A stretch of 64,000 bases of DNA from Aliarcobacter skirrowii CCUG 10374 (GTDB lineage: Bacteria > Campylobacterota > Campylobacteria > Campylobacterales > Arcobacteraceae), in the NCBI RefSeq assembly GCF_003544835.1, contig NZ_CP032099.1, positions 1,426,001 through 1,490,000 of the forward strand, given 5' to 3'. The first letter of the stretch is position 1. Every line of letters begins with the position of its first letter. The notes under the pieces were generated by a model. It ran no database searches. It was given only the letters and a program-made list of their open reading frames with translations, and was not told where the DNA came from. Positions 1-64,000 of the stretch are shown here, one piece after another. The position numbers were made by a program, and so were the translations under genes.

Positions 1-111
1 TACCAAAGCACTATCTTTTGTATCCATAAGTTTTGGAGCAGCAAATGAGACTATTATTCCCAAAATTACAATCACAAATATAATCTCGATCAAAGAAAAA
101 GCTTTTTTCAT
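1..111 (-). CDS. Type IV pilin-like / pseudopilin N-terminus (partial)
   Basis: Only the first 37 codons lie in the window; the gene runs off the left edge. The start is ATG at 111, preceded by a good ribosome site (AAGGAGC). The peptide begins MKKAFSLIEII and continues as one hydrophobic helix. This is the class III prepilin N-methylation signature: a short basic leader, cleavage before Phe, and Glu at mature position 5. Such proteins are processed by prepilin peptidase and form pilus or type II secretion pseudopilus fibres. The part that would separate major pilin from minor pseudopilin is outside the window. Confidence 0.8.
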   Translation of the reverse strand, partial: MKKAFSLIEIIFVIVILGIIVSFAAPKLMDTKDSALV

Positions 112-131
112 TTTATGCTCCTTGTGTAAAT

Positions 132-1577
132 TTAAAAAATATCTGGAAAATCTACCTTTGTCTCTTTTGATGTATCAACAATTGATTCAAAAACAACTTC
201 AACCGGTGCTGCACCAAAGTTTTCATTCTCTTTATCCATAAACTTAGTCAAAGATTTATGAAAATCCAGTTTAACTGTAGCAATTGGTCCATTTCTTTGT
301 TTTCCAATTATTATTTCAGCCTCTTCAATAGGTCTGTCTATAAATTTAGATTTATAATCCTCACCCCTATCTTTTGCCTCTTTCTCTTTTCTGGCCTCAT
401 CTCTTTGCTTATAAACATCATCTCTGTAAACAAACATTATAATATCAGCATCCTGCTCAATTGCTCCTGATTCTCTTAAATCACTTAACATTGGTCTTTT
501 ATCAGGTCTATTTTCTAATCCCCTATTTAATTGAGAGAGTGCAACAATCGGAATTTTAAGCTCACGCGCAAGCATTTTAAGACCTCTTGAAATATCAGAA
601 ACCTCTTGATGTCTATCTTTATTTCCAAGACCTTGCATAAGTTGAAGATAATCGATAATTACAAGGCTAATATTATTCTCTTGATTTTGAGCAAGTTTTC
701 GCACTCTTGCACGAAGTTGATTAATATTTATACTTCCACCATCATCAACAAATAGTTTTTTACTATTTAAATCATCAAAAGCAGCACTTAAAATAGACCA
801 CTCTTTATCATCCATATCACCTTTTCTAAGATTTTGTAAAGGAATTGATGTCTTTGCAGCAAGCATTCTTAGCATCAGCTGTTCAGCTGGCATCTCAAGT
901 GAGAAAAATATTACACCTTTTCCTCTTTCAACATTTTTTAAAGCCATATTTAAAACAAGTGCAGTTTTTCCCATGGCTGGACGTGCAGCAATAATTACTA
1001 AATCACCCTCATTTAATCCTGTTGTTCTTTTATCAAGTGAATCAAAACCTGTTGTTTGACCAATTAGATATTTATTACCAAGTAGTTTCATCTTTTTAAT
1101 ATAATCTAAAGTATCACTTGTAACAGTTTGCATATCTTTTAATTCACTAGTAGCACTATTTGTAGATATTTTATAAAGCTCTCCCTGAATGGTATCTAAA
1201 GCTTCATTTGCACTAACCTCATCTTCAATTGCAACTTTTTTTATTGTTGTTGCAAGTGTTGCTAACTCTCTTTTTACAGCACTATCTTTTATCTCTCTTA
1301 CATAAGCAGCTGTATTTGTAATAGGATTTGCACTTAAAATTTCAAGTAAAACTTGATCATCTGCACTTTTCTTATCAACTCTATTTCTTACAAAATCCTC
1401 ATCAATTGGCATATCTTCTTCATGAAGTTTTACCATTGCTTCAAAAATAGCCCTATGAGCTGGAAGATAAAAATCTTTAGGTTTTAAAACTCCTAAAACA
1501 TCCTCTAGCTCTTCAGGGTTAAAGAAGATTGAACTTAAAACAGCTCTTTCAATGTTTATGCTATAAATACTATCCAT
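132..1577 (-). CDS. dnaB: Replicative DNA helicase DnaB
   Basis: 481 residues, a normal length for DnaB, the hexameric 5'-3' helicase that unwinds DNA at the replication fork. The N-terminal DnaB domain (about residues 5-105) is followed by a linker and a RecA-like ATPase domain (about 175-440). Walker A is RPAMGKT at 199-205 and Walker B is in SLVIIDYLQLM. A short acidic tail ends the protein. No intein is seen. The start overlaps the ispG stop by one base (TAATG), so the two are probably translated together. Sure. Confidence 0.97.
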   Translation of the reverse strand: MDSIYSINIERAVLSSIFFNPEELEDVLGVLKPKDFYLPAHRAIFEAMVKLHEEDMPIDEDFVRNRVDKKSADDQVLLEILSANPITNTAAYVREIKDSAVKRELATLATTIKKVAIEDEVSANEALDTIQGELYKISTNSATSELKDMQTVTSDTLDYIKKMKLLGNKYLIGQTTGFDSLDKRTTGLNEGDLVIIAARPAMGKTALVLNMALKNVERGKGVIFFSLEMPAEQLMLRMLAAKTSIPLQNLRKGDMDDKEWSILSAAFDDLNSKKLFVDDGGSININQLRARVRKLAQNQENNISLVIIDYLQLMQGLGNKDRHQEVSDISRGLKMLARELKIPIVALSQLNRGLENRPDKRPMLSDLRESGAIEQDADIIMFVYRDDVYKQRDEARKEKEAKDRGEDYKSKFIDRPIEEAEIIIGKQRNGPIATVKLDFHKSLTKFMDKENENFGAAPVEVVFESIVDTSKETKVDFPDIF

Positions 1578-2638
1578 TATGCTTTTCTTTTCGCTTCAAA
1601 TTCAACTTCTTCAACAAACTTGTCTATTAAAGCATCACCACTTAATTTTGCAATAATCTCACCTTTTTTCATAACAAGCCCACTTCCTTTTCCAAAAGCA
1701 ATTGCAACATCAGCACTTTTTGCCTCTCCAATAGCATTTACAACACAACCCATAACTGAAACATCAAGAGGAGTTTTAATATGAGCTGTTCTTCTCTCAA
1801 CCTCTGCAACAGCACTTACTAAATCAGCTTCAATTCTTCCACAAGTTGGACATGAAATAATATTTAAACCCTCTTTTAAAACTCCAGCATCTTTTAAAAT
1901 AGCTCGACCTACTTTAATTTCCTCTTCAAGCTCTCCTGTCATAGAGACTCTTAACGTATCTCCAATACCATCTAAAATAAGACTTCCAAGAGCAATTGAT
2001 GATTTTATTGTAGAGTGAAAAGCAGTTCCAGCTTCAGTTACCCCTAAATGAAATGGATAGTTATTCATAGGTCTTAACATTCTATAAGCTTCAACTGTTC
2101 TTTGAACATCAGAGGCTTTTAGTGATATTTTAATATCTGTAAAACCTAAATCTTCAAGATATTTGATATTATAATCAGCACTTGCAACCATACCTTTTGG
2201 TGTTTGACCATATTTGTTCTCAAACTCTTTTTCTAAACTTCCACAGTTTACTCCAACTCTAATTGGGATATTTCGTTCATTACAAGCCTTTACAACCTCT
2301 TGAACTCTTTTTTTATCTCCAATATTTCCTGGATTTATTCTAATACAATCAACAACTTCTGCAGCTATAAGTGCTAGTTTATAGTGAAAATGAATATCTG
2401 CAACAATTGGTATTTGTACCTGCTTTTTTATCTCTTTTAAAGCTTGTGCATCTTCAATATGAGGAACAGCGACTCTTACAATATCAGCTCCTGCAAAATG
2501 AAGTCTAGTTATCTGCTCAACAGTAGCTTTAATATCTGATGTTTTACTAAATGTCATAGATTGAACACTTATTGGTGCATCACCACCAATTAGGACATTT
2601 CCTACTTTTATCTGTTTTGTTGGGTATCTTTTAATCAT
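1577..2638 (-). CDS. ispG: 4-hydroxy-3-methylbut-2-enyl diphosphate synthase IspG (GcpE)
   Basis: 353 residues. IspG converts 2-C-methyl-D-erythritol 2,4-cyclodiphosphate to HMBPP, the penultimate step of the MEP isoprenoid pathway, using a [4Fe-4S] cluster. An N-terminal TIM-barrel with the [12 protein letters not shown] opening is followed by the iron-sulfur domain. The cluster ligands of the family are visible as Cys263, Cys266 (CPTCGR), Cys298 (GCVVN) and Glu305. The compact length is the usual bacterial two-domain form. It is the first gene of an ispG-dnaB pair and faces away from the histidine kinase gene across a 109-bp AT-rich gap. Confidence 0.97.
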
Positions 2639-2747
2639 AAGTGTGATTTTATCTAAAATAAATTAAATAGAAGTGAAGTTTAATTTATAAATAAGAGATT
2701 ATTTTATATGCTTAGCCTTTATTAAAAAATTATCATAAGAGCAAAAA

Positions 2748-4808
2748 TTGGAAAGAAAAAAAAGTATTTATCTAATAGGTTTAGGTTTTATCGTATCTGT
2801 AATTTTAGCAGTAGTTTTAACAAATATATATATAAATAGTAAACAATCAAAGCTATTAAAATCTATTTATGATAGTACAAATAAAAATATATTTGAAAAA
2901 ACTCAAAATTTAATAAATGATAAGCAAAATACATCTTTGGCAATTGCAATTGCTTTATCAAAAGATGAAAATCTTTATAATCACCTGAAAAATAGAACTT
3001 TTAAAGATTTAAATTATGAAAAAATTGCAAAATTAATAGAGACTCATTCAAAATATAAAAATATTTGGATTCAAATTTTTGATAAAAATTTAAATAGCAT
3101 TTATAGATCATGGACAAATATAAGAGGGAATCTTAAATTTAGACCTGATTTAAAAAAATTATCCTCACTTCAAAATATATCAACTTCAATTAGTGCTGGG
3201 CTTTTTAATGTTGGAATAAAAGCAAGAACCCCAATATTTGATGAAGATGGAAAATTTCAAGGAGCTTTAGAAGTTGTTACACATTTTGATTCAATAACAG
3301 AAGATTTAAATAAAAATAGCATATCTCCTGTTGTAATAGCAGACAAAAGTATTAGAAAAAACCTTACAAATCCTTTATTATCAAAGCTTTTTATAGATGA
3401 CTATTATATTGCAAATGCAAATGTTGATATAGATTTATACAACTACATAAAAAATAATGGAATTGAAAAATATATAAATATAGATTCTTATATTGTTGAA
3501 AATGGTTACTTAATATCTAAATATCCACTCTTTAATGAAAATGGAGAGAATCTAGCTTATATATTAAATTTTATTAAACTAAATAGCATAAATTTAGAGA
3601 GCTTAAACCATATAAAAATTCAAAGTGTTTTAGCTTCATTTATAGCTTTAACAATACTTTTTGCCCTGTTTTTAGCATACTATATAAAAAATGTAAGATA
3701 TGAAGATAGAAAAAATAGAATCATTTTAGATTCTCAACCAAATATTATAATTATTACAGATGGTGAAAAAATTGTAACTGCAAATCAACAACTTTTTAAC
3801 TTCTTTCCAAGTGTGAAAAATATAGATGAGTTTAGAAATAAATATGTTTGTATATGTTATACATTTGAAGATATGAAAAATGATGAGTATCTAAAAAATA
3901 GATTTTATGATGGTAAAAATTGGGCTGAATATCTATTTACAAACAACAATAAATCATTTAAAGTTGCAATTAAAAACTCAAATAATGAACTAAGATACTT
4001 TAGTGTTAAAGCATCTACACAAAAAATTGATTCAACTTTCTTAATTACATTTATAGATATTACAAATGAGATTTTACAAATTGAAAAAGAGAAAAATGAA
4101 CAAAAATTAATATTTCAACAATCAAAAATAAATGCAGTTGAGAGAACTTTGAATAATATTGCACACCACTGGAGACAGCCTTTGAGTGTTATTAGTACAA
4201 TTTCAAGTGGAATGAGACTAAAAGAGGAGTTAAATCAACTAGAAAAAAATGAGATTTTAGAATCTTGCGATAAAATAATGCTAAATACAAAAAAATTATC
4301 AAAAACCATAGAAGACTTCTCTACTTTTTTTGATAAAGATGCTAAAAATAGCTCTTCAATAGTTGAAATTATAAATAGTGTAATATCTTTTTTTGAAACA
4401 ATTTTTGAAGAAAATGGTATTGAATGTAAGTTTACACATAATAATGATTTAATGATAGAGTGCAATAAAAATGATTTTACAGACTCTATTTTAAATATTA
4501 TTGATAACTCAATTTATGCTTTAAACAGTGAAAAAAACTTAGAAAAAAAAGTTATTTTAATAGATTTTTCAAATAAAGAGCTAACAATTCAAGATAGTGC
4601 AAATGGTATAGATGAAGATATCTTACCAAAGGTTTTTGAACCATATTTCACAACAAAACATAACTCTTATGGAATTGGTCTTGGTCTATATACTGTTCAT
4701 GAATTTTTTGTAAAAACACTAAATTTGACAATACAACTAGAGAATAAAAAATTTATTTATGATGGTAAAAACCTCAAAGGCTTGAACATTGTAATAAATT
4801 TTAATTAA
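2748..4808 (+). CDS. Membrane sensor histidine kinase (Cache-PAS-HisKA-HATPase)
   Basis: 686 residues from a TTG start. TM1 (about 8-28) and TM2 (about 290-312) flank a periplasmic Cache-like domain containing the RSW...G..F..G.KA..P motif. A PAS-like region follows (about 320-440), then a kinase core. The phosphoacceptor box is NIAHHWRQPL (His near 472), the form common in Campylobacterota kinases. The ATPase domain shows the N box (NIIDNSIYALN), a DSANGID box and GIGLGLYTVHEF. No receiver domain and no adjacent response regulator exist, so the partner is elsewhere. The same sensor fold recurs in the stand-alone protein at 55664-56608. Ligand unknown. Confidence 0.85.
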   Translation: MERKKSIYLIGLGFIVSVILAVVLTNIYINSKQSKLLKSIYDSTNKNIFEKTQNLINDKQNTSLAIAIALSKDENLYNHLKNRTFKDLNYEKIAKLIETHSKYKNIWIQIFDKNLNSIYRSWTNIRGNLKFRPDLKKLSSLQNISTSISAGLFNVGIKARTPIFDEDGKFQGALEVVTHFDSITEDLNKNSISPVVIADKSIRKNLTNPLLSKLFIDDYYIANANVDIDLYNYIKNNGIEKYINIDSYIVENGYLISKYPLFNENGENLAYILNFIKLNSINLESLNHIKIQSVLASFIALTILFALFLAYYIKNVRYEDRKNRIILDSQPNIIIITDGEKIVTANQQLFNFFPSVKNIDEFRNKYVCICYTFEDMKNDEYLKNRFYDGKNWAEYLFTNNNKSFKVAIKNSNNELRYFSVKASTQKIDSTFLITFIDITNEILQIEKEKNEQKLIFQQSKINAVERTLNNIAHHWRQPLSVISTISSGMRLKEELNQLEKNEILESCDKIMLNTKKLSKTIEDFSTFFDKDAKNSSSIVEIINSVISFFETIFEENGIECKFTHNNDLMIECNKNDFTDSILNIIDNSIYALNSEKNLEKKVILIDFSNKELTIQDSANGIDEDILPKVFEPYFTTKHNSYGIGLGLYTVHEFFVKTLNLTIQLENKKFIYDGKNLKGLNIVINFN

Positions 4809-4813
4809 ACTTT

Positions 4814-4838
4814 AATTTTATCTTTTTTAGATAAAATT
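4814..4838. terminator. Hairpin between histidine kinase and cvpA
   Basis: A perfect 9-bp inverted repeat, AATTTTATC / GATAAAATT, with a T-rich 7-base loop, begins five bases after the kinase stop. No uridine run follows the stem on the + strand, so termination is uncertain. It may simply separate the kinase gene from the cvpA-lysS-glyA operon. Confidence 0.4.
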
Positions 4839-4864
4839 CACGAATTATTCAAAAAGGAACTTTT

Positions 4865-5590
4865 ATGCAAGATATTGCAATGTTTGATATAGTAATTATT
4901 TTAATTACTCTTTTTTTAGGGTTAAAGGGCTTATTTAAAGGTTTTATAAAAGAGGTTTTTGGTCTTTTAGGTATTGTTGGTGCTATATTTATAGCTTCTA
5001 GAATATCTTTAGAAGTTGGAAATGTTGTAGCTTCTGTTTTAAATATAGAGAATGAATCTACAATAAAACTTTTAGGTTTTATAATATCTGTTATTGCTAT
5101 TTGGTTTGTTATTTATAGTTTAGGTATTATTGTTAGCAAGATTTTTAGTGCAAGTGGACTTGGAATATTTGATAGAGTTTTAGGATTTATTTTTGGTGCT
5201 GCAAAAGTATTTTTAATTTTCTCAATTATAGCTTATGCTATAAACTCAATTGATTCATTTAAAAAATCAATAGATGAAAATTTCTCAAACTCTATAGTTA
5301 TGCCACATTTAATAAGTGTTGGTTCATACATTATGAAGCTTGATACAAACTCTATTAAAGAGCAACTAAATGAAGGTACAAAAGAGATTCAAGAAGATGT
5401 TTCAGCTGTGATTGAAGGTGCAAAAGATGAGGCAGTTCAAATGGAGCAACAAGCAAGTGATTTTGTAAAAGAGAAAGCAGCCCAAGAGTTTGAAAAAGAG
5501 TTAAATAGACAAAAACAGCAGTTTGAAGATGAATTAAAAAGTCAAAAAGATAGATTTGATAGTGTTAATAATCAAAATAAAGAGGATTAA
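4865..5590 (+). CDS. cvpA: CvpA family membrane protein
   Basis: 241 residues. The first ~130 contain four hydrophobic segments typical of CvpA/colicin V production proteins (MFDIVIILITLFLGLKGLFKG opening region, then GLLGIVGAIFIASR). The C-terminal ~75 residues are a charged, Gln/Glu/Lys-rich coiled coil that is longer than in the E. coli protein. CvpA is an inner-membrane protein linked to envelope homeostasis and colicin V export; its exact biochemical role is not settled. The start has a good AAAAAGGAAC ribosome site. It is the first gene of a forward operon, with lysS 14 bp downstream. Confidence 0.85.
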   Translation: MQDIAMFDIVIILITLFLGLKGLFKGFIKEVFGLLGIVGAIFIASRISLEVGNVVASVLNIENESTIKLLGFIISVIAIWFVIYSLGIIVSKIFSASGLGIFDRVLGFIFGAAKVFLIFSIIAYAINSIDSFKKSIDENFSNSIVMPHLISVGSYIMKLDTNSIKEQLNEGTKEIQEDVSAVIEGAKDEAVQMEQQASDFVKEKAAQEFEKELNRQKQQFEDELKSQKDRFDSVNNQNKED

Positions 5591-5604
5591 AAAAGGATTA
5601 AAAA

Positions 5605-7125
5605 TTGTTTGAAAATAGATTTATACAACAAAGAATAGAGAAAGCTGAAAATTTAAGAAATTTAGGAATAAACCCTTACCCAAATGATAGTAAAAGAGAT
5701 TGTACAATTGCAAAATATTTAAATGTAAATAGTGATGTATTTAAACTAGAGTCAAAAAGAGATGAGAATAGAAACTATACAATATCAGGAAGAATAAAAC
5801 TTTTTAGACTTATGGGAAAAGCTAGTTTTTTAAAAATTGAAGATGAAAGTGGAGTTTTACAAGTTTATGTAGCAAGAGATAATTTAGAAGAGAACTTTTA
5901 TAATGATATTTTCAAAAAATTTGTAGAAGTTGGAGACATTGTTGAAGTTAGTGGTTATCCATTTGTAACAGGTCATGGAGAGTTATCACTTCTTGTTACA
6001 AACTTAAAAATTCTTACAAAAGCTATATCTCCTCTTCCAGAAAAATATCATGGAATTCAAGATAAAGAGCTAAGATATAGACAAAGATATTTAGATTTAA
6101 TTATGAATAGTGAAGTGAGAAAAATTTTTCATATTAGAAGTAAAGTAATATCATTAACTAGAAGATTTTTTGAAGCAAAAGGTTTTCTAGAAGTTGAAAC
6201 TCCTATGATGCATCCAATTGCAGGTGGAGCAAATGCAAAACCATTTGTTACACATCACAATGCTTTAGGAATTGATAGATTTTTAAGAATTGCCCCAGAA
6301 CTTTATTTAAAAAGATTAATTGTTGGTGGATTTGAAGCTGTATTTGAGATAAATAGAAACTTTAGAAATGAAGGAATGGATGCAACACATAATCCTGAAT
6401 TTACTTCAATAGAGTTTTATTGGGCATATAAAACTTATGAAGATTTAATTGAACTTACAATTGAGTATTTTGAATATCTATTTGAAAATTTAGATCTTCC
6501 AAAAATTCTTCCTTATGGTGATTTCAAAATAGATTTTAATAAATTTACACAAATTCCACTAATTCAATCTTTATATGAAATTGGTGGAGTTCCACAAGAT
6601 ATAGTTGAAGATAAAGAGAAAATTTTAGAGTTTTTAAGAGCAAATAAACTTGAAGCAAATTCAAAATTAAATCTTGGACAACTTCAAGGTGAACTATTTG
6701 ATGAGTTTGTTGAAGCAAAACTTATTAATCCAACATTTATTACAGAGTATCCAGTTGATATCTCTCCACTTGCAAGAAGAAATGATGCAAAACCTCACTT
6801 AACAGAGAGATTTGAGTTGTTTATAGCTGGAAAAGAGATTGCAAATGCATTTAGTGAGTTAAATGATCCACTTGACCAACTTCAAAGATTTGAAGCTCAA
6901 ATGGCTGCAAAAGATAGTGGAGATGATGAAGCTCATGAGATGGATGAGGATTTTGTAAATGCTCTATCTTATGGTATGGCCCCAACTGCTGGTCAAGGTA
7001 TTGGAATTGATAGACTTGTAATGATGCTTACAAATCAACACTCTATTAGAGATGTTTTACTTTTTCCAGCAATGAAACCTGTAAAACAAGAGATTGATTT
7101 ACATAGTGAAGATGAAGAGAAATAA
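5605..7125 (+). CDS. lysS: Lysyl-tRNA synthetase, class II
   Basis: 506 residues from a TTG start behind AAAGGAT. An N-terminal OB-fold anticodon-binding domain (about 55-155) is followed by the class II catalytic core. Motif 2 is [20 protein letters not shown] and motif 3 is [12 protein letters not shown]. The protein attaches lysine to tRNA-Lys in the cytoplasm. The glyA start lies 15 bp beyond its stop, and cvpA-lysS-glyA appears to be one operon. Confidence 0.97.
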
Positions 7126-7140
7126 AAATTGGAGAAAAAT

Positions 7141-8403
7141 ATGAACTACATAACAAACGATAATTTAGAAGTAGCAGATATTGAAGTATTTGAGATAGTT
7201 GAAGCAGAACTAAAAAGACAAACAAACCATCTTGAGATGATTGCAAGTGAGAACTTTACATCTCCAGCAGTTATGCAAGCAATGGGAAGTGTATTTACAA
7301 ATAAATATGCTGAAGGTTATCCATATAAAAGATATTATGGTGGATGTGAACAAGCTGATAAAGTAGAACAACTTGCAATTGATAGAGCTTGTAAAATCTT
7401 TGGATGTAAATATGCAAATGTTCAACCACATAGTGGATCTCAAGCAAATGGTGCTGTATATGCAGCACTACTTAAAGCTGGTGATAAAATCTTAGGTATG
7501 GATCTATCTCATGGTGGACACTTAACTCATGGAAGTAAACCAAGCTTTTCAGGGCAAAACTACTCTGCATTTTACTATGGTGTTGAACTTGATGGAAGAA
7601 TAAATTATGATAAAGTAGAAGAGATTGCAAAAATTGTTCAACCAAAAATCATTGTTTGTGGTGCAAGTGCATATGCAAGAGAGATTGACTTTAAAAGATT
7701 TAAAGAGATAGCTGATTCAGTTGGAGCTATTTTATTTGCAGATATTGCTCATATTGCAGGACTTGTTGCTGCTGGTGAACATATGAGTCCATTTCCTTAT
7801 GCTCATGTTGTAACAACAACTACTCATAAGACTTTAAGAGGTCCAAGAGGTGGTATGATTATGACAAATGATGAAGAGATTGCTAAAAAAATAAATAGTG
7901 CAATTTTCCCAGGACTTCAAGGAGGACCTTTAGTTCATGTAATTGCTGCTAAAGCTGTTGCATTTAAAGAGATCTTAGATCCTAAATGGAAAGATTACGC
8001 AAAACAAGTAAAAGCAAATGCAAAAGTATTAGGTGAAGTTCTAGTAAGTAGAGGTTATGATATTGTAAGTGGTGGAACAGATAATCACTTAGTTTTAGTA
8101 TCTTTCTTAAATAAACCATTTAGTGGAAAAGATGCAGATGCAGCACTTGGAGATGCAGGAATTACTGTAAATAAAAACACAGTTCCAGGAGAGACAAGAA
8201 GCCCATTTGTAACTTCAGGTATTAGAATAGGAAGCCCTGCTTTAACAGCAAGAGGAATGAAAGAGAAAGAGTTTGAATATATTGCAAATAAAATTTGTGA
8301 TGTATTAGATAATATTGAAGATAAAGAGTTACATAAAAAAATAAACAAAGAGCTTGAAGAGTTAGCTAGTAAGTTTGTGATTTACAGTAGTTCGACGTAT
8401 TAA
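7141..8403 (+). CDS. glyA: Serine hydroxymethyltransferase
   Basis: 420 residues. This PLP enzyme interconverts serine and glycine with tetrahydrofolate and feeds one-carbon metabolism. The PLP lysine lies in [14 protein letters not shown] (Lys230), and the [11 protein letters not shown] substrate region is intact. A TTG at 7129 would add four residues, but the GGAG ribosome site at 7131-7134 sits correctly for the ATG at 7141, so that start is chosen. Neighbours are lysS upstream and a SPOR protein downstream in the same direction. Confidence 0.97.
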
Positions 8404-8430
8404 ATAAAAATTTTAAAAAAAGGATAGGCT

Positions 8431-9405
8431 ATGCAAATAAGTGGTGATGATTTTTTAAAAAAAGTTCAGTTGAAACAAGAGGGCGAAGAGTTAAAAAGAA
8501 AATTAAATGAACTAAATCAAGCAGAATCAAATATGCAAAATTTAAATCTATCAAACAGTCTAAATAGTGCTTATAACAGTGACAATAGTTATGAAGAGAT
8601 TCAAAGACTTCAAAATAATATTGAATTAGAAAATAGTAATGATGAGTTTGATAGCCTAATCTTAGAAAAGAGATCTAATAGAAGCGATAACAAGAAGAAA
8701 TATCTTATGCTTGGAGCTATTTTATTAGTTCTATTTTTACTAACAGTTGTTATTGTTGGACTTCTTTCAAATAAAGATAAAAAAGGTGATCCTTTTATGC
8801 CGCAAGATTCATCAAGTAGTGATACAAATATTTCAAAAGAGAGTAGCATTGAAGAGAGTTATCAAAAAATTCTTGATGATACAAATAGAAAAAGTGCAGA
8901 ACAATCACTAGAAGATTTAAAAGAAAATGATAGTTTAGATAACTTAAGCTCTATTAAAGAGATTGTAGAAGAGCCTAAAGAGACTACTATTACAAATGAA
9001 GATTTAGATAAAACGATTCAAAAAATTGAAGAGAAAAAAAGTGTTGCTCCTGTTGTAAAAGTTGAAGAGAAAAAAGCACCTTCTACACAAAACGAACCTA
9101 AAAAATCTATTAGAGAGTTAGTTGAAGGTAAAAGCACTCAAAATAGTGCCAAAAAAGCAGTTGAGACTACAACATCTACTTCTAAAGGTTTTTATGTTCA
9201 AATTGGTGCATTTAAAAACAGACCAGATAGTGCATACTTACAAAAAATAAAACAAAATGGTTTTGAATACAAAATTATAGAAGAGAGTAATTTAAATAAA
9301 CTTTTAATTGGACCTTATAGTAGTAGAGCAAACGCAAATACTCAAATGCCAAATATAAAAACTAAGCTAAATATTCAATCAGCTTTTATTAAAGAAGTGA
9401 AATGA
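8431..9405 (+). CDS. SPOR-domain membrane protein
   Basis: 324 residues. A cytoplasmic charged N-terminal part (1-88) is followed by one TM helix (about 91-112), a long low-complexity Ser/Glu/Lys-rich periplasmic linker, and a C-terminal SPOR domain (about 250-324, starting GFYVQIGAFKNRPDSAYL). SPOR domains bind denuded septal peptidoglycan, so a role at the division site is likely, as for DedD or FtsN-like proteins. FtsN identity cannot be claimed. The stop overlaps the trpE start (ATGA). Confidence 0.85.
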   Translation: MQISGDDFLKKVQLKQEGEELKRKLNELNQAESNMQNLNLSNSLNSAYNSDNSYEEIQRLQNNIELENSNDEFDSLILEKRSNRSDNKKKYLMLGAILLVLFLLTVVIVGLLSNKDKKGDPFMPQDSSSSDTNISKESSIEESYQKILDDTNRKSAEQSLEDLKENDSLDNLSSIKEIVEEPKETTITNEDLDKTIQKIEEKKSVAPVVKVEEKKAPSTQNEPKKSIRELVEGKSTQNSAKKAVETTTSTSKGFYVQIGAFKNRPDSAYLQKIKQNGFEYKIIEESNLNKLLIGPYSSRANANTQMPNIKTKLNIQSAFIKEVK

Positions 9406-10814
9406 TTTTTTATAACAAAACTCTATTTTTGGATCAATTTACACCTGTATCAATTTATGAAAAAGTAAAAGCTCTTTATCCAAAAGAGCTCTCTTTTTTA
9501 TTTGAAAGTACAATTAGTAGCGGAAATGATGGAAATTTCTCATATATAATAATTGGTGCAAGAGAGAGAATTTGGTACAAAAATAGTGAATGTTTTTTTC
9601 AAAATGAGAGTGGAGATATCAAAAAAGTTGATAATAATCCACTACTATTTTTAAAAAAATATTATAAAAAATTTGATAAAGAGATTTATAAAAATATAGC
9701 AAAAGAGCTTGGAATTGGTCTAATTGATGGTTTTATTGGAAATATTGGTTATGATATAAGCAAAGAGTTTGAACCAAAATTAAAAAGTAATATGCAAAAT
9801 TTAAAAGATCAGCTAGATATTGCAGATTTTGATTTAATTAGACCAAAAATAATTCTTGCTTACTCTCATAAAACTTCAAAATTGACTATTTTAACTTCAG
9901 TTGATAAGCTTAAAAATGAGCTTGAAGCTATAGAAAAAGAGCTTCTAAAACCATATAGCTATACACCCTTGAAAAAAGCTACTATTTTAGATGAAGGAAA
10001 ATTCAACTACTCAAAAGAAGAGTTTTTTTCAATGGTAGAAGATGCAAAAGAGATGATTAAAAGTGGAGATATATTTCAAATTTTAATTTCAAATAGATTT
10101 ATTCAAAGTGCTGTTGTAGATCATTTAAGTTTTTATAGAGCATTAAGAAGCAAAAATCCAAGTCCATATCTTTTTTTACTTCAATTTGAAGATTTTAGTA
10201 TTGCTGGAAGTAGCCCTGAAGTTATGATTAGATTAGTAGATAATCATATGCTTCTTCGACCAATTGCAGGTACAAGAAAAAGAGGGGCAACTTTACAAAA
10301 AGATTTAGAGATGGAAAATGAGCTTTTAAATGATTTAAAAGAGAGATCTGAGCATTTAATGCTTGTTGATTTAGGAAGAAATGATGTTGGAAGAGTAGCT
10401 CGTGCTGGAAGTGTTAAAGTAACTGAACTTATGAGAATTGAGAGATACTCTCATGTTATGCACATGGTTAGTGATGTAGAGGCTGTTTTAGATGAGAAAT
10501 ATGATATGTTTGATCTATTTATGGCAACATTTACAGCAGGAACTATGACAGGAGCTCCAAAAATAAGAGCTATGGAGTTAATAGCAAACTTTGAAAAAAT
10601 AAAAAGAAGTTTTTATTCAGGAAGCGTAGCCTATTTTGGATTTGATGGGAATATGGATAGTGCAATAACTATACGAACTTCTCTTTTAACTAAAGATAAG
10701 ATAATTTTTCAATCAGGAGCTGGAATAGTTGCTGATTCTAAAAATGAAGATGAGTATTTAGAGGTGCACAATAAATTAGCTGCAAATATTGCAACACTAA
10801 AAGATTTATCATAA
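9402..10814 (+). CDS. trpE: Anthranilate synthase component I (TrpE)
   Basis: 470 residues of the chorismate-utilising family. It converts chorismate plus ammonia or glutamine-derived ammonia to anthranilate, the first committed step to tryptophan. The core motif reads RPIAGTRKRG; Ala in PIAGT marks anthranilate synthase, whereas PabB carries PIKGT. An N-terminal FESTISSGNDGNFSYI segment resembles the tryptophan feedback-binding LLES motif of TrpE. MTGAPKIRAMELI and GAGIVADS near the end are intact. No trpG or other trp gene is adjacent, so it is displaced from a trp operon. Its start overlaps the SPOR gene stop. Confidence 0.85.
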   Translation: MIFYNKTLFLDQFTPVSIYEKVKALYPKELSFLFESTISSGNDGNFSYIIIGARERIWYKNSECFFQNESGDIKKVDNNPLLFLKKYYKKFDKEIYKNIAKELGIGLIDGFIGNIGYDISKEFEPKLKSNMQNLKDQLDIADFDLIRPKIILAYSHKTSKLTILTSVDKLKNELEAIEKELLKPYSYTPLKKATILDEGKFNYSKEEFFSMVEDAKEMIKSGDIFQILISNRFIQSAVVDHLSFYRALRSKNPSPYLFLLQFEDFSIAGSSPEVMIRLVDNHMLLRPIAGTRKRGATLQKDLEMENELLNDLKERSEHLMLVDLGRNDVGRVARAGSVKVTELMRIERYSHVMHMVSDVEAVLDEKYDMFDLFMATFTAGTMTGAPKIRAMELIANFEKIKRSFYSGSVAYFGFDGNMDSAITIRTSLLTKDKIIFQSGAGIVADSKNEDEYLEVHNKLAANIATLKDLS

Positions 10815-10831
10815 ACAGTAAAGGAAATAAA

Positions 10832-11614
10832 ATGCTACTTGGAGTAAATATAGATCATATAGCAACGCTTAGAGAGGCTAGAAAAATAAATGATCCAAAC
10901 CCTTTAGATGCTTTAAGTATTTGTAAACTTGCAGGTGCAGATCAAATTACAATCCATTTAAGAGAGGATAGACGACATATCCATGATTTAGATGCTAAAG
11001 CTATAATTGAGCAATCAGCACTACCTATAAATCTTGAGTGCTCTATAAATGAAAATATTATTGATATTGTTTGTAAATTAAAACCAAATAGAGTAACTTT
11101 GGTACCTGAGAATAGAGATGAAGTTACAACAGAAGGTGGTCTTGATTTAGATAAAAACTTTGATAAAATAAACAATACTATTGAAAAACTACAAGAAAAT
11201 GATATTGAAGTTTCACTTTTTGTTGATCCAAATAGTAAATCAATTGAGTTATCAAATATGTTAGGTGCAACTTGGGTAGAGCTTCACACAGGAAGTTTTG
11301 CAAATATATATGCAATGCTTCATACAAATTTAAGAAGAACTCAACACTCTATTAAATATCTTGAACTGACAAATGAAGAGCTTAAAGAACTTTTACAAAA
11401 TAGCCTACTTGACTTAAAACAAGCTGCCAATTTTGCATCAAATTTAGATTTAAAAGTTGCTGCTGGACACGGTTTAAACTATCAAAATGTTAAACATATT
11501 TGTGAAATAAAAGAGATTATTGAGTTAAATATTGGACAAAGTATAATCGCTAGATCTGTTTTTACAGGTTTAAAAAATGCAATTGAAGATATGAAAATTT
11601 TAATCAATGAGTAA
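10832..11614 (+). CDS. pdxJ: Pyridoxine 5'-phosphate synthase
   Basis: 260 residues, a TIM-barrel enzyme that condenses 3-amino-1-hydroxyacetone 1-phosphate with deoxyxylulose 5-phosphate to make pyridoxine 5'-phosphate (DXP-dependent vitamin B6 pathway). The opening LLGVNIDHIATLREAR, the LHLREDRRHI-type segment (ITIHLREDRRHI), LVPE and the AAGHGLNY motif are family hallmarks. It overlaps the pdxA start by 8 bp, and the pair supplies both late DXP-pathway enzymes. Confidence 0.97.
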   Translation: MLLGVNIDHIATLREARKINDPNPLDALSICKLAGADQITIHLREDRRHIHDLDAKAIIEQSALPINLECSINENIIDIVCKLKPNRVTLVPENRDEVTTEGGLDLDKNFDKINNTIEKLQENDIEVSLFVDPNSKSIELSNMLGATWVELHTGSFANIYAMLHTNLRRTQHSIKYLELTNEELKELLQNSLLDLKQAANFASNLDLKVAAGHGLNYQNVKHICEIKEIIELNIGQSIIARSVFTGLKNAIEDMKILINE

Positions 11615-12536
11615 ACAACTAAAAAAAATAGCTATTAGTATTGGTGATCTAAATGGTATTGGAATAGAGATTGCTCTAAAAGAGCATGAAACTATAAAAA
11701 AAATTTGTGATCCAATTTATTGTATAAATAAAAATATGCTAAATCAAGCTTCAAAACTTTTAAAAGTTGATATTCCAGAAGATTTCAAGCTTTTTGAAAC
11801 AAAAGGTGATTTTGTTATAAAACCTAGTGAGGTTTCAAAAAAAGCTGGAAAATACTCTTTTGACTCATTTATGGATGCAATTAAACTAGCACATAAAAAA
11901 GAGGTTGATGCAATTTGTACTCTTCCAATCAATAAAGAGTCTTGGAGTAAAGCTAGCATAAAATACAAAGGTCACACAGAGGTTTTAAGAGATTTTTTTA
12001 ATAAACATGCAATTATGATGTTGGGCTGTCCTAAAATGTATGTTGCACTTTTTACAGAACATATTGCACTAAAAAAAGTTCCTAAAAAGATTATTGAAAA
12101 AGATTTAGTAAAATTTTTTATTGATTTTTATAAAAATGTAAAAGCTAAAAATATTGCGGTATTAGGATTAAATCCACATGCAAGTGATAATGGTGTTTTA
12201 GGAGATGAAGAGGTAGTTATTTTTAAAGCTATTAAAAAAGCCAATAAAGAGTTAAAAGAGGATATTTTTAAAGGTCCACTAGTACCTGATACTGCTTTTT
12301 CACCAAATTCAAGAAAAAATTTTAAATATTTTATAGCTATGTATCATGATCAAGGTTTAGCACCACTAAAGGCTTTATATTTTGATGAGAGTATTAATGT
12401 TAGTCTTAATCTTCCAATTATAAGAACAAGTGTTGATCACGGAACTGCTTTTAATATTGCATATAAAAATGAAAAAATAAACACAAAAAGCTACATAAAT
12501 GCAATAAAAGAAGCTATAAATTTAAGCAAAAAATGA
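11607..12536 (+). CDS. pdxA: 4-hydroxythreonine-4-phosphate dehydrogenase
   Basis: 309 residues. PdxA oxidises 4-phosphohydroxythreonine to the unstable aminoketone used by PdxJ. Visible family features are ISIGDLNGIGIEI at the N-terminus, the metal-site histidines in KYKGHTEVLRDF and AMYHDQGLAPLK, and RTSVDHGTAFNIA at the C-terminus. The start overlaps pdxJ and the stop overlaps the next gene (ATGA), so the run is translationally coupled. Confidence 0.96.
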   Translation: MSKQLKKIAISIGDLNGIGIEIALKEHETIKKICDPIYCINKNMLNQASKLLKVDIPEDFKLFETKGDFVIKPSEVSKKAGKYSFDSFMDAIKLAHKKEVDAICTLPINKESWSKASIKYKGHTEVLRDFFNKHAIMMLGCPKMYVALFTEHIALKKVPKKIIEKDLVKFFIDFYKNVKAKNIAVLGLNPHASDNGVLGDEEVVIFKAIKKANKELKEDIFKGPLVPDTAFSPNSRKNFKYFIAMYHDQGLAPLKALYFDESINVSLNLPIIRTSVDHGTAFNIAYKNEKINTKSYINAIKEAINLSKK

Positions 12537-13606
12537 ATTTTTTAAATGAAAACTATGAACAAACTCTTCCAAAAATAAACTTTTTGGAGAGAAAAAAAAA
12601 GATTCTATTTAATAAAACTATAATTATAGGTGCTCCTAAAGTTGGTAAAACTTATTTAATTTTTGACCTATTATCAAACTTTAAAAAACAAGAGATTTTA
12701 TATATAGATTTTTTAGATATAAAGAATAGAAATTTCAAATTAGAGTTAAAACCTTTACAAGATTTTATTAATCAAAATGAGATAAAAGTTTTAGTTTTAG
12801 AAAATGTTAACTTTGAATCACTTGAAAAAATTAGTGTTGAAAATATTATTATATCTGCAACTAAAGATATAAATATAGATGGTTTTTCAAAAATATTTTT
12901 AAATAACTTAGATTTTGAAGAGTATCTTCTATTTGACAATAAACAACTAAATATTACATCTAGTTTTAATACTTTCTTAAAATATGGAAACTCTCCTGAG
13001 ATACTTTTTATTGAAGAGAGTAAAAAAGAGTCAAGAATTCAAGAGATTATAAATCTAAACTTGCAAGATAATACAGATTTAAATATCTATCTACTTTTAT
13101 TAGAGAATATTGATGAAAAAAAGTCTATTTTTCAACTATTTAATACTCTCAAAATGAGAATAAAAATCTCTAAAGATAGATTTTATGAGCGTTGTAAAAT
13201 TTTTGAAGAGCAAAGATTGATATTTTTTTTAGATAAATTTGAGCAAAAAAACTCTTTAAAAAAGATTTATTGTTACAATCACGCATTTCAAAGTGCTATA
13301 AATTTTCAAAAAAAATTTAAACAAGAGTTTACAAATATGGTTTTTTTGGAGTTAAAAAATAGTTATGAAGAGATTTATTATCTTGATTATATAGATTTTT
13401 ATATACCACAAATAAGAACTGCAGTTGTTTGTATACCATTTTTTAATGAAGTTTCAAATGCCACTTTACTTAAAAAAATAACAAAAATATCAATTGAACT
13501 AAATATTTCAAATATTGAAATAATCACTGTTTCAAATAGTAATAAAATAAAAAATAATCAACTTAAAATTGAAGTTTTTTCATTTTTTGAGTGGGCTTTA
13601 AGATAG
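12533..13606 (+). CDS. P-loop ATPase, AAA_14/DUF4143-like
   Basis: 357 residues. A Walker A motif, IIGAPKVGKT, lies near residues 32-41, followed by a probable Walker B strand (ILYIDFLD). The middle and C-terminal part (for example FNTFLKYGNSPEILFIEESK) resembles the DUF4143 region that follows the AAA_14 ATPase domain in a large, poorly understood family. Codon 1 overlaps the pdxA stop, so it belongs to this operon. No specific function can be given; these ATPases are often strain-variable. Confidence 0.65.
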   Translation: MNFLNENYEQTLPKINFLERKKKILFNKTIIIGAPKVGKTYLIFDLLSNFKKQEILYIDFLDIKNRNFKLELKPLQDFINQNEIKVLVLENVNFESLEKISVENIIISATKDINIDGFSKIFLNNLDFEEYLLFDNKQLNITSSFNTFLKYGNSPEILFIEESKKESRIQEIINLNLQDNTDLNIYLLLLENIDEKKSIFQLFNTLKMRIKISKDRFYERCKIFEEQRLIFFLDKFEQKNSLKKIYCYNHAFQSAINFQKKFKQEFTNMVFLELKNSYEEIYYLDYIDFYIPQIRTAVVCIPFFNEVSNATLLKKITKISIELNISNIEIITVSNSNKIKNNQLKIEVFSFFEWALR

Positions 13607-13646
13607 AATGAAGAGAGTTAGAATATAGAGAATAAGAGTATTGAAT

Positions 13647-14864
13647 ATGGAAAAAAGAATTATATCTTTTATTAGATATGCCCCGCTTACTATTTTGCCT
13701 TTAGTTGTGGCAATGATTTTTTATATAATTATTTCTGGCTATAAAAGTAGTTTAGAAAATAATTTTTTATTATATAAAAACTCTTTGTTAGAACAAGAGA
13801 AAACGCAAGTTAAAACAAATGTTGAGATAGCTATTCAAATATATAAAAACCAGATTATTTTAGCTGGAAATAAAAATATATTAAATAGCTCATTTTTAAA
13901 TCTTATGAAAAATATAAATAGCAAAGCTAGTGATTATTTTTTTATATTTGACACTTCTGGAAATGTTATTTTACACTCATTTTTAAACTTTTTAGAGGGA
14001 GAAAATCTTTTTATTCTTGAAGATGAAAACTATAATAGTGCAGTAAAAACAATAACAACAAATTATCAAAATGATAGATTTGTAAACTATCTTTGGTTAA
14101 ATCCAAATACAAATAAAGTTGAAGAAAAAGTTTCATTTGTAAAACTAATTCCTGAAACAAACTTAATTATAGGAAGTGGATTTTATCCAAGTGAAATTGA
14201 GAAAAAAGTAGAAGAAAAAATAAAAAGTGAAGAGGCAACTTATGATAAAAATATCTATTTAACTCTTCTTTTGGCACTTATATTTATTGTTTTATCAATT
14301 TTTATTGCATTTATTGTATCAAATATTCTTCTTAAAAAATTCAACTATCTTGCAAAATCTAAAAACTTAAATGAAGAACAAGCATCAATAGATAATATGA
14401 CAAAACTATACAATAGAGATTGGTTTTACAAAGCTTTAGAAACATTTCATCAAAATCTAAAAGATGATAAAAATATCTTCTCTTTGGTTGTTTTTGATAT
14501 TGATGATATAAAAAATATAAATACAACTTTTAATTATGATTTTGGTGATACTATAATAAAACAAATAGCCAATTTAGCAAAAGCAACTCTTCCAAAAGAT
14601 GTTTTTATTTCAAGAGTTGCTGGAGATAGATTTGCTATTATAATCCCACAAAGTGATTTGAATAGTAGTTTTATTTTGGCAAAAAAATTAAAAAACAATG
14701 TTGAAGGTCATATATTTAAAAATGATCAAAGAGTTACTATTAGTCTTGGAGTTATAGAAGCAAATAAAAATATCTCAAGCCATGAACTAATAAGAAAGGT
14801 AGATTTAGCACTATTTAAAGCAAAAAAAGAGGGAAAAAATAGAGTTATTGCATATAAAAGCTAA
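13647..14864 (+). CDS. Cache-domain membrane protein with degenerate GGDEF domain
   Basis: 405 residues from ATG 13647 (an in-frame TTG lies two codons earlier). TM1 (about 10-30) and TM2 (about 205-227) enclose a periplasmic single-Cache-like region (DYFFIFDTSGNVILHS, then NLIIGSGFYPSE). A GGDEF domain follows from DNMTKLYNRDWF. The signature that should be GGDEF reads AGDRF at residues 325-329: the first Gly and the metal-binding Glu are changed. It is therefore probably catalytically inactive, acting as a receptor or scaffold. It ends the forward operon. Confidence 0.8.
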   Translation: MEKRIISFIRYAPLTILPLVVAMIFYIIISGYKSSLENNFLLYKNSLLEQEKTQVKTNVEIAIQIYKNQIILAGNKNILNSSFLNLMKNINSKASDYFFIFDTSGNVILHSFLNFLEGENLFILEDENYNSAVKTITTNYQNDRFVNYLWLNPNTNKVEEKVSFVKLIPETNLIIGSGFYPSEIEKKVEEKIKSEEATYDKNIYLTLLLALIFIVLSIFIAFIVSNILLKKFNYLAKSKNLNEEQASIDNMTKLYNRDWFYKALETFHQNLKDDKNIFSLVVFDIDDIKNINTTFNYDFGDTIIKQIANLAKATLPKDVFISRVAGDRFAIIIPQSDLNSSFILAKKLKNNVEGHIFKNDQRVTISLGVIEANKNISSHELIRKVDLALFKAKKEGKNRVIAYKS

Positions 14865-14882
14865 GATAGTATATCTATCTTA
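14862..14882. terminator. Shared hairpin between convergent GGDEF gene and htpX
   Basis: Perfect 8-bp stem TAAGATAG / CTATCTTA with a 5-base loop TATAT. The stem contains the stop codons of both convergent genes. A T-rich stretch follows shortly on the + strand, consistent with a terminator for the forward operon. Confidence 0.6.
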
Positions 14883-15723
14883 ACTCTTTTTTTAACTCTT
14901 CAAGTCTAGCAATTCTATCTGATGTTGTTGGATGTGTTCTAAAAATATTTCCAAAATTATTTTTTAAACCTGAAAAAGGGTTTATTATAAACATATGAGC
15001 TGTCTCTTCACTTGCATTTTTTAAAACAGCTCCTCTTTGTGCATAATTTTCAAGTTTTCTTAATGCATTTTGAAGTCCGCTTGGATTTTTTGTCATTCTT
15101 GCAGCTCCTTCATCTGCCATAAACTCCCTACTTCTACTAACACTCATTTGAATAATTGAAGCAGCAAGTGGTAGTAAAATTGCCATAACAATCATAACTA
15201 TAGGGTTTGAATTTTGTCTACTATTTCCAAACATAGTACTAAATTGCATCATATTTGCAATCATAGCAATTGCTCCAGCAAAAACTGCAGCTATTGTTCC
15301 AATTAAGATATCATAATGTTTTATATGTGATAACTCATGAGCAATTACACCTTCAAGTTCATCTTCATTTAACATCTCATAAAGTCCCATTGTAACTGCA
15401 ACTGCAGCATTTTCATGATTTCTTCCTGTAGCAAATGCATTTGGTGTATGATCTGCTATTAAATAAACTTTTGGCATAGGAAGATTTGCTCTTTGAATCA
15501 ATTTTTGAGTTATTCTATATATTGGATGTCTAATATCTTCAATTGGTGTTGCATTAAATCTTTTTAAAACATGCTTATCTGAATAGTAATATGCATAAAA
15601 ATTTATTCCACATGCAACTAAAAATGCTATTAACATTCCATTTGTTCCACCAAAACTAAATCCTATAAATACAAATAATACTGTAAGAAGTGTTAGAAAA
15701 AATACTGTTTTAGCCTGTTCCAT
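14875..15723 (-). CDS. htpX: Membrane zinc metalloprotease HtpX
   Basis: 282 residues of the M48B family. Two N-terminal TM helices are followed by the zinc site [13 protein letters not shown] (HEXXH) and the downstream EFMADEGAA glutamate, with two more TM segments between. HtpX degrades misfolded membrane proteins together with FtsH-type quality control. The length fits the family. It has a good ribosome site (AAGGAGAT) before the ATG and is transcribed towards the GGDEF gene. Confidence 0.93.
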
Positions 15724-15763
15724 TTTATCTCCTTAAATTTTTGCGAATTTTATCAAATTTAGA

Positions 15764-16450
15764 TTAATAGTTACTTTTTAAATTTTTATATTGATATAAA
15801 ATTCCCTCATCAAATGCTGTCCAAACTGAAGCTGGTAAATAGGCACTTTTTAAAACACTATTTGTCCAAGTGTTACAAGTGTGAAAAATGCTGTAACTTC
15901 CAATAGCTTCATAAAAAGCATCATTTTGACCATATTGTGCATTAGTTTTTATATTTATAACTTTTTCATCTTTATATTGTAAAGACTCTTTTATATTTAA
16001 TACTATTTTTTCATACTGCTCTTTTGATATATAGATTTTATATGTTAAATCATCTTCAATAATATTTTCATAATATGTTATATGAAGAGCAGTTGAACCA
16101 AGTCCAAGAGCTGCTACAACTGCTGTTTTGACTTTTAAATCAGCCCATGTTGGAGTATCAAGATAAAAACCTTTATCACCCCAACCAATACTAATATATG
16201 AAAAATCATCTCTTTTACTTAAAGTATCACTTGAAGAGAAGAAATCAAACCAATTTATAATATCACTTTTAAGTGGTAAAACAATATCTGTATGAACACC
16301 ATTTGATTTTACAAACATCTCATATTCACCATTTTTTAAACTATATGGTGTTGAATATCTTGAAAGAGAGTATTCAAAGACAAAATATAAAATTACAAAA
16401 GATATTATAAAAATCAAGGAAAATAGTAGATATTTGATAAATTTTTTCAT
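15764..16450 (-). CDS. DUF2459 family protein
   Basis: 228 residues with an N-terminal TM anchor (about 6-27). The conserved segments VKSNGVHTDIVLPL and SIGWGDKGFYLDTPTW identify the DUF2459 (TIGR02117) family, whose members are periplasmic or membrane-anchored and of unknown function. It lies 40 bp upstream of htpX in the same direction and is divergent from sixA. Confidence 0.75.
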   Translation of the reverse strand: MKKFIKYLLFSLIFIISFVILYFVFEYSLSRYSTPYSLKNGEYEMFVKSNGVHTDIVLPLKSDIINWFDFFSSSDTLSKRDDFSYISIGWGDKGFYLDTPTWADLKVKTAVVAALGLGSTALHITYYENIIEDDLTYKIYISKEQYEKIVLNIKESLQYKDEKVINIKTNAQYGQNDAFYEAIGSYSIFHTCNTWTNSVLKSAYLPASVWTAFDEGILYQYKNLKSNY

Positions 16451-16543
16451 AATTTGTTACTCTCTTTTTATTGTTTTGATATTTTTATATTTTTCTTATA
16501 AAGATATGGTTAAAATTTAGCATTTTTATTTAAGCAGGAAAAT

Positions 16544-17029
16544 ATGAAAAGAGTTTTTATAGCAAGACATACTACAAAAGAGAGAGAAGTTGTAAACGAA
16601 TATGATTACGATACAGAATTAACAGCACAGGGGATAGAAAAAGCTGTTAAAATGGCAAAATATTTGTCAAGTAAAGATTCAAAAATAGATTTAATAGTTG
16701 CAAGTCCAGCTGTACGAACAAGACAAACAGCTGAAATATTTGCTAAAGAGTTAGATTATACAAAAACTATTATGCTAAATGAGGTTTTATATATGGCTTT
16801 TGTAAATGAGTTGATAGAGACTATAACTTATACTTATGACACAGTTGATACAATGTTAATTGTTGGTCACAATCCATCTTTAACAGCTCTTGCAGTTACA
16901 CTTGTAGGATTTAAAGAGAAGTTTGAAGAGGGAGCTTTGATGCAAATTGATTTTGACTGCGACAGCTGGATTGATATAGATAAAACTAATGCAAAACTTA
17001 TAAGTTATACAAAACCAAGTGATGTTTAG
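16544..17029 (+). CDS. sixA: SixA-like phosphohistidine phosphatase
   Basis: 161 residues of the histidine phosphatase superfamily. The catalytic loop reads IARHTTKER (Arg7, His8); the Gly of the usual RHG motif is Thr. The second arginine is in SPAVRTRQTAE and the second His in IVGHNPSL. SixA-type enzymes remove phosphate from phosphohistidine on Hpt or PTS proteins; the substrate here is unknown. It is convergent with mnmE, with one base between the stops. Confidence 0.85.
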   Translation: MKRVFIARHTTKEREVVNEYDYDTELTAQGIEKAVKMAKYLSSKDSKIDLIVASPAVRTRQTAEIFAKELDYTKTIMLNEVLYMAFVNELIETITYTYDTVDTMLIVGHNPSLTALAVTLVGFKEKFEEGALMQIDFDCDSWIDIDKTNAKLISYTKPSDV

Positions 17030-17044
17030 GCTACTTGCCTAAAC
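17024..17044. terminator. Hairpin covering both stop codons of sixA and mnmE
   Basis: Perfect 8-bp inverted repeat GTTTAGGC / GCCTAAAC, 5-base loop TACTT, spanning both TAG stops. No strong U run follows on either strand, so it may be a 3'-end stabiliser or weak bidirectional terminator. Confidence 0.5.
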
Positions 17045-18374
17045 AAAACTCACCAAACATTACATCTAACATCTCATCATTATCATAGGGTTTTGTAATA
17101 TTTGAAATCTCAAACAAAGCTTCATTTATAAAATGAGCAAAAAACTCCAACTCTCCAGTTTGAAGTGGATTTTTTGATAGATTTATATTTTCTAAAGTTT
17201 TTTCAACACTTTGAACCTGTCTTTTTGAAACAAGTGTAAGCTCATCTTCTCCAATACTTCTATTCAAAATATCCTCTAATTTTGAAATCAAATCTTCAAT
17301 ACTATATTTTGTAGATAGTTCTAAATATTCACCCAAACAACTCTTATCAAAAGAGCTTTTCATATCAATCTTATTTAAAATCTTTATAACAGTTTTATCA
17401 CTAACACTATTTATTAGCTCTAAAATTTTTCTATCTTCATTTGATATTTTTTCACTATTATCAAACAAAGCTAAAATAATATTTGCATCTTCAATACTTT
17501 TTATTGATTTTTCAATTCCAATTTTCTCTATTAAATCAGTTGTATCTTCTCTAATTCCAGCTGTATCAACTATTTTTATAATATGTGAACCAATTTTTAT
17601 ACTCTCTTCAATAGTATCTCTAGTAGTTCCTGCAATATTTGAGATAATTGCTCTTTCATAATTTAAAAGTTTGTTTAGAAGGCTAGATTTTCCAACATTT
17701 GGTTTACCAATAATTGCTACTTTAAAACCTTCAATTAAGCCCTCTCTTCTTCTGCTTGCGCTTAAAGTATCTCTTAATTTTATAGTGATTTTTTCTATTT
17801 TTTCTTCAATTTTTTCTAAAATATCACTTGGTAAATCTTCCTCTGCATAATCAATACTAACCTCTGTGTATGCAAGCATAAAAAGAAGATCTTCTCTAAT
17901 ACTTTCAACAAACTCTTTAAGCTCACCTTTTAACTGTCTAGCTAGAAGTTTAACAGCACTTTGACTCTTTGCTTCAATTATTTTTGAAATAGCTTCTGCT
18001 TTACTTAAATCAATTTTATTGTTTAAAAAAGCTCTTTTTGAAAATTCACCAGCATTTGCCATTCTAGCGCCATGAAATAAAACTAAATCTAAAACTAAAT
18101 TAGCAATTGCAACTCCACCGTGAAGTTGGAACTCCACTATATCCTCTCCTGTAAAAGAGTTTGGAGCTTTAAAATATAGTATTATAGCTTCATCTACTGG
18201 ATTGTTTTTTTCATCATAAAGGTATGACAAAGTTGCATATCTTGGTTTTATATCTGTAAGTTTTGAGATTTTTTGTGCAATATTTAGTGAGTTTGAACCA
18301 GAGAGTCTAATTATTGAAATAGAGCCAACTCCTAAAGGAGTGGCAATAGCTACAATTGTATCATCTAAATACAA
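17031..18374 (-). CDS. mnmE: tRNA modification GTPase MnmE (TrmE)
   Basis: 447 residues from a TTG start behind AAAGAGGA. MnmE, with MnmG, installs the 5-carboxymethylaminomethyl group on wobble U34. The N-terminal folate-binding domain (TIVAIATPLGVGSISIIRLSG) is followed by a helical domain with an inserted G domain: G1 GKPNVGKSSLL, G3 DTAGIRE, G4 NKID. The protein ends in CLGK, the usual C-terminal Cys motif (C[I/L]GK). Last gene of the rpmH-rnpA-yidD-yidC-jag-mnmE series. Confidence 0.97.
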   Translation of the reverse strand: MYLDDTIVAIATPLGVGSISIIRLSGSNSLNIAQKISKLTDIKPRYATLSYLYDEKNNPVDEAIILYFKAPNSFTGEDIVEFQLHGGVAIANLVLDLVLFHGARMANAGEFSKRAFLNNKIDLSKAEAISKIIEAKSQSAVKLLARQLKGELKEFVESIREDLLFMLAYTEVSIDYAEEDLPSDILEKIEEKIEKITIKLRDTLSASRRREGLIEGFKVAIIGKPNVGKSSLLNKLLNYERAIISNIAGTTRDTIEESIKIGSHIIKIVDTAGIREDTTDLIEKIGIEKSIKSIEDANIILALFDNSEKISNEDRKILELINSVSDKTVIKILNKIDMKSSFDKSCLGEYLELSTKYSIEDLISKLEDILNRSIGEDELTLVSKRQVQSVEKTLENINLSKNPLQTGELEFFAHFINEALFEISNITKPYDNDEMLDVMFGEFCLGK

Positions 18375-18379
18375 CTTTT

Positions 18380-19249
18380 TTAATCCTCTTTACTTTTGTA
18401 CTCATTTACAAGCACATACTTTTCACCCTTAATATTTGTTTTAACTGCAACATATTTTAAAGGGAACTCCTCTCTTAATCTTTTTAGAGCAATATGAACT
18501 AAAATACCATCAAGAGGTTTAGTTTTAAAATTACCTTTATCTTTAATAATCTCAATAACTGGCTCCAAATATAAGTTAATAGCAATCTCTTGGTTTTTCA
18601 AAAACTCTGCAACTTCAAGTCTTAACATAAGTCCATATTTATCATTTATCCAATTAAATAAAATATATGATAAAGCTTTATATCTATAACCCTCTTTACC
18701 TATTAAAAGTGCTGAATCTTCTCCATAAAACTCAATATAAATCGTCTCATCATCATAAAAACTCACTTTTACTTCATCTAAATTAAAGCAAGTATCACTA
18801 AATAGAAGATTTAAACCATCTTTTATCTCTTTAACTATCTCATCTTTTGGTTTTTTGATAATTATTTTTGAAACCTCTTTATCTTTATCTTCGTGATAAA
18901 AATTATCAAAAATCTTCTCTTTTTTCTCAACGCTTGGTACTTTTACAATATCTTCTTTTTTCTCAATTTTAATGTCTTCAAACTCTTCACATTTTTTAGA
19001 GTTCTCTATTCTTGAGTTTACATCTTCAATTTTTACATCTTTATTTTTATAAGTTTTAAAACTATCTTTTTGTCCTTGATTTTCACACTTACAGTAAGCA
19101 CAAATAATAGCTTTTTTCTTTCCAAAACCTAAAAAACCCTTCGATGGTTGTTGAATTACTTCAATAACCAACTCAGTAATTGAGCAATTAAACTCTTTTT
19201 TAGCTAGGTCATAAACCTCTTCTAAACTATTAGCTTCAAACTTTTTCAT
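18380..19249 (-). CDS. jag: Jag/KhpB-like RNA-binding protein
   Basis: 289 residues. The Jag N-terminal domain (1-50, KKFEANSLEEVYDLAKKEF, then PSKGFLGFGKKKA) is followed by an acidic/lysine linker (60-140), a KH-II domain with a degenerate loop (GKEGYRYKALSYILF), and an R3H domain at the end. These proteins bind RNA and are nearly always next to yidC. The gene lies 9 bp downstream of yidC and 5 bp upstream of mnmE. Confidence 0.92.
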   Translation of the reverse strand: MKKFEANSLEEVYDLAKKEFNCSITELVIEVIQQPSKGFLGFGKKKAIICAYCKCENQGQKDSFKTYKNKDVKIEDVNSRIENSKKCEEFEDIKIEKKEDIVKVPSVEKKEKIFDNFYHEDKDKEVSKIIIKKPKDEIVKEIKDGLNLLFSDTCFNLDEVKVSFYDDETIYIEFYGEDSALLIGKEGYRYKALSYILFNWINDKYGLMLRLEVAEFLKNQEIAINLYLEPVIEIIKDKGNFKTKPLDGILVHIALKRLREEFPLKYVAVKTNIKGEKYVLVNEYKSKED

Positions 19250-19258
19250 TGGATATTC

Positions 19259-20851
19259 CTAGCTTGCTTTATTTGCAGCTTTTTTCTTCTCAAATATTCT
19301 ATTAATAGTATATTGTTGAGCAATAGTAAATAGATTATTTACAAACCAGTATAGTGTTAATCCTGCTGGGAACCATAAGAAGAAGAATGTAAATATAATT
19401 GGTAACATTTGGAATATCTTCTTTTGCAACTCATCTTGCATTGCCATTGGTGTAATTCTTTGTTGAACATACATTGTTGCACCCATTAAAATTGGTAACA
19501 CAAACCAAGGATCTAACTCTGCTAAATCTTTAATCCATAAAATCCATTCAGCACCTTTTAACTCAATTGCATTAATTAAAACTCTATAAATAGCAAAGAA
19601 AACTGGAATTTGTAAAATTAATGGTAAGCATCCACCCATTGGATTTGCACCATGTTTTTTATAAAGTTCCATCATAGCCATAGATTGTCTTTGCTTATCA
19701 TCTTTATATTTTGCTTGAATCTCTTTCATTTTTGGAGCAAGCTCTTTTAATTTTTGCATAGATACCATACCTTTGTATGATAAAGGATAAAGTACAAGTT
19801 TAATTAAAATTGTAAGAATAACAATTGTCCAACCCCAGTTTCCAACATAACTTTGAATAAATTGAAGAAGTGTAAACATAGGTTTTGCAATAAATGTAAA
19901 CCAACCATAATCAATAACATCAATAAGCTCTGCATTTAAAGCTTTTAAATCATTATAATTTTTTGGTCCCATAAATCCACTAAAACTAATATTTGATCCA
20001 GCGTGAATAAACGCTTGTGGATCTCTATTGTTATCTGGCATTAATGTTGCTTGGAATGTTCTATCAAAATTGTAAATAACAGTTGCATAGTATCTATCAA
20101 AATTAGAGATAAAACTAAGTCCTGTTAAAGTTTTTTGATCTTTTAAATCTCCATCTTCAATAGTCTCCAAAGTATCATCAGCTAATTTACCCATAAACCC
20201 ATGAACTGCATACATATCTGCAATTACATCTGGTCTAAATCCATTTGTAATAAAAAATTGTTTATCATTTGTAGAGCTAACTTCTAAATCATAGTGACCA
20301 TCTGGATAAAATTTAAACTTTTTAGTTAAAACTGTATTGCTTAAAGTTTGTGTTAAAACCAACTCTTGAACAGAATTTGTAGCATCTATTGTTGAAGAAC
20401 TAGCTTTCATATCAACTTTGAAAGCTTCATTATTCAAAGCTGGATCTTGAAATCTAAGCTCCAAAGGTCTTAATTGATCTGCTTTAAATAGTTTTATTTG
20501 GTTTTGATTTTCATCTTTGTACTTAGCTTCTAAAAGTGTAACTTGTGCAACTCTTCCTAGATTATCAATCTCTATAACATTTTTTTCAGTTGTAATCTTT
20601 GCAATTATACTTTTATTATCTACTACCGCTGGTGCAGAGACACTATTACTATTTGAATTTTCTACAATATTTTGAACTTCAGGAGCTGCATTTGCTTGTT
20701 GCTGTTGTTCAATTTTTGCCTGAGCCAATCTCTCTTGTTGTTTTGGTTTAAGTACCAAAAACTCATACGCTATAAAAAATACAAAAACCATTACAGTCAT
20801 TATAATTAATCGTTTTTGCAATCCGCCGTTTATATTATTACCATTGTTCAT
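19259..20851 (-). CDS. yidC: Membrane protein insertase YidC
   Basis: 530 residues. YidC inserts and folds inner-membrane proteins alone or with SecYEG. The long Gram-negative form is visible: TM1 (about 13-30), a large periplasmic beta domain (about 60-320), then the conserved five-TM insertase core (about 330-515, with KLKELAPKMKEIQAKYKDD and GGCLPLILQIPVFFAIYRVL). A basic tail, KKKAANKAS, ends the protein. It is in the conserved rpmH-rnpA-yidD-yidC order. Confidence 0.97.
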   Translation of the reverse strand: MNNGNNINGGLQKRLIIMTVMVFVFFIAYEFLVLKPKQQERLAQAKIEQQQQANAAPEVQNIVENSNSNSVSAPAVVDNKSIIAKITTEKNVIEIDNLGRVAQVTLLEAKYKDENQNQIKLFKADQLRPLELRFQDPALNNEAFKVDMKASSSTIDATNSVQELVLTQTLSNTVLTKKFKFYPDGHYDLEVSSTNDKQFFITNGFRPDVIADMYAVHGFMGKLADDTLETIEDGDLKDQKTLTGLSFISNFDRYYATVIYNFDRTFQATLMPDNNRDPQAFIHAGSNISFSGFMGPKNYNDLKALNAELIDVIDYGWFTFIAKPMFTLLQFIQSYVGNWGWTIVILTILIKLVLYPLSYKGMVSMQKLKELAPKMKEIQAKYKDDKQRQSMAMMELYKKHGANPMGGCLPLILQIPVFFAIYRVLINAIELKGAEWILWIKDLAELDPWFVLPILMGATMYVQQRITPMAMQDELQKKIFQMLPIIFTFFFLWFPAGLTLYWFVNNLFTIAQQYTINRIFEKKKAANKAS

Positions 20852-20852
20852 T

Positions 20853-21179
20853 CTACTTCTTCCACTCCCTGTTTTTTACTACTAGAAATTTCCCATTTTT
20901 TGTGGGTATATACCAATATACTATTTTGATTTTATTATATTTGATATTTTGATTTTTTTTTAACCTATTTACAACTGGATAGTCAAACCCACCAGCAAAA
21001 AGTTGGTTGCACTTTAAAATACGCAATATTGTATAAAAAATAGCCTTAAAAAAACTATTATTATCTAGTTGCCAAAGTGCATATTGTGAACAAGTTGGAT
21101 AATATCTACACGAACCATATGATAGAACTGTTAGATATTTTTGATAAAATCTTATTAAATACTTACCAATACTTCTCAT
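20853..21179 (-). CDS. yidD: Membrane insertion efficiency factor YidD
   Basis: 108 residues with the YidD family signature GSCRYYPTCSQYALWQL and FYTILRILKCNQLFAGGFDYP. It is longer than the typical 70-90 residue protein because of a basic C-terminal extension. YidD is a peripheral inner-membrane protein thought to help YidC-dependent insertion. The start overlaps the rnpA stop (ATGA) and the stop is one base from yidC. Confidence 0.93.
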   Translation of the reverse strand: MRSIGKYLIRFYQKYLTVLSYGSCRYYPTCSQYALWQLDNNSFFKAIFYTILRILKCNQLFAGGFDYPVVNRLKKNQNIKYNKIKIVYWYIPTKNGKFLVVKNREWKK

Positions 21180-21511
21180 TTAAGTAGTTCAAGTCTTTTA
21201 AAAGCAAAATTAAAATCTTTTTGTAAATCTATAAATGACTTTTCATTTATAGGATTTTTTGCAACAAAAATGTAACTTCCATCTTTTAATCGATTATCAT
21301 ATAGTAGTAGTGTAGCTCTCAATCTTCTTTTTGCCTTTGCTCTTAAAACTGCATTTCCAATCTTTTTTGAAGCTACAAATGCAAATTTTGATTTTGAATT
21401 TGGCATAAAAAAAGCGACAAAAGTTGAAGTATGCCAACTTTTACCGCTTTTATAAAGTTTGTTGAACTCTTTTTGGCTATTTAGCCTAAAGTCCTTACTT
21501 AAACAGCTAAT
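21176..21511 (-). CDS. rnpA: Ribonuclease P protein component, probable ATT start inside rpmH
   Basis: RnpA assists the catalytic RNA that removes tRNA 5' leaders. The first ATG (21406) would give only 76 residues and lose the N-terminal third of the fold. The reading frame is open upstream with clear RnpA sequence ([19 protein letters not shown]), up to a stop inside rpmH. The only plausible start is ATT at 21511, 6-7 bases after an AAAGGAAG site inside rpmH, giving 111 residues, the normal length. ATG, GTG and TTG are absent between the stop and residue 36. The RNR motif [17 protein letters not shown] is intact. It overlaps rpmH by 13 bp and yidD by 4 bp. Confidence 0.9.
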
Positions 21512-21633
21512 CTTTTTCTTCCTTTAGCTCTTCTTGCATTAATTACTCTTCTACCATTTTTTGTAGCCATTCTTACTCTAAACCCGTGAGTTCTTTTCTT
21601 AGGAGTGTTATGTGGTTGATATGTTCTTTTCAT
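21499..21633 (-). CDS. rpmH: 50S ribosomal protein L34
   Basis: 44 residues, too short for many ORF lists. It begins [19 protein letters not shown] and ends [11 protein letters not shown], diagnostic for L34, a basic protein of the large ribosomal subunit. ATG at 21633 follows AAGGGTAAGAGTA. It is the first gene of the operon and contains the ribosome site and start of rnpA in another frame. Confidence 0.97.
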
Positions 21634-21673
21634 CTTACTCTTACCCTTTTAAATTTTCAAAATTAAGTTGTGG

Positions 21674-21679
21674 ATTATA
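21674..21679 (-). promoter_or_regulatory. -10 box upstream of rpmH
   Basis: TATAAT on the minus strand, 41 bp before the rpmH start, in the only gap between rpmH and clpB. No convincing -35 hexamer is seen at 17 bp, which is common in Campylobacterota sigma-70 promoters. Confidence 0.55.
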
Positions 21680-21708
21680 GGCAAATCTTACTTAAACTAT
21701 TCTTTGCT

Positions 21709-24285
21709 TTAAGATATTTTTGCTACTATCTTTTCATCTTCTAAATCAAAATCAACACAACTTTGCTCTTTTATTTTATCTTCTAAAATAAGCTCAGCTA
21801 GTTTATCTTCAACTATTTCATAAATTGCTCTTTTTAGTGGTCTTGCTCCATAAACTGGATCAAATCCTATTTTTGCAATATACTCTTTTGCCTCTTTTGA
21901 TAGTGATATTTTTATATCTTTTTCAAGTAATTTTTTCTCTATATTTGCAAATAAAATATCAACAATATTTGTAATAGCATCTAAATTTAACTGCTCAAAA
22001 ATTACAATATCATCAAGTCTATTTAAAAACTCTGGTCTAAAATGAGCTTTTAACTCATCCATTACAGCTTTTCTTCTTTGCTCTTTATCGCTAATTTCAA
22101 TTATTCTAGCACTTCCAATATTTGAAGTTAAAATTATAATTGTATTTTTAAAATCAACTGTAACACCTTTATTATCAGTTAATCTTCCATCATCTAAAAC
22201 TTGTAAAAGTATATTAAATACATCTGGATGTGCCTTTTCAACCTCATCAAAAAGTATTACACTATAAGGTTTTCTTCTAACAGCTTCAGTTAACTGCCCA
22301 CCCTCTTCATATCCAACATAACCTGGAGCTGCTCCTACAAGTCTTGAAACAGCATGTTTTTCCATATATTCACTCATATCAAATCTAATAAGTGATTTTG
22401 CATCATCAAATAAAAATTTTGCTAATGTTTTTGCACTCTCTGTTTTTCCAACTCCTGTTGGTCCTAAAAATAAAAAACTTCCTATAGGACGATTAACTTC
22501 ACTAAGTCCAGCTTTATTTCTCTTAATTGCTCTGCTTATTGCTTTGATTGCTTCATCTTGACCTATAACATCTTTTTTTAGAACCTCTTCAACTCTTAAA
22601 ACTTTTTGCTTTTCACTATCAAGCATCTTATTTACAGGAATTTGTGTCCATTTAGAGACAATTGTTGCTATGCTTTCTTCATCAACACTATTTCTTAAAA
22701 GAGTTCCCTCTTTTTGCATAATTGCCCATTTCTCTTCATTCTCTTTTATTTTTTTCTCTAACTCTGGAATATCTCCATACTCTATTTTTGCAGCCTCTTC
22801 AAATTTTGACTCTCGTTTTGCAATATTTGCTTTAGTTTTAAGCTCATCAATTTTTGTTTTTAACTCACTTGTTAAATTAAATGTATGTTTCTCATTTTCA
22901 AATCTAGCTTCAAGATTTTGTTTCTCTTCATTTTTATTTGCAAGCTCTTTTTCTATCTCTTTTATTCTATCTTCATTTTTTTGGCTTTTTTCCATTTTTA
23001 AAGCCTCTTTTTCAACTTGCAAAGTTTGAATCTCTCTTTTTATTGTTGAAAGTGCTGTTGGTTCACTCTCAATTTGCATTTTAAGTTCAGCTGCTGCTTC
23101 ATCTATTAAATCTATTGCTTTATCAGGTAAAAATCTATCTGTAATGTATCTATTTGATAATTTTGCAGCTGCAACTAATGCACTATCATTTATGGTAACA
23201 TTGTGATGAGTTTCAAGTTTCTCTTTAATACCTCTTAGAATTTGCAAAGCCTCATTTACAGTTGGTTCATCAACTTTAACAGGTTGAAATCTTCGCTGCA
23301 TTGCTTGATCTTTTTCAAAATATTTTCTATACTCTTTTAGTGTTGTTGCGCCAATTGTGTGAAGTTCACCACGTGCAAGACTTGGTTTTAAAATATTTGC
23401 AGCATCCATACTTCCTTCACTAGCACCTGCACCTATAATTGTATGAATCTCATCTATAAATAAAATTATATTCCCATCTTTTTTAACTTCATCAATTACA
23501 GATTTAAGTCTATCTTCAAACTCTCCTCTATATTTTGCACCTGCAATAAGTGAACTCATATCAAGTGCAATTACCCTTTTATTTAATAAAGATGTTGGAA
23601 CATCTTTTGAAACAATTCTTTGAGCCAAACCTTCAGCAATTGCAGTCTTTCCAGTACCTGGTTCTCCAAGCAATATTGGATTGTTTTTTGTTTTTCTTAT
23701 CAAAATTTGCATCATTCTGTTTATTTGCTCATCTCTTCCAATAACGGGATCTAGTTTTCCATCAATTGCTTGTTTATTTAAATCTATTCCATATTTATTT
23801 AAAGCTTCCAAATTATCATCAGCACTTTGATTATCTATAGTTTTTCCAGCACGAATTGCCTCAAGCTCTTTTTTTGCCTCTTTTAAATCTATATATTTTC
23901 CTAAAATTTCTTTGATTGTTGGCTCATCGAAGTTTGCTATAAGCCATGAGTCAATTGCTATATAACTATCTCCCAAACTTGACATCTGTCCAGCTGCTTT
24001 TTGAAAACTATCGTATAATTTTTTTGATACTTTAATATTCTCTTTTGTAACACTACTTACAGTTGGAAGTCTACTTGCATTTGATTTTGCTTCAAGTTCA
24101 ATTGCAGCTTTGTTTACATTCATTTTATTTAATAGTTGATTTAATACTGAATTTGTATTTGTAAGCAAAGCCCACAAAATATGTACTACTTCTATCTCTT
24201 GATTTTTATTGTGCAAAGCTAGATTTAAACCACTATCAATAGCTTCTCTTAGTTGATTTGTCATTTTTTCAAATATATTATTCAT
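21709..24285 (-). CDS. clpB: ATP-dependent chaperone ClpB
   Basis: 858 residues. ClpB works with DnaK to rescue aggregated proteins. The order is N-domain (1-140), first AAA+ module (Walker [11 protein letters not shown]), the long coiled-coil M domain (about 390-530, Lys/Glu-rich) that separates ClpB from ClpA/ClpC, and second AAA+ module (Walker [30 protein letters not shown]). The start codon directly abuts a CIRCE operator and a consensus promoter lies upstream, so heat-shock control by HrcA is likely. Confidence 0.97.
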
Positions 24286-24312
24286 TTAGCACTCCTAATG
24301 TTTAATTGCTAA
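24286..24312 (-). promoter_or_regulatory. CIRCE element (HrcA operator) at clpB start
   Basis: On the minus strand TTAGCAATT, nine bases, GAGTGCTAA. CIRCE is TTAGCACTC-N9-GAGTGCTAA: the right half matches 9/9, the left half 7/9, and the spacing is exact. It touches the ATG, and its GGAG doubles as the ribosome site. HrcA bound here would block the clpB leader. Confidence 0.85.
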
Positions 24313-24316
24313 TTGG

Positions 24317-24345
24317 ATTATATAACTTTAGTCAGATAATGTCAA
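24317..24345 (-). promoter_or_regulatory. Consensus sigma-70 promoter of clpB
   Basis: On the minus strand TTGACA (24340-24345), 17 bases, TATAAT (24317-24322): both hexamers perfect and the spacing optimal. Transcription would start about 24310, inside the CIRCE element, so HrcA could also occlude initiation. Confidence 0.85.
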
Positions 24346-24460
24346 GTATTACATAATATTATTTGAATATATAGAATTTTTTATAACTCTAAAAGAATTT
24401 GAGAAAAGATAAAATAAAAGTGTTACTCAATCTAAGGTATTAACTGAATAAAAAAAGTGT
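24346..24460. other. Gap between clpB promoter and CDI array, with possible IS end
   Basis: AT-rich sequence with no reading frame. At 24457-24477, crossing into the last codons of the neighbouring cdiA fragment, the minus strand reads TGACCCCAAGATGGTAGACAC. Its composition differs from the surroundings and it resembles the termini of IS3-family elements from memory. No transposase is present. Confidence 0.3.
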
Positions 24461-25114
24461 CTACCATCTTGGGGTCATTCCAACATTTATATTTATTTCA
24501 TTTCCTGTTATTGAGCTTAGAACTGTTTGTTTACTTTGACTTACTCCATTATTCATAGAAATTCCAGAGTTTACAGATGATACATCGCCTATATCTATGC
24601 TTGGTACTCTATGTCCTTCTTTTCCTCCACTCCCAAATCCTATTCCTGCGTTTACATTAAATCCTGATTGATTTGAAGATGATTCATCTCTTAAGCTTTC
24701 AACTATTAGATTATTCCCTACATTTAAATTTAGTGTATCTTCTGCTCTTAGATTTGCTCCTTGGAATACTGCATCATTTCTTACATCTACATACATATTA
24801 TTTGCTAGTAGTTGTGAGTTATTATTTATTACACTATTACTTTGGAAACTTTGTTTTTCTCCACCTAATGATGCAGTCTCTCCTCCACCTCCATACATTG
24901 TTAGGTTTACACTTCCATTTATACTCTTTTTATCTTGGCTTGTTTGGTTTGTATCTTGAGAAGCTTTTACATTTAGGTTCTTTGTATTTATATTCAAACT
25001 ATCATTTGCTACTATATTTGTATTTGTACTTAATTTCTCATCTGCATTTATAATGATATTTTTTCCATTTAGGTTTAACAATAAATTTTTATTTACTATT
25101 GGGTTTATACTCAA
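24461..25114 (-). pseudogene. cdiA backbone fragment (distal repeat region)
   Basis: 217 codons from a TTG start (AAAGGTAAAAATTG). From about residue 35 it is a diverged copy of part of the intact CdiA: NVKASQDT, SVNLTMYGGGGETASLGG, ESLRDESSSNQSGFNVNAG and SSVNSGISMNNGVSQSKQTV all have near-identical counterparts encoded around 34010-34560. It has no signal, TPS domain, linker or toxin. After NINVG the match stops and the frame ends MTPRW in foreign-looking sequence, so it is a remnant at the far end of the array. Confidence 0.8.
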
Positions 25115-25117
25115 TTT

Positions 25118-25651
25118 TTACCTTTTATTTTTGAAATAATTTTCTGAAGAAACTTTTCTTTTAAAAATTAACAATATTAATTTGGAAAAATAAATTGCAA
25201 ATAAAATTTGTACCACAGTTAAGATAAACAAAAATATATCAAATTTAGTATATGTCATATTTGCAATACCTGTTTTAAATCCAAAATAATCCCTAAAAAA
25301 GAAGACTAATATTACAATCAAAAATACACCATTATACTTAAGAAAATACTTGTAGTTTATTCTTATTATATTTAATGAAACAATACTATACATAGGAAAC
25401 AATAAACCAATTATTATAAATAAGAAATTGGACATATGTCTATCAGTCTCAGAATTTGATAAAAAATAAAAAATAAAAAATAAAAAATAAAAAATAAAAA
25501 ATATTTTTTTACCTTCACTATTATTCAAAAAAAGAAGCATCCAAAATAGTATTAACATTTTAGTTAATACTTCTATATTTGAATTATTATCTATATAAAC
25601 AAAAATAAAGATTATGTATACACAAATTATTGCTATAATTTTATTTTTCAT
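25118..25651 (-). CDS. Polytopic membrane protein, candidate orphan CDI immunity protein
   Basis: About 177 residues, nearly all hydrophobic (five or six predicted TM segments), extremely AT-rich. The start ATG 25651 overlaps the stop of the upstream gene, like other toxin/immunity junctions here. A frame extending upstream to 25744 is just an overlap with the neighbour. No family recognised. Position directly after a lipase-toxin tail suggests immunity function by context only. It contains a six-copy 7-bp repeat, so its frame could vary by slippage. Confidence 0.5.
   Translation of the reverse strand: MKNKIIAIICVYIIFIFVYIDNNSNIEVLTKMLILFWMLLFLNNSEGKKIFFIFYFLFFIFYFLSNSETDRHMSNFLFIIIGLLFPMYSIVSLNIIRINYKYFLKYNGVFLIVILVFFFRDYFGFKTGIANMTYTKFDIFLFILTVVQILFAIYFSKLILLIFKRKVSSENYFKNKR
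25461..25502. repeat. Heptanucleotide microsatellite (AAAAAAT)x6
   Basis: Six perfect tandem copies of AAAAAAT within the membrane-protein gene at 25118-25651. The unit is not a multiple of three, so gain or loss of one copy shifts the frame. It encodes a Phe/Ile/Tyr/Leu-rich stretch within a TM segment. Confidence 0.9.
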
Positions 25652-26135
25652 TAAACTGCTTCCAAACATCTTTACTATCCATATTTGAATGGCTTTTCTT
25701 TGGGTGATTCCCACTTTCCACTTCAACATTATCAACTTTATCACTATTTATTTTTCTAAATATAGAAAAAATATAATATATAAATGAAATTATAAGTTGT
25801 AATATGACAAGTGAAAAAAGTATATTACATACTGAAAATCCAAATAAAAATTCATAACATATATAATCAGAAGTTATTATTGTGCCTTTTATAAAATAAT
25901 CAATTAAGATATTTATAAATGTAGGTAAAAATAAAATAAATATTCTTATTTTATGTAATATTAATGTTAAAATAGAAATGAAAGCCAATGGTTCTATAAT
26001 TTGATAAAGAAAATGTATAAAAAAGCCAATATAACCCCAAAACTCTCCTTTTAAATAAACTATTATTATAAAAAATATTAAATTTAAAAGTAAAAACAAA
26101 TATATAAAAACAAATACTGACTTATTTAAATACAT
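25641..26135 (-). CDS. Membrane protein fused to lipase-toxin tail
   Basis: 164 residues. The first ~125 form four hydrophobic segments, like an immunity protein. The last ~30 (NVEVESGNHPKKSHSNMDSKDVWKQFNEK region) are a copy of the C-terminal end of the lipase-like toxin at 26977-27852, including its candidate catalytic His. The two parts are in one frame, which looks like an accidental fusion made when a toxin body was deleted between an immunity gene and the next toxin tail. Function as immunity protein is inference. Confidence 0.5.
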   Translation of the reverse strand: MYLNKSVFVFIYLFLLLNLIFFIIIVYLKGEFWGYIGFFIHFLYQIIEPLAFISILTLILHKIRIFILFLPTFINILIDYFIKGTIITSDYICYEFLFGFSVCNILFSLVILQLIISFIYYIFSIFRKINSDKVDNVEVESGNHPKKSHSNMDSKDVWKQFNEK

Positions 26136-26152
26136 TTTAAATTATTACCATA

Positions 26153-26395
26153 CTATTTATTTTTGTTATTAAAATTAATGCTTTTATCATTAAATTGCTC
26201 CCATACTTTAACACTATCTAAATCAGAATGACTATTTATTGGATGATTTCCACTTTCTACTCTAATATTTTTTGTTCCATCTTGTATTCTTGAATCATAT
26301 CCAAGTGATGACAAATTTGTATAATAAATAATAACTTACTCATTTCTCTTCCTTTTTATCTTATTAAAAAATAAATTATACTTGTCATTCCGTGT
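26153..26395 (-). pseudogene. Mosaic remnant: toxin 3' end, immunity 5' end and lipase-toxin tail
   Basis: Three scars in a row on the minus strand. About 26345-26395 resembles, with small indels, the 3' end of intact cdiA (NLFNKDTKEEK region). From ATG 26343, the first 11 codons equal the start of the immunity gene at 32422. At 26310 this switches to the tail of the lipase-like toxin (IRVESGNHPINSHSDLDS, then VWEQFND), in a different frame and ending TAG at 26153. A 45-bp stretch, 26311-26355, is identical to 32390-32434. No functional product is expected. Confidence 0.75.
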
Positions 26396-26764
26396 TTATA
26401 TATCTGACTCATATTCTTCTCCTATAAAACAATCAAAACTTTCTATATCAATTTCTATCTTGAATTTTTCAAATAGTGTCTTTTTTATTTTAGGTGTAAC
26501 ATTATAATATCCACTAAGATACTCATTTCCATATTCATCTATAAAAGTGTGTTCTTTATCTGGAAAAATTTTCAGTAGAGTTTCTTCAATATCTTTTAAA
26601 GTACAATTTTTAATGGGTACTATTTTTATTAAACTTTCGTCATTATTGCTATAGTATTTAACCTTTCTTGAACTTCTTTTATATCTAGATTTTTTAAGTT
26701 TTAATTTATCTTTTTTTTTATGAAAATAGCTGATTGCAACTAACATTTTAGGTTTATTTTTCAT
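26396..26764 (-). CDS. Small basic protein downstream of lipase-toxin module
   Basis: 122 residues, soluble, with a lysine/arginine-rich N-terminal half (KKKDKLKLKKSRYKRSSRK) and an acidic C-terminal half ending GEEYESDI. No family recognised. Its ATG overlaps the stop of the 2-TM protein upstream, so it is translationally coupled to the lipase-toxin module and could be a second immunity or accessory protein. That role is inferred from context alone. Confidence 0.5.
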   Translation of the reverse strand: MKNKPKMLVAISYFHKKKDKLKLKKSRYKRSSRKVKYYSNNDESLIKIVPIKNCTLKDIEETLLKIFPDKEHTFIDEYGNEYLSGYYNVTPKIKKTLFEKFKIEIDIESFDCFIGEEYESDI

Positions 26765-26984
26765 TTTTATAACTTTCCCATAAAAAATAAATTAATTTAA
26801 TAAATAGTAAAAATAGTTGTAAAGGTAATAATAAAAAAATTATTATTGAAAATAAAATTAAAGAATTGTAACCAACATCTTCGGTACTTAAATTAAAAAT
26901 ATTTAGTTGTAATATTAAAATTATCAATGCTATAAGAACTATTAAATAAAAAGGAATTAATATATTTGGTAAATTTTTAATCAT
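26754..26984 (-). CDS. 2-TM protein, candidate immunity to the lipase-like toxin
   Basis: 76 residues with two hydrophobic segments (about 8-28 and 42-68) and a short charged tail. The ATG overlaps the stop of the lipase-like toxin by 8 bp, the normal arrangement for cdiA-CT/cdiI pairs. No homology recognised. A membrane location would fit neutralising a lipid-attacking toxin. Confidence 0.6.
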   Translation of the reverse strand: MIKNLPNILIPFYLIVLIALIILILQLNIFNLSTEDVGYNSLILFSIIIFLLLPLQLFLLFIKLIYFLWESYKNEK

Positions 26985-27852
26985 TAAATTGTTCCCATAC
27001 TTTTTTGCTATCTAAATCTGAATGACTATTTTTTGGATGATTTCCACTTTCTACTTCTATATTTTGAACTTTAGGGTTATTTATATTTCTATCTCCCATT
27101 CCTATTTTATCTATATTAACTCCAAAAACTCCAAATTGCACATCACTTCCTCCTAATTTTTGAACCACATCACTTGTATCATATACATTTTTAATTGATG
27201 AATTTTCACTAAATTTACTATAATCTATTGGATAATCCTTTCTTACTGGTGTTCCCATAAATACTACATTATCTATCTTTTTATCTCCTTGATAAAACTG
27301 TGTAAAATCTTTAATTACATTTCCACCGTGAGAGTGTCCTATTATATTTAAAGGTTCTCCATCTTTAAATTCATAGTTTTCTACAAATTCACTTAATCTC
27401 AATCCAGCATTAGCTCTTGACCAAAAACTATTATCAGCACCACTACCATTTTCTGTTCCATCTTTACCACTCCAATCAAACTGATAAACTGTTTCATTAT
27501 AAGTTTTACCAACGGCTTCTAAAAAATCCTTATCTGCATCTTTTGGTGATGAGTATGTTCCGTGTACAAATATTGTCAAGTCATCAATTCTACCATCACC
27601 ACTATTAGCTTTAGCTACATCTTGCAGATACTGTTTTGTATTTGTATTTAGTATATTTATATCATTTATTGAGTTCAAACTATTTGTCTTATTACTATCT
27701 AGTTTTACATAGTTATATGTATTTGATGAAAAATCCAATCCACTTGATGAGTATTTACCAAACAAATCTGAGTACTCTTCTTGCAGTTGAGTTGTTTCTC
27801 TTAGGTATGTCTGTCCTTGGTTTTGTCTTACATGGGCTACTTCATTATTCAC
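26977..27852 (-). CDS. Orphan CdiA-CT: pre-toxin linker plus lipase-like alpha/beta-hydrolase toxin
   Basis: 291 residues from a GTG start with a weak ribosome site. Residues 1-92 are linker type B, beginning NNEVAHVRQNQGQTYLRE: the copy is cut inside the HEXXH motif (first His lost). Variable sequence starts after GRIDDL (87-92). The toxin has a strand-plus-HGT oxyanion motif (FVHGTY, 95-100), nucleophile elbow GHSHGG (Ser174), Asp225/228 in VYDTSD and His272/277 in NHPKNSHSD: a full set for a Ser-Asp-His lipase or esterase. It lacks signal and TPS domains, so it could be delivered only after recombination with cdiA. Confidence 0.75.
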   Translation of the reverse strand: MNNEVAHVRQNQGQTYLRETTQLQEEYSDLFGKYSSSGLDFSSNTYNYVKLDSNKTNSLNSINDINILNTNTKQYLQDVAKANSGDGRIDDLTIFVHGTYSSPKDADKDFLEAVGKTYNETVYQFDWSGKDGTENGSGADNSFWSRANAGLRLSEFVENYEFKDGEPLNIIGHSHGGNVIKDFTQFYQGDKKIDNVVFMGTPVRKDYPIDYSKFSENSSIKNVYDTSDVVQKLGGSDVQFGVFGVNIDKIGMGDRNINNPKVQNIEVESGNHPKNSHSDLDSKKVWEQFND

Positions 27853-27854
27853 AG

Positions 27855-28076
27855 TTAATCTTTTTTAGAGCTTTTATAAATAGAAATACCTTGAACTATG
27901 GCTACAATAGAACCTATTATAATATAAGCTGTTCCTACTAACAGAGATGATTCTCCATCTTTGTCCCCCCATTTATATTCCACTAAAGAAGGATATAAAA
28001 TAGTAAGTATCCCTGCTAAAATAAAGAATAATCCTGTTATAAAAATATTTGTTCTTGAGTAAATATTATTTCCCAT
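27855..28076 (-). CDS. 2-TM immunity candidate (copy 1 of a paralogous pair)
   Basis: 73 residues from ATG 28076, chosen because AAAGGAGGAT is ideally spaced before it; a longer frame starts at 28094. Two TM helices. It shares the C-terminal IIGSIVAIVQ.ISIYKS.KKD pattern with the protein at 30983-31207. It overlaps the toxin gene at 28066-28980 by 11 bp. The paired toxin copies are paralogous too, which supports a cognate toxin/immunity assignment. Confidence 0.65.
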   Translation of the reverse strand: MGNNIYSRTNIFITGLFFILAGILTILYPSLVEYKWGDKDGESSLLVGTAYIIIGSIVAIVQGISIYKSSKKD

Positions 28077-28980
28077 TACTATCCTCCTTTTCATACATTT
28101 TATTATTTATATAACCTAATGCTCCAGGAATAGAAGTAGGATGTGTTATAAAATTCTCTCCTGAATAATAATCATATCCTGCACTAAAAACTGGTGAAAA
28201 AGGAGCTGTGATTCCTTTTTCAAAAATTGTCATTGCTGTATCTATAGTTAATCTTCTATAATTTTCTGGCATATTACGATAAGCAGTTGAAATATCTTGT
28301 GCTATATCATCTCTTTTTACATACAAAGTATTTAAATCATTACCAAATTGATTTATTACTTCTCCTGTTTTATTTATTACATTTCTCATTGGTTCATTCA
28401 TCTTTTTATCTATCTGCCCCTCTATTCCCCTATGTATATCATTCTCATCTGTTGGTGCATTAAGATAACTTTGAAAAGCACTTACTCCCAATATTGCTAT
28501 TGGAATTACTGGTAAATCATCTCCACCACTTTTATTAATATTAGCAAACTCTTTATTATTAGCATTTAATAAATTATTTGTATTAAATACTGATGGATAC
28601 TCTGTTACTACTCCATTATTATGATTATTTGTACTTGCTAGGTTTCCACCATTTACTATATTCAATGCTCCATCTGTATAGTATGCTAAGTTATCCCCAA
28701 AGTTTGTTGCATAGATATTTTGGTCTTTATCATTTGCAACAAATATATTATTTTGTTTATCCATATCATGCATTATCTCATGTCCCGTTGATGATACTAA
28801 TTCACTTGTTGAGTTAGCATATTTATCATTTACATAACTTGTTTGTGTATTTGAATCATAATATCCTTTTACTTGTGTATTATTTGTTCCTATATTTGTA
28901 TCTTCTTTTGTAATTATTGCTATACTATTTGATACTAGGTTTGACAATAGATTTTTATTTAATATTAGGTTTATGCTCAA
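28066..28980 (-). CDS. Orphan CdiA-CT module, linker A plus unknown toxin (copy 1)
   Basis: 304 residues from a TTG start (opening MSINLILNKNLLSN). Residues ~35-165 are linker type A, nearly identical to intact CdiA, including HEXXH as HEIMH at 67-71. After KSGGDDL comes a ~135-residue unknown toxin domain (PVIPIAILG, then DENDIHRGIEGQIDKKMNEP and YRNMPENYRRL). The same domain occurs at 31197-31805. No secretion signal. The membrane nature of the partner hints at a toxin acting in or at the inner membrane; the activity is not recognisable. Confidence 0.65.
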   Translation of the reverse strand: MSINLILNKNLLSNLVSNSIAIITKEDTNIGTNNTQVKGYYDSNTQTSYVNDKYANSTSELVSSTGHEIMHDMDKQNNIFVANDKDQNIYATNFGDNLAYYTDGALNIVNGGNLASTNNHNNGVVTEYPSVFNTNNLLNANNKEFANINKSGGDDLPVIPIAILGVSAFQSYLNAPTDENDIHRGIEGQIDKKMNEPMRNVINKTGEVINQFGNDLNTLYVKRDDIAQDISTAYRNMPENYRRLTIDTAMTIFEKGITAPFSPVFSAGYDYYSGENFITHPTSIPGALGYINNKMYEKEDSNGK

Positions 28981-29004
28981 TTTTTACCCTTACTTTTTAC
29001 TTCT

Positions 29005-29033
29005 GCATTTCCAACGAGGATGTTGTGAACGAG
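29005..29033. repeat. REP-like palindrome
   Basis: A short GC-richer imperfect hairpin: CCAAC, loop GAGGAT, GTTG, with flanking TTT/GAA pairing and one bulge. It looks like a decayed copy of a palindrome I recall as dispersed in other proteobacterial intergenic regions. It lies in the 78-bp gap between two CDI modules. Confidence 0.4.
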
Positions 29034-29058
29034 AAAAAATTAATCCCATACTTTTTTA

Positions 29059-29286
29059 CTATTTTCTACTCTTATACTCATTCCACAATTCTTTAAATAT
29101 TGCTATTAGTATTCTAATACCCCAAATTACAAACTGGAATGAAAAAATAAAAATCCCAAATAAATATAAAAAAAAACCAGTATATCCTGCCGTTTCACTA
29201 TCATCAAAAATATATCTATTATGTTCCAGAACAAGCCCTAATACAATAAAAGAAAGCCCTATTAGAATAAATATATAATTACTCAT
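29059..29286 (-). CDS. Small 2-TM protein, candidate immunity
   Basis: 75 residues from ATG 29286, eight bases after AGG; longer in-frame starts overlap the upstream gene. Two TM segments (about 3-21 and 37-62) around a short loop (NRYIFDDSETAGY). It overlaps the previous small gene by 8 bp and lies second after the toxin module at 29460-30977. Immunity role by position only. Confidence 0.5.
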   Translation of the reverse strand: MSNYIFILIGLSFIVLGLVLEHNRYIFDDSETAGYTGFFLYLFGIFIFSFQFVIWGIRILIAIFKELWNEYKSRK

Positions 29287-29467
29287 TTTCATCACCTGTT
29301 TTCTTATTTTGTTCTTTGTCTTTACTATTATTCTTTTTTCTTTGATTATCAAGATAATAAATTAATATAACTATCACTGTTGAAATTGGAAGTATCCATT
29401 CTAAATTTAGAAAGACATATATACCACTACCTTGTCTTGAACTTAAACCTGCAATAAGATTATTCAT
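29279..29467 (-). CDS. Small 1-TM protein, candidate immunity
   Basis: 62 residues from ATG 29467, preceded by GGAG inside the end of the toxin gene, which it overlaps by 8 bp. One TM helix (about 24-41) is followed by a strongly charged Lys/Asp/Glu tail (NQRKKNNSKDKEQNKKTGDE). No homology recognised. It is the first gene after the toxin, the usual place for cdiI. Confidence 0.5.
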   Translation of the reverse strand: MNNLIAGLSSRQGSGIYVFLNLEWILPISTVIVILIYYLDNQRKKNNSKDKEQNKKTGDENE

Positions 29468-30977
29468 TTTTTTCTCCAACTTTATTTATTTCATTAATTA
29501 TAATATTTGATGATTGGTTTACTGGATTATTTTTACTACCACCATACGCTGGAACAGTAACTACTTTTAAATTTAAATAATCAAACATAAGTCTTTGTTG
29601 GGGTGTCATTTTTGATGTATCTAAGTTATATAATTCATTTAAACTATTACCTAATCCAACAAAACCTTTACCAATATCTCTTTGGATTCTATTTACAAAA
29701 AGTTTATTTTTTTCTTCTTCTGTTTTTCCAGTCATTAAATAATTCATAGCTTGTTCAGGTGTTCCAACCATATATCCACCTATTTCATCAGGCTTTTTAT
29801 ATATAACCATTCCCTTTACATTTTTTATCATATCTTTAGCTTCATCATAACTCAAGTCATCAATTCTACCATCACCACTATTAACCCTAGATACATCTTG
29901 CAGATATTGTTTTGTGTTTATATTTAATACATTTATATCACCATATGAATTTAATCCATTTGTTTTATTTATATCTAGTTTTACATAGTTATATGTATTT
30001 GATGAAAAATCCAATCCACTTGATGAGTATTTACCAAACAAATCTGAGTACTCTTCTTGCAGTTGAGTTGTTTCTCTTAGATATGTCTGTCCTTGATTTT
30101 GTCTTACATGGGCTACTTCATGTCCTAGGGTATTTGAAGAGCTTAAAGCATTTTGATTATTTGTTTTATCAAGGTAGATATTTGAGTTTGTATTATCTTT
30201 ATTTGTATATGTTGAACCATATTTATCATTTAAAACAGCCATCTTCGCTTCTTCTATATTTACTCCATATGTACTTGCATATATTTGTGCGTAATCATTT
30301 ATTGCTTTATCTATTTGTTCTTGAGAGTAGTTTTGTTGATTTTCTAATATATTTATTGTTTGTCCATTATCATTTAAAGCTAAAGCTTTTTGTACATCTA
30401 AATCTTTTTGCACATCTCCTATATGATCAAATGTATCTTTAATATTTAAAGAATCTGAACTTACTACATCAGCTACTGCTTGTCCCAATCTTTTTGATCT
30501 TTCTACATCTTCAGCTATCTCTTTTCTTCCATCTTCTGTAAGAAGTCTTGTATCTAAAGTTGCATCTACTTTTGTTCCAGTTGAACTTGAGTACAAATCT
30601 TTATTTATAGCATTTACATCTTGGTTTAGTTTTGTTAAATCATCTGAGTTTTCAATATCTTTTATAGTGATATTTCCATTTCCCAAAGTTGCTAGGGTTT
30701 TACTAGCCTCTGTTTCTAATGAATTCTCAGAGTTATACCCTACACTTGATACATCTCCATTTACACTACTACTTACACTTCCACCTATTGATTTACTTGA
30801 TGAGTAAGAGCTATTTGATGAGTTTGCGAATGTCAGGGTATTTGTTGTTAGGTTTAGGTTATCACTATCACTAGCTAGAAGTGAACCTTTTAAGTGTGTA
30901 TTATTTCCTACATTTATATTTAAATAAGCATTTAAATTTTGAACAATTAAAAATATAGATAAGATAATATTTTTCAT
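29460..30977 (-). CDS. Truncated CdiA with its own signal peptide, linker B and unknown toxin
   Basis: 505 residues. A Sec-type signal (MKNIILSIFLIVQNLNA) is joined to CdiA backbone at NINVGNNTHLKGSL, skipping the TPS domain and nearly all repeats. Backbone (to ~160), helical region and linker B follow; HEXXH is intact as HEVAH at 286-290. After SGDGRIDDL the tip (~120 residues, SYDEAKDMIKNVKGMVIY, ending INKVGEKNE) is unrecognised. Without a TPS domain it should not use CdiB; it would reach the periplasm, if expressed. Confidence 0.65.
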   Translation of the reverse strand: MKNIILSIFLIVQNLNAYLNINVGNNTHLKGSLLASDSDNLNLTTNTLTFANSSNSSYSSSKSIGGSVSSSVNGDVSSVGYNSENSLETEASKTLATLGNGNITIKDIENSDDLTKLNQDVNAINKDLYSSSTGTKVDATLDTRLLTEDGRKEIAEDVERSKRLGQAVADVVSSDSLNIKDTFDHIGDVQKDLDVQKALALNDNGQTINILENQQNYSQEQIDKAINDYAQIYASTYGVNIEEAKMAVLNDKYGSTYTNKDNTNSNIYLDKTNNQNALSSSNTLGHEVAHVRQNQGQTYLRETTQLQEEYSDLFGKYSSSGLDFSSNTYNYVKLDINKTNGLNSYGDINVLNINTKQYLQDVSRVNSGDGRIDDLSYDEAKDMIKNVKGMVIYKKPDEIGGYMVGTPEQAMNYLMTGKTEEEKNKLFVNRIQRDIGKGFVGLGNSLNELYNLDTSKMTPQQRLMFDYLNLKVVTVPAYGGSKNNPVNQSSNIIINEINKVGEKNE

Positions 30978-30982
30978 TTATT

Positions 30983-31207
30983 TTAATTTTCTTTATCTTT
31001 TTTATAACTTTTATAGATAGAAATAATTTGAACTATGGCTACAATAGAACCTATTATTACATATATTATTCCTATAATTATATTTGAAACTATATCATTA
31101 CCCCACTTAGTATACGATGGACTTAATATTGTTATTATTCCCATTATTATGGAAAATATTGCCGTTAAAAATATACCATTTACTTTTGATGCTAAACTAT
31201 TTTTCAT
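30983..31207 (-). CDS. 2-TM immunity candidate (copy 2 of a paralogous pair)
   Basis: 74 residues from ATG 31207, overlapping the end of the toxin at 31197-31805; a frame from 31225 adds six residues. Two TM helices, with the same C-terminal pattern (VIIGSIVAIVQIISIYKS.KKD) as the protein at 27855-28076. Cognate to the toxin directly upstream by analogy with the first copy. Confidence 0.65.
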   Translation of the reverse strand: MKNSLASKVNGIFLTAIFSIIMGIITILSPSYTKWGNDIVSNIIIGIIYVIIGSIVAIVQIISIYKSYKKDKEN

Positions 31208-31805
31208 TATTCTTATTCTTTTCATACTCTATTAATTTGTCATTTCCATATCCTATCCCTCCCCAAATTGATGTAGGATAAGTATCAAAATTCTGACCAG
31301 AGTAAATATCATAAGAGTTTAATATAGGTTTTGGAAGCCAAACTGTAGAACCATATTCAGTTATTGTCATTGCTATATCTATACTTGATTTTCTAGCCCA
31401 ATCTGGCATATTACGATAAGCACTTGAAATATCTTGTGCTATATCATCTCTTTTTATATATAAAGTATTTAAATCCTCTCCAAATTGATTTATTACTTCT
31501 TCTGATTTATTTATTACTTTTTTCATTGGTTGATTCATATTTTTATCTATTTCTCCTTCTATTCCTCTATGTATATCATTCTCATTTGTTGGTGTATTAA
31601 GATAAGTTTGAAAAGCAGTTACTCCCAATATAGCTATTGGAATTACTGGTAAATCATCCCCTTTGCTTTTATCAAGTCCAGCAAACTCTTTATTATTTCC
31701 AGTTAATAAATTATTTGTATTAAATACTGATGGATACTCTGTTACTATCCCTAAATTATGATTATTTGTACTTGCCAAAGAACTATTATAAAAATTATTC
31801 ATCAC
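31197..31805 (-). CDS. Orphan CdiA-CT fragment, end of linker A plus unknown toxin (copy 2)
   Basis: 202 residues. Only the last ~45 residues of linker A are kept (from LASTNNHNLGIVTEYPSVF); HEXXH is missing. After KSKGDDL it carries the same toxin family as 28066-28980 (PVIPIAILGVTAFQTYLN, ENDIHRGIEGEIDKNMNQP), diverging most in the last 60 residues. It begins MMNNFYNS, unrelated to CdiA. No signal sequence; probably a silent donor cassette. Confidence 0.65.
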   Translation of the reverse strand: MMNNFYNSSLASTNNHNLGIVTEYPSVFNTNNLLTGNNKEFAGLDKSKGDDLPVIPIAILGVTAFQTYLNTPTNENDIHRGIEGEIDKNMNQPMKKVINKSEEVINQFGEDLNTLYIKRDDIAQDISSAYRNMPDWARKSSIDIAMTITEYGSTVWLPKPILNSYDIYSGQNFDTYPTSIWGGIGYGNDKLIEYEKNKNNEK

Positions 31806-31837
31806 AATCTTTTATTTTATCTATTCATTAGAGTTAA

Positions 31838-32092
31838 TTAAAGAAAAATAAAAAGAATAATACATATAGGAATTAAATATTTCAATCTTTTCCAATAACT
31901 TTGTATTTTCCGATTATCTTTAATAAATTCATTAGAATTGATATCTACTTCATAACATTCATACCATTTAGAAATAATCAACGGTAAAAGCCAACATTTT
32001 TCTTTTAATTTATATTTATTCAAAATAAATAATTGAATATATCCTAATAATATTATTATATATAGTAAAATTAAAAAATATAAAAATTCCAT
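31838..32092 (-). CDS. Small membrane protein, second immunity candidate for CdiA
   Basis: 84 residues with hydrophobic segments at both ends (about 3-25 and 68-84) around a charged middle containing WYECYEVDINSNEF. The layout matches the neighbour at 32114-32422 although the sequence differs. It has the same AAAAGGAAGAGAAAT leader. It may be a second or orphan immunity gene. Confidence 0.5.
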   Translation of the reverse strand: MEFLYFLILLYIIILLGYIQLFILNKYKLKEKCWLLPLIISKWYECYEVDINSNEFIKDNRKIQSYWKRLKYLIPICIILFIFL

Positions 32093-32113
32093 TATTTCTC
32101 TTCCTTTTTATTT

Positions 32114-32422
32114 TTAATCAATAAATATATAACTAAATAGTTGTATTATAATTATCAAAAATATTAATATATTTCTTAATAGCATTTTTGACTCTAATAG
32201 ATTATCAAACTTATCAAAATCAAAATCTTTATATTTTGGGTGTTCTTTATCTATTTCATAATGAAAATAAAACATCTTATAATCATAATCTGGTACAAAA
32301 TTTTTGTATTGTTTTTTTGTTTTTTTAAAAGGTAAATTATTTTTATTTGGTAATATAGATAAATACATTTTTATTATATACAATATTATACAAATTTGTA
32401 TAATAAATAATAACTTACTCAT
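32114..32422 (-). CDS. CdiI immunity protein candidate for the intact CdiA
   Basis: 102 residues, TM segments at both ends (about 4-23 and 83-100) with a soluble Tyr/Asp/Lys-rich middle (NFVPDYDYKMFYFHYEID). The ATG overlaps the cdiA stop (ATGA) behind AAGGAAGAG, the canonical cdiA-cdiI arrangement. No family recognised. A copy of its 5' end survives at 26311-26343. Confidence 0.7.
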   Translation of the reverse strand: MSKLLFIIQICIILYIIKMYLSILPNKNNLPFKKTKKQYKNFVPDYDYKMFYFHYEIDKEHPKYKDFDFDKFDNLLESKMLLRNILIFLIIIIQLFSYIFID

Positions 32423-35400
32423 TTCTCTTCCTTTGTATCTTTATTAAATAAATTAGGAATAGAATTAAAAAAGTCATTTATATTATTTTTAGTATCATTA
32501 TATAAATTTATAGCTGGATTAAAATCTAATAATTCTTTTGTATTATTTATTGTAGCCTTAGTATTTCCTACTCTAATATGTCCTTCTGCTCCTGGAGTAT
32601 TAACAGAAAAAGAAATTCCTGTTGTACTTTGATTAGTTTCTTTACTTATAGTTGTATTTGTTACATCTACTCCCCATAAACCTACTGAACCACCATGATT
32701 TAGATAACTTCCTTTAAAATTATTTACATCATTAGTAAATACTATTCCAAACACTCCTCCACCTGAAGCAGATGGTGTTCCAGCCCCTGCTTCTACGCTA
32801 ATATAATCTCCACTTTCTTTAATGAATTTTCCATCTTCAAATTTGATATTTGAGAAAGAACCTTTACTTGTTGCCCCTGATACTCCCATAGATGCACTTG
32901 CTTGTCCACCCCAATAAATTACTAAATCATCCCCATTACTTTTATCAAGCCCAGCAAACTCTTGATTATTTGTATTTAGCATATTAACTGAAGTATTAAA
33001 TACTGATGGATACTCTGTTACCATTCCATTATTATGATTATTTGTACTTGCTAGGTTTCCTCCATTTACTATATTCAATGCTCCATCTGTATAGTATGCT
33101 AAGTTATCCCCAAAGTTTGTTGCATAGATATTTTGGTCTTTATCATTTGCAACAAATATATTATTTTGTTTATCCATATCATGCATTATCTCATGTCCCG
33201 TTGATGATACTAATTCACTTGTTGAGTTATTATATTTATCATTTACATAAGATATATTTGTATTTGGGTCATAATAACCTTTTACTTGGGTATTATTTGT
33301 TCCTGTTTCATCTGTACTTATTAATTTTACATCATTTACAACATATCCTAACTCTTGCATTACTGTACTTGCTATCTCTTGTAGCATATTTTGTTTTACC
33401 AATGGGTCTAAGTTTGGGTCTTGCAAATATTTTGATAGTTCATCACTATTTGCTATCTTTGTTTTCATTGCATTATACACATCTACATTTTGTTGTGTTT
33501 CATCAAAAAAATCTACTATACTTGCTTTATCTGTTGTAACTATCTGTTCTATTGCTTTTGCTATTGCACTTGCTGTATAAATATCATCTTTTATCTCTTT
33601 TCTTCCCTCTTCTGTTAGCAATCTTGTATCCAAAGTTGCATCTACTTTTGTTCCTGTTTGGCTTGAGTACAAATCTTTATTTATAGCATTTACATCTTGG
33701 TTTAGTTTTGTTATATCATCTGAATTCTCTTTATCTTTGATTATGATATTCCCTTTTCCTAATGTTGCTAATGTTTTACTTGCATTTGTTTCTAATGAAT
33801 TCTCAGAGTTATATCCTAGGTTTGAAACATCTCCTTTTACATTACTACTTATACTTCCACCTATAGTTTTACTTGAAGAGTATGAGCTATTTGATAAGTT
33901 TGCAAATGTTAGGGTATTTGTTGTTAGGTTTAGATTATCTTCATCACTAGATATTAATGAACCTTTTAAGTGTGTATTATTTCCTACATTTATATTTACA
34001 TTATCTCCTGTTATAGAGCTTAGAACTGTTTGTTTACTTTGACTTACTCCATTATTCATAGAAATTCCAGAGTTTACAGATGATACTTTTCCTATATCTG
34101 TACTTGGTGCTCTCTTTGCTTCTTTACCTCCACTTCCTATACCTACTCCTGCATTTACATTAAACCCTGATTGATTTGAAGAGTATTCATCTCTTAAAGA
34201 TTCTAAGCTTAAGTTATTCCCTACATTTAAATTTAATGTATCATTTGCTTTTACATTTGCTCCTATAAAACTTGCATCATTTTTTACATTTACATTCATA
34301 TTATTTGCTAATAGTTGTGAGTTATTATTTACTACACTATCACTTTGGAAACTTTGTTTCCCTCCTCCTAAAGATGCAGTTCCTCCACCTCCTCCATACA
34401 TTGTGAAGTTTACACTCCCATTTAAACTCTCGCTATCTTGTCTTATACTTGTTGTATCTTGAGAAGCTTTTACATTTAGGTTTGTTGTATTTATATTTAA
34501 ACTATCATTTGCTACTAGGTTTGAACCAATAATATTTGTATCTTCTTTTGTATTTATTGTTATACTGTTTGATACTAGGTTCGATGAGTTTGAGCTTGTT
34601 GTTTTATTTTGAGTATTTGTTTTACTTCCATCTACATCTAAAGATAAACCTGCACTAAACCCTAATGTTCCACTTGAAGCAGCAGCTGCTGCACTTTGAG
34701 TAGCTATTGCTGTTGTTTTACTTGCCAAATCTGCTGTTGCACTAGAAATTGCTGCTACATAGTATTTCTCTTGTGATTTTAGATTATCTATAAAGTCACT
34801 CAAATCTTCTATATCACTATAATCTACTCCTACTTCTTTATTCTTATAACTTTGTTTTAATTTTGACAAATTGTTTTCTAGTTTTTTTACTTCACTCTTA
34901 TAGTTACTGTAATCATCTTTGGTCTGTTTTAGTTGCTCTGCACTCTTTACTGCACTATCTACTGCTTGTGCTATCTCTACATACTCATTTTGTAATGTTA
35001 AGCTTATCTTTGCACTTCCATGCTTCTCATCTATATTTTGGCTATAACTATCTGTTGAGCTTAATATATTTACATCTCCAACCGTTGAGCTTAATGTTAT
35101 ACTATCTTCTGATTGTAAATTACTTCCTACTATATTTATATCACTTAAGCTATCTAAACTTATACTCTCTCGTGCTTTTAGGCTTGATGCATTATTTATA
35201 ACTCTTTGAGAGCTTTGATCTACTTCATCAAATTGGGCACTTCCTAATTCAAACTTTAGTTTTGTATTACCTTTCATCAAATCTTTATATTGATCTTTTA
35301 TTACACTTGTTATATCCGAAAGCCCTACTTCTATTTTTCTCTCAAAAGAGCTCATATTTTCTAAATCTTGGCTTGAACCAATATTTATCTCACCCGTATC

Positions 35401-38400
35401 TGCTTTTATATCAATATTGTTTGCTTCTAAATTTGAACCAACTATTGTTGTGCTTCCGCTATCTATTTTTATATCATTTTTTGCATTTAAGCTACTAGAT
35501 ACATTTGTAGAATTTACTTTATCATTTTTACTTATCTCTTGAGAATAAAGTGTTGTTTCAACTGGTACTATAAGTGATACTAATCCTGCTAAATTGAAGC
35601 TAGATTTCTCGTGTACCTCTTTTTTTGCTAGATATTCACTTTGACTTGCTATTAATATATCTTCCAATGCTTTTAGTTGGATATCTGCACCACTATTTAT
35701 CTGGCTTGCAAGTATATTTATATCTTTTCCTGAATTTAAAACTATATTTGCAGCTTGTGTTTCAAGTAAAGCACTATTTAGTTTTAAAGCATCTGTTGAG
35801 CTAATATCCAAGCTCTTTTTCAATCCACCAAATGATGATTTATTTGTTTGATGTAGACTTCCCTCTTTATACTCTTTTGCTAAAATATTTATTGATTTAT
35901 CTGCATCTACAACTATATTCTCTTTTGCTTTTAGTTTTGTGGCTTCTAGGTTTATATTATTCCCTGAATTTATATAAATATTCTCTGCATTAAACTCACT
36001 TGAATTTACACTCTCTTTATACTCCATATCTCTTGTTGTTTTTTTACTAAATGTTCCTTTTGTTGTTATCTGTCGGTCTGTATATCTTAGGCTATTTAAA
36101 GCTTGTACATTTACATCATTTTTGGCATTTAGATTTATATCATTTGTTGCATTTAGCTTACTTGCTTGTAGATTTATATCATTTCCACTTTGCATTATTA
36201 TATTATTTGCTTCTATATCTGATATTTGATACTCTACATCTTTACTCTTATCAAATCCTCCACTAAAATATAGATTATGTCCACTCTCTTTTTTTATTGC
36301 ATTTAGGTTTATATCTCCTTTTTCTGTTTGCAACACTACACTCTCTTGTGCTTTTATATTTGCTCCGATATTTGTAATATCTTCTTTTGCTTGGATTACT
36401 AAGTTTCCATTTGTAGCTTCTATAGTGCTTGTTTTTCCTATTTCGGTATTTGTAAAATCTCCATTTTTTACCTGTTTAGTTCCAAATAGAGTTCTCTTAT
36501 TTAAAACACTATCTTCTGTATAGGTATTTGAATATGTCTCATTTATCACACTTCCATTTAGTGAAGCAATAGCTATTTCATCTCCTTTAATCTGCCCACC
36601 ATTTTTATTTATAAAATCCTCATTTGAAATAAGTGTGGCTTTCCCACGAGATAGCAATACTCCCGAATTGTTTGTGATACTATTTGCTTTTACATTCATA
36701 TTTTGATTTGATTTTATAGTTCCGCTGTTATTTAAACTCTCTTTTACATCTAACTCTATGTTATTTGCTATTATAGTTGCACCTTGAGATTTGTAATCTT
36801 TTGCCAAATATACAACAGGTACCAAAACTAGCTGTCCATCTACAATTTGCTCCTCCATCCAAACTATATCTTCTGTAAGATTATCTATTTGTTCTTTAGA
36901 TAGAGGTTTACCCAATTCTAACTCTAAAATACCACTAAGATTTACTGCATTTTCCATCAATACTACAAACTGTTCATTCTCATTTTGGAAATCTGGATTT
37001 AAAACTCTTTGTCCTGTTTGTTTATAAATTGCATCACTTACTAATTTTGTTTCATAGGCTGCATCCCCTAATCTTTTTATTTTTCTATCTTGACTATATC
37101 CAACCTTATCAAAGAAATATGAACTTCCTATGTAGTTATCATAGTTTGTATATAAAGGATTACTCTCTACTAGATACTCTGGATTTTTATTTGGATTGGT
37201 TGTTGTAAATAGTGAATATCTATTTGTTGGTAGTTTATAGTTTCCCTCTTCATCTTTATTTAAAGGTATATTTTTAAACAAACTACTATTAAAAGAGTTA
37301 TATGTATCAAACTCTAATGTTTTATTCTCTAGCATTCCATTTTCTAATTTATCTAAATTTGCAAATATTTTACCACCTGCTTGGATTGTAGAGTTTACAC
37401 TATCTATTACCTCTACATTGTAAGTAGTTTGTCTACCTCTATAAGCTGAACGATTACTATGGTCTACACATTTTCCTAAAACTTTATGTTTACAATACCT
37501 CTCATTTTGATAGATATCTTTATGAGTTGTTACTAATTTTACAATATCTGTTGATATATTTGCTAAGGTATTAGCTTCTATATTTATATTATTTTGTGCG
37601 AATATTAATGAATAGTTATTTTTTATATTATTGCTTATTATATTCATATCATTACCTGATATGATAGAAGAGTAGATATAATTTTTATCATAACTCATAA
37701 CATCTGTATATATTGTAAAAGCATTGTAGGTATTCCCAGTTCTATCTCTTGCTATTGTTTGTGTATTTATTCTTGTACCATTTTGAATCGATTTTGAATT
37801 TCCAGATTGTATATAAGAGCCTTTTATATTTGGATTACCAGCTAGATTTTCTAGGCTAAAAGCTTCTATATTTATATTTTTATTTTGAGTTTTTATTATT
37901 GCTTTATCATTTATAACTCTATTAGCTTTTATACTTATACTATTTTTTGCTTCAATAGTTGCCTTTTCATTTGCCAAATCTACTACACTACTATTTGTAC
38001 TATTTAAAAGAGTATCTTCTACATATAAATTTACACTATCGTTTGAATAAATAGTATTATAATTTGTAAGATTTTTAGCAGTTATATCTATATCTTTATT
38101 AAGTGTTGCTATTGCATTTTTATTTACAATATCATTGGCTTTCAAACTAATACTGTTTTGTGCAATAATAAGTTCTTCATTCGTTATATCATTTTTTGCT
38201 TCCATATTTATACTATTTGCATAAACAATATTTGTATTTATAGAGTCATTTTTAGAAACTATATCTACATCTTTTTCTGAACTTACTTTATCTAAAAATA
38301 TTTTCCCATCTGCACTTAAAACTAAACTATCTTGAGCAATTATCTCAATAGGAAGATTTACTCCTACACCTTTTTGTGTTCCAATTAAGCTTATTTTATT

Positions 38401-39156
38401 TGCATATATTCCACCCAAAGAGCTAGAGTCTAATGATAAAAGTGGTTTCTCTTTTACTACATCTTCTATATTTTTAATAGTTCCATCTTGTAATATCTTA
38501 TTCTCTCCAGTTACTACATCAAGATTTTGTGCATATATTTTTGCATTCAAACTAACTGTCTTTGCATAAAGTTCTGCTTTATTTACATTTGAAACATTTA
38601 AGCCACTTCCATCTATATCTATTTGTCCAGTTTTTATATCAAACCCTCTTAGCTCATGATTAATAATATTTGGATTTCCTGTTGTGATAGTTGCTTTATA
38701 AGTATTTATAAATCCAGCACCATTTATATAAATACCATTTGGGTTTGCTACAACTACAGATGCCCTATCTCCTGCTACTTCTGTAAATCCTTTTAAATAT
38801 GTCCTATTTTTACTTGTTACTTCATTTAAAATTGTTTTTGCTGTACCATTTCTTAAGTTCTCATTTCCATAAATATAACCTGCAAGTTGTGTATTTACCT
38901 CTTGCTTATTTGAGTTATTTAAAATAAGTCCATCTTTATTCACATTATAATCGCTAAACTTATTGTGAGATAAACCACTTTGAGTTGGAGCCACTATATT
39001 TACAACTGGAACCCCATTTCTAGCTTTTTCTATATTTGCTTGATTATTTTTTGGTGCAGTTGTATCTACTGCCAAATTATTAGCTATTAGAGTTTGTTGT
39101 AAAAACAAGCTTGTTGTTATTTGTAATGAAATTATTTTTTTTATATAATTTTTCAT
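32419..39156 (-). CDS. cdiA: CdiA/TpsA contact-dependent inhibition effector
   Basis: 2245 residues. Order: signal region (1-25), TPS secretion domain with the VANPNGIYINGAGFIN motif (about 30-250), haemagglutinin-type beta repeats, a receptor-binding-like non-repeat segment with CKHKVLGKCVDH (about 520-760), more repeats, a helical region (about 1430-1490), Gly-rich repeats, then linker A with HEXXH (HEIMH, 1988-1992). The tip starts after KSNGDDL: a ~145-residue Gly/Ser-rich domain (VIYWGGQASASMGVSGATS) of unknown activity. No VENN motif. It is exported by CdiB, encoded 15 bp upstream. Confidence 0.88.
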   Translation of the reverse strand: MKNYIKKIISLQITTSLFLQQTLIANNLAVDTTAPKNNQANIEKARNGVPVVNIVAPTQSGLSHNKFSDYNVNKDGLILNNSNKQEVNTQLAGYIYGNENLRNGTAKTILNEVTSKNRTYLKGFTEVAGDRASVVVANPNGIYINGAGFINTYKATITTGNPNIINHELRGFDIKTGQIDIDGSGLNVSNVNKAELYAKTVSLNAKIYAQNLDVVTGENKILQDGTIKNIEDVVKEKPLLSLDSSSLGGIYANKISLIGTQKGVGVNLPIEIIAQDSLVLSADGKIFLDKVSSEKDVDIVSKNDSINTNIVYANSINMEAKNDITNEELIIAQNSISLKANDIVNKNAIATLNKDIDITAKNLTNYNTIYSNDSVNLYVEDTLLNSTNSSVVDLANEKATIEAKNSISIKANRVINDKAIIKTQNKNINIEAFSLENLAGNPNIKGSYIQSGNSKSIQNGTRINTQTIARDRTGNTYNAFTIYTDVMSYDKNYIYSSIISGNDMNIISNNIKNNYSLIFAQNNINIEANTLANISTDIVKLVTTHKDIYQNERYCKHKVLGKCVDHSNRSAYRGRQTTYNVEVIDSVNSTIQAGGKIFANLDKLENGMLENKTLEFDTYNSFNSSLFKNIPLNKDEEGNYKLPTNRYSLFTTTNPNKNPEYLVESNPLYTNYDNYIGSSYFFDKVGYSQDRKIKRLGDAAYETKLVSDAIYKQTGQRVLNPDFQNENEQFVVLMENAVNLSGILELELGKPLSKEQIDNLTEDIVWMEEQIVDGQLVLVPVVYLAKDYKSQGATIIANNIELDVKESLNNSGTIKSNQNMNVKANSITNNSGVLLSRGKATLISNEDFINKNGGQIKGDEIAIASLNGSVINETYSNTYTEDSVLNKRTLFGTKQVKNGDFTNTEIGKTSTIEATNGNLVIQAKEDITNIGANIKAQESVVLQTEKGDINLNAIKKESGHNLYFSGGFDKSKDVEYQISDIEANNIIMQSGNDINLQASKLNATNDINLNAKNDVNVQALNSLRYTDRQITTKGTFSKKTTRDMEYKESVNSSEFNAENIYINSGNNINLEATKLKAKENIVVDADKSINILAKEYKEGSLHQTNKSSFGGLKKSLDISSTDALKLNSALLETQAANIVLNSGKDINILASQINSGADIQLKALEDILIASQSEYLAKKEVHEKSSFNLAGLVSLIVPVETTLYSQEISKNDKVNSTNVSSSLNAKNDIKIDSGSTTIVGSNLEANNIDIKADTGEINIGSSQDLENMSSFERKIEVGLSDITSVIKDQYKDLMKGNTKLKFELGSAQFDEVDQSSQRVINNASSLKARESISLDSLSDINIVGSNLQSEDSITLSSTVGDVNILSSTDSYSQNIDEKHGSAKISLTLQNEYVEIAQAVDSAVKSAEQLKQTKDDYSNYKSEVKKLENNLSKLKQSYKNKEVGVDYSDIEDLSDFIDNLKSQEKYYVAAISSATADLASKTTAIATQSAAAAASSGTLGFSAGLSLDVDGSKTNTQNKTTSSNSSNLVSNSITINTKEDTNIIGSNLVANDSLNINTTNLNVKASQDTTSIRQDSESLNGSVNFTMYGGGGGTASLGGGKQSFQSDSVVNNNSQLLANNMNVNVKNDASFIGANVKANDTLNLNVGNNLSLESLRDEYSSNQSGFNVNAGVGIGSGGKEAKRAPSTDIGKVSSVNSGISMNNGVSQSKQTVLSSITGDNVNINVGNNTHLKGSLISSDEDNLNLTTNTLTFANLSNSSYSSSKTIGGSISSNVKGDVSNLGYNSENSLETNASKTLATLGKGNIIIKDKENSDDITKLNQDVNAINKDLYSSQTGTKVDATLDTRLLTEEGRKEIKDDIYTASAIAKAIEQIVTTDKASIVDFFDETQQNVDVYNAMKTKIANSDELSKYLQDPNLDPLVKQNMLQEIASTVMQELGYVVNDVKLISTDETGTNNTQVKGYYDPNTNISYVNDKYNNSTSELVSSTGHEIMHDMDKQNNIFVANDKDQNIYATNFGDNLAYYTDGALNIVNGGNLASTNNHNNGMVTEYPSVFNTSVNMLNTNNQEFAGLDKSNGDDLVIYWGGQASASMGVSGATSKGSFSNIKFEDGKFIKESGDYISVEAGAGTPSASGGGVFGIVFTNDVNNFKGSYLNHGGSVGLWGVDVTNTTISKETNQSTTGISFSVNTPGAEGHIRVGNTKATINNTKELLDFNPAINLYNDTKNNINDFFNSIPNLFNKDTKEEK

Positions 39157-39171
39157 TTTTATTCCCCCCTC

Positions 39172-40803
39172 CTAAAAACTATAAACTATACTAAATCCAT
39201 AAAAATCAGAGCTTTGCTCTTTTGTATATTCTGTCTCTTTTTTAGGTCTATTATAAAAGATTTCAAAACTCACATCTTTGTAATAAAATCTACTTCCAAA
39301 TGCTGTTCCACTTATACTTCCAGCATTACTATAAATATTATCATCTATATATCCATAATCAAAACCTACATAAGGCATAATTACAACTTGGCTTATATAA
39401 TATCTTTGTAAGATTTCATTTCTTAAATAAAATCCCTTATTTCCACTCAAACTTATATTATTGAAGCCTCTAACACTATAAATCCCACCTACACTTATCT
39501 CTTCTGTTCCAAAAAGATTATTATTTGAATATTGACCTCTAAACAATAAGTTATATTGTAAATTATGTAATTTATCAAAATATTTATTAAAACCAAAATC
39601 TAAAGTAAATTTATCAAAATAGATATTTTGTTCAGAAAACTCCTCTTTTAAACCTGATATACCTTTATGATATAAAAGCTTACTATAAAAATCAAAACTA
39701 TTTGATACATAACTATGTTTATATCCAAATCCAATAGGTCTAATTTTATAACTTTGTAAATCAAGTTTTGCATTATTTAAATAATTTCTTGTACTCTTAT
39801 CTTCATAATTAATTATAAAACTAAGATTATTGTTAATATTATGAAAAAGCTTATATTCCATCTCTACACCAAAAGAGTAATTATCACCATTTGAAAGAAA
39901 ATCATTTCCAAAGAAATCACTATTTATCTGTTTATAGTTTGAGTAATTATAAAAAAGATTAAATAAAGCTCTTTCAATAGGAACTGAATAATTTATAGAA
40001 CTACCTATAGTTTTATTTTTTGTTTTTAAGGCATTATTTGTAGTATTTAAATTAAAAGATAAAATATCATTTATATTTAAAAGGTTTTCATAATTTAAAT
40101 TATTATATATCTGATATTTACCTGTATAATCTGTTCCAAAATTATTTACTCCAATAGTTCCATAATATGAATTTTTTTGGCTATTATTTTCTATATATAT
40201 CTTTGTATAAAATGGTTCATTACCAGCATATAATTGTAAATCTAAATTTTGTGAATTTAATCTATCACCTTGCATAAGAGCTACTTCTAAATCTTTTATA
40301 TTTAAAACTCTATTTTTATAATTTAAATAAAGATTTGAACTATTTACATCTTTTGATAAAATTTCTTCTATTTTTCCTTCAAATACATCTATAACAAAAC
40401 TATTATTATTTAAATCTTGAGCTTTTATATAAGCTTTACTTGTAATAAATCCACTATCTATATATTTATTTGTAATTTTATCTCTTAAATTTGATAAATT
40501 TCTAATACCATTACATCTGTTTAAATATGGTTCAATAATTTTATCAAAATAACCATCTTCAAAAACAGTAACACCTCTTATATAAATATTTTTGATATTT
40601 ATACAACTTTTTTCATCTAGGTCTTGATCTATTTTTATTATATTTTTATCAAAAAGCTTTTCATTTTTTTTTGCTTTATTTGCTTTTTGCTCTTCAAATA
40701 CTCTTTTTTGTTCTAAGTCTTGGATTTGTTTATTTACTATATCTAAAGGAGTGTTTGCATATATATTTAGAGTTATAAAGAAAAATATATAAATATTTCT
40801 CAT
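39172..40803 (-). CDS. cdiB: CdiB/TpsB outer-membrane transporter
   Basis: 543 residues. A signal peptide (about 1-16, cleaved near NIYAN) is followed by a helix/linker rich in Lys/Glu, a POTRA region (about 50-140, INIKNIYIRGVTVFEDGYF) and a 16-strand-type beta barrel. The loop-6 motif appears as GGIYSVRGFNN (VRGY/F in the family) and the protein ends with Phe. It forms the pore that secretes the CdiA TPS domain. First gene of the cdiBA operon. Confidence 0.9.
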   Translation of the reverse strand: MRNIYIFFFITLNIYANTPLDIVNKQIQDLEQKRVFEEQKANKAKKNEKLFDKNIIKIDQDLDEKSCINIKNIYIRGVTVFEDGYFDKIIEPYLNRCNGIRNLSNLRDKITNKYIDSGFITSKAYIKAQDLNNNSFVIDVFEGKIEEILSKDVNSSNLYLNYKNRVLNIKDLEVALMQGDRLNSQNLDLQLYAGNEPFYTKIYIENNSQKNSYYGTIGVNNFGTDYTGKYQIYNNLNYENLLNINDILSFNLNTTNNALKTKNKTIGSSINYSVPIERALFNLFYNYSNYKQINSDFFGNDFLSNGDNYSFGVEMEYKLFHNINNNLSFIINYEDKSTRNYLNNAKLDLQSYKIRPIGFGYKHSYVSNSFDFYSKLLYHKGISGLKEEFSEQNIYFDKFTLDFGFNKYFDKLHNLQYNLLFRGQYSNNNLFGTEEISVGGIYSVRGFNNISLSGNKGFYLRNEILQRYYISQVVIMPYVGFDYGYIDDNIYSNAGSISGTAFGSRFYYKDVSFEIFYNRPKKETEYTKEQSSDFYGFSIVYSF

Positions 40804-40831
40804 TTTTTATGTTTCCCCTTACACTATTAAT

Positions 40832-40861
40832 TTATAAGCGAATGTGTAGTTTCACTTATAA
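40832..40861. promoter_or_regulatory. Inverted repeat in the cdiB upstream region
   Basis: TTATAAG-C-GAA / TTC-A-CTTATAA with an 8-base loop: 10 paired positions and one mismatch. It lies in the 79-bp gap between the ABC-F stop and the cdiB start. It may be a terminator for the ABC-F gene or an operator for cdiBA. The cdiB ribosome site is AAGGGGA. Confidence 0.4.
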
Positions 40862-40882
40862 ACTATATTTTATAAAGAAATT

Positions 40883-42481
40883 TTAAGCAGTAAGACCTTT
40901 TGATTCAATAAACTCTTCGTAAGTTCCTTTGAAGTCTAAAATTGAGCCATCTGCTTGAATCTCAATAATTCTATTTGCATAAGCATCAAGGAGCTCTCTA
41001 TCGTGAGATACACAAATTACAGATCCCGCATATTGGTGAAGTCCTTCACCTAAAGCAATAATTGCCTCAAGGTCAAGGTGGTTTGTAGGTTCATCAAGAA
41101 CTAAAAAATTTCCTTGCTCAAGCATGATTTTAGAGAGCATCATTCGATGTTTTTCTCCCCCACTACAAGCATCTACTTTTTTCTCTTGTTCTTGTCCATT
41201 AAAAAGCATTCTTCCTAAACAGTTTCTAATCTCTGCTATATCAGCATCTCTATCAAAACCTCTTAACCAATCATAAAGTGTCATATCACCTTTTATAATA
41301 TCTGTTGTATTTTGTGGGAAATATGAGTTTTGAATAGTTGCTCCCCATAAAATCTCTCCACTATCAGCTTTTATATTACCCATTAAAATTTCACATAAAG
41401 TTGTTTTTCCTATACCATTTGCTCCAATTAAAGCTATTTTATCACCTTTTTCTAAAGTAAATGATACATCTTTTAATACAACTTTATCTCCATAAGATTT
41501 TGAGATATTTTTAACAGTTAAAAGCTCTTTTCCAACCTCTCTTTTTTGTCTAAAAATAATAGATGGATCTCTTCTACTTGATACTTCAATAGCTTGAATA
41601 TCAAGTTTATCAAGTTGTTTTTGTCTACTTGTAGCTTGTTTTGCTTTTGAAGCATTTGCACTAAATCTAGCAATAAACTTCTCAAGCTCCTCTTTCTCTT
41701 TTTGTTTTTTATTTACATCTGCTTGTTGTTGTTTTGCAATTAATGTAGAAGCTATATACCAATCATCATAAGTTCCACTAAACTCTCTAATTTTTTTGAA
41801 ATCAACATCAAGTATATTTGTACAAACAGCATTTAAAAAGTGTCTATCGTGAGAGATAACTACCATTGTACCATCGTGGTGTTGAAGTTGATTTTCAAGC
41901 CATGAAATAGTTTCAATATCAAGGTTATTTGTAGGTTCATCTAAAAATAGAATATCAGGTTTAGGGAAAAGAACTTGTGCTAAAAGAACTTTAACTTTAT
42001 CACCACCTGTTAGAGTGCTCATTAAATTTTGTTGAGTTGAAGCTGGAAATCCTAAATCCTCTAAAATCTTTGTAACTTTAATATCATACTCATAAGTTGG
42101 ATCCTCTTCACAACAAATAATCTCAAGCTCTGCTAGCCTATTATTTATCTCATCAGTAAACTCAGGACTCATATAAAGCTCTTCTTTCTCTTTTATAGCA
42201 TCATAAAGTCTTTTATTTCCCATTAAAACTGTATCAAATATTGAAAAGTTTTCATAAGCAAATTGATTTTGTGATAAAACTCCAACTTTTTTTCCATTTT
42301 GAATTTGCACTTCACCTTCAGTTGCCTCTTCTTGACCTGAAAGAATTTTTAAGAAAGTTGTTTTTCCAGCACCATTTGCTCCTATAAGTCCATATCTTTT
42401 CCCGCTATCAAGTTTTAAGTTTATATCCGCAAAAAGAACTCTAGCACCAAATGCTTTTTTTAAATTAACTGTTTGAACCAT
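40883..42481 (-). CDS. ABC-F ATPase, YbiT-like
   Basis: 532 residues with two ATP-binding cassettes and no membrane segments. Walker A motifs are GANGAGKTT and GANGIGKTT; each cassette has a signature (TGGDKVKVLLAQ, SGGEKHRMMLSK) and Walker B (FLDEPTNNLD, VLDEPTNHLD). A charged interdomain linker contains RFSANASKAKQATSRQKQLDKL. ABC-F proteins bind the ribosome and affect translation. The length, linker and C-terminal SKGL ending match E. coli YbiT best. Single gene. Confidence 0.88.
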   Translation of the reverse strand: MVQTVNLKKAFGARVLFADINLKLDSGKRYGLIGANGAGKTTFLKILSGQEEATEGEVQIQNGKKVGVLSQNQFAYENFSIFDTVLMGNKRLYDAIKEKEELYMSPEFTDEINNRLAELEIICCEEDPTYEYDIKVTKILEDLGFPASTQQNLMSTLTGGDKVKVLLAQVLFPKPDILFLDEPTNNLDIETISWLENQLQHHDGTMVVISHDRHFLNAVCTNILDVDFKKIREFSGTYDDWYIASTLIAKQQQADVNKKQKEKEELEKFIARFSANASKAKQATSRQKQLDKLDIQAIEVSSRRDPSIIFRQKREVGKELLTVKNISKSYGDKVVLKDVSFTLEKGDKIALIGANGIGKTTLCEILMGNIKADSGEILWGATIQNSYFPQNTTDIIKGDMTLYDWLRGFDRDADIAEIRNCLGRMLFNGQEQEKKVDACSGGEKHRMMLSKIMLEQGNFLVLDEPTNHLDLEAIIALGEGLHQYAGSVICVSHDRELLDAYANRIIEIQADGSILDFKGTYEEFIESKGLTA

Positions 42482-42568
42482 ATTCTAATAACTCCATTTT
42501 GTATAATTTTATTGATTAATTTTTGGCGATTATATCCAAATTAAAAAGTTTTTGCCTTAAGAGTGAGC

Positions 42569-44062
42569 TTAAAGCTCTTTCTCAAAAGCAAGTTTCATAA
42601 TATCATCTTCACTTATAATATCGCTATTATCTTCATTTGGTGGATTTTTAATCCATAAAACTTTTGTTTTTAGTTGATCAAGTTGATATTTTGTAAGATT
42701 TTTTATAAGTTGATCTGTTACCATCTCTTTTGTTAAAGTATTTGCATTTAACATCTTTTTTATAACTTTCTCTAAGTTTTTCTTTGTAGATTCAAATGCT
42801 TTCTCCTCATCTGTTAAAGAGATATACTCCTCATCAAGATATTTCATAACAGCATCACCTGGATATTTATAAGTTGTAATCCCTTTGTAGTTATATTTTT
42901 GACATTTTAGTCTTGGAATATAAACTCCCGTAAATACATACCCTAAAACTGTATTTATCCCTTCAAGTGTTCTTAATGGATTGTGAGAGCAGATATAGTC
43001 ATCTTTTACAACAGTTGGAGAGTTTTGAAGAGATGTAATATTATTATGTAAAATTACAAAACTTCCTTTAACCTCTTTTGGTCCTCCTCTTAAAGATACC
43101 AACTCATTTTTATGAGCAAAAAAACTTCCACCAACTCTTGTTGGGCAACCTTCTAAAGATACAAGCTCATTTTCACTTATATCAAAATCTCCATCAACAT
43201 AATTAAAATTTAAAGGTAATTTTGTAAGGTTTGGAAGTCTATTTGAAAGTTTTACATCACCTTGAACATCAACAGAGTTATCAGGCAAAATTGTAGTTCC
43301 TTTTATATCAAACTTATCAAGCCAAGCTTGTATATCTTCAGCATTTGTAAGAGCAACTAAAGGTCTGTAAATATGAGAAACTGCCTCTCTACCATTATAT
43401 TTATATACTTGATCCTCTTCTGATTTTGGATTGATATTTAACTTAATATCTGTAATTAAATCTCCACCAATCTCATCAGCAACACCATCAAGTTCAGTTA
43501 TTCTGTTTGTATTACAAATATAATCTTGTTTAACTGTAATTGGTCCACCAATTAAGCTCTCCAAAATATTATTTGAACAATCAAAATATGTATCAATACT
43601 TTTTGGACCACCTTCAAGTGTAGTTAGACGATTATTATTACACTTAAAGTGTCCTCTTACAGTTCTTGGACTAGCTTTTATTGATGTTAGTTCATTAAAT
43701 GAGCAATCATAAAAACCTTTTACCTCTTTTGGACCATAAGATAGGTTTTTTAGATTATTATGAGAACAATCAAAATCACCAACCTCAACAGGACAATCAA
43801 ATAAAGATGTTAGTTTATTGTGTGAACAGTTAAAATCTTTCATAACAATTTTTGGACAACCCTCAAGGCTAGGAAGTTCATTGTTACTTATATCAAAATA
43901 ACCATCAATTCTATCAAACTTAACTGGAAGTTTCTCTCCTTTTAACTTTTCACTTAAGTTTACATTACCTTGAACTGAAACATAAAAATCATCTGAAATA
44001 TGGTAGTTACTTATACCATACTCTCTTAACCAATTTTCTATCTCACTAACATTAACTAGCAT
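42569..44062 (-). CDS. Leucine-rich-repeat-like protein
   Basis: 497 residues, cytoplasmic (no signal). Two arrays of a ~21-residue repeat of the form F(D/K)CS.N.L.SL..(G/C)P..V are visible at about 50-210 and 290-390. Between and before them sit similar segments with INxWL and SVQGDV/NVNL, so the protein may be an internal duplication. The C-terminal ~100 residues are charged and helical. LRR-like arrays bind proteins; the partner is unknown. Alone in direction-matched context with nfs-type genes upstream. Confidence 0.7.
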   Translation of the reverse strand: MLVNVSEIENWLREYGISNYHISDDFYVSVQGNVNLSEKLKGEKLPVKFDRIDGYFDISNNELPSLEGCPKIVMKDFNCSHNKLTSLFDCPVEVGDFDCSHNNLKNLSYGPKEVKGFYDCSFNELTSIKASPRTVRGHFKCNNNRLTTLEGGPKSIDTYFDCSNNILESLIGGPITVKQDYICNTNRITELDGVADEIGGDLITDIKLNINPKSEEDQVYKYNGREAVSHIYRPLVALTNAEDIQAWLDKFDIKGTTILPDNSVDVQGDVKLSNRLPNLTKLPLNFNYVDGDFDISENELVSLEGCPTRVGGSFFAHKNELVSLRGGPKEVKGSFVILHNNITSLQNSPTVVKDDYICSHNPLRTLEGINTVLGYVFTGVYIPRLKCQKYNYKGITTYKYPGDAVMKYLDEEYISLTDEEKAFESTKKNLEKVIKKMLNANTLTKEMVTDQLIKNLTKYQLDQLKTKVLWIKNPPNEDNSDIISEDDIMKLAFEKEL

Positions 44063-44111
44063 TTAATCCCTTATTTAATAAAAATATTGATTATATTAGC
44101 ATTTTACAGCT

Positions 44112-44741
44112 TTAGTTAATATATTCAACAATTTTGTCTAAATCTTCTCTTAACTGTTTACTTTGCTCTTTTATTCTATATCCAAAAGGAACAATTACAC
44201 TTAGTTGATACTCTTTTGTATTTAAGTTTAAAACTTTTTCTACATTTTGTTTTTCAAACCCTTCAATTGGACAAGAATCAATTCCTTTAATAGCTGCAGC
44301 TGTCATCATATTTGCCATTGCAATATATGTTTGTCTTGATGTCCAAGCAAGAGTTTTTTCATCGCTGCTAAAAGTATCTTCTAAGTGACTTGAATATTTT
44401 TTAATATAAGCTTCAACCATATCCTTAGGTAGTCCTCTTCTATTAAACTTTCTTAAAACTTCACTTGAAGTTGGTTTTGTACTTTCAATTGCTGCTAAAA
44501 TTACAACTAAGTGTGAGCAAGTTGTAATTTGTGGTTGATCCCAACAAAAAGGTCTTATTTTTGCTTTTAATTCAGGATTTGTAATAACCAAAAATTTCCA
44601 AGGCTCTTGTCCAAATGAGCTAGGAGATTTTCTTCCTGCTTCAAGAATATATTTTATATCTTCTTCACTAATCTTTTTTGTATCATCAAATACTTTACAA
44701 GCATGTCTAAAATCCATTGCTTCCATAAAAGTTTTTTCCAT
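44112..44741 (-). CDS. NAD(P)H-dependent nitroreductase family flavoenzyme
   Basis: 209 residues of the FMN-binding nitroreductase family. Visible features are an FRHACKVFDDTKKI opening (Arg and FMN contacts), RKSPSSFGQEPWKFLVI, and CPIEGF near the end. Family members reduce nitro-compounds or quinones with NAD(P)H. The Cys-Pro in DSCPIEGF and overall pattern recall RdxA/NfsB-type enzymes. It lies 30 bp downstream of the MdaB-like gene, so both may be one oxidative-stress unit. Confidence 0.85.
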   Translation of the reverse strand: MEKTFMEAMDFRHACKVFDDTKKISEEDIKYILEAGRKSPSSFGQEPWKFLVITNPELKAKIRPFCWDQPQITTCSHLVVILAAIESTKPTSSEVLRKFNRRGLPKDMVEAYIKKYSSHLEDTFSSDEKTLAWTSRQTYIAMANMMTAAAIKGIDSCPIEGFEKQNVEKVLNLNTKEYQLSVIVPFGYRIKEQSKQLREDLDKIVEYIN

Positions 44742-44771
44742 ATTTTTCTCCTATTAATCTATTTTGTAATT

Positions 44772-45353
44772 TTATAAAAAATTCTCTCTTAAAGTCTCTT
44801 CAAATTTAGCTAACTCTTTATTTAAATCCAAATCACCTTTAAAAATATCGTGAACAGAGTAAGTTTTTAAAGGCTCTAATCCAACAAATTGAAAAGTTTT
44901 ATGAGTAGCAACATTTGCTTCATCTAATGATAATCCATCAAAAAAACCATTTGGATTATTAAATTCACTCTTTGGACAGTTGTAAGTGATACTTAACATA
45001 TATTTTTTACCCTTTAAAAGTCCTCCACTTCCATAAGTTTTACTCTCATCACTTCTACTTCTTCCATCACTTGTATAGTGTCTTCCTTGAGTAAAAGTCT
45101 CATCAAAATATTTTTTAGCTATCCAAGGAACTCCCATCCAATAAACAGGATATTGAAATAAAACTGCATCAGCCCACTCAAACTTCTCACACTCCTCTTT
45201 TACATCATAACCTTTTTCAATGTGTGTATATTTAACTTCAAAACCATTTTCTTTAAAAAATTTATTTGCTTTCTCTATTATTTTATTTGTTAATTCACCA
45301 CGTGCAACTACATCATAATATTGATGTCCATTTATAATTAAAACTTTTTTCAT
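44772..45353 (-). CDS. mdaB: MdaB-like NAD(P)H:quinone oxidoreductase
   Basis: 193 residues with a flavodoxin-like fold. The opening KKVLIINGHQYYDVVARGELT and the motif VLFQYPVYWMGVPWIAKKYFDE are typical of MdaB (modulator of drug activity B), an FAD quinone reductase that protects against oxidative stress in Helicobacter and relatives. Divergent from the AEC transporter gene, followed by the nitroreductase gene. Confidence 0.88.
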   Translation of the reverse strand: MKKVLIINGHQYYDVVARGELTNKIIEKANKFFKENGFEVKYTHIEKGYDVKEECEKFEWADAVLFQYPVYWMGVPWIAKKYFDETFTQGRHYTSDGRSRSDESKTYGSGGLLKGKKYMLSITYNCPKSEFNNPNGFFDGLSLDEANVATHKTFQFVGLEPLKTYSVHDIFKGDLDLNKELAKFEETLRENFL

Positions 45354-45471
45354 ATATATCCTTTATAAAATTATTTAAAACAATAATGTACCAAAATAAT
45401 CTTAATCTCTATATTAAATAATTAAATCATATTATGATAAAGTTCCACTTTACTTATGAAAAAGGTTGATT

Positions 45472-46371
45472 TTGGAAAATATATTATTAATTTTATTTGC
45501 ACTATTTTTAGGGTATATGTTAAATCGTTTAAATATTATGCAAAGGGATGGTTCAATTGCTTTAAATAAATTTGTACTTTATGTATCATATCCTGCAATT
45601 GTACTTTTACAAACACCAAAAATAAGCTTCTCTTTGGAGCTTATGATTCCAGCAATTGTTGCTTGGCTTGTTATGACATTAAGTGCTTTTTTAATTCTTT
45701 TTTTATCAAAGATTTTTGATTTTAGTAAAGAGGTAACTGGAAGCTTAATGCTAGTTGCTATTTTGACAAATAGCTCATTTTTGGGTATTCCACTACTTGA
45801 TACATATTTGCCAAATGATAATTTCATGCCATATTTACTAGTTTATGATCAACTAGGAACCTTTTTGGCATTTGCAATATATGGAACATTTATAGTCTCA
45901 CTATATACAAGCAAAACAAAGGTTACTTTTAAGCTAATCACTATAAAAGTTCTAACTTTCCCACCGTTTTTAACGCTAGTTTTTGCTCTATTTTTAGTTG
46001 GAGTGGAGTTTAATCCAACTATTACAAAAGTATTAGAGGCTTTTGCTCTAACAACTGTTCCAGTAGCACTTGTAGCAGCAGGACTTCAACTTCAACTTAA
46101 ACTTCCCAAAGAGGATATAAAACCTTTTAGTGTAGCTTTATTTGTTAAACTTATTTTTGCTCCAATTATTGCAATTATTGTTTGTAAAATTTTTGGATGG
46201 AATAATCTAGCAGGAACTGTATCAATACTAGAAGCGGCAATGGCTCCAATGATAACAGCAGGTGCAATAGCAGCAATGGCTGGACTTGCTCCAAGACTTA
46301 GTTCTGCAATTGTTGGTTATGGAATTTTAATCTCATTTGTTACTACATATTTTTTCTCTTTAATTATCTAA
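45472..46371 (+). CDS. AEC family transporter
   Basis: 299 residues with about ten TM segments in two halves, typical of the auxin efflux carrier (AEC) family, which export small organic acids or related solutes. NSSFLGIPLLDTYL and EAAMAPMITAGAIAA are conserved segments. Two in-frame TTG codons (45466, 45472) precede the protein; the second is six bases from AAAGG and is chosen. Substrate unknown. Confidence 0.82.
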   Translation: MENILLILFALFLGYMLNRLNIMQRDGSIALNKFVLYVSYPAIVLLQTPKISFSLELMIPAIVAWLVMTLSAFLILFLSKIFDFSKEVTGSLMLVAILTNSSFLGIPLLDTYLPNDNFMPYLLVYDQLGTFLAFAIYGTFIVSLYTSKTKVTFKLITIKVLTFPPFLTLVFALFLVGVEFNPTITKVLEAFALTTVPVALVAAGLQLQLKLPKEDIKPFSVALFVKLIFAPIIAIIVCKIFGWNNLAGTVSILEAAMAPMITAGAIAAMAGLAPRLSSAIVGYGILISFVTTYFFSLII

Positions 46372-46436
46372 AGAGTTTTACTAAAGATTAACTATATTTT
46401 AGTACTATTAGCACAAAATTTAAAAAAAGGAAAAAA

Positions 46437-47177
46437 ATGTTAAAAACAGTAAAAAATGCTCTATTTTTATCAATATTTTTATTAACTTTTTCACAAGCTA
46501 ATCTTATTGAATTAAAAAAGAGTGAATATGCACAATTTGAGAATTTAGAGCTTTTAAAAAGAAACTCTATAACTGTTGAAAAAGCTTTTAATGCAGGAGA
46601 GTTATATATTTTAAAAATATCAGCTCAGGGTGCAAAAGATGAGATTTTTGTAACAAAAGATAAAAAATATGTAATAAGTGGAACAGTAATAAATAGTTCA
46701 AATGGAACTCAACTAAAATCTCCTGTTGATTTAACACCACTTAAAAATAAAGAGGCTTTTATTTATGGAAATGGAGATAAAGAGTTAATTCTTTTTACAG
46801 ACCCACAATGTCCATATTGTAAAAAATTTGAGTCATATTTTGAACAGATTAAAGATAAAGTAAAAATCAAAGTATTTTTTTATCCACTTGATTTTCATAA
46901 AGAGGCAAGAGATATTAGCAAATATATACTAAGTCAAAAAACTACAAAAGAGAAAATTGATGCTTTTTTTGAGTTTGAAATTGGAGATGATTTAACAAAA
47001 ATTAAAAATATGAAATACTCAAAATCTCAAAATGAGAGTTTAGAGAAAATTTTAGATGAGCATTTAAAACTTGGAACAAACTTAGGAGTTCAAGGAACAC
47101 CAGCACTTTTTGATAAAGATGGAAATAGTATTATTTGGGTAAAACTTCTATCTGATTATAACATTAGTGTTAAATAG
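46437..47177 (+). CDS. Periplasmic DsbC/DsbG-like thiol-disulfide protein
   Basis: 246 residues. A signal peptide (about 1-21, cleaved after FSQA) precedes an N-terminal dimerisation-like region (about 25-100) and a thioredoxin fold with the CPYC active site (Cys125, Cys128) in FTDPQCPYCKK. The cis-Pro loop is GTPAL. This architecture fits a disulfide isomerase/reductase rather than a DsbA oxidase. Good AAAAAAGGA ribosome site. Confidence 0.82.
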   Translation: MLKTVKNALFLSIFLLTFSQANLIELKKSEYAQFENLELLKRNSITVEKAFNAGELYILKISAQGAKDEIFVTKDKKYVISGTVINSSNGTQLKSPVDLTPLKNKEAFIYGNGDKELILFTDPQCPYCKKFESYFEQIKDKVKIKVFFYPLDFHKEARDISKYILSQKTTKEKIDAFFEFEIGDDLTKIKNMKYSKSQNESLEKILDEHLKLGTNLGVQGTPALFDKDGNSIIWVKLLSDYNISVK

Positions 47178-47214
47178 CAAAATTTATTTACTTTTTATAT
47201 CTTTGTGTTAAAAT

Positions 47215-47252
47215 TTCAGTCTTAGATCTCAGGTTGAGATTCCATCACTGAA
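47215..47252 (+). promoter_or_regulatory. Two-stem leader hairpin before the ferritin-like/acyl-CoA-DH/PhnD-like genes
   Basis: Outer stem TTCAGT / ACTGAA encloses an inner stem ATCTCA / TGAGAT with a GGT loop; asymmetric internal bulges CTTAG and TCCATC lie between. A short T run follows. It could be the terminator of the DsbC-like gene or a small structured RNA leader; it matches no riboswitch class I can recognise. Confidence 0.4.
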
Positions 47253-47302
47253 TTTTTAATTTATAGAATGGACAAAATTAAAGTATAATTTTGGAGATTC
47301 AT

Positions 47303-48553
47303 TTGAATAATCTAAATCACTGTATATCTATATTTACAGGTGATATACCACCATCAAAAGCCTTATTCTTAAAACTTGAAAATGCTTTTTTACTTGCTAA
47401 TACTCATGAAATAATAGAAATTGTTTCACAAAAAGCCAATATTGAAACAGAACTTCGTGGTTGGGCAAAGTTAAGAGGTCATTTATATTTAGGGCGAGAA
47501 AGTTTAAAAAATCAATACTCTTATAAAATTCAGAAAATATCAAAGAATAGTTTTTCACAAAAAGCTTCTTGGGATAAAAAGATGAAAGGTATTGACACTT
47601 CTAATCCAAAACTAAAAGATTTGAACTTAAGTGATGAAATACTAATTAAAGCACCAGAAAATAATGGACTTTTAACAAGAGGAATTATAACTCAAGAAAA
47701 TAGTCCTATTTACGACTTTGAATTATCTTTTAAGGAACAAGTTTGGTCAAACCCAATCTCAGTTTTATATGAAGAAGGGAAAAATTTACAATGGAATGCA
47801 ACAACAGATATTCCTTGGAATGAAATTCCTGAGTTTAATCCAGTTTTAGAAAAGGCAATTTGTCAGATTATGACATATTTAGTTGAAAATGAATTTTCAG
47901 CTTTATATATTCCTGGAAAATTTATAAGTAAAATAAATCCATACTATATGGAAGTTCCACTTTTTTTATCATCACTAATGAATGATGAATCAAGACATAT
48001 TGAAGTATTTACAAAAAGAGCAAATGCAAATGGCGGAGGATTTCAATATTCAAGTGAAGTTACTCAGCGTTCACTTTTTTCATTATTTAAAGAAGATGAT
48101 TATATTAAAAGCTCTTTTTTACTTCATGTTATGGGAGAAGGAACTTTTGTTGATTTATTAACTTTTTTAGAAAAATATATGCCAGATGAAGCTACAAAAA
48201 AGATTATAAGATTATCAAAAAGAGATGAAATGAGACATGTTGCTTATGGGATTGAACATGTAAAATCTGCCATTGAACAAAATCCAAATAGGATAAATGC
48301 TCTAAAAAACAGTGCTTTTAAAAGAAAAGAGTTTATGGATGAAATAAGTAGTGAATCATCTTTATTACTTGAATCTTTAGCAATTCTTGCAGGTGGAAGC
48401 GATGAGCCAAATGACTATAAAAAAGGATTTGATTTAGTTGAAGATTTAAAACAAAAAATGAATGAAAATAGGATAAAAAGATTAGTTAGTATAGGTATTG
48501 ATGAAGATTTAGCGAATGATATTTCAAAAGCACACACACCAAATTTTATGTAA
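47303..48553 (+). CDS. TusA-like / ferritin-like (diiron) fusion protein
   Basis: 416 residues from TTG 47303, six bases after GGAG (a TTG at 47291 overlaps that site). Residues ~1-65 resemble TusA/SirA sulfur-carrier domains (ending RGWAKLRGHLYLG), but the CPxP motif position reads GDIPPSK, so the sulfur-carrying Cys is missing. The rest has a four-helix ferritin-like pattern: VENEFSALY and NDESRHIEVF, then GEGTFVDLL and RDEMRHVAYG, giving E...E..H twice as in diiron oxygenases. Likely operon with the next two genes. Reaction unknown. Confidence 0.7.
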   Translation: MNNLNHCISIFTGDIPPSKALFLKLENAFLLANTHEIIEIVSQKANIETELRGWAKLRGHLYLGRESLKNQYSYKIQKISKNSFSQKASWDKKMKGIDTSNPKLKDLNLSDEILIKAPENNGLLTRGIITQENSPIYDFELSFKEQVWSNPISVLYEEGKNLQWNATTDIPWNEIPEFNPVLEKAICQIMTYLVENEFSALYIPGKFISKINPYYMEVPLFLSSLMNDESRHIEVFTKRANANGGGFQYSSEVTQRSLFSLFKEDDYIKSSFLLHVMGEGTFVDLLTFLEKYMPDEATKKIIRLSKRDEMRHVAYGIEHVKSAIEQNPNRINALKNSAFKRKEFMDEISSESSLLLESLAILAGGSDEPNDYKKGFDLVEDLKQKMNENRIKRLVSIGIDEDLANDISKAHTPNFM

Positions 48554-48564
48554 TAGGAAAAAAA

Positions 48565-49692
48565 ATGTTAAATTTATATAATGAAATGATAGAGTTTGCA
48601 AAAGATAATATTGCACCATTTACAACACAAGTTGATGCGGAAGGAAAATTTCCAGTTGATAGTTTTAAAGCTATAAAAGATAAAAAATTAACAGGTCTTT
48701 TAGTTCCAAAAGAGTTCGGAGGAATGGGATTTGGTTTTTATGAACATACGCAAACTGTTTTAGCATTTGCAAATTATTGTGCAACAACAGCTTTATGTTA
48801 TATGATGCATAATGTTGCTACAAATTGTTTAGCAACTCATGGAAGTGAAGAGTTAAAAAAAGAGTTTTTACCAAAAATTGCAAATGGCGAAATTATGTTA
48901 GCACTTGCTTATAGTGAAAGTGGTACAGGAACTCATTTTTATAATCCAGAAATCAAAGTTACTAAAGATGGACAAACTTTAAGTATGAATGGAAGAAAAA
49001 GTTTTGTTACATCAGCACAATATGCAGATTATTATTTAATTGATGCAAACTCATTTGATAGTGAAGGACTAGATAATTGGCTGGTTTCAAAAGATTTAGC
49101 AGGGATTACTTTTGAACATAGTGCTTGGAATGGACTTGGAATGAGAGGAAATGCTTCTTGCCCAATGATTTTAGAAAATGTAAAAATTGATGAAAGATTT
49201 AGAATTGGAGCAGCAGGAAGCGGATTAGATCAAATATTTAATACTGTTGGTCCATTTTTTATAATGGGATTAGCAGCTGTTTATAGTGGAGTTGCATTAA
49301 ATGCAAGTAATTCAATAATTGATTACTCAATGAATAGAAAATATAGTGATAATTCAGCACTTTGTGGTATTCCAACTGTTCAAAATCATATTTCAGATAT
49401 CTATTCAAAAGCTGCAAGTGCAAAATACTTTACATTAAGTGCAGCAAAAAGTGTAATTGAAGCAGACCCAATGGCACAAGCAAATGTATTAGCAGCAAGA
49501 ATTCATGCTTCATCTATGGCTGTTGATGTTTGTACAACTGCCATGAAAATTGGTGGAGGAACTGCTTATGCCAAAAGAATAAATATTGAAAGACTTTTAA
49601 GAGATTCTCTAGCGGCTGCTGTTATGGCACCAAGTACTGATGTTCTTACAACTTGGCTTGGAAAAGCTTTAACAAATCAAGAAATAATTTAA
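48565..49692 (+). CDS. Acyl-CoA dehydrogenase-like flavoprotein lacking the usual catalytic Glu
   Basis: 375 residues with the acyl-CoA dehydrogenase order: helical N-domain, beta middle (LALAYSESGTGTHF, GRKSFVTSAQYADYYL), helical C-domain. At the place of the YEGT catalytic glutamate the sequence is AAAVMAPSTD (about 351-359), with no Glu. That pattern occurs in flavin-dependent monooxygenase relatives (DszC/SfnB-like), so oxidation of a sulfur or other small compound is as likely as beta-oxidation. 12 bp after the fusion gene and 10 bp before the PhnD-like gene. Confidence 0.75.
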   Translation: MLNLYNEMIEFAKDNIAPFTTQVDAEGKFPVDSFKAIKDKKLTGLLVPKEFGGMGFGFYEHTQTVLAFANYCATTALCYMMHNVATNCLATHGSEELKKEFLPKIANGEIMLALAYSESGTGTHFYNPEIKVTKDGQTLSMNGRKSFVTSAQYADYYLIDANSFDSEGLDNWLVSKDLAGITFEHSAWNGLGMRGNASCPMILENVKIDERFRIGAAGSGLDQIFNTVGPFFIMGLAAVYSGVALNASNSIIDYSMNRKYSDNSALCGIPTVQNHISDIYSKAASAKYFTLSAAKSVIEADPMAQANVLAARIHASSMAVDVCTTAMKIGGGTAYAKRINIERLLRDSLAAAVMAPSTDVLTTWLGKALTNQEII

Positions 49693-49701
49693 GGAGAAAA
49701 A

Positions 49702-50532
49702 ATGAAAAAACCAATAGTTGTAGGTTCAGTTGCTTATGACCCAAAAATCGTAACAATTTGGGATATCATAAGAGATTATTTTAATGATAATGGTGTAAGA
49801 CTTGATTATGTTCTTTTTTCAAATTATGAAGCACAAATTGAGTATTTATTAAGTGGAAAAATTGATATAGCTTGGAATACAAATGTTGCTTGGGTGAGAA
49901 CTTATGAATTAAGTAATCATAAAGCACAAGCACTTTTGATGAGAGATACAGATATTGATTTTAAATCAGTATTTATTACAAAAGCAAAAAGTGGTATAAA
50001 ATCAGTTCAAGATTTAAAAGGTAAAAAGTTTGGACTTGGAAGTGCAGATTCAGCACAAGCTGCAATTTTACCTCTAAAATATTTACAAAATGAATTAGGT
50101 GAATCTATCAAAGATGTTGAAATAGTTAAATTCAATTCTGATTTAGGAAAACATGGAGATACAGGAAGAAGCGAATTTGATGTACTTGAAGCAATAAAAA
50201 ATGATAAACTTGATGCTGGTGCGATTGGTATTAGTACTTGGGTTAGAGTACTTGAAGAAGGACTATTTCCAGCAGGTGAAATAGAGTCTTTTTACACTAG
50301 TGAAGGTTATTGTCATTGTAATTTTACAGCACTAAATTCTTTAGATGAAAAAGTAAAAAAAATATTCGTAGATATGATGCTTTCGCAAGATCCAAATGAA
50401 CCAATAATTAAAAAAATGATGCAAATGGAAGGTCTTAATAAATGGGTTATTACAACAGAAAAAGAACTTAAAGGGTATGATGTTTTAACACAAGCTATGA
50501 AAGAGCAAAATTTAATCAAAAATAACTGGTAA
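49702..50532 (+). CDS. PhnD-like periplasmic-binding-fold protein without signal peptide
   Basis: 276 residues of the phosphate/phosphonate-binding (PhnD) type II binding-protein fold: VGSVAYDPKIVTIWDIIRDYF, LSGKIDIAWNTNVAW, DLKGKKFGLGSADSA. There is no signal peptide or lipobox before the mature domain, so it should stay in the cytoplasm. A CHC motif (Cys204-His205-Cys206 in SEGYCHCNF) lies in the ligand cleft region. Cytosolic members of this fold can be enzymes (compare NMT1/THI5). Function not assigned. Confidence 0.7.
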   Translation: MKKPIVVGSVAYDPKIVTIWDIIRDYFNDNGVRLDYVLFSNYEAQIEYLLSGKIDIAWNTNVAWVRTYELSNHKAQALLMRDTDIDFKSVFITKAKSGIKSVQDLKGKKFGLGSADSAQAAILPLKYLQNELGESIKDVEIVKFNSDLGKHGDTGRSEFDVLEAIKNDKLDAGAIGISTWVRVLEEGLFPAGEIESFYTSEGYCHCNFTALNSLDEKVKKIFVDMMLSQDPNEPIIKKMMQMEGLNKWVITTEKELKGYDVLTQAMKEQNLIKNNW

Positions 50533-50559
50533 AATAGTGGGCATTAGCTTCCACTATTT
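50532..50559. terminator. Bidirectional hairpin between PhnD-like gene and yeiH
   Basis: Perfect 9-bp stem AAATAGTGG / CCACTATTT, 10-base loop GCATTAGCTT. It begins at the last base of the PhnD-like stop and includes the yeiH stop; four T follow on the minus strand. Confidence 0.65.
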
Positions 50560-51582
50560 AACAAAAAAGAGAACTAAAAAATATCCTATAAAACATAAAT
50601 ATATAAATAGAAGTAAAGTTAAATAAAAGGGTTTTATTCCAACCTCTTTAAACTTTTTAAGATTTGTATTTAATCCTAAAGCAAACATTGCCATTGTTAA
50701 AACTGTCATATCTATGTAATTTATTGTCTCTATTGTTTTAATATTTAAAAAATCAAAAGAGTTAAAAGCAACAACAACTATAAAAATTACTGCAAACCAA
50801 GGAATTATGATTTTGCTTTTTGCTTTTATATTTTCACTATTTGGGAATTTAATCAAAAAATATGATAAAAGAAGTAAAAATGGAACCAAAAACATAACTC
50901 TAATCATTTTTACAATTATTGCACTATTTGTAGCTTCATCACTTACCATATTTCCAGCTGCAACAACATTTGCAACTTCATGTAAAACTGCACCAAAATA
51001 GATTCCTATTTGATTATTATCCAAAGGTATTAATCCAATATTGTATAAAAAAGGTAACAAAAACATCCCAATTGATCCAAAAATAACAACAAAAGATACA
51101 GCAATTGCACTTTTATATGATTCATTTTTTACAACGCTAGATGTTGCCATAACAGCAGCTGCTCCACAAATAGATGCTCCTGAACTACATAAAATTGAAA
51201 CTTCTCTATCAAGTTTTAATACTTTAACTCCAATAAAATACCCTAAAATAAAAGTTGAAAAAACTATAAAAAAGGCTACAAAAACTCCACCAAAACCAAC
51301 ATCTGCAATATCTTGAAAACTAAGTCTAAAACCATACAATATAATTCCAACTCTTAGAAGTTTTTTTGCACTAAATGTTATAGCTTGATTATATTTATCA
51401 AAAAAGCTCTCTTTTATTGTATTTGCAAAAAATATCCCTAAAATAATTCCAACGATTAATGGGCTTATTGCCAAACTTGAAACTATTTTTGAATTTGCAA
51501 TAGATATTGATATTATTGCAAAAACAAAGATTACTAATGTTCCTATTATTAATAATTTTATATCTTGATTATTTGTTTTCAC
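50554..51582 (-). CDS. YeiH family (UPF0324) putative sulfate/sulfite exporter
   Basis: 342 residues, nine to ten TM segments. Conserved family stretches include GIILGIFFANT, LRVGIILYGFRLSFQDI, CSSGASICGAAAVMATS and GAVLHEVANVVAAG. The family is described as putative sulfate exporter. It is divergent from a LysR gene, the same arrangement as yeiH/yeiE in E. coli, where YeiE responds to sulfite. It faces the unusual flavin/diiron gene set. Confidence 0.82.
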   Translation of the reverse strand: MKTNNQDIKLLIIGTLVIFVFAIISISIANSKIVSSLAISPLIVGIILGIFFANTIKESFFDKYNQAITFSAKKLLRVGIILYGFRLSFQDIADVGFGGVFVAFFIVFSTFILGYFIGVKVLKLDREVSILCSSGASICGAAAVMATSSVVKNESYKSAIAVSFVVIFGSIGMFLLPFLYNIGLIPLDNNQIGIYFGAVLHEVANVVAAGNMVSDEATNSAIIVKMIRVMFLVPFLLLLSYFLIKFPNSENIKAKSKIIIPWFAVIFIVVVAFNSFDFLNIKTIETINYIDMTVLTMAMFALGLNTNLKKFKEVGIKPFYLTLLLFIYLCFIGYFLVLFFVK

Positions 51583-51635
51583 AATAAATCTCCTTTAATT
51601 TTAAAACTATATTCTTATTTTTTTAATTTGTAAAA

Positions 51636-51653
51636 TATATTATTTTTAATATA
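51636..51653. promoter_or_regulatory. Inverted repeat in the yeiH-lysR gap
   Basis: TATATTA / TAATATA with a TTTT loop, in the 99-bp divergent intergenic region, 29 bp before the lysR start. A dyad in this place is expected for LysR autoregulation, but in such AT-rich DNA chance is possible. Confidence 0.35.
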
Positions 51654-51681
51654 ATAATAAATAATTTTAATAAGGAAAAAT

Positions 51682-52551
51682 ATGACACTAAAAGAGTTAA
51701 GTTTTTTTTATAAACTTTGTGAAAATCCCCAAGTAACACAGGTGGCAAGTGAGTTAAATATAAGTCAATCAGCTATTTCATTAGCTATAAAATCACTTGA
51801 AAGTAGTCTAAATGAACAACTATTTGATAGAATTGGTAAAAAATTAATACTAAATGAAAAGGGGAAATATTTTAAAGAAAAAACTTACTCTCACTACTTA
51901 GCACTTTTTGATGCAAGAACAATTTTTCAAGAGAATAAACTAGCTGGACATATAAAAATAGCATCAAGCAAAACAATATCAAACTACATTATGCCTAATA
52001 TTTATTTTGATTTTTTATCAAAATATAAGGATGTAAAACTCGATATTTTAACAATAAATTCAAGCAAAATAATAGATAAAATTTTAAAAAGTGAGTTAGA
52101 TATTGGGCTTATTGAAGTAGATATACAAAATAGTAATTTAGTAAAAGAGAAGTTATCAAATGATGAGCTAGTAGTTGTTACAAGTGATAAAGAGTATAAA
52201 AAAGAGAGTTTTATTGATACTATTGATAAAAAATGGATTTTAAGAGAGCTTGGAAGTGGAACAAGGGAGATTTTTATAGCAAAAATTGGAGAAATTGCAA
52301 AAGAGTTAGATATTTTTATGCAACTACAAGATTTTGAAGAGATAAAAACTATTGTTTTAAACAACTCAAATACAGTAACTGCTATTTCAAAAGTAGTTGT
52401 GAAAAAAGAGTTAGAAGAGAAAAAATTGTTTGAAATAAAATTAAAAAATTTAAAGCTACAAAGAGAGTTCTATCTAATTTATCATAAAGATAAATCAAAA
52501 AATCTACTTTTTGAAACCTTTATTGAGTTTATAAAAAGTAGATTTAATTAA
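51682..52551 (+). CDS. LysR family regulator (YeiE-like by context)
   Basis: 289 residues. The N-terminal winged helix-turn-helix (1-62: FYKLCENPQVTQVASELNISQSAISLAIKSLE) is followed by a LysR substrate-binding domain (about 88-289; IKIASSKTISNYIMPNIY, ELDIGLIE, DELVVV). Divergent to the YeiH-type exporter, which it probably regulates. Convergent with the EamA gene. Confidence 0.85.
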   Translation: MTLKELSFFYKLCENPQVTQVASELNISQSAISLAIKSLESSLNEQLFDRIGKKLILNEKGKYFKEKTYSHYLALFDARTIFQENKLAGHIKIASSKTISNYIMPNIYFDFLSKYKDVKLDILTINSSKIIDKILKSELDIGLIEVDIQNSNLVKEKLSNDELVVVTSDKEYKKESFIDTIDKKWILRELGSGTREIFIAKIGEIAKELDIFMQLQDFEEIKTIVLNNSNTVTAISKVVVKKELEEKKLFEIKLKNLKLQREFYLIYHKDKSKNLLFETFIEFIKSRFN

Positions 52552-52557
52552 TATATT

Positions 52558-53439
52558 TTATTTTTGCCTTAAAATTATAATTGTAGCAATTGCTGAAAGC
52601 AAAATACCTATAAAAACTCCTAAAGAGATAGTCTGTTTTTCAAAAATAAACATTATTAAAGCAACCAAAGATGGACTTATATAAATATATGCCATAACTT
52701 TTTTTGGTCCTAAAATAAGTGTTGCTTTTTGATATAAAAATAGCGTTAAAATTGTTGTTGCAACTACTAAATATAACATTGAAAATAGTAAATTACCCTC
52801 AATTTTTTCCCACTCATAAGGAATATCTAAAATCCACATTGTAAAGCTCATCCAGATTATTCCAGCCATTAAAGTAGAAAAAACAAGCACAATAATATCA
52901 TCATCTTTTTTATATAAAACTTTTAAAAATATTGAATAAAGTGCCATAGATAAAGAGGCTATTAAAAATATAATATCTCCTTGATTTAGAGAAAATTTTA
53001 ATAAAAGTTCTAAATTGGCTTTAAAAACAACTATTAAAGTAGAGATTATTCCTATTATGTAAACAATCAACTGAGCTAAAGGAATCTTCTCTTTAAAGAA
53101 AAAGATACATAAAATTGCAGTCATTAAAGGAACTAAAGTATAAATTGAGCCTGTATTTAAAACTGTTGTATACTCCAAAGCTTTGAACATACCAATAAAA
53201 TATAAAGAGTAAAAAAGGCTTATAACCATAGCTTTTGGTAAGAATTTTGGTACAGCTTTTACTCTATTTTTATTAAAAATTACAAGTGGTGATAAAAAAA
53301 TAAGTGCTAAAACAAATCTATAAAGAGTTAATGATATTGCATCTATTGTGCTTGAAAGTTTATATGATGCAAGAAATGATCCTGCTATAAAAATTGTTGC
53401 TATTACTACATAAATATGAGCTTTTGTTGATTGTTGCAA
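52558..53439 (-). CDS. EamA/DMT superfamily transporter
   Basis: 293 residues, ten TM segments in two EamA repeats (about 5-140 and 155-290). GSIYTLVPLMTAILCIFFFKEKIP and ATLILGPKKVMAYIYISPSLVAL carry the typical EamA Pro/Glu positions. Members export amino acids or metabolites; substrate unknown. Its start is divergent from the guanidine riboswitch-gdx unit. Confidence 0.85.
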   Translation of the reverse strand: MQQSTKAHIYVVIATIFIAGSFLASYKLSSTIDAISLTLYRFVLALIFLSPLVIFNKNRVKAVPKFLPKAMVISLFYSLYFIGMFKALEYTTVLNTGSIYTLVPLMTAILCIFFFKEKIPLAQLIVYIIGIISTLIVVFKANLELLLKFSLNQGDIIFLIASLSMALYSIFLKVLYKKDDDIIVLVFSTLMAGIIWMSFTMWILDIPYEWEKIEGNLLFSMLYLVVATTILTLFLYQKATLILGPKKVMAYIYISPSLVALIMFIFEKQTISLGVFIGILLSAIATIIILRQK

Positions 53440-53452
53440 AACTTTACCTTAA

Positions 53453-53481
53453 TTGATTTTTATTTATATTTTATCTAATAT
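53453..53481 (+). promoter_or_regulatory. Probable promoter of the guanidine riboswitch-gdx unit
   Basis: TTGATT (53453-53458), 17 bases, TAATAT (53476-53481). Transcription would begin near 53488, leaving about 18 bases before the first riboswitch hairpin. Confidence 0.5.
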
Positions 53482-53505
53482 TTACTAAAATACGCCCCTA
53501 CAAAA

Positions 53506-53547
53506 GCTAGGACGACCTAGCCTCTTTACTCATTCAAGGACGGCCTT
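53506..53547 (+). ncRNA. Guanidine-II (mini-ykkC) riboswitch
   Basis: Two short hairpins in series with ACGR tetraloops: GCTAGG-ACGA-CCTAGC (53506-53521) and AAGG-ACGG-CCTT (53536-53547), joined by 14 bases. This is the defining architecture of the guanidine-II aptamer, in which two guanidinium ions are bound at the paired loops. It ends about 10 bases before the ribosome site AAAAGGA of a Gdx exporter, so translational control of that gene is expected. Confidence 0.93.
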
Positions 53548-53568
53548 AAATTTTTCAAAAGGATTTTT

Positions 53569-53886
53569 ATGAGTTGGACAATACTATTTTTAGCAGGTAT
53601 TTTTGAGATATTTTGGGCAGTTGGTTTAAAATATAGTGATGGATTTACAAAACTAATTCCTACAATTTTTACTATTATTACTATGATTATTAGTTTTTAT
53701 CTTCTTAGTCTTGCTTTAAAAGCTCTTCCTATTGGTACAGCTTATGCTGTTTGGGTAGGTATTGGAACTGTTGGAACTGTAATTGCTGGAATTATGCTTT
53801 TTGGTGAATCTATGACTTTAATTAGAGTTATAAGTATTTTATTTATTCTTATAGGAATAGTTGGTCTTAAATTTACTACAAACTAA
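53569..53886 (+). CDS. gdx: Guanidinium exporter Gdx (SugE-type SMR protein)
   Basis: 105 residues, four TM helices, small multidrug resistance family. The essential Glu is in FLAGIFEIFWAVGLKYS (Glu13). GLKYSDGFTKLIP and PIGTAYAVWVGIGTVG fit the Gdx branch, which exchanges guanidinium for protons. The guanidine-II riboswitch directly upstream strongly supports this substrate over quaternary amines. Its end overlaps the convergent kinase gene by 11 bp. Confidence 0.93.
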   Translation: MSWTILFLAGIFEIFWAVGLKYSDGFTKLIPTIFTIITMIISFYLLSLALKALPIGTAYAVWVGIGTVGTVIAGIMLFGESMTLIRVISILFILIGIVGLKFTTN

Positions 53887-55018
53887 AAATATATGTAAAA
53901 GTTGAGCCTTGATTCTCTTTTGAGTCTAGCTCAATTTTTATACCATTTTTATCACAAATATTTTTTACAATACTAAGACCTATCCCAAAACCACCTGTTA
54001 TATTATCGCCTCTATAATATCTTTTAAAAACAGTTGATGTATCTTTTATACCAACTCCTTCATCTTTAAAAACAAGCCTTATATTTTTATCATCTTTTAT
54101 TAAACTAATATAAATATTTGAATCATTTTTTGAATATTTTATTGCATTTGATAGATTATTATCAATTATTCTATAAGCTTCAATCTCATTAAAAACTATT
54201 TCAATATTTGCTTCTATATTTTTATGAAAAACTATATTTCTAGCAACTGCTAAGTCATTGAAAAACTCAACTCTTTTTTCTAAAAATGAAGATAAATTAA
54301 TATCTGTTTTTAACTCTTTTACCTCATGTTGTTGCATGTAATACTCTAAATCTTCATAAATAATTGTCATGTTTTTTAAAGCAGATTTTACTCTTAAAAT
54401 ATTTTTATCATTTCTTAATCTCATTGATAACATATCAATATTTATTCTAGCAACTCCTATTGGGGTTTTAAGTTCATGCATAGCATCTTTTAAAAACTCA
54501 TCTAAATAGATATTTAATTTTTTATATGGCTCAATGCTCTGTTTTATTACAAAAAATGAGAGTAAAAATATAAAAAAAGTAACTATTGAGATAAGTATTA
54601 AGGCATTATAAATAACCTCACTATAATCAACCTTTTTGCAAACAATTAAAAATGAAGCATCTAAAATATTTTGATTTAACTCTTTTTGATAACAAAATCT
54701 ATCGTTAAATTTTTTAAAATCTTCATAAAAAAACTCTAAAGATTGATTTGAAGAGAATATTTCATTTTTATTTTTATCAAAAATTGAAGAGAAATATATG
54801 TTTGATCTTGGATAATAAAATATATTGTTGTTCTGCCTTTCAAAATAATCTATTTTCAAAACAATTTGATTTGCATAATTTTGTAAATCTATCTTATCTT
54901 TTATATCTTGATTATTTTTTGTTGCATCTATATAAAAATATATTGGAATTAGAGCTATTAAAAGTGTAATTGTTACTTGAATTACAATATATTTTAGTTC
55001 TGATTTACTACTTATCAA
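53876..55018 (-). CDS. Sensor histidine kinase of two-component system
   Basis: 380 residues. TM1 (about 9-29) and TM2 (about 137-158) enclose a ~105-residue periplasmic domain. The dimerisation box is EFLKDAMHELKTPIGVAR with phosphoacceptor His181. The ATPase domain has the N box (IDNNLSNAIKYS), DEGVGI and GGFGIGLSIVK. No HAMP domain is obvious. It overlaps the response regulator gene by 11 bp and is the last gene of the tsdA-cache-RR-HK unit. Confidence 0.9.
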   Translation of the reverse strand: MISSKSELKYIVIQVTITLLIALIPIYFYIDATKNNQDIKDKIDLQNYANQIVLKIDYFERQNNNIFYYPRSNIYFSSIFDKNKNEIFSSNQSLEFFYEDFKKFNDRFCYQKELNQNILDASFLIVCKKVDYSEVIYNALILISIVTFFIFLLSFFVIKQSIEPYKKLNIYLDEFLKDAMHELKTPIGVARINIDMLSMRLRNDKNILRVKSALKNMTIIYEDLEYYMQQHEVKELKTDINLSSFLEKRVEFFNDLAVARNIVFHKNIEANIEIVFNEIEAYRIIDNNLSNAIKYSKNDSNIYISLIKDDKNIRLVFKDEGVGIKDTSTVFKRYYRGDNITGGFGIGLSIVKNICDKNGIKIELDSKENQGSTFTYIFSL

Positions 55019-55667
55019 TTTTATAACCTAAAAATCTCTTTGTTTTAATAAAATCTTTGTCTGTTTTTTCTCTAACTCTTTTTATACACATTCTAATATC
55101 TGCATAAGATATATCTTTATTTTCCCAAACATTTTCATGTAAAGACTCAATAGATACAAAAAAACCTCTATTTTGTACCAAAAAAGATAGAAGTTCAAGC
55201 TCTTTTGCTGATAAATCAACCACCTCTTCATCTCTATAAAGAAGAGATTTTTGTATGTTGTATTTAAATCCTAACTCAAGCTCAATGCAATCATCACTTG
55301 AATTAAAATGATTTTTTATAAGTGCCTCTATTCTAAATTTTAGCTCAATCATATCAAAAGGTTTTCTAATATAATCATTGCAACCAAGAGTGTATCCACG
55401 GCTTAAATCTTTTATATCTGTAAGTGAAGTTAAAATTATAATTGGAGTATCAATAGAGGCTTCTCTTACATGCTTTACAAGCTCAAATCCATCCATCTTT
55501 GGAACTCTTATATCAAGTAACAATAAATCATACCTTTTTTCAAAAATTGAGTTTAAAGCATCTTCTCCATTATCAAAATCATCAACTACAAAATCAAGCT
55601 CTTCTAAAAACTCCTTAATTGAAATTTTATATAAATAGTCATCTTCTAGCAACAATATTTTTATCAT
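55008..55667 (-). CDS. OmpR-family response regulator
   Basis: 219 residues. The receiver domain (1-118) has phosphoacceptor Asp52 in LLLLDIRVPKMDG, acidic residues Asp9/Asp10, Thr in IIILTS and Lys in YIRKPFD. A winged-helix DNA-binding domain follows (about 130-219: LSAKELELLSFLVQNRG, then ADIRMCIKRVREK). Overlaps both neighbours, so coupled to the Cache protein and the kinase. Likely regulates the adjacent cytochrome gene. Confidence 0.92.
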   Translation of the reverse strand: MIKILLLEDDYLYKISIKEFLEELDFVVDDFDNGEDALNSIFEKRYDLLLLDIRVPKMDGFELVKHVREASIDTPIIILTSLTDIKDLSRGYTLGCNDYIRKPFDMIELKFRIEALIKNHFNSSDDCIELELGFKYNIQKSLLYRDEEVVDLSAKELELLSFLVQNRGFFVSIESLHENVWENKDISYADIRMCIKRVREKTDKDFIKTKRFLGYKIDK

Positions 55668-56608
55668 CTAATTATTATCTCTTTTTTTAAAATATCTTTA
55701 TTATCATTTTTTTCATCTTTTATTTCAACATCTATAAAGTAATCATATTTTGGTAAATATCTAAAGTTGTTTATATTTTTATCAAAACTAATAAACAAAA
55801 CTCCAACACTTTTATTTTCAAACTCTCCTAAAGGAATTTGAGTAAAAATCCTACTATCTAGTTGATAATAAAACTTATCTTTTTTTAAAAATTGTGGATT
55901 TTTTTCTAAAATATCTAATAATCCTTTTGTAAAACTACTCTCCAAAATAGCATAATCTTTAAACTTTTGATTATTTTGGTGATAAGTTGCAATTTTTAAA
56001 TAATCTTTCTCTAGCATAATTACAGAGTCTATCCCTAAAGTTTTAAGCCTATTTACAAGAGATTTAAAATCAACTATTACTTCAAGAGAACCTATAAATA
56101 TATTTTTATCATTATAAATTGGTACAATCGCTTTTATGTTAAATCGTTTTCCTAATTCACTTGAAACATAAGGTTCATTTTGGTTTTTAACCTTTACAAG
56201 ACCCTCTCTAAAACTATCAAGTTTTAATCCAAAATCTTTATCTTCCCAACTTCTTGTAAATACCTCTAAATCTTTTGTATGAATTTGAACATCTATGCTA
56301 TTTTTTGTATATGTTTTTATAATATTTAAAAGTTTTAAAAGCTCTTTTTTTAACTCTATACTATTTTTATTTTCTAAATTTTTAACAATCTCTTGATTTC
56401 GTGAAAACATTAAAGCTAAAGACAAAGCTTGATTTTTTTGGTTTTCTAACTCATTTTCAATAATTTGGATTTGATTTGACACAAATATGTCAAGATTTTT
56501 TTTATCTAAAATATTATTGTATTTATTTAAAAAGTATATAAAAAAAAGAACCAAAATAATAAAAAGTATAACTATCTTTTTGTAAGTTTTTATAAAAGGA
56601 AGTATCAT
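55664..56608 (-). CDS. Stand-alone Cache-domain sensor protein
   Basis: 314 residues. One N-terminal TM (about 12-29) and a large periplasmic domain with Cache features: VFTRSWEDKDFGLKLDSFREGL and KRFNIKAIVPIYNDKNIFIG. These match the RSW...KA..PI pattern in the kinase at 2748-4808. No second TM, HAMP, kinase or other output domain follows; the end is short and charged. It probably binds a ligand and signals through the adjacent kinase. Its stop overlaps the regulator start (ATGA). Confidence 0.75.
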   Translation of the reverse strand: MILPFIKTYKKIVILFIILVLFFIYFLNKYNNILDKKNLDIFVSNQIQIIENELENQKNQALSLALMFSRNQEIVKNLENKNSIELKKELLKLLNIIKTYTKNSIDVQIHTKDLEVFTRSWEDKDFGLKLDSFREGLVKVKNQNEPYVSSELGKRFNIKAIVPIYNDKNIFIGSLEVIVDFKSLVNRLKTLGIDSVIMLEKDYLKIATYHQNNQKFKDYAILESSFTKGLLDILEKNPQFLKKDKFYYQLDSRIFTQIPLGEFENKSVGVLFISFDKNINNFRYLPKYDYFIDVEIKDEKNDNKDILKKEIIIR

Positions 56609-56626
56609 TTAAGATACTCCTTTTTG

Positions 56627-57607
56627 CTATTTAATGATATTTCCATAAGGTCCGAATTTTCTTTCAATTGGGTCTTTACCTTCAATATAAGCATCAGGTG
56701 CTTTTACAGCTGCTGATGGGAAATCTTTATCTCTATTTGGTTTTTCAGGTCTTTCATGAGTATCTAAATTCATGTAAGCTGCAACATTATAAGCCTCTTC
56801 ATCTGTTAAAATTGGATGCTCTTTTGTAGCACCTAATGGCATATTACTTCTAATAAAATCAGCTGCTTTTAAAGTTCTGTACATTCCAGCACCTTTATTG
56901 TAGCTATCTGGTCCCCAAAGTGGTGGGAACATATAACCATTTGCCTTACCTTCATTTTTAACACCAAGACCATCTTCTCCATGACAAGAAGCACAGTGTT
57001 GTGTATAAACAACTTTACCTTTAACAGGATCAGCTGCTTGTTTTTTAATCATTTTTCTATCAATTTTATGAAGTCCTCTTCCCTCAAGCTTATTAGAAGC
57101 CCCAATAGGAACTCCTTGACTTAACCAAAATGTATAAGCTTCCATAGCCTTCATCTCTTTGCTCTCAACAGGAAGTGGTTTACCATTCATACTTCTTTGC
57201 ATACAACCATTTATTCTTTCAGCTAAAGTTCCAATTGTATCCTCTCTTGGTCTATATTGAGGGAAAGCTGCACTTGTTCCTATAAATGGTGCAGAAAAAG
57301 CCTTTGTTCCAGCATCTAAGTGACAAGTTTGACATGAAAAATTATTTCCAGAGTATCTCATTTTTTTATCATCAACCTCTGGTCCAATATACTTATAAGT
57401 ATGAACTATAAGCTCTTTACCATATCTAATCATATCTCCCATTTGATTATTTGGGATTGTGCTTTCATCTGGAATTTTATACTCAAGTTTTTCACCCTCA
57501 TATTTATATCCCATACTGTTTCTTTTTGCAAGCTCTTTTGGATCAAATGCAAATGCACTTGTTGCAAATAGACTACATACCGTTGCTAATACTACTATTT
57601 TTCTCAT
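56627..57607 (-). CDS. tsdA: Diheme c-type cytochrome, TsdA-like thiosulfate dehydrogenase
   Basis: 326 residues. Signal peptide 1-20 (cleaved after SAFA). Heme 1 site is CQTCH (Cys92, Cys95, His96) followed by LDAG; heme 2 is CASCH (Cys205, Cys208, His209). RINGCMQRSMNG (Cys135) matches the Cys axial ligand typical of TsdA heme 1, and SNMPLGA (Met256) suits heme 2. TsdA interconverts thiosulfate and tetrathionate in the periplasm. The AGGAGGAAG ribosome site is strong. Its neighbours are a Cache sensor and a two-component system, a likely dedicated regulator. Confidence 0.85.
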   Translation of the reverse strand: MRKIVVLATVCSLFATSAFAFDPKELAKRNSMGYKYEGEKLEYKIPDESTIPNNQMGDMIRYGKELIVHTYKYIGPEVDDKKMRYSGNNFSCQTCHLDAGTKAFSAPFIGTSAAFPQYRPREDTIGTLAERINGCMQRSMNGKPLPVESKEMKAMEAYTFWLSQGVPIGASNKLEGRGLHKIDRKMIKKQAADPVKGKVVYTQHCASCHGEDGLGVKNEGKANGYMFPPLWGPDSYNKGAGMYRTLKAADFIRSNMPLGATKEHPILTDEEAYNVAAYMNLDTHERPEKPNRDKDFPSAAVKAPDAYIEGKDPIERKFGPYGNIIK

Positions 57608-57725
57608 AACTTCCTCCTAATTTGATTTTGAATTGTATTATTTCAATATAACACGAAGATAACAAAAGAAATTTTACAAGGCTTTGAATTGTAACAAAAG
57701 AAATTTTTATTGTAAAGATTGTAAG
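57608..57725. other. Gap between tsdA and tRNA cluster
   Basis: 118 bp of AT-rich sequence. It holds the tsdA leader (AGGAGGAAG) and must contain its promoter, but no convincing -10/-35 pair was found. No reading frame or strong hairpin. Confidence 0.4.
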
Positions 57726-57800
57726 TGGATGGGGTAGAAGGATTCGAACCTTCGAATGACGGTACCAAAAACCGTTGCCTTACCGCTTGGCGATACCCCA
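57726..57800 (-). tRNA. tRNA-Gln (TTG)
   Basis: 75 nt including encoded CCA. Acceptor TGGGGTA / TACCCCA, U73, anticodon loop with TTG, T loop TTCGAAT. The U1-A72 pair is the feature used by GatCAB for Glu-tRNA-Gln amidation in organisms such as Campylobacterota. Confidence 0.95.
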
Positions 57801-57818
57801 AAAAAAGGTTATTAAAAG

Positions 57819-57895
57819 TGGAGCTGGTGAAGGGAGTCGAACCCCCGACCTGCTGATTACAAATCAGCTGCTCTAGCCAACTGAGCTACACCAGC
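57819..57895 (-). tRNA. tRNA-Thr (TGT)
   Basis: 77 nt including CCA. Acceptor GCTGGTG / CACCAGC, D arm GCTC...GAGC, anticodon stem CTGAT/ATCAG with TGT, T arm GGGGG TTCGACT CCCTT (one G-T pair). Confidence 0.95.
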
Positions 57896-57908
57896 ATCCA
57901 TAAATAAA

Positions 57909-57985
57909 TGGTGTCAAGAGAGGGACTCGAACCCTCGACCTCCGGCTTATGAGACCAGCGCTCTAACCAGCTGAGCTACCTTGAC
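57909..57985 (-). tRNA. tRNA-Met (CAT), elongator
   Basis: 77 nt including CCA. Acceptor GTCAAGG / TCTTGAC (G-U last pair), A73, D arm GCTC...GAGC, anticodon loop CTCATAA. It has a paired position 1-72, so it is not the initiator. A CAT tRNA could also be lysidine-modified Ile; the anticodon stem does not decide this for me. Confidence 0.85.
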
Positions 57986-57992
57986 ACAAAAT

Positions 57993-58069
<77 letters not shown>

Positions 58070-58104
58070 ATATATAAAAGAACAATTTAACTTAAAAAGT
58101 TAAG

Positions 58105-58181
58105 TGGAGCGGGAGACGAGACTCGAACTCGCGACAGTCTGCTTGGAAGGCAGAAGCTCTAGCCAACTGAGCTACTCCCGC
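58105..58181 (-). tRNA. tRNA-Gly (TCC)
   Basis: 77 nt including CCA. Acceptor GCGGGAG / CTCCCGC, U73, anticodon loop CTTCCAA with TCC. First gene of the five-tRNA cluster in the direction of transcription. Confidence 0.95.
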
Positions 58182-58215
58182 ACTTTTTGAAGTGATTGCA
58201 TCAAAAAGGAGTGGA

Positions 58216-58253
58216 ATTATAAGCATTTACAAATTAAAATTTGCTTAAGCAAA
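58216..58253 (-). promoter_or_regulatory. tRNA-cluster promoter with adjoining palindrome
   Basis: On the minus strand TATAAT (58216-58221) lies 35 bp before the first tRNA. A perfect 14-bp palindrome TTTGCTTAAGCAAA (58240-58253) covers the -35 area; no consensus -35 is seen. The palindrome may be an operator or a 3'-end element of the HerA-like gene. Confidence 0.5.
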
Positions 58254-58258
58254 GATAC

Positions 58259-60619
58259 CTACTGCTCAATCCACAAAATTTCTACTTTTAAATCATAAAT
58301 ATCAGCTCTTTTTGGTTTTATATCAAACTCTTCTATAACTAAATTTGAAATATCGTTGTTCTTATTAATCTTTTCAATTTCATTTTGTAGAGTATCTTGA
58401 AGAGTTATTTGAAGAGTTTTAAGAGTATTAATCTCATCTTCTATAAGTTTTATATCATCTCTCTCTTTTAAGACTTTTGAAGTAGTTCTTGCACTACTAC
58501 TTATTTTTGTTGCACTAATTTTTGAATTACTTTTTCCAAAAAAAGCTGTTAAAATTGTATTTGCAATTGATATAAAGCTATTTGCTGAAGCATTTGTTAA
58601 ATCTTTTTTCTCTTTTTGAAGTTTCAAATTAAGTCTATTAATCTTTTCTAAAATTTGATTATTCTCTTTTTCTAATCTACTTTTTAACTTCTCTATTTCA
58701 AAATCTATATTCTCGTTTAATCTATCTTGCAACCTAATTTTAAAATCTTCCAAGCTCTCATTTTGTTTTGAAAAGAGCTTTAAATCATCATTTTTGTATA
58801 AAGTTAGTTTTGAATTTCTATATACAAAATCATTAAAACTCTTCTGTAAAAGTTTAATTCTTGACTCATTTAAAACATATGATGGAAGTTCATAATAAAA
58901 ACTATTTTGTTTCTCTTTTTGCTCAAAATCTTTTATAGTTATAACTTCAAGTTCATCAAAATTTGGCTCTTTATCATTTTTATCTAAATATAATCTATAG
59001 TTTAAATTCTCTTTTAAATCAATATTTTTTGAAGCTAAATTATAGTGAATATTGCAAGACAAAAGAAGATACCCCTGCATATAGTAAGCACTATTTTGTG
59101 ATTTATAAAAATAACTCTCTTTTAATCCACTTGTAATAACTTGCTTTGCTTTACCTTTAGAAATATCAACAAAATTATTTTCATTTAAACTATTTTCCTC
59201 TTTTTTATAATTTTTTTGCTTTTTATGACTCATAAGTTGTGATATAGCATCTTTAGAAAGTGGCCCTTTTAGATAAGATAGTGCCCATCTTGTCTCAAAA
59301 ACTTTTAAATTTTTTTCATTTATATTTTTTAAAATAAAATTTCTTTTTGGTAGTGAAGTTAATTTTGAAATTAAATCATTTTTATCAAAAGTTTCACTTG
59401 ATGATGAACTACTTAGTCCATCAATTACTCTATTTATATCCTGCTTTGTTTGCAATCTTCCTATAAACCATGTTCCAATATTACTTAAACCTTTATAATC
59501 AATATCAACAGGATTTTGTGTAGATAAAACAACACCTATTCCAAAACTTCTTGCTTGTTTTAAAAGTGTAAGCATTGGTTGTTTTGAAGGAGGATTTGCC
59601 TGTGCTGGAAAATACCCAAATATCTCATCCATATACAACAGTGCTTTTAAAGATGTAGTTCCCTCTTGTCTTCTCATCCAAGTTACAATTTGATTTAAAA
59701 GTATTGTTACAAAAAACATTCTTTGAGAATCATTTAGATGTGCAATTGAAAATATATTTACCTTTGGTTTTCCATCTTCATTGTACAAAAGTTTTGAAAT
59801 ATCAAGTGTTTCACCCTCTAGCCAACTACTAAAAGATGGGCTTGCAATGATATTATTAAGTTTTAATGCAAAATTTAATCTATCACTTTTTGAAAAAAAT
59901 GTCTCTAAATCAAAAACTCCAATTTTTGAAAATGGTGGAGTTACAATTAAAGTAATAAGCTCCTCAAGAGTTAAATCTTTTTGCTCTTTAAAATAGTTTG
60001 TAAAAATAGAGGCTAAAAGAATTGACTCTTTTGATGTCTCATCACTGCTATTTTCAATCAAAGATAAAATTGAGTGAACTGTTGAGTTTATAATTGTAGA
60101 GAATAGCTCATTATCTTCTATTACTTCTATACTTGTGGCTTTAAATGATGATAAAATAGAGACTTGAACACCTGCACTACTAGCTGGTGTATAGATTGTA
60201 AAATCAGCACTATCTTTTAGTTTTTTTACTCTGCTAATATCTTGAAAATCTCTTGTAATACCATCTTTATAGTTAGTTGAAACTTTTTTTGCAAAATCCT
60301 CTTTACTTAATCCACTATTTGAAATCTCACTACTATCAAGCCAAGGTTCAAAATCACTTGGATTTAGATTAGAAAAATTTAATAATAAATTTGTCATATC
60401 CCCTTTTGGATCAATTATTATTGATGGGATTTGATCAATTGCTGCCTCTTCTAAAAGCGTTATTCCAAGACCTGTTTTTCCGCTTCCTGTCATTCCTATT
60501 ATTGCAGCATGAGTTAATAAATCCTTGTTTTGATAAACAAGAGGAACAAAACTATCTTCAACTTTTTCTTTACCTATATAAAAAAGTTTTAATTTTTCAT
60601 AATCAAAAGTGCTATTCAT
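58259..60619 (-). CDS. HerA-like P-loop ATPase (DUF853/DUF87 type)
   Basis: 786 residues from ATG 60619, behind AGGAAAT; a longer frame to 60667 has no ribosome site. Walker A is IIGMTGSGKTGLG (about 35-47), followed by SIIIDPKGDMTNL; Walker B is LLYMDEIFGYF; KQARSFGIGVVLSTQNP is typical of HerA/FtsK-type hexamers. From ~560 the protein is a long coiled coil (LKSRLEKENNQILEKINRL) with a small SFISIANTILTAFFG hydrophobic segment. Such ATPases pump DNA or act in defence or replication; no NurA partner is adjacent, so role unknown. Confidence 0.75.
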   Translation of the reverse strand: MNSTFDYEKLKLFYIGKEKVEDSFVPLVYQNKDLLTHAAIIGMTGSGKTGLGITLLEEAAIDQIPSIIIDPKGDMTNLLLNFSNLNPSDFEPWLDSSEISNSGLSKEDFAKKVSTNYKDGITRDFQDISRVKKLKDSADFTIYTPASSAGVQVSILSSFKATSIEVIEDNELFSTIINSTVHSILSLIENSSDETSKESILLASIFTNYFKEQKDLTLEELITLIVTPPFSKIGVFDLETFFSKSDRLNFALKLNNIIASPSFSSWLEGETLDISKLLYNEDGKPKVNIFSIAHLNDSQRMFFVTILLNQIVTWMRRQEGTTSLKALLYMDEIFGYFPAQANPPSKQPMLTLLKQARSFGIGVVLSTQNPVDIDYKGLSNIGTWFIGRLQTKQDINRVIDGLSSSSSSETFDKNDLISKLTSLPKRNFILKNINEKNLKVFETRWALSYLKGPLSKDAISQLMSHKKQKNYKKEENSLNENNFVDISKGKAKQVITSGLKESYFYKSQNSAYYMQGYLLLSCNIHYNLASKNIDLKENLNYRLYLDKNDKEPNFDELEVITIKDFEQKEKQNSFYYELPSYVLNESRIKLLQKSFNDFVYRNSKLTLYKNDDLKLFSKQNESLEDFKIRLQDRLNENIDFEIEKLKSRLEKENNQILEKINRLNLKLQKEKKDLTNASANSFISIANTILTAFFGKSNSKISATKISSSARTTSKVLKERDDIKLIEDEINTLKTLQITLQDTLQNEIEKINKNNDISNLVIEEFDIKPKRADIYDLKVEILWIEQ

Positions 60620-60685
60620 TAAATATTTCCTAAAAAAAATTACTAGATTATAACCAAAAATATACAAAAAATTTAAAATTTGTTG

Positions 60686-60691
60686 TATAAT
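60686..60691 (+). promoter_or_regulatory. -10 box of the small gene at 60720
   Basis: TATAAT, 28 bp before the ATG; AAAGGAG follows at ideal distance. -35 region is AT-rich without a consensus hexamer. Confidence 0.5.
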
Positions 60692-60719
60692 AAGAAAATT
60701 TTAAGAAAAGGAGCATTGT

Positions 60720-61091
60720 ATGGAACTTGGAATTAGACCAAATATTGATCAGTATAAAGAGAATGCTACTATTGAGCTACAACAAGTAAAATCTACTTCT
60801 AACTCAGCAAAGACTGATGAACAAAAAGAGCTACAACAAATTCAAAAAAAGAGTATTGAAAATGTAAAAGATGATGCAAAAGCAGAATCTATAAAAAATG
60901 ATAGTGCAACTCAAAGCAGATATGAAGTTGTGATGTCAAATACAAATTTTGGATTTAATACTAGCTCTGAAGATTTTTATGTAAAAGTTTCAAGAGGAAA
61001 TGTTGAAAATCAATATCCTACAGAAGATATGATGAGAGTAAAAGCTCAAATGCTAGCTTTACAAAAAGCTCAAATGGAATCTAACTCTTAA
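60720..61091 (+). CDS. Small cytoplasmic protein, possibly FlaG-related
   Basis: 123 residues, no signal or TM. The first ~65 are polar and helical (Lys/Gln/Ser-rich). The last ~55 hold a compact segment, SRYEVVMSNTNFGFN, then EDFYVKVSRGNVENQYPTEDMM and a helix. The pattern of beta strands ending in ..QYPTEDM.. recalls the FlaG C-terminal strand-turn before an I-P-P-E motif, but the match is weak. Monocistronic, followed by a hairpin. Function unassigned. Confidence 0.5.
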   Translation: MELGIRPNIDQYKENATIELQQVKSTSNSAKTDEQKELQQIQKKSIENVKDDAKAESIKNDSATQSRYEVVMSNTNFGFNTSSEDFYVKVSRGNVENQYPTEDMMRVKAQMLALQKAQMESNS

Positions 61092-61106
61092 TTTATCCAA
61101 TTTAAT

Positions 61107-61136
61107 AGTTGGCTTAATATATTTTTTAAGCCAACT
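61107..61136 (+). terminator. Hairpin after the small FlaG-like gene
   Basis: Perfect 11-bp stem AGTTGGCTTAA / TTAAGCCAACT with an 8-base A/T loop, 15 bp after the stop. Only a few T follow, but the stem is strong for this AT-rich genome. Confidence 0.6.
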
Positions 61137-61189
61137 CTACTAAAACTACTAATATAATTTTATCTTATTTAAATATATAGGAATTTTTT

Positions 61190-61921
61190 ATGATAGCAAA
61201 GATTGATATTAATTCAATAGAGTTTAAAAATGAGTTAGAAAACACAAAAAAATTTACAAAAGATGTATTAGAAAAACATAATTTAGTATTTAATCCTGAT
61301 TTCGAAGTTGTTGAATCTATTGAGATGGGACTTACAAGAAATCAACTAATTTATGGGAAAAAATATTGTCCATGTTTTATGGTAATAAAAGAGAGTGAAA
61401 CTGAAAAAAATAGAGTTTGTCCTTGTGTTCCAGCTCTTACAAAAGAGATTCCAACAAAAGGAAACTGTCACTGTGGAATCTTTTGTACAAAAGATAAAGC
61501 AGATGAATTACTTATAGGAATTGATACAAAAGAGGCTATAGTAACTCATAGCAGAGGTCTTACAAAAAATGAGTGTGAAGATTTATTAAACAAAGAAGAT
61601 ATTAGTTCAATTGAACTTGAAGCACTACTTGAAGCTAGAGAGCTAGGAATGGTTGATTTTTTACTTGTTGATACAAGAGAGTGGATGGAGTGGGTAAATG
61701 CTAGAATTGAGGGAACTGATTATTTAGTTCCAACAACTTCATTTTATAACTCTCTTGAGCCACTGAATGATAAAAAAGATAGAACTATAATCTTATATTG
61801 TCATAGTGGTAGCAGAAGTGCTTATTGTCAAAGAGTTATGCTAAATATGGGATTTAAAAAAGTTATAAACTTAGATTATGGAATTATGACTTGGCAAGGA
61901 GAGGTTTTAAGAGGAGAGTAG
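61190..61921 (+). CDS. Ferredoxin-thioredoxin reductase catalytic-chain / rhodanese fusion
   Basis: 243 residues. Residues ~15-110 carry the FTR catalytic-chain cysteines: CPC (60-62), CPC (77-79) and CHC (93-95) in GNCHCGIFC, the [4Fe-4S] plus redox-disulfide set. After a linker (~115-150) a rhodanese domain follows (FLLVDTREWMEWVNARIEG) with active-site Cys204 in CHSGSRS. The union joins disulfide reduction to sulfane-sulfur transfer in one cytoplasmic protein. Convergent with the AI-2E gene through a shared hairpin. Confidence 0.85.
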   Translation: MIAKIDINSIEFKNELENTKKFTKDVLEKHNLVFNPDFEVVESIEMGLTRNQLIYGKKYCPCFMVIKESETEKNRVCPCVPALTKEIPTKGNCHCGIFCTKDKADELLIGIDTKEAIVTHSRGLTKNECEDLLNKEDISSIELEALLEARELGMVDFLLVDTREWMEWVNARIEGTDYLVPTTSFYNSLEPLNDKKDRTIILYCHSGSRSAYCQRVMLNMGFKKVINLDYGIMTWQGEVLRGE

Positions 61922-61946
61922 TGATATTTACTTAAAAATATCACTA
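61919..61946. terminator. Shared hairpin between FTR-rhodanese gene and AI-2E gene
   Basis: Perfect 11-bp stem TAGTGATATTT / AAATATCACTA, loop ACTTAA, covering both stop codons of the convergent genes. Probably a bidirectional terminator. Confidence 0.6.
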
Positions 61947-62962
61947 TACTTTCTTAATAGCTCCATTACAGATATAAAAAGACTAACCATAGCAGGTCCA
62001 ATTATCATACCCCAAAATCCAAAAGTAGATAATCCTGCAATTATTGAGAAAAATATCAAAAGTGAACTAATATTTGTTCTATTTTTTACAACTTTTTTAT
62101 TTATATAGTTTATTATTATTGGTTTTATAAATGTATCTGCAATAATTGATATTACAACTATTGAATAAATAGCAATAAATATTGCATTTGATAAAGTTCC
62201 TGTACTTGCTTCATATATTGAAACTGGAAGCCACATAATAACTCCACCAATAACGGGAATCAGTGAGGCAAAACCATATAAAACACCAAATAATAAACCG
62301 TCGTATCCAAATATTTTTAAGAATACTCCAAATAAAAATCCTTGAAATATTGCTGTTACTAAAATTGAGTAAAAAACTACGCTCATAACGCTTGAAGATT
62401 CATTAAATAAAATTGTTGCATCTTCATTATTTATTGGAATAATATTTTTTAAATATTGTGAAATTTGTTTTGAATATAGTGTAAAGAAGAATAAAAATAT
62501 TAAGATTAAAAACATATCAGCCATAAATTTTGCACTATTTTTACCTAAATATGCACTTAAAGATACAAGTTGTTGCACTAATTTCCCAATATCTAACTTG
62601 GAAGTAATACTCTCTATAAAATCATTTAAAAAGCTAAACTCTTTTAATAAACTAAAAAAAGATATTTTTATCTCATTTAAATTATTTACTAAAGTCACTT
62701 GATTTACTTGATTAAAATATGTAGCAAAAGAGATAATGCAATACAAAATTGGAATAAAAAATAGTGAAGCCATTGCAAAAGTTATTATTGAAGTTGATAA
62801 TACCCTATTTTTAATGCTTCTTTCTATTTTTTGATGCATAGAGTTTGTAGCAATTGTAAGAAGTGTTGCTACAAAAATAGATTTTAAAAATGGATTAAAT
62901 AACTCTACAAGAAAAAATAGTAAAACTATAGAAATTGTTATTAAAAAATATGCTGGTTTCAA
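61928..62962 (-). CDS. AI-2E (PerM/TqsA) family membrane protein
   Basis: 344 residues with about seven TM segments and the family segment [22 protein letters not shown] (GxxxxLPxxGP-like turn). The AI-2E family includes TqsA, an AI-2 exporter, and Na+/H+ antiporter-like members; substrate here unknown. The ATG overlaps the ruvB stop (ATGA), so it is co-translated with ruvB. Confidence 0.82.
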
Positions 62963-63993
62963 AAAAGTTTTCCTTGAAAACTATCATCTAATTTATTACC
63001 ATCTGGTGGAGTTAATCTAAACATCTCATAAGTTTTAACACTAGCAACTCTTCCACGTGCTGTTCTTTCTATATATCCGTTTGCTAGTAAATATGGCTCA
63101 ATCGCATCTTCAATTGTCCCCTCATCTTCACTTAAAGCTGCTGCCATAGTTCCCAATCCCATAGGTCTTCCACGATTTGATATAAGAAGTTCAAGTAGAT
63201 TTATATCCATCTCATCAAAACCATTTTCATTAACCCCTAGCTCATCAAGTGCATATTTGCATCTATCTAGTTTTATGGTTTTATCATTAGCAACTTGAGA
63301 AAAATCTCTAACTCTTCTAAGTAGTCTTAATGCAACTCTTGGTGTTCCTCTACTTCTTTTTGAAATCTCTAAAGCTGATTCATCTTCACAAAATATACCT
63401 AACTTTACAGAAGCTTTTTGAATAATTTTTGCTAACTCTTCATCTGTATAAAATTGCATTCTAAAATGCATTCCAAATCTCTCTCTAAGAGGATTTGAAA
63501 GCATTCCAGCTCTTGTTGTTGCTCCAATTAGTGTAAATCTTGGTAAATCTATCTTTACAGTTTGAGCAGCAGGTCCTGAACCAATTATAATATCAAGTCT
63601 ATAATCCTCCATAGCTGGATATAAAATCTCTTCAACAGTAGGACTTAAACGATGAATCTCATCAATAAATAGAATATCACCCTCTTCAAGGTTTGTTAAA
63701 ATTGCTGCTAAATCACCACTCTTTTCTATCATAGGACCAGCTGTTACTTTTATATTTGTACTCATCTCATTTGATATAAGATAAGATAGAGTTGTTTTTC
63801 CAAGTCCTGGAGGTCCATAAAATAAAATATGATCAAGCGCTTCAGCTCTTTTTTTAGAAGCATCTATAAAGACTCTAAGATTTTTTTTAATCTTCTCTTG
63901 ACCTATATAATCATCCCAAGAAGAGGGTCTTAAACTCTGCTCATTTGTCTCTTCTTCAAAAGATACTGATTCAACCTCAACTAATCTTTGCAC
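62959..63993 (-). CDS. ruvB: Holliday junction branch-migration ATPase RuvB
   Basis: 344 residues from GTG 63993; the frame is open to the window edge, so a slightly longer start is possible. RuvB drives Holliday junction migration with RuvA. Walker [13 protein letters not shown], Walker [13 protein letters not shown], sensor and arginine-finger region ([18 protein letters not shown]), and the C-terminal winged helix with [22 protein letters not shown] are all intact. Confidence 0.97.
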
Positions 63994-64000
63994 TATAAAG

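Follow-up and report, generated by a model that had tools for sequence, protein, structure and literature searches.

Two closely spaced operators indicate probable control of the clpB promoter of Aliarcobacter skirrowii by both HspR and HrcA, in a layout kept in most of the family

Our results suggest that the heat-shock promoter of clpB in Aliarcobacter skirrowii is very probably repressed by both HspR and HrcA, acting at two operators packed into some 60 bases. The promoter lies in a window of 64,000 nucleotides (contig NZ_CP032099.1, positions 1,426,001 to 1,490,000), and coordinates below refer to this whole stretch unless otherwise stated. The gene occupies 21709..24285 of the minus strand and encodes an ATP-dependent disaggregase of 858 aa. 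Its product matches TIGR03346 with 1183.1 bits, 49 below the curated cut-off of 1232.1, and this is still the best-scoring family. A ClpB search of 41 genomes, A. skirrowii included, gave a match in all 41, with a full or partial ClpB as the best match in 40; the best match in G034 was merely a weaker paralogue.

Read on the minus strand towards clpB, the upstream sequence is CTTGACA TTATCTG ACTAAAG TTATATAATCCAA TTAGCAATT AAACATTAG GAGTGCTAA ATG. The -35 hexamer TTGACA (24340..24345, minus strand) and the -10 hexamer TATAAT (24317..24322, minus strand) are separated by 17 bases, and the pair (24345..24317) agrees with the sigma-70 consensus at 12 of 12 positions, just as the first-pass annotation had described in reporting a perfect promoter immediately upstream of a CIRCE. 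That CIRCE-like HrcA operator, TTAGCAATT-N9-GAGTGCTAA (24286..24312, minus strand), lies flush against the clpB ATG (24285-24283, minus strand). Compared with the consensus used here, TTAGCACTC-N9-GAGTGCTAA, it has two mismatches among the 18 arm positions, both in the left arm. The ribosome-binding site AGGAG (24292..24296, minus strand) sits six bases before the ATG and within the CIRCE, for the most part in the right half, overlapping the right arm. The earlier description of a nearly complete CIRCE that holds the GGAG and abuts the start codon was right in coordinates and content. The likely transcription start, placed 7 bases after the -10 hexamer at 24310 (minus strand), would fall inside the left CIRCE half.

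It had also been claimed that such consensus elements are rare in this genome. For the promoter pair this holds in part: TTGACA-N17-TATAAT is uncommon, with 18 occurrences (11 + 7) in 1.97 Mb against 3 for the pattern read backward, but it is not unique to clpB. Among the best 60 of 71 promoter-like sites at positions 22000-30000, the clpB promoter is the sole 12/12 pair. Three identical perfect promoters (TTGACAAAGTAAGATTTTCCTATTATAAT) are found at G000:C1:886966, 1520814 and 1898395, and perhaps belong to repeated operons such as rRNA. Upstream of clpB (24461-30977, minus strand) there is a run of open reading frames, which we take to resemble pieces of a large haemagglutinin/CdiA-type protein. 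Within it, a stretch EVAHVRQNQGQTYLRETTQLQ... is repeated in the frames at 26977-27852 and 29460-30977, a pattern that presumably matches that of orphan toxin-tip and immunity cassettes. A plasmid search with positions 39001-64000 of the window returned no useful relative.

What the first reading of the clpB region missed is a HAIR-like sequence that shares the TTGACA. HAIR, the operator of HspR, is CTTGAGT-N7-ACTCAAG (PMC7464140), and it is imperfect in C. jejuni. The clpB site, CTTGACA-TTATCTG-ACTAAAG (24326..24346, minus strand), has 3 mismatches to this consensus among 14 arm positions. It overlaps the -35 hexamer and the spacer, ends 13 bases from the CIRCE, and the TTGACA of the promoter doubles as part of its left arm. 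In the whole genome, CTTGA-N9-ACTNAAG occurs exactly in two places only, before clpB and before the cbpA-hspR operon; when one mismatch is allowed there are 54 places, hrcA among them, against 40 in the backward control, which is little excess. The HAIR preceding cbpA-hspR is nearly perfect (CTTGATT-GACTTTG-ACTCAAG, with a perfect right arm). HspR itself is a MerR-type protein of 126 residues encoded directly after cbpA, and it scores 111.3 bits with NF047375, above the cut-off of 105. A second small MerR-type gene (L202:1465-1809) shows a weak likeness to HspR, 36 bits against the same cut-off of 105; it lies not far behind what we take to be a probable hisIE. Weak HAIR-like sequences with 4 mismatches are also seen upstream of the -35 in the three groES loci that were read (that of A. 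skirrowii, L181, together with L120 and L122), reminiscent of the HspR sites upstream at C. jejuni groESL.

The clpB CIRCE is the sole match in the window at up to 3 mismatches (shuffle mean 0.02). Genome-wide, this threshold gives 5 places, compared with 0 for the backward control, and all five sites precede chaperone genes: hsp20, groES-groEL, hrcA-grpE-dnaK, clpB and htpG, where groEL, dnaK and htpG carry the names we presume from their sequences. The site at 557824, where just a 100-residue open reading frame was listed, had been considered a chance match; this was discarded because the site precedes htpG. A loose GCA-N15-TGC scan was uninformative, with 138 places. The hrcA gene, which precedes grpE and dnaK, has a CIRCE of its own. 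Its product is recognised by NF003033 (E 1.1e-67; 228.5 bits, below the cut-off of 248) and by TIGR00331 (E 6.8e-22; 78.5 bits, below the cut-off of 197.2), and NF003033 scores fall below the cut-off in all 11 family genomes tested. By these profile matches, the HrcA of A. skirrowii is present but divergent. A search of the genome with the Pfam profile PF01628 gave no match for HrcA, which by itself would have pointed to an operator without a repressor; the region upstream of grpE and the NF003033 match show otherwise.

At the htpG and hsp20 promoters read (L182 and L180, with L195, L196 and L130 in relatives), the CIRCE is followed by a downstream dyad, CTTTA...TAAAG at htpG and CTTGATA-N7-TATCAAG at the hsp20 of G007. 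These dyads are possibly variant HAIRs, with the order of the two operators reversed. The idea that the HrcA regulon is wider than that of HspR, which came from hsp20 and htpG having a CIRCE and no good HAIR, was dropped as unproved since both promoters have these HAIR-like dyads downstream.

The same two operators were sought in clpB upstream regions from 148 genomes of the order. G066, with 1 base of upstream sequence, and G034, which has no ClpB at E 1e-200 and whose row came from the weaker paralogue, were dropped, leaving 146 genomes. The ClpB-matched G083 and G084 were left out as they provided no upstream sequence, and the HAIR match of G065, which falls within its CIRCE, was left uncounted. 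At E 1e-200, ClpB had no match in 10 of 139 order genomes. The family is represented by 31 genomes, 25 from the same genus and 6 from other genera. All 31 have a CIRCE before clpB at up to 4 mismatches, and 29 have a HAIR, always with a gap of 12-14 bp between the two (29/29); the two genomes without a clpB HAIR are also without detectable hspR. In the 29 genomes with both operators the HAIR has 2-3 mismatches, the CIRCE contains AGGAGTG in every case, and CIRCE mismatches number 2 in 25 sites, 3 in three and 4 in one, so the 4 of 29 with 3-4 mismatches are a weak point. Outside the family, HAIR precedes clpB in 93 of 115 genomes at up to 4 mismatches (94/116, of 147 genomes in all, if G034 is included) and in 59 of 115 at up to 3, and CIRCE in 7 of 115. 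In 8,820 shuffled windows, which preserve single-base composition only, there were 2 CIRCE matches at up to 4 mismatches, and 491 and 48 HAIR matches at up to 4 and up to 3 mismatches, respectively.

Conservation follows the same elements. With columns anchored on the CIRCE, the mean identity across the 29 family sites reaches 0.96 and 0.98 for the two CIRCE arms and 0.87 and 0.82 for the two HAIR arms, with 0.60 in the HAIR middle, 0.61 from -60 to -36 and 0.49 from -130 to -60. Note that the left HAIR arm shares its bases with the -35 hexamer and may owe some of its conservation to RNA polymerase, and that the right arm, with the lower value of 0.82, is another weak point, departing from the consensus at 24346..24326 (ACTAAAG). 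In a ClpB tree of 53 genomes, the family is joined with G031 (family f8, also with a CIRCE) at a support of 100/99. Because HAIR is common and CIRCE rare before clpB outside the family, the simplest history is that the CIRCE was probably added to an existing HspR-controlled clpB promoter before the family arose. Comparison lends good support to the earlier proposal that HrcA controls clpB: hrcA has its own CIRCE, all five CIRCEs precede chaperone genes, and every family clpB examined has a CIRCE. It is not the whole story: since a HAIR-like sequence lies across the "perfect promoter", control by HspR is equally indicated.

A paired arrangement is also seen at hrcA. The 30 hrcA loci supplied comprised 24 genus rows, one from another family (G040) and five that gave none. 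All 24 genus loci have a HAIR with 3-4 mismatches and a CIRCE with 2, at a gap of 13. In 13 of 20 further hrcA promoters a HAIR lies 13-14 bp before the CIRCE, the adjacent HAIR of G059 and G147 being their second HAIR match. The positions of HAIR over the -35 and of CIRCE behind the -10 mean that the promoter itself accounts for part of this spacing. The hrcA promoters of G027 and G032 (L323, L324) contain CIRCE-like dyads whose middle is seemingly one base off N9, and which the ungapped CIRCE pattern misses.

Genomes in which hspR was not detected bear on the function of the HAIR. Of 139 order genomes, 128 gave a match to hspR and 11 gave none, even at E 0.01. Nine of these have a readable clpB upstream region, with a HAIR-like sequence kept in six and absent in three (G065, G151 and G031). 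At clpB these three lack the right HAIR arm, and their CIRCE, with C at position 7, has 1-3 mismatches. HAIR is likewise absent at hrcA in G065 and G151; the former has one perfect CIRCE there and a second with 3 mismatches, the latter one CIRCE with 3 mismatches. In G031, a genome of about 270 contigs and 96% completeness, HrcA had no match at E 1e-10, which leaves its CIRCE without a known reader. Two of the HAIR-keeping genomes, G102 and G115, belong to one genus, are near-complete, and have a good clpB HAIR (L248, L249) despite giving no hspR match; HrcA had no match in either of them. On these profile searches, they are a real counter-example to HAIR loss alongside hspR loss. The other four HAIR-keeping genomes are 75-91% complete. 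Repeated, independent loss of hspR was considered but is not established by the ClpB tree, which permits one or two changes for G065, G151 and G031.

From these sequences we infer binding, repression, cooperativity and heat induction at clpB as follows. At normal temperature, both HspR and HrcA would repress the gene. HspR on the HAIR would cover the -35 and the spacer, and HrcA on the CIRCE would reach from near the transcription start up to the ATG, blocking the early transcribed bases. With the operators 13 bp apart, RNA polymerase would be blocked by either protein, and the two may bind the clpB promoter cooperatively, by analogy with the C. jejuni proteins. HrcA acts as a thermosensor, as the title of PMC8533110 also has it, and HspR is released through chaperone titration. 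Under heat stress both repressors would be released and the strong consensus sigma-70 promoter would fire.

Could one repressor be enough? If HrcA alone controlled clpB, the promoter would be merely strong and the HAIR likeness an accident of its -35, which needs TTGACA anyway; the 18 perfect promoter pairs of the genome fit this, as does the HAIR sequence retained in the near-complete G102 and G115 without detectable hspR. However, the right arm, ACTMAAG, lies in the spacer, where sigma-70 requires no fixed sequence, and yet it is preserved within the family and reappears in many others. It is also seen at hrcA, is perfect at the hspR operon, and is missing from the three genomes that have neither hspR nor a clpB HAIR. 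We thus regard control by HrcA alone as improbable. The converse, that HspR alone controls clpB beside a weak or vestigial CIRCE, is to us just as improbable. Under HspR only is how C. jejuni clpB is reported (PMC7464140, PMC12131804), and the left arm of the A. skirrowii CIRCE is imperfect. Against this, the CIRCE is present in 31 of 31 family genomes, no other measured segment is as well conserved as its arms, and the ribosome site accounts for part of the right arm but not for the left arm. Moreover, two mismatches are no more than functional CIRCEs of a Mycoplasma are reported to tolerate (PMC5138195).

It had further been suggested that the dyad could hide the ribosome site in RNA, and a temperature-sensitive hairpin over AGGAG is indeed conceivable from the overlap of AGGAG with the right CIRCE arm. 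With the start assumed 2 bases before the CIRCE, the 31 family leaders fold at a mean of -5.7 against -4.4 for shuffles; with the later start, they average -3.4 against -3.5. The window leader from 24314 folds at -3.7 kcal/mol (z -0.34), no better than shuffles, and with the start at 24310 the CIRCE arms no longer pair together. Folding of the clpB leader gave no stable hairpin pairing the ribosome site, the mark of an RNA thermometer. AGGAG is mostly unpaired, with an unpaired probability of 0.71 or 0.64 in the window leader, depending on the assumed start, and a mean of 0.64 or 0.62 in the 31 native leaders (lowest 0.30 and 0.28). The suggestion is therefore unsupported, and we consider such a hairpin highly improbable.

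Within the two-repressor reading, a further possibility, which we hold tentatively and think rather unlikely, is that HAIR and CIRCE have co-evolved as a single composite operator, in which decay of the CIRCE half near the HAIR would be tolerated because HspR holds HrcA in place. The spacing of 12-14 bp held in the family clpB promoters is consistent with this. So is position 7 of the HAIR-side CIRCE half: A or G replaces C there in all 29 family clpB promoters that have a HAIR, in all 24 hrcA loci of the genus and in 12 of the 13 other hrcA promoters with an adjacent HAIR. In the three genomes that lack both hspR and a clpB HAIR, position 7 is C at clpB, and it is C also at hrcA, where HAIR is absent, in the two of them that were read. 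Against the composite reading, C stands at position 7 beside a HAIR-like sequence at the hrcA of G040 and G051 and at the clpB of G025 and G028 (with 5 mismatches in the G028 HAIR), and the spacing is in part a product of the promoter itself. The htpG site of A. skirrowii has A at position 7 without a HAIR just upstream. Another idea, that the decayed left CIRCE arm is a device that frees the ribosome site, loses ground, as the hrcA sites of the 24 genus loci show this decay although their CIRCE has no AGGAG.

The proposed control of clpB combines features described separately elsewhere. In the model members of the order, HrcA is described as a co-repressor, with all of its regulon falling within that of HspR (PMC7464140). 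The C. jejuni groESL and hrcA-grpE-dnaK promoters likewise have two repressors, with CIRCE over the transcription start and 27 and 11 bp between the binding sites; HspR lies there mainly upstream of the core promoter, at -37 to -106 and -16 to -111 (PMC7464140). In A. skirrowii, by contrast, the HAIR is on the -35 and spacer, and the gene is clpB. HspR of C. jejuni protects the core promoter of clpB (PMC7464140), so in both species the HspR site overlaps the core promoter, but C. jejuni clpB is described under HspR alone (PMC7464140, PMC12131804) and A. skirrowii adds a CIRCE between the -10 and the ATG. C. jejuni HspR and HrcA bind Pgro cooperatively, with direct contact, whereas those of H. 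pylori reportedly bind independently (PMC7464140). CIRCE before clpB is shared with the Mollicutes (Spiroplasma melliferum), for which the available text of PMC5138195 describes no HAIR, and HAIR is shared with Streptomyces albus clpB, for which the citing text in PMC6102357 mentions no CIRCE. In an open-access collection, which leaves subscription journals mostly outside, we found no title on such control for Arcobacter with HrcA, HspR or clpB and heat shock.

What is new here is that the family apparently puts clpB under both repressors, in a compact arrangement that its different genera retain. As a caution for promoter annotation, a "perfect -35" may be half an operator. The order supplies natural clpB promoters with HAIR only, with HAIR and CIRCE, and with CIRCE only, and cooperativity between HspR and HrcA is therefore testable on natural DNA. 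This promoter series also suggests a route by which heat-shock control could shift between repressors. If the composite operator is real, the family would record both the building of a two-repressor promoter and its fall-back to one repressor.
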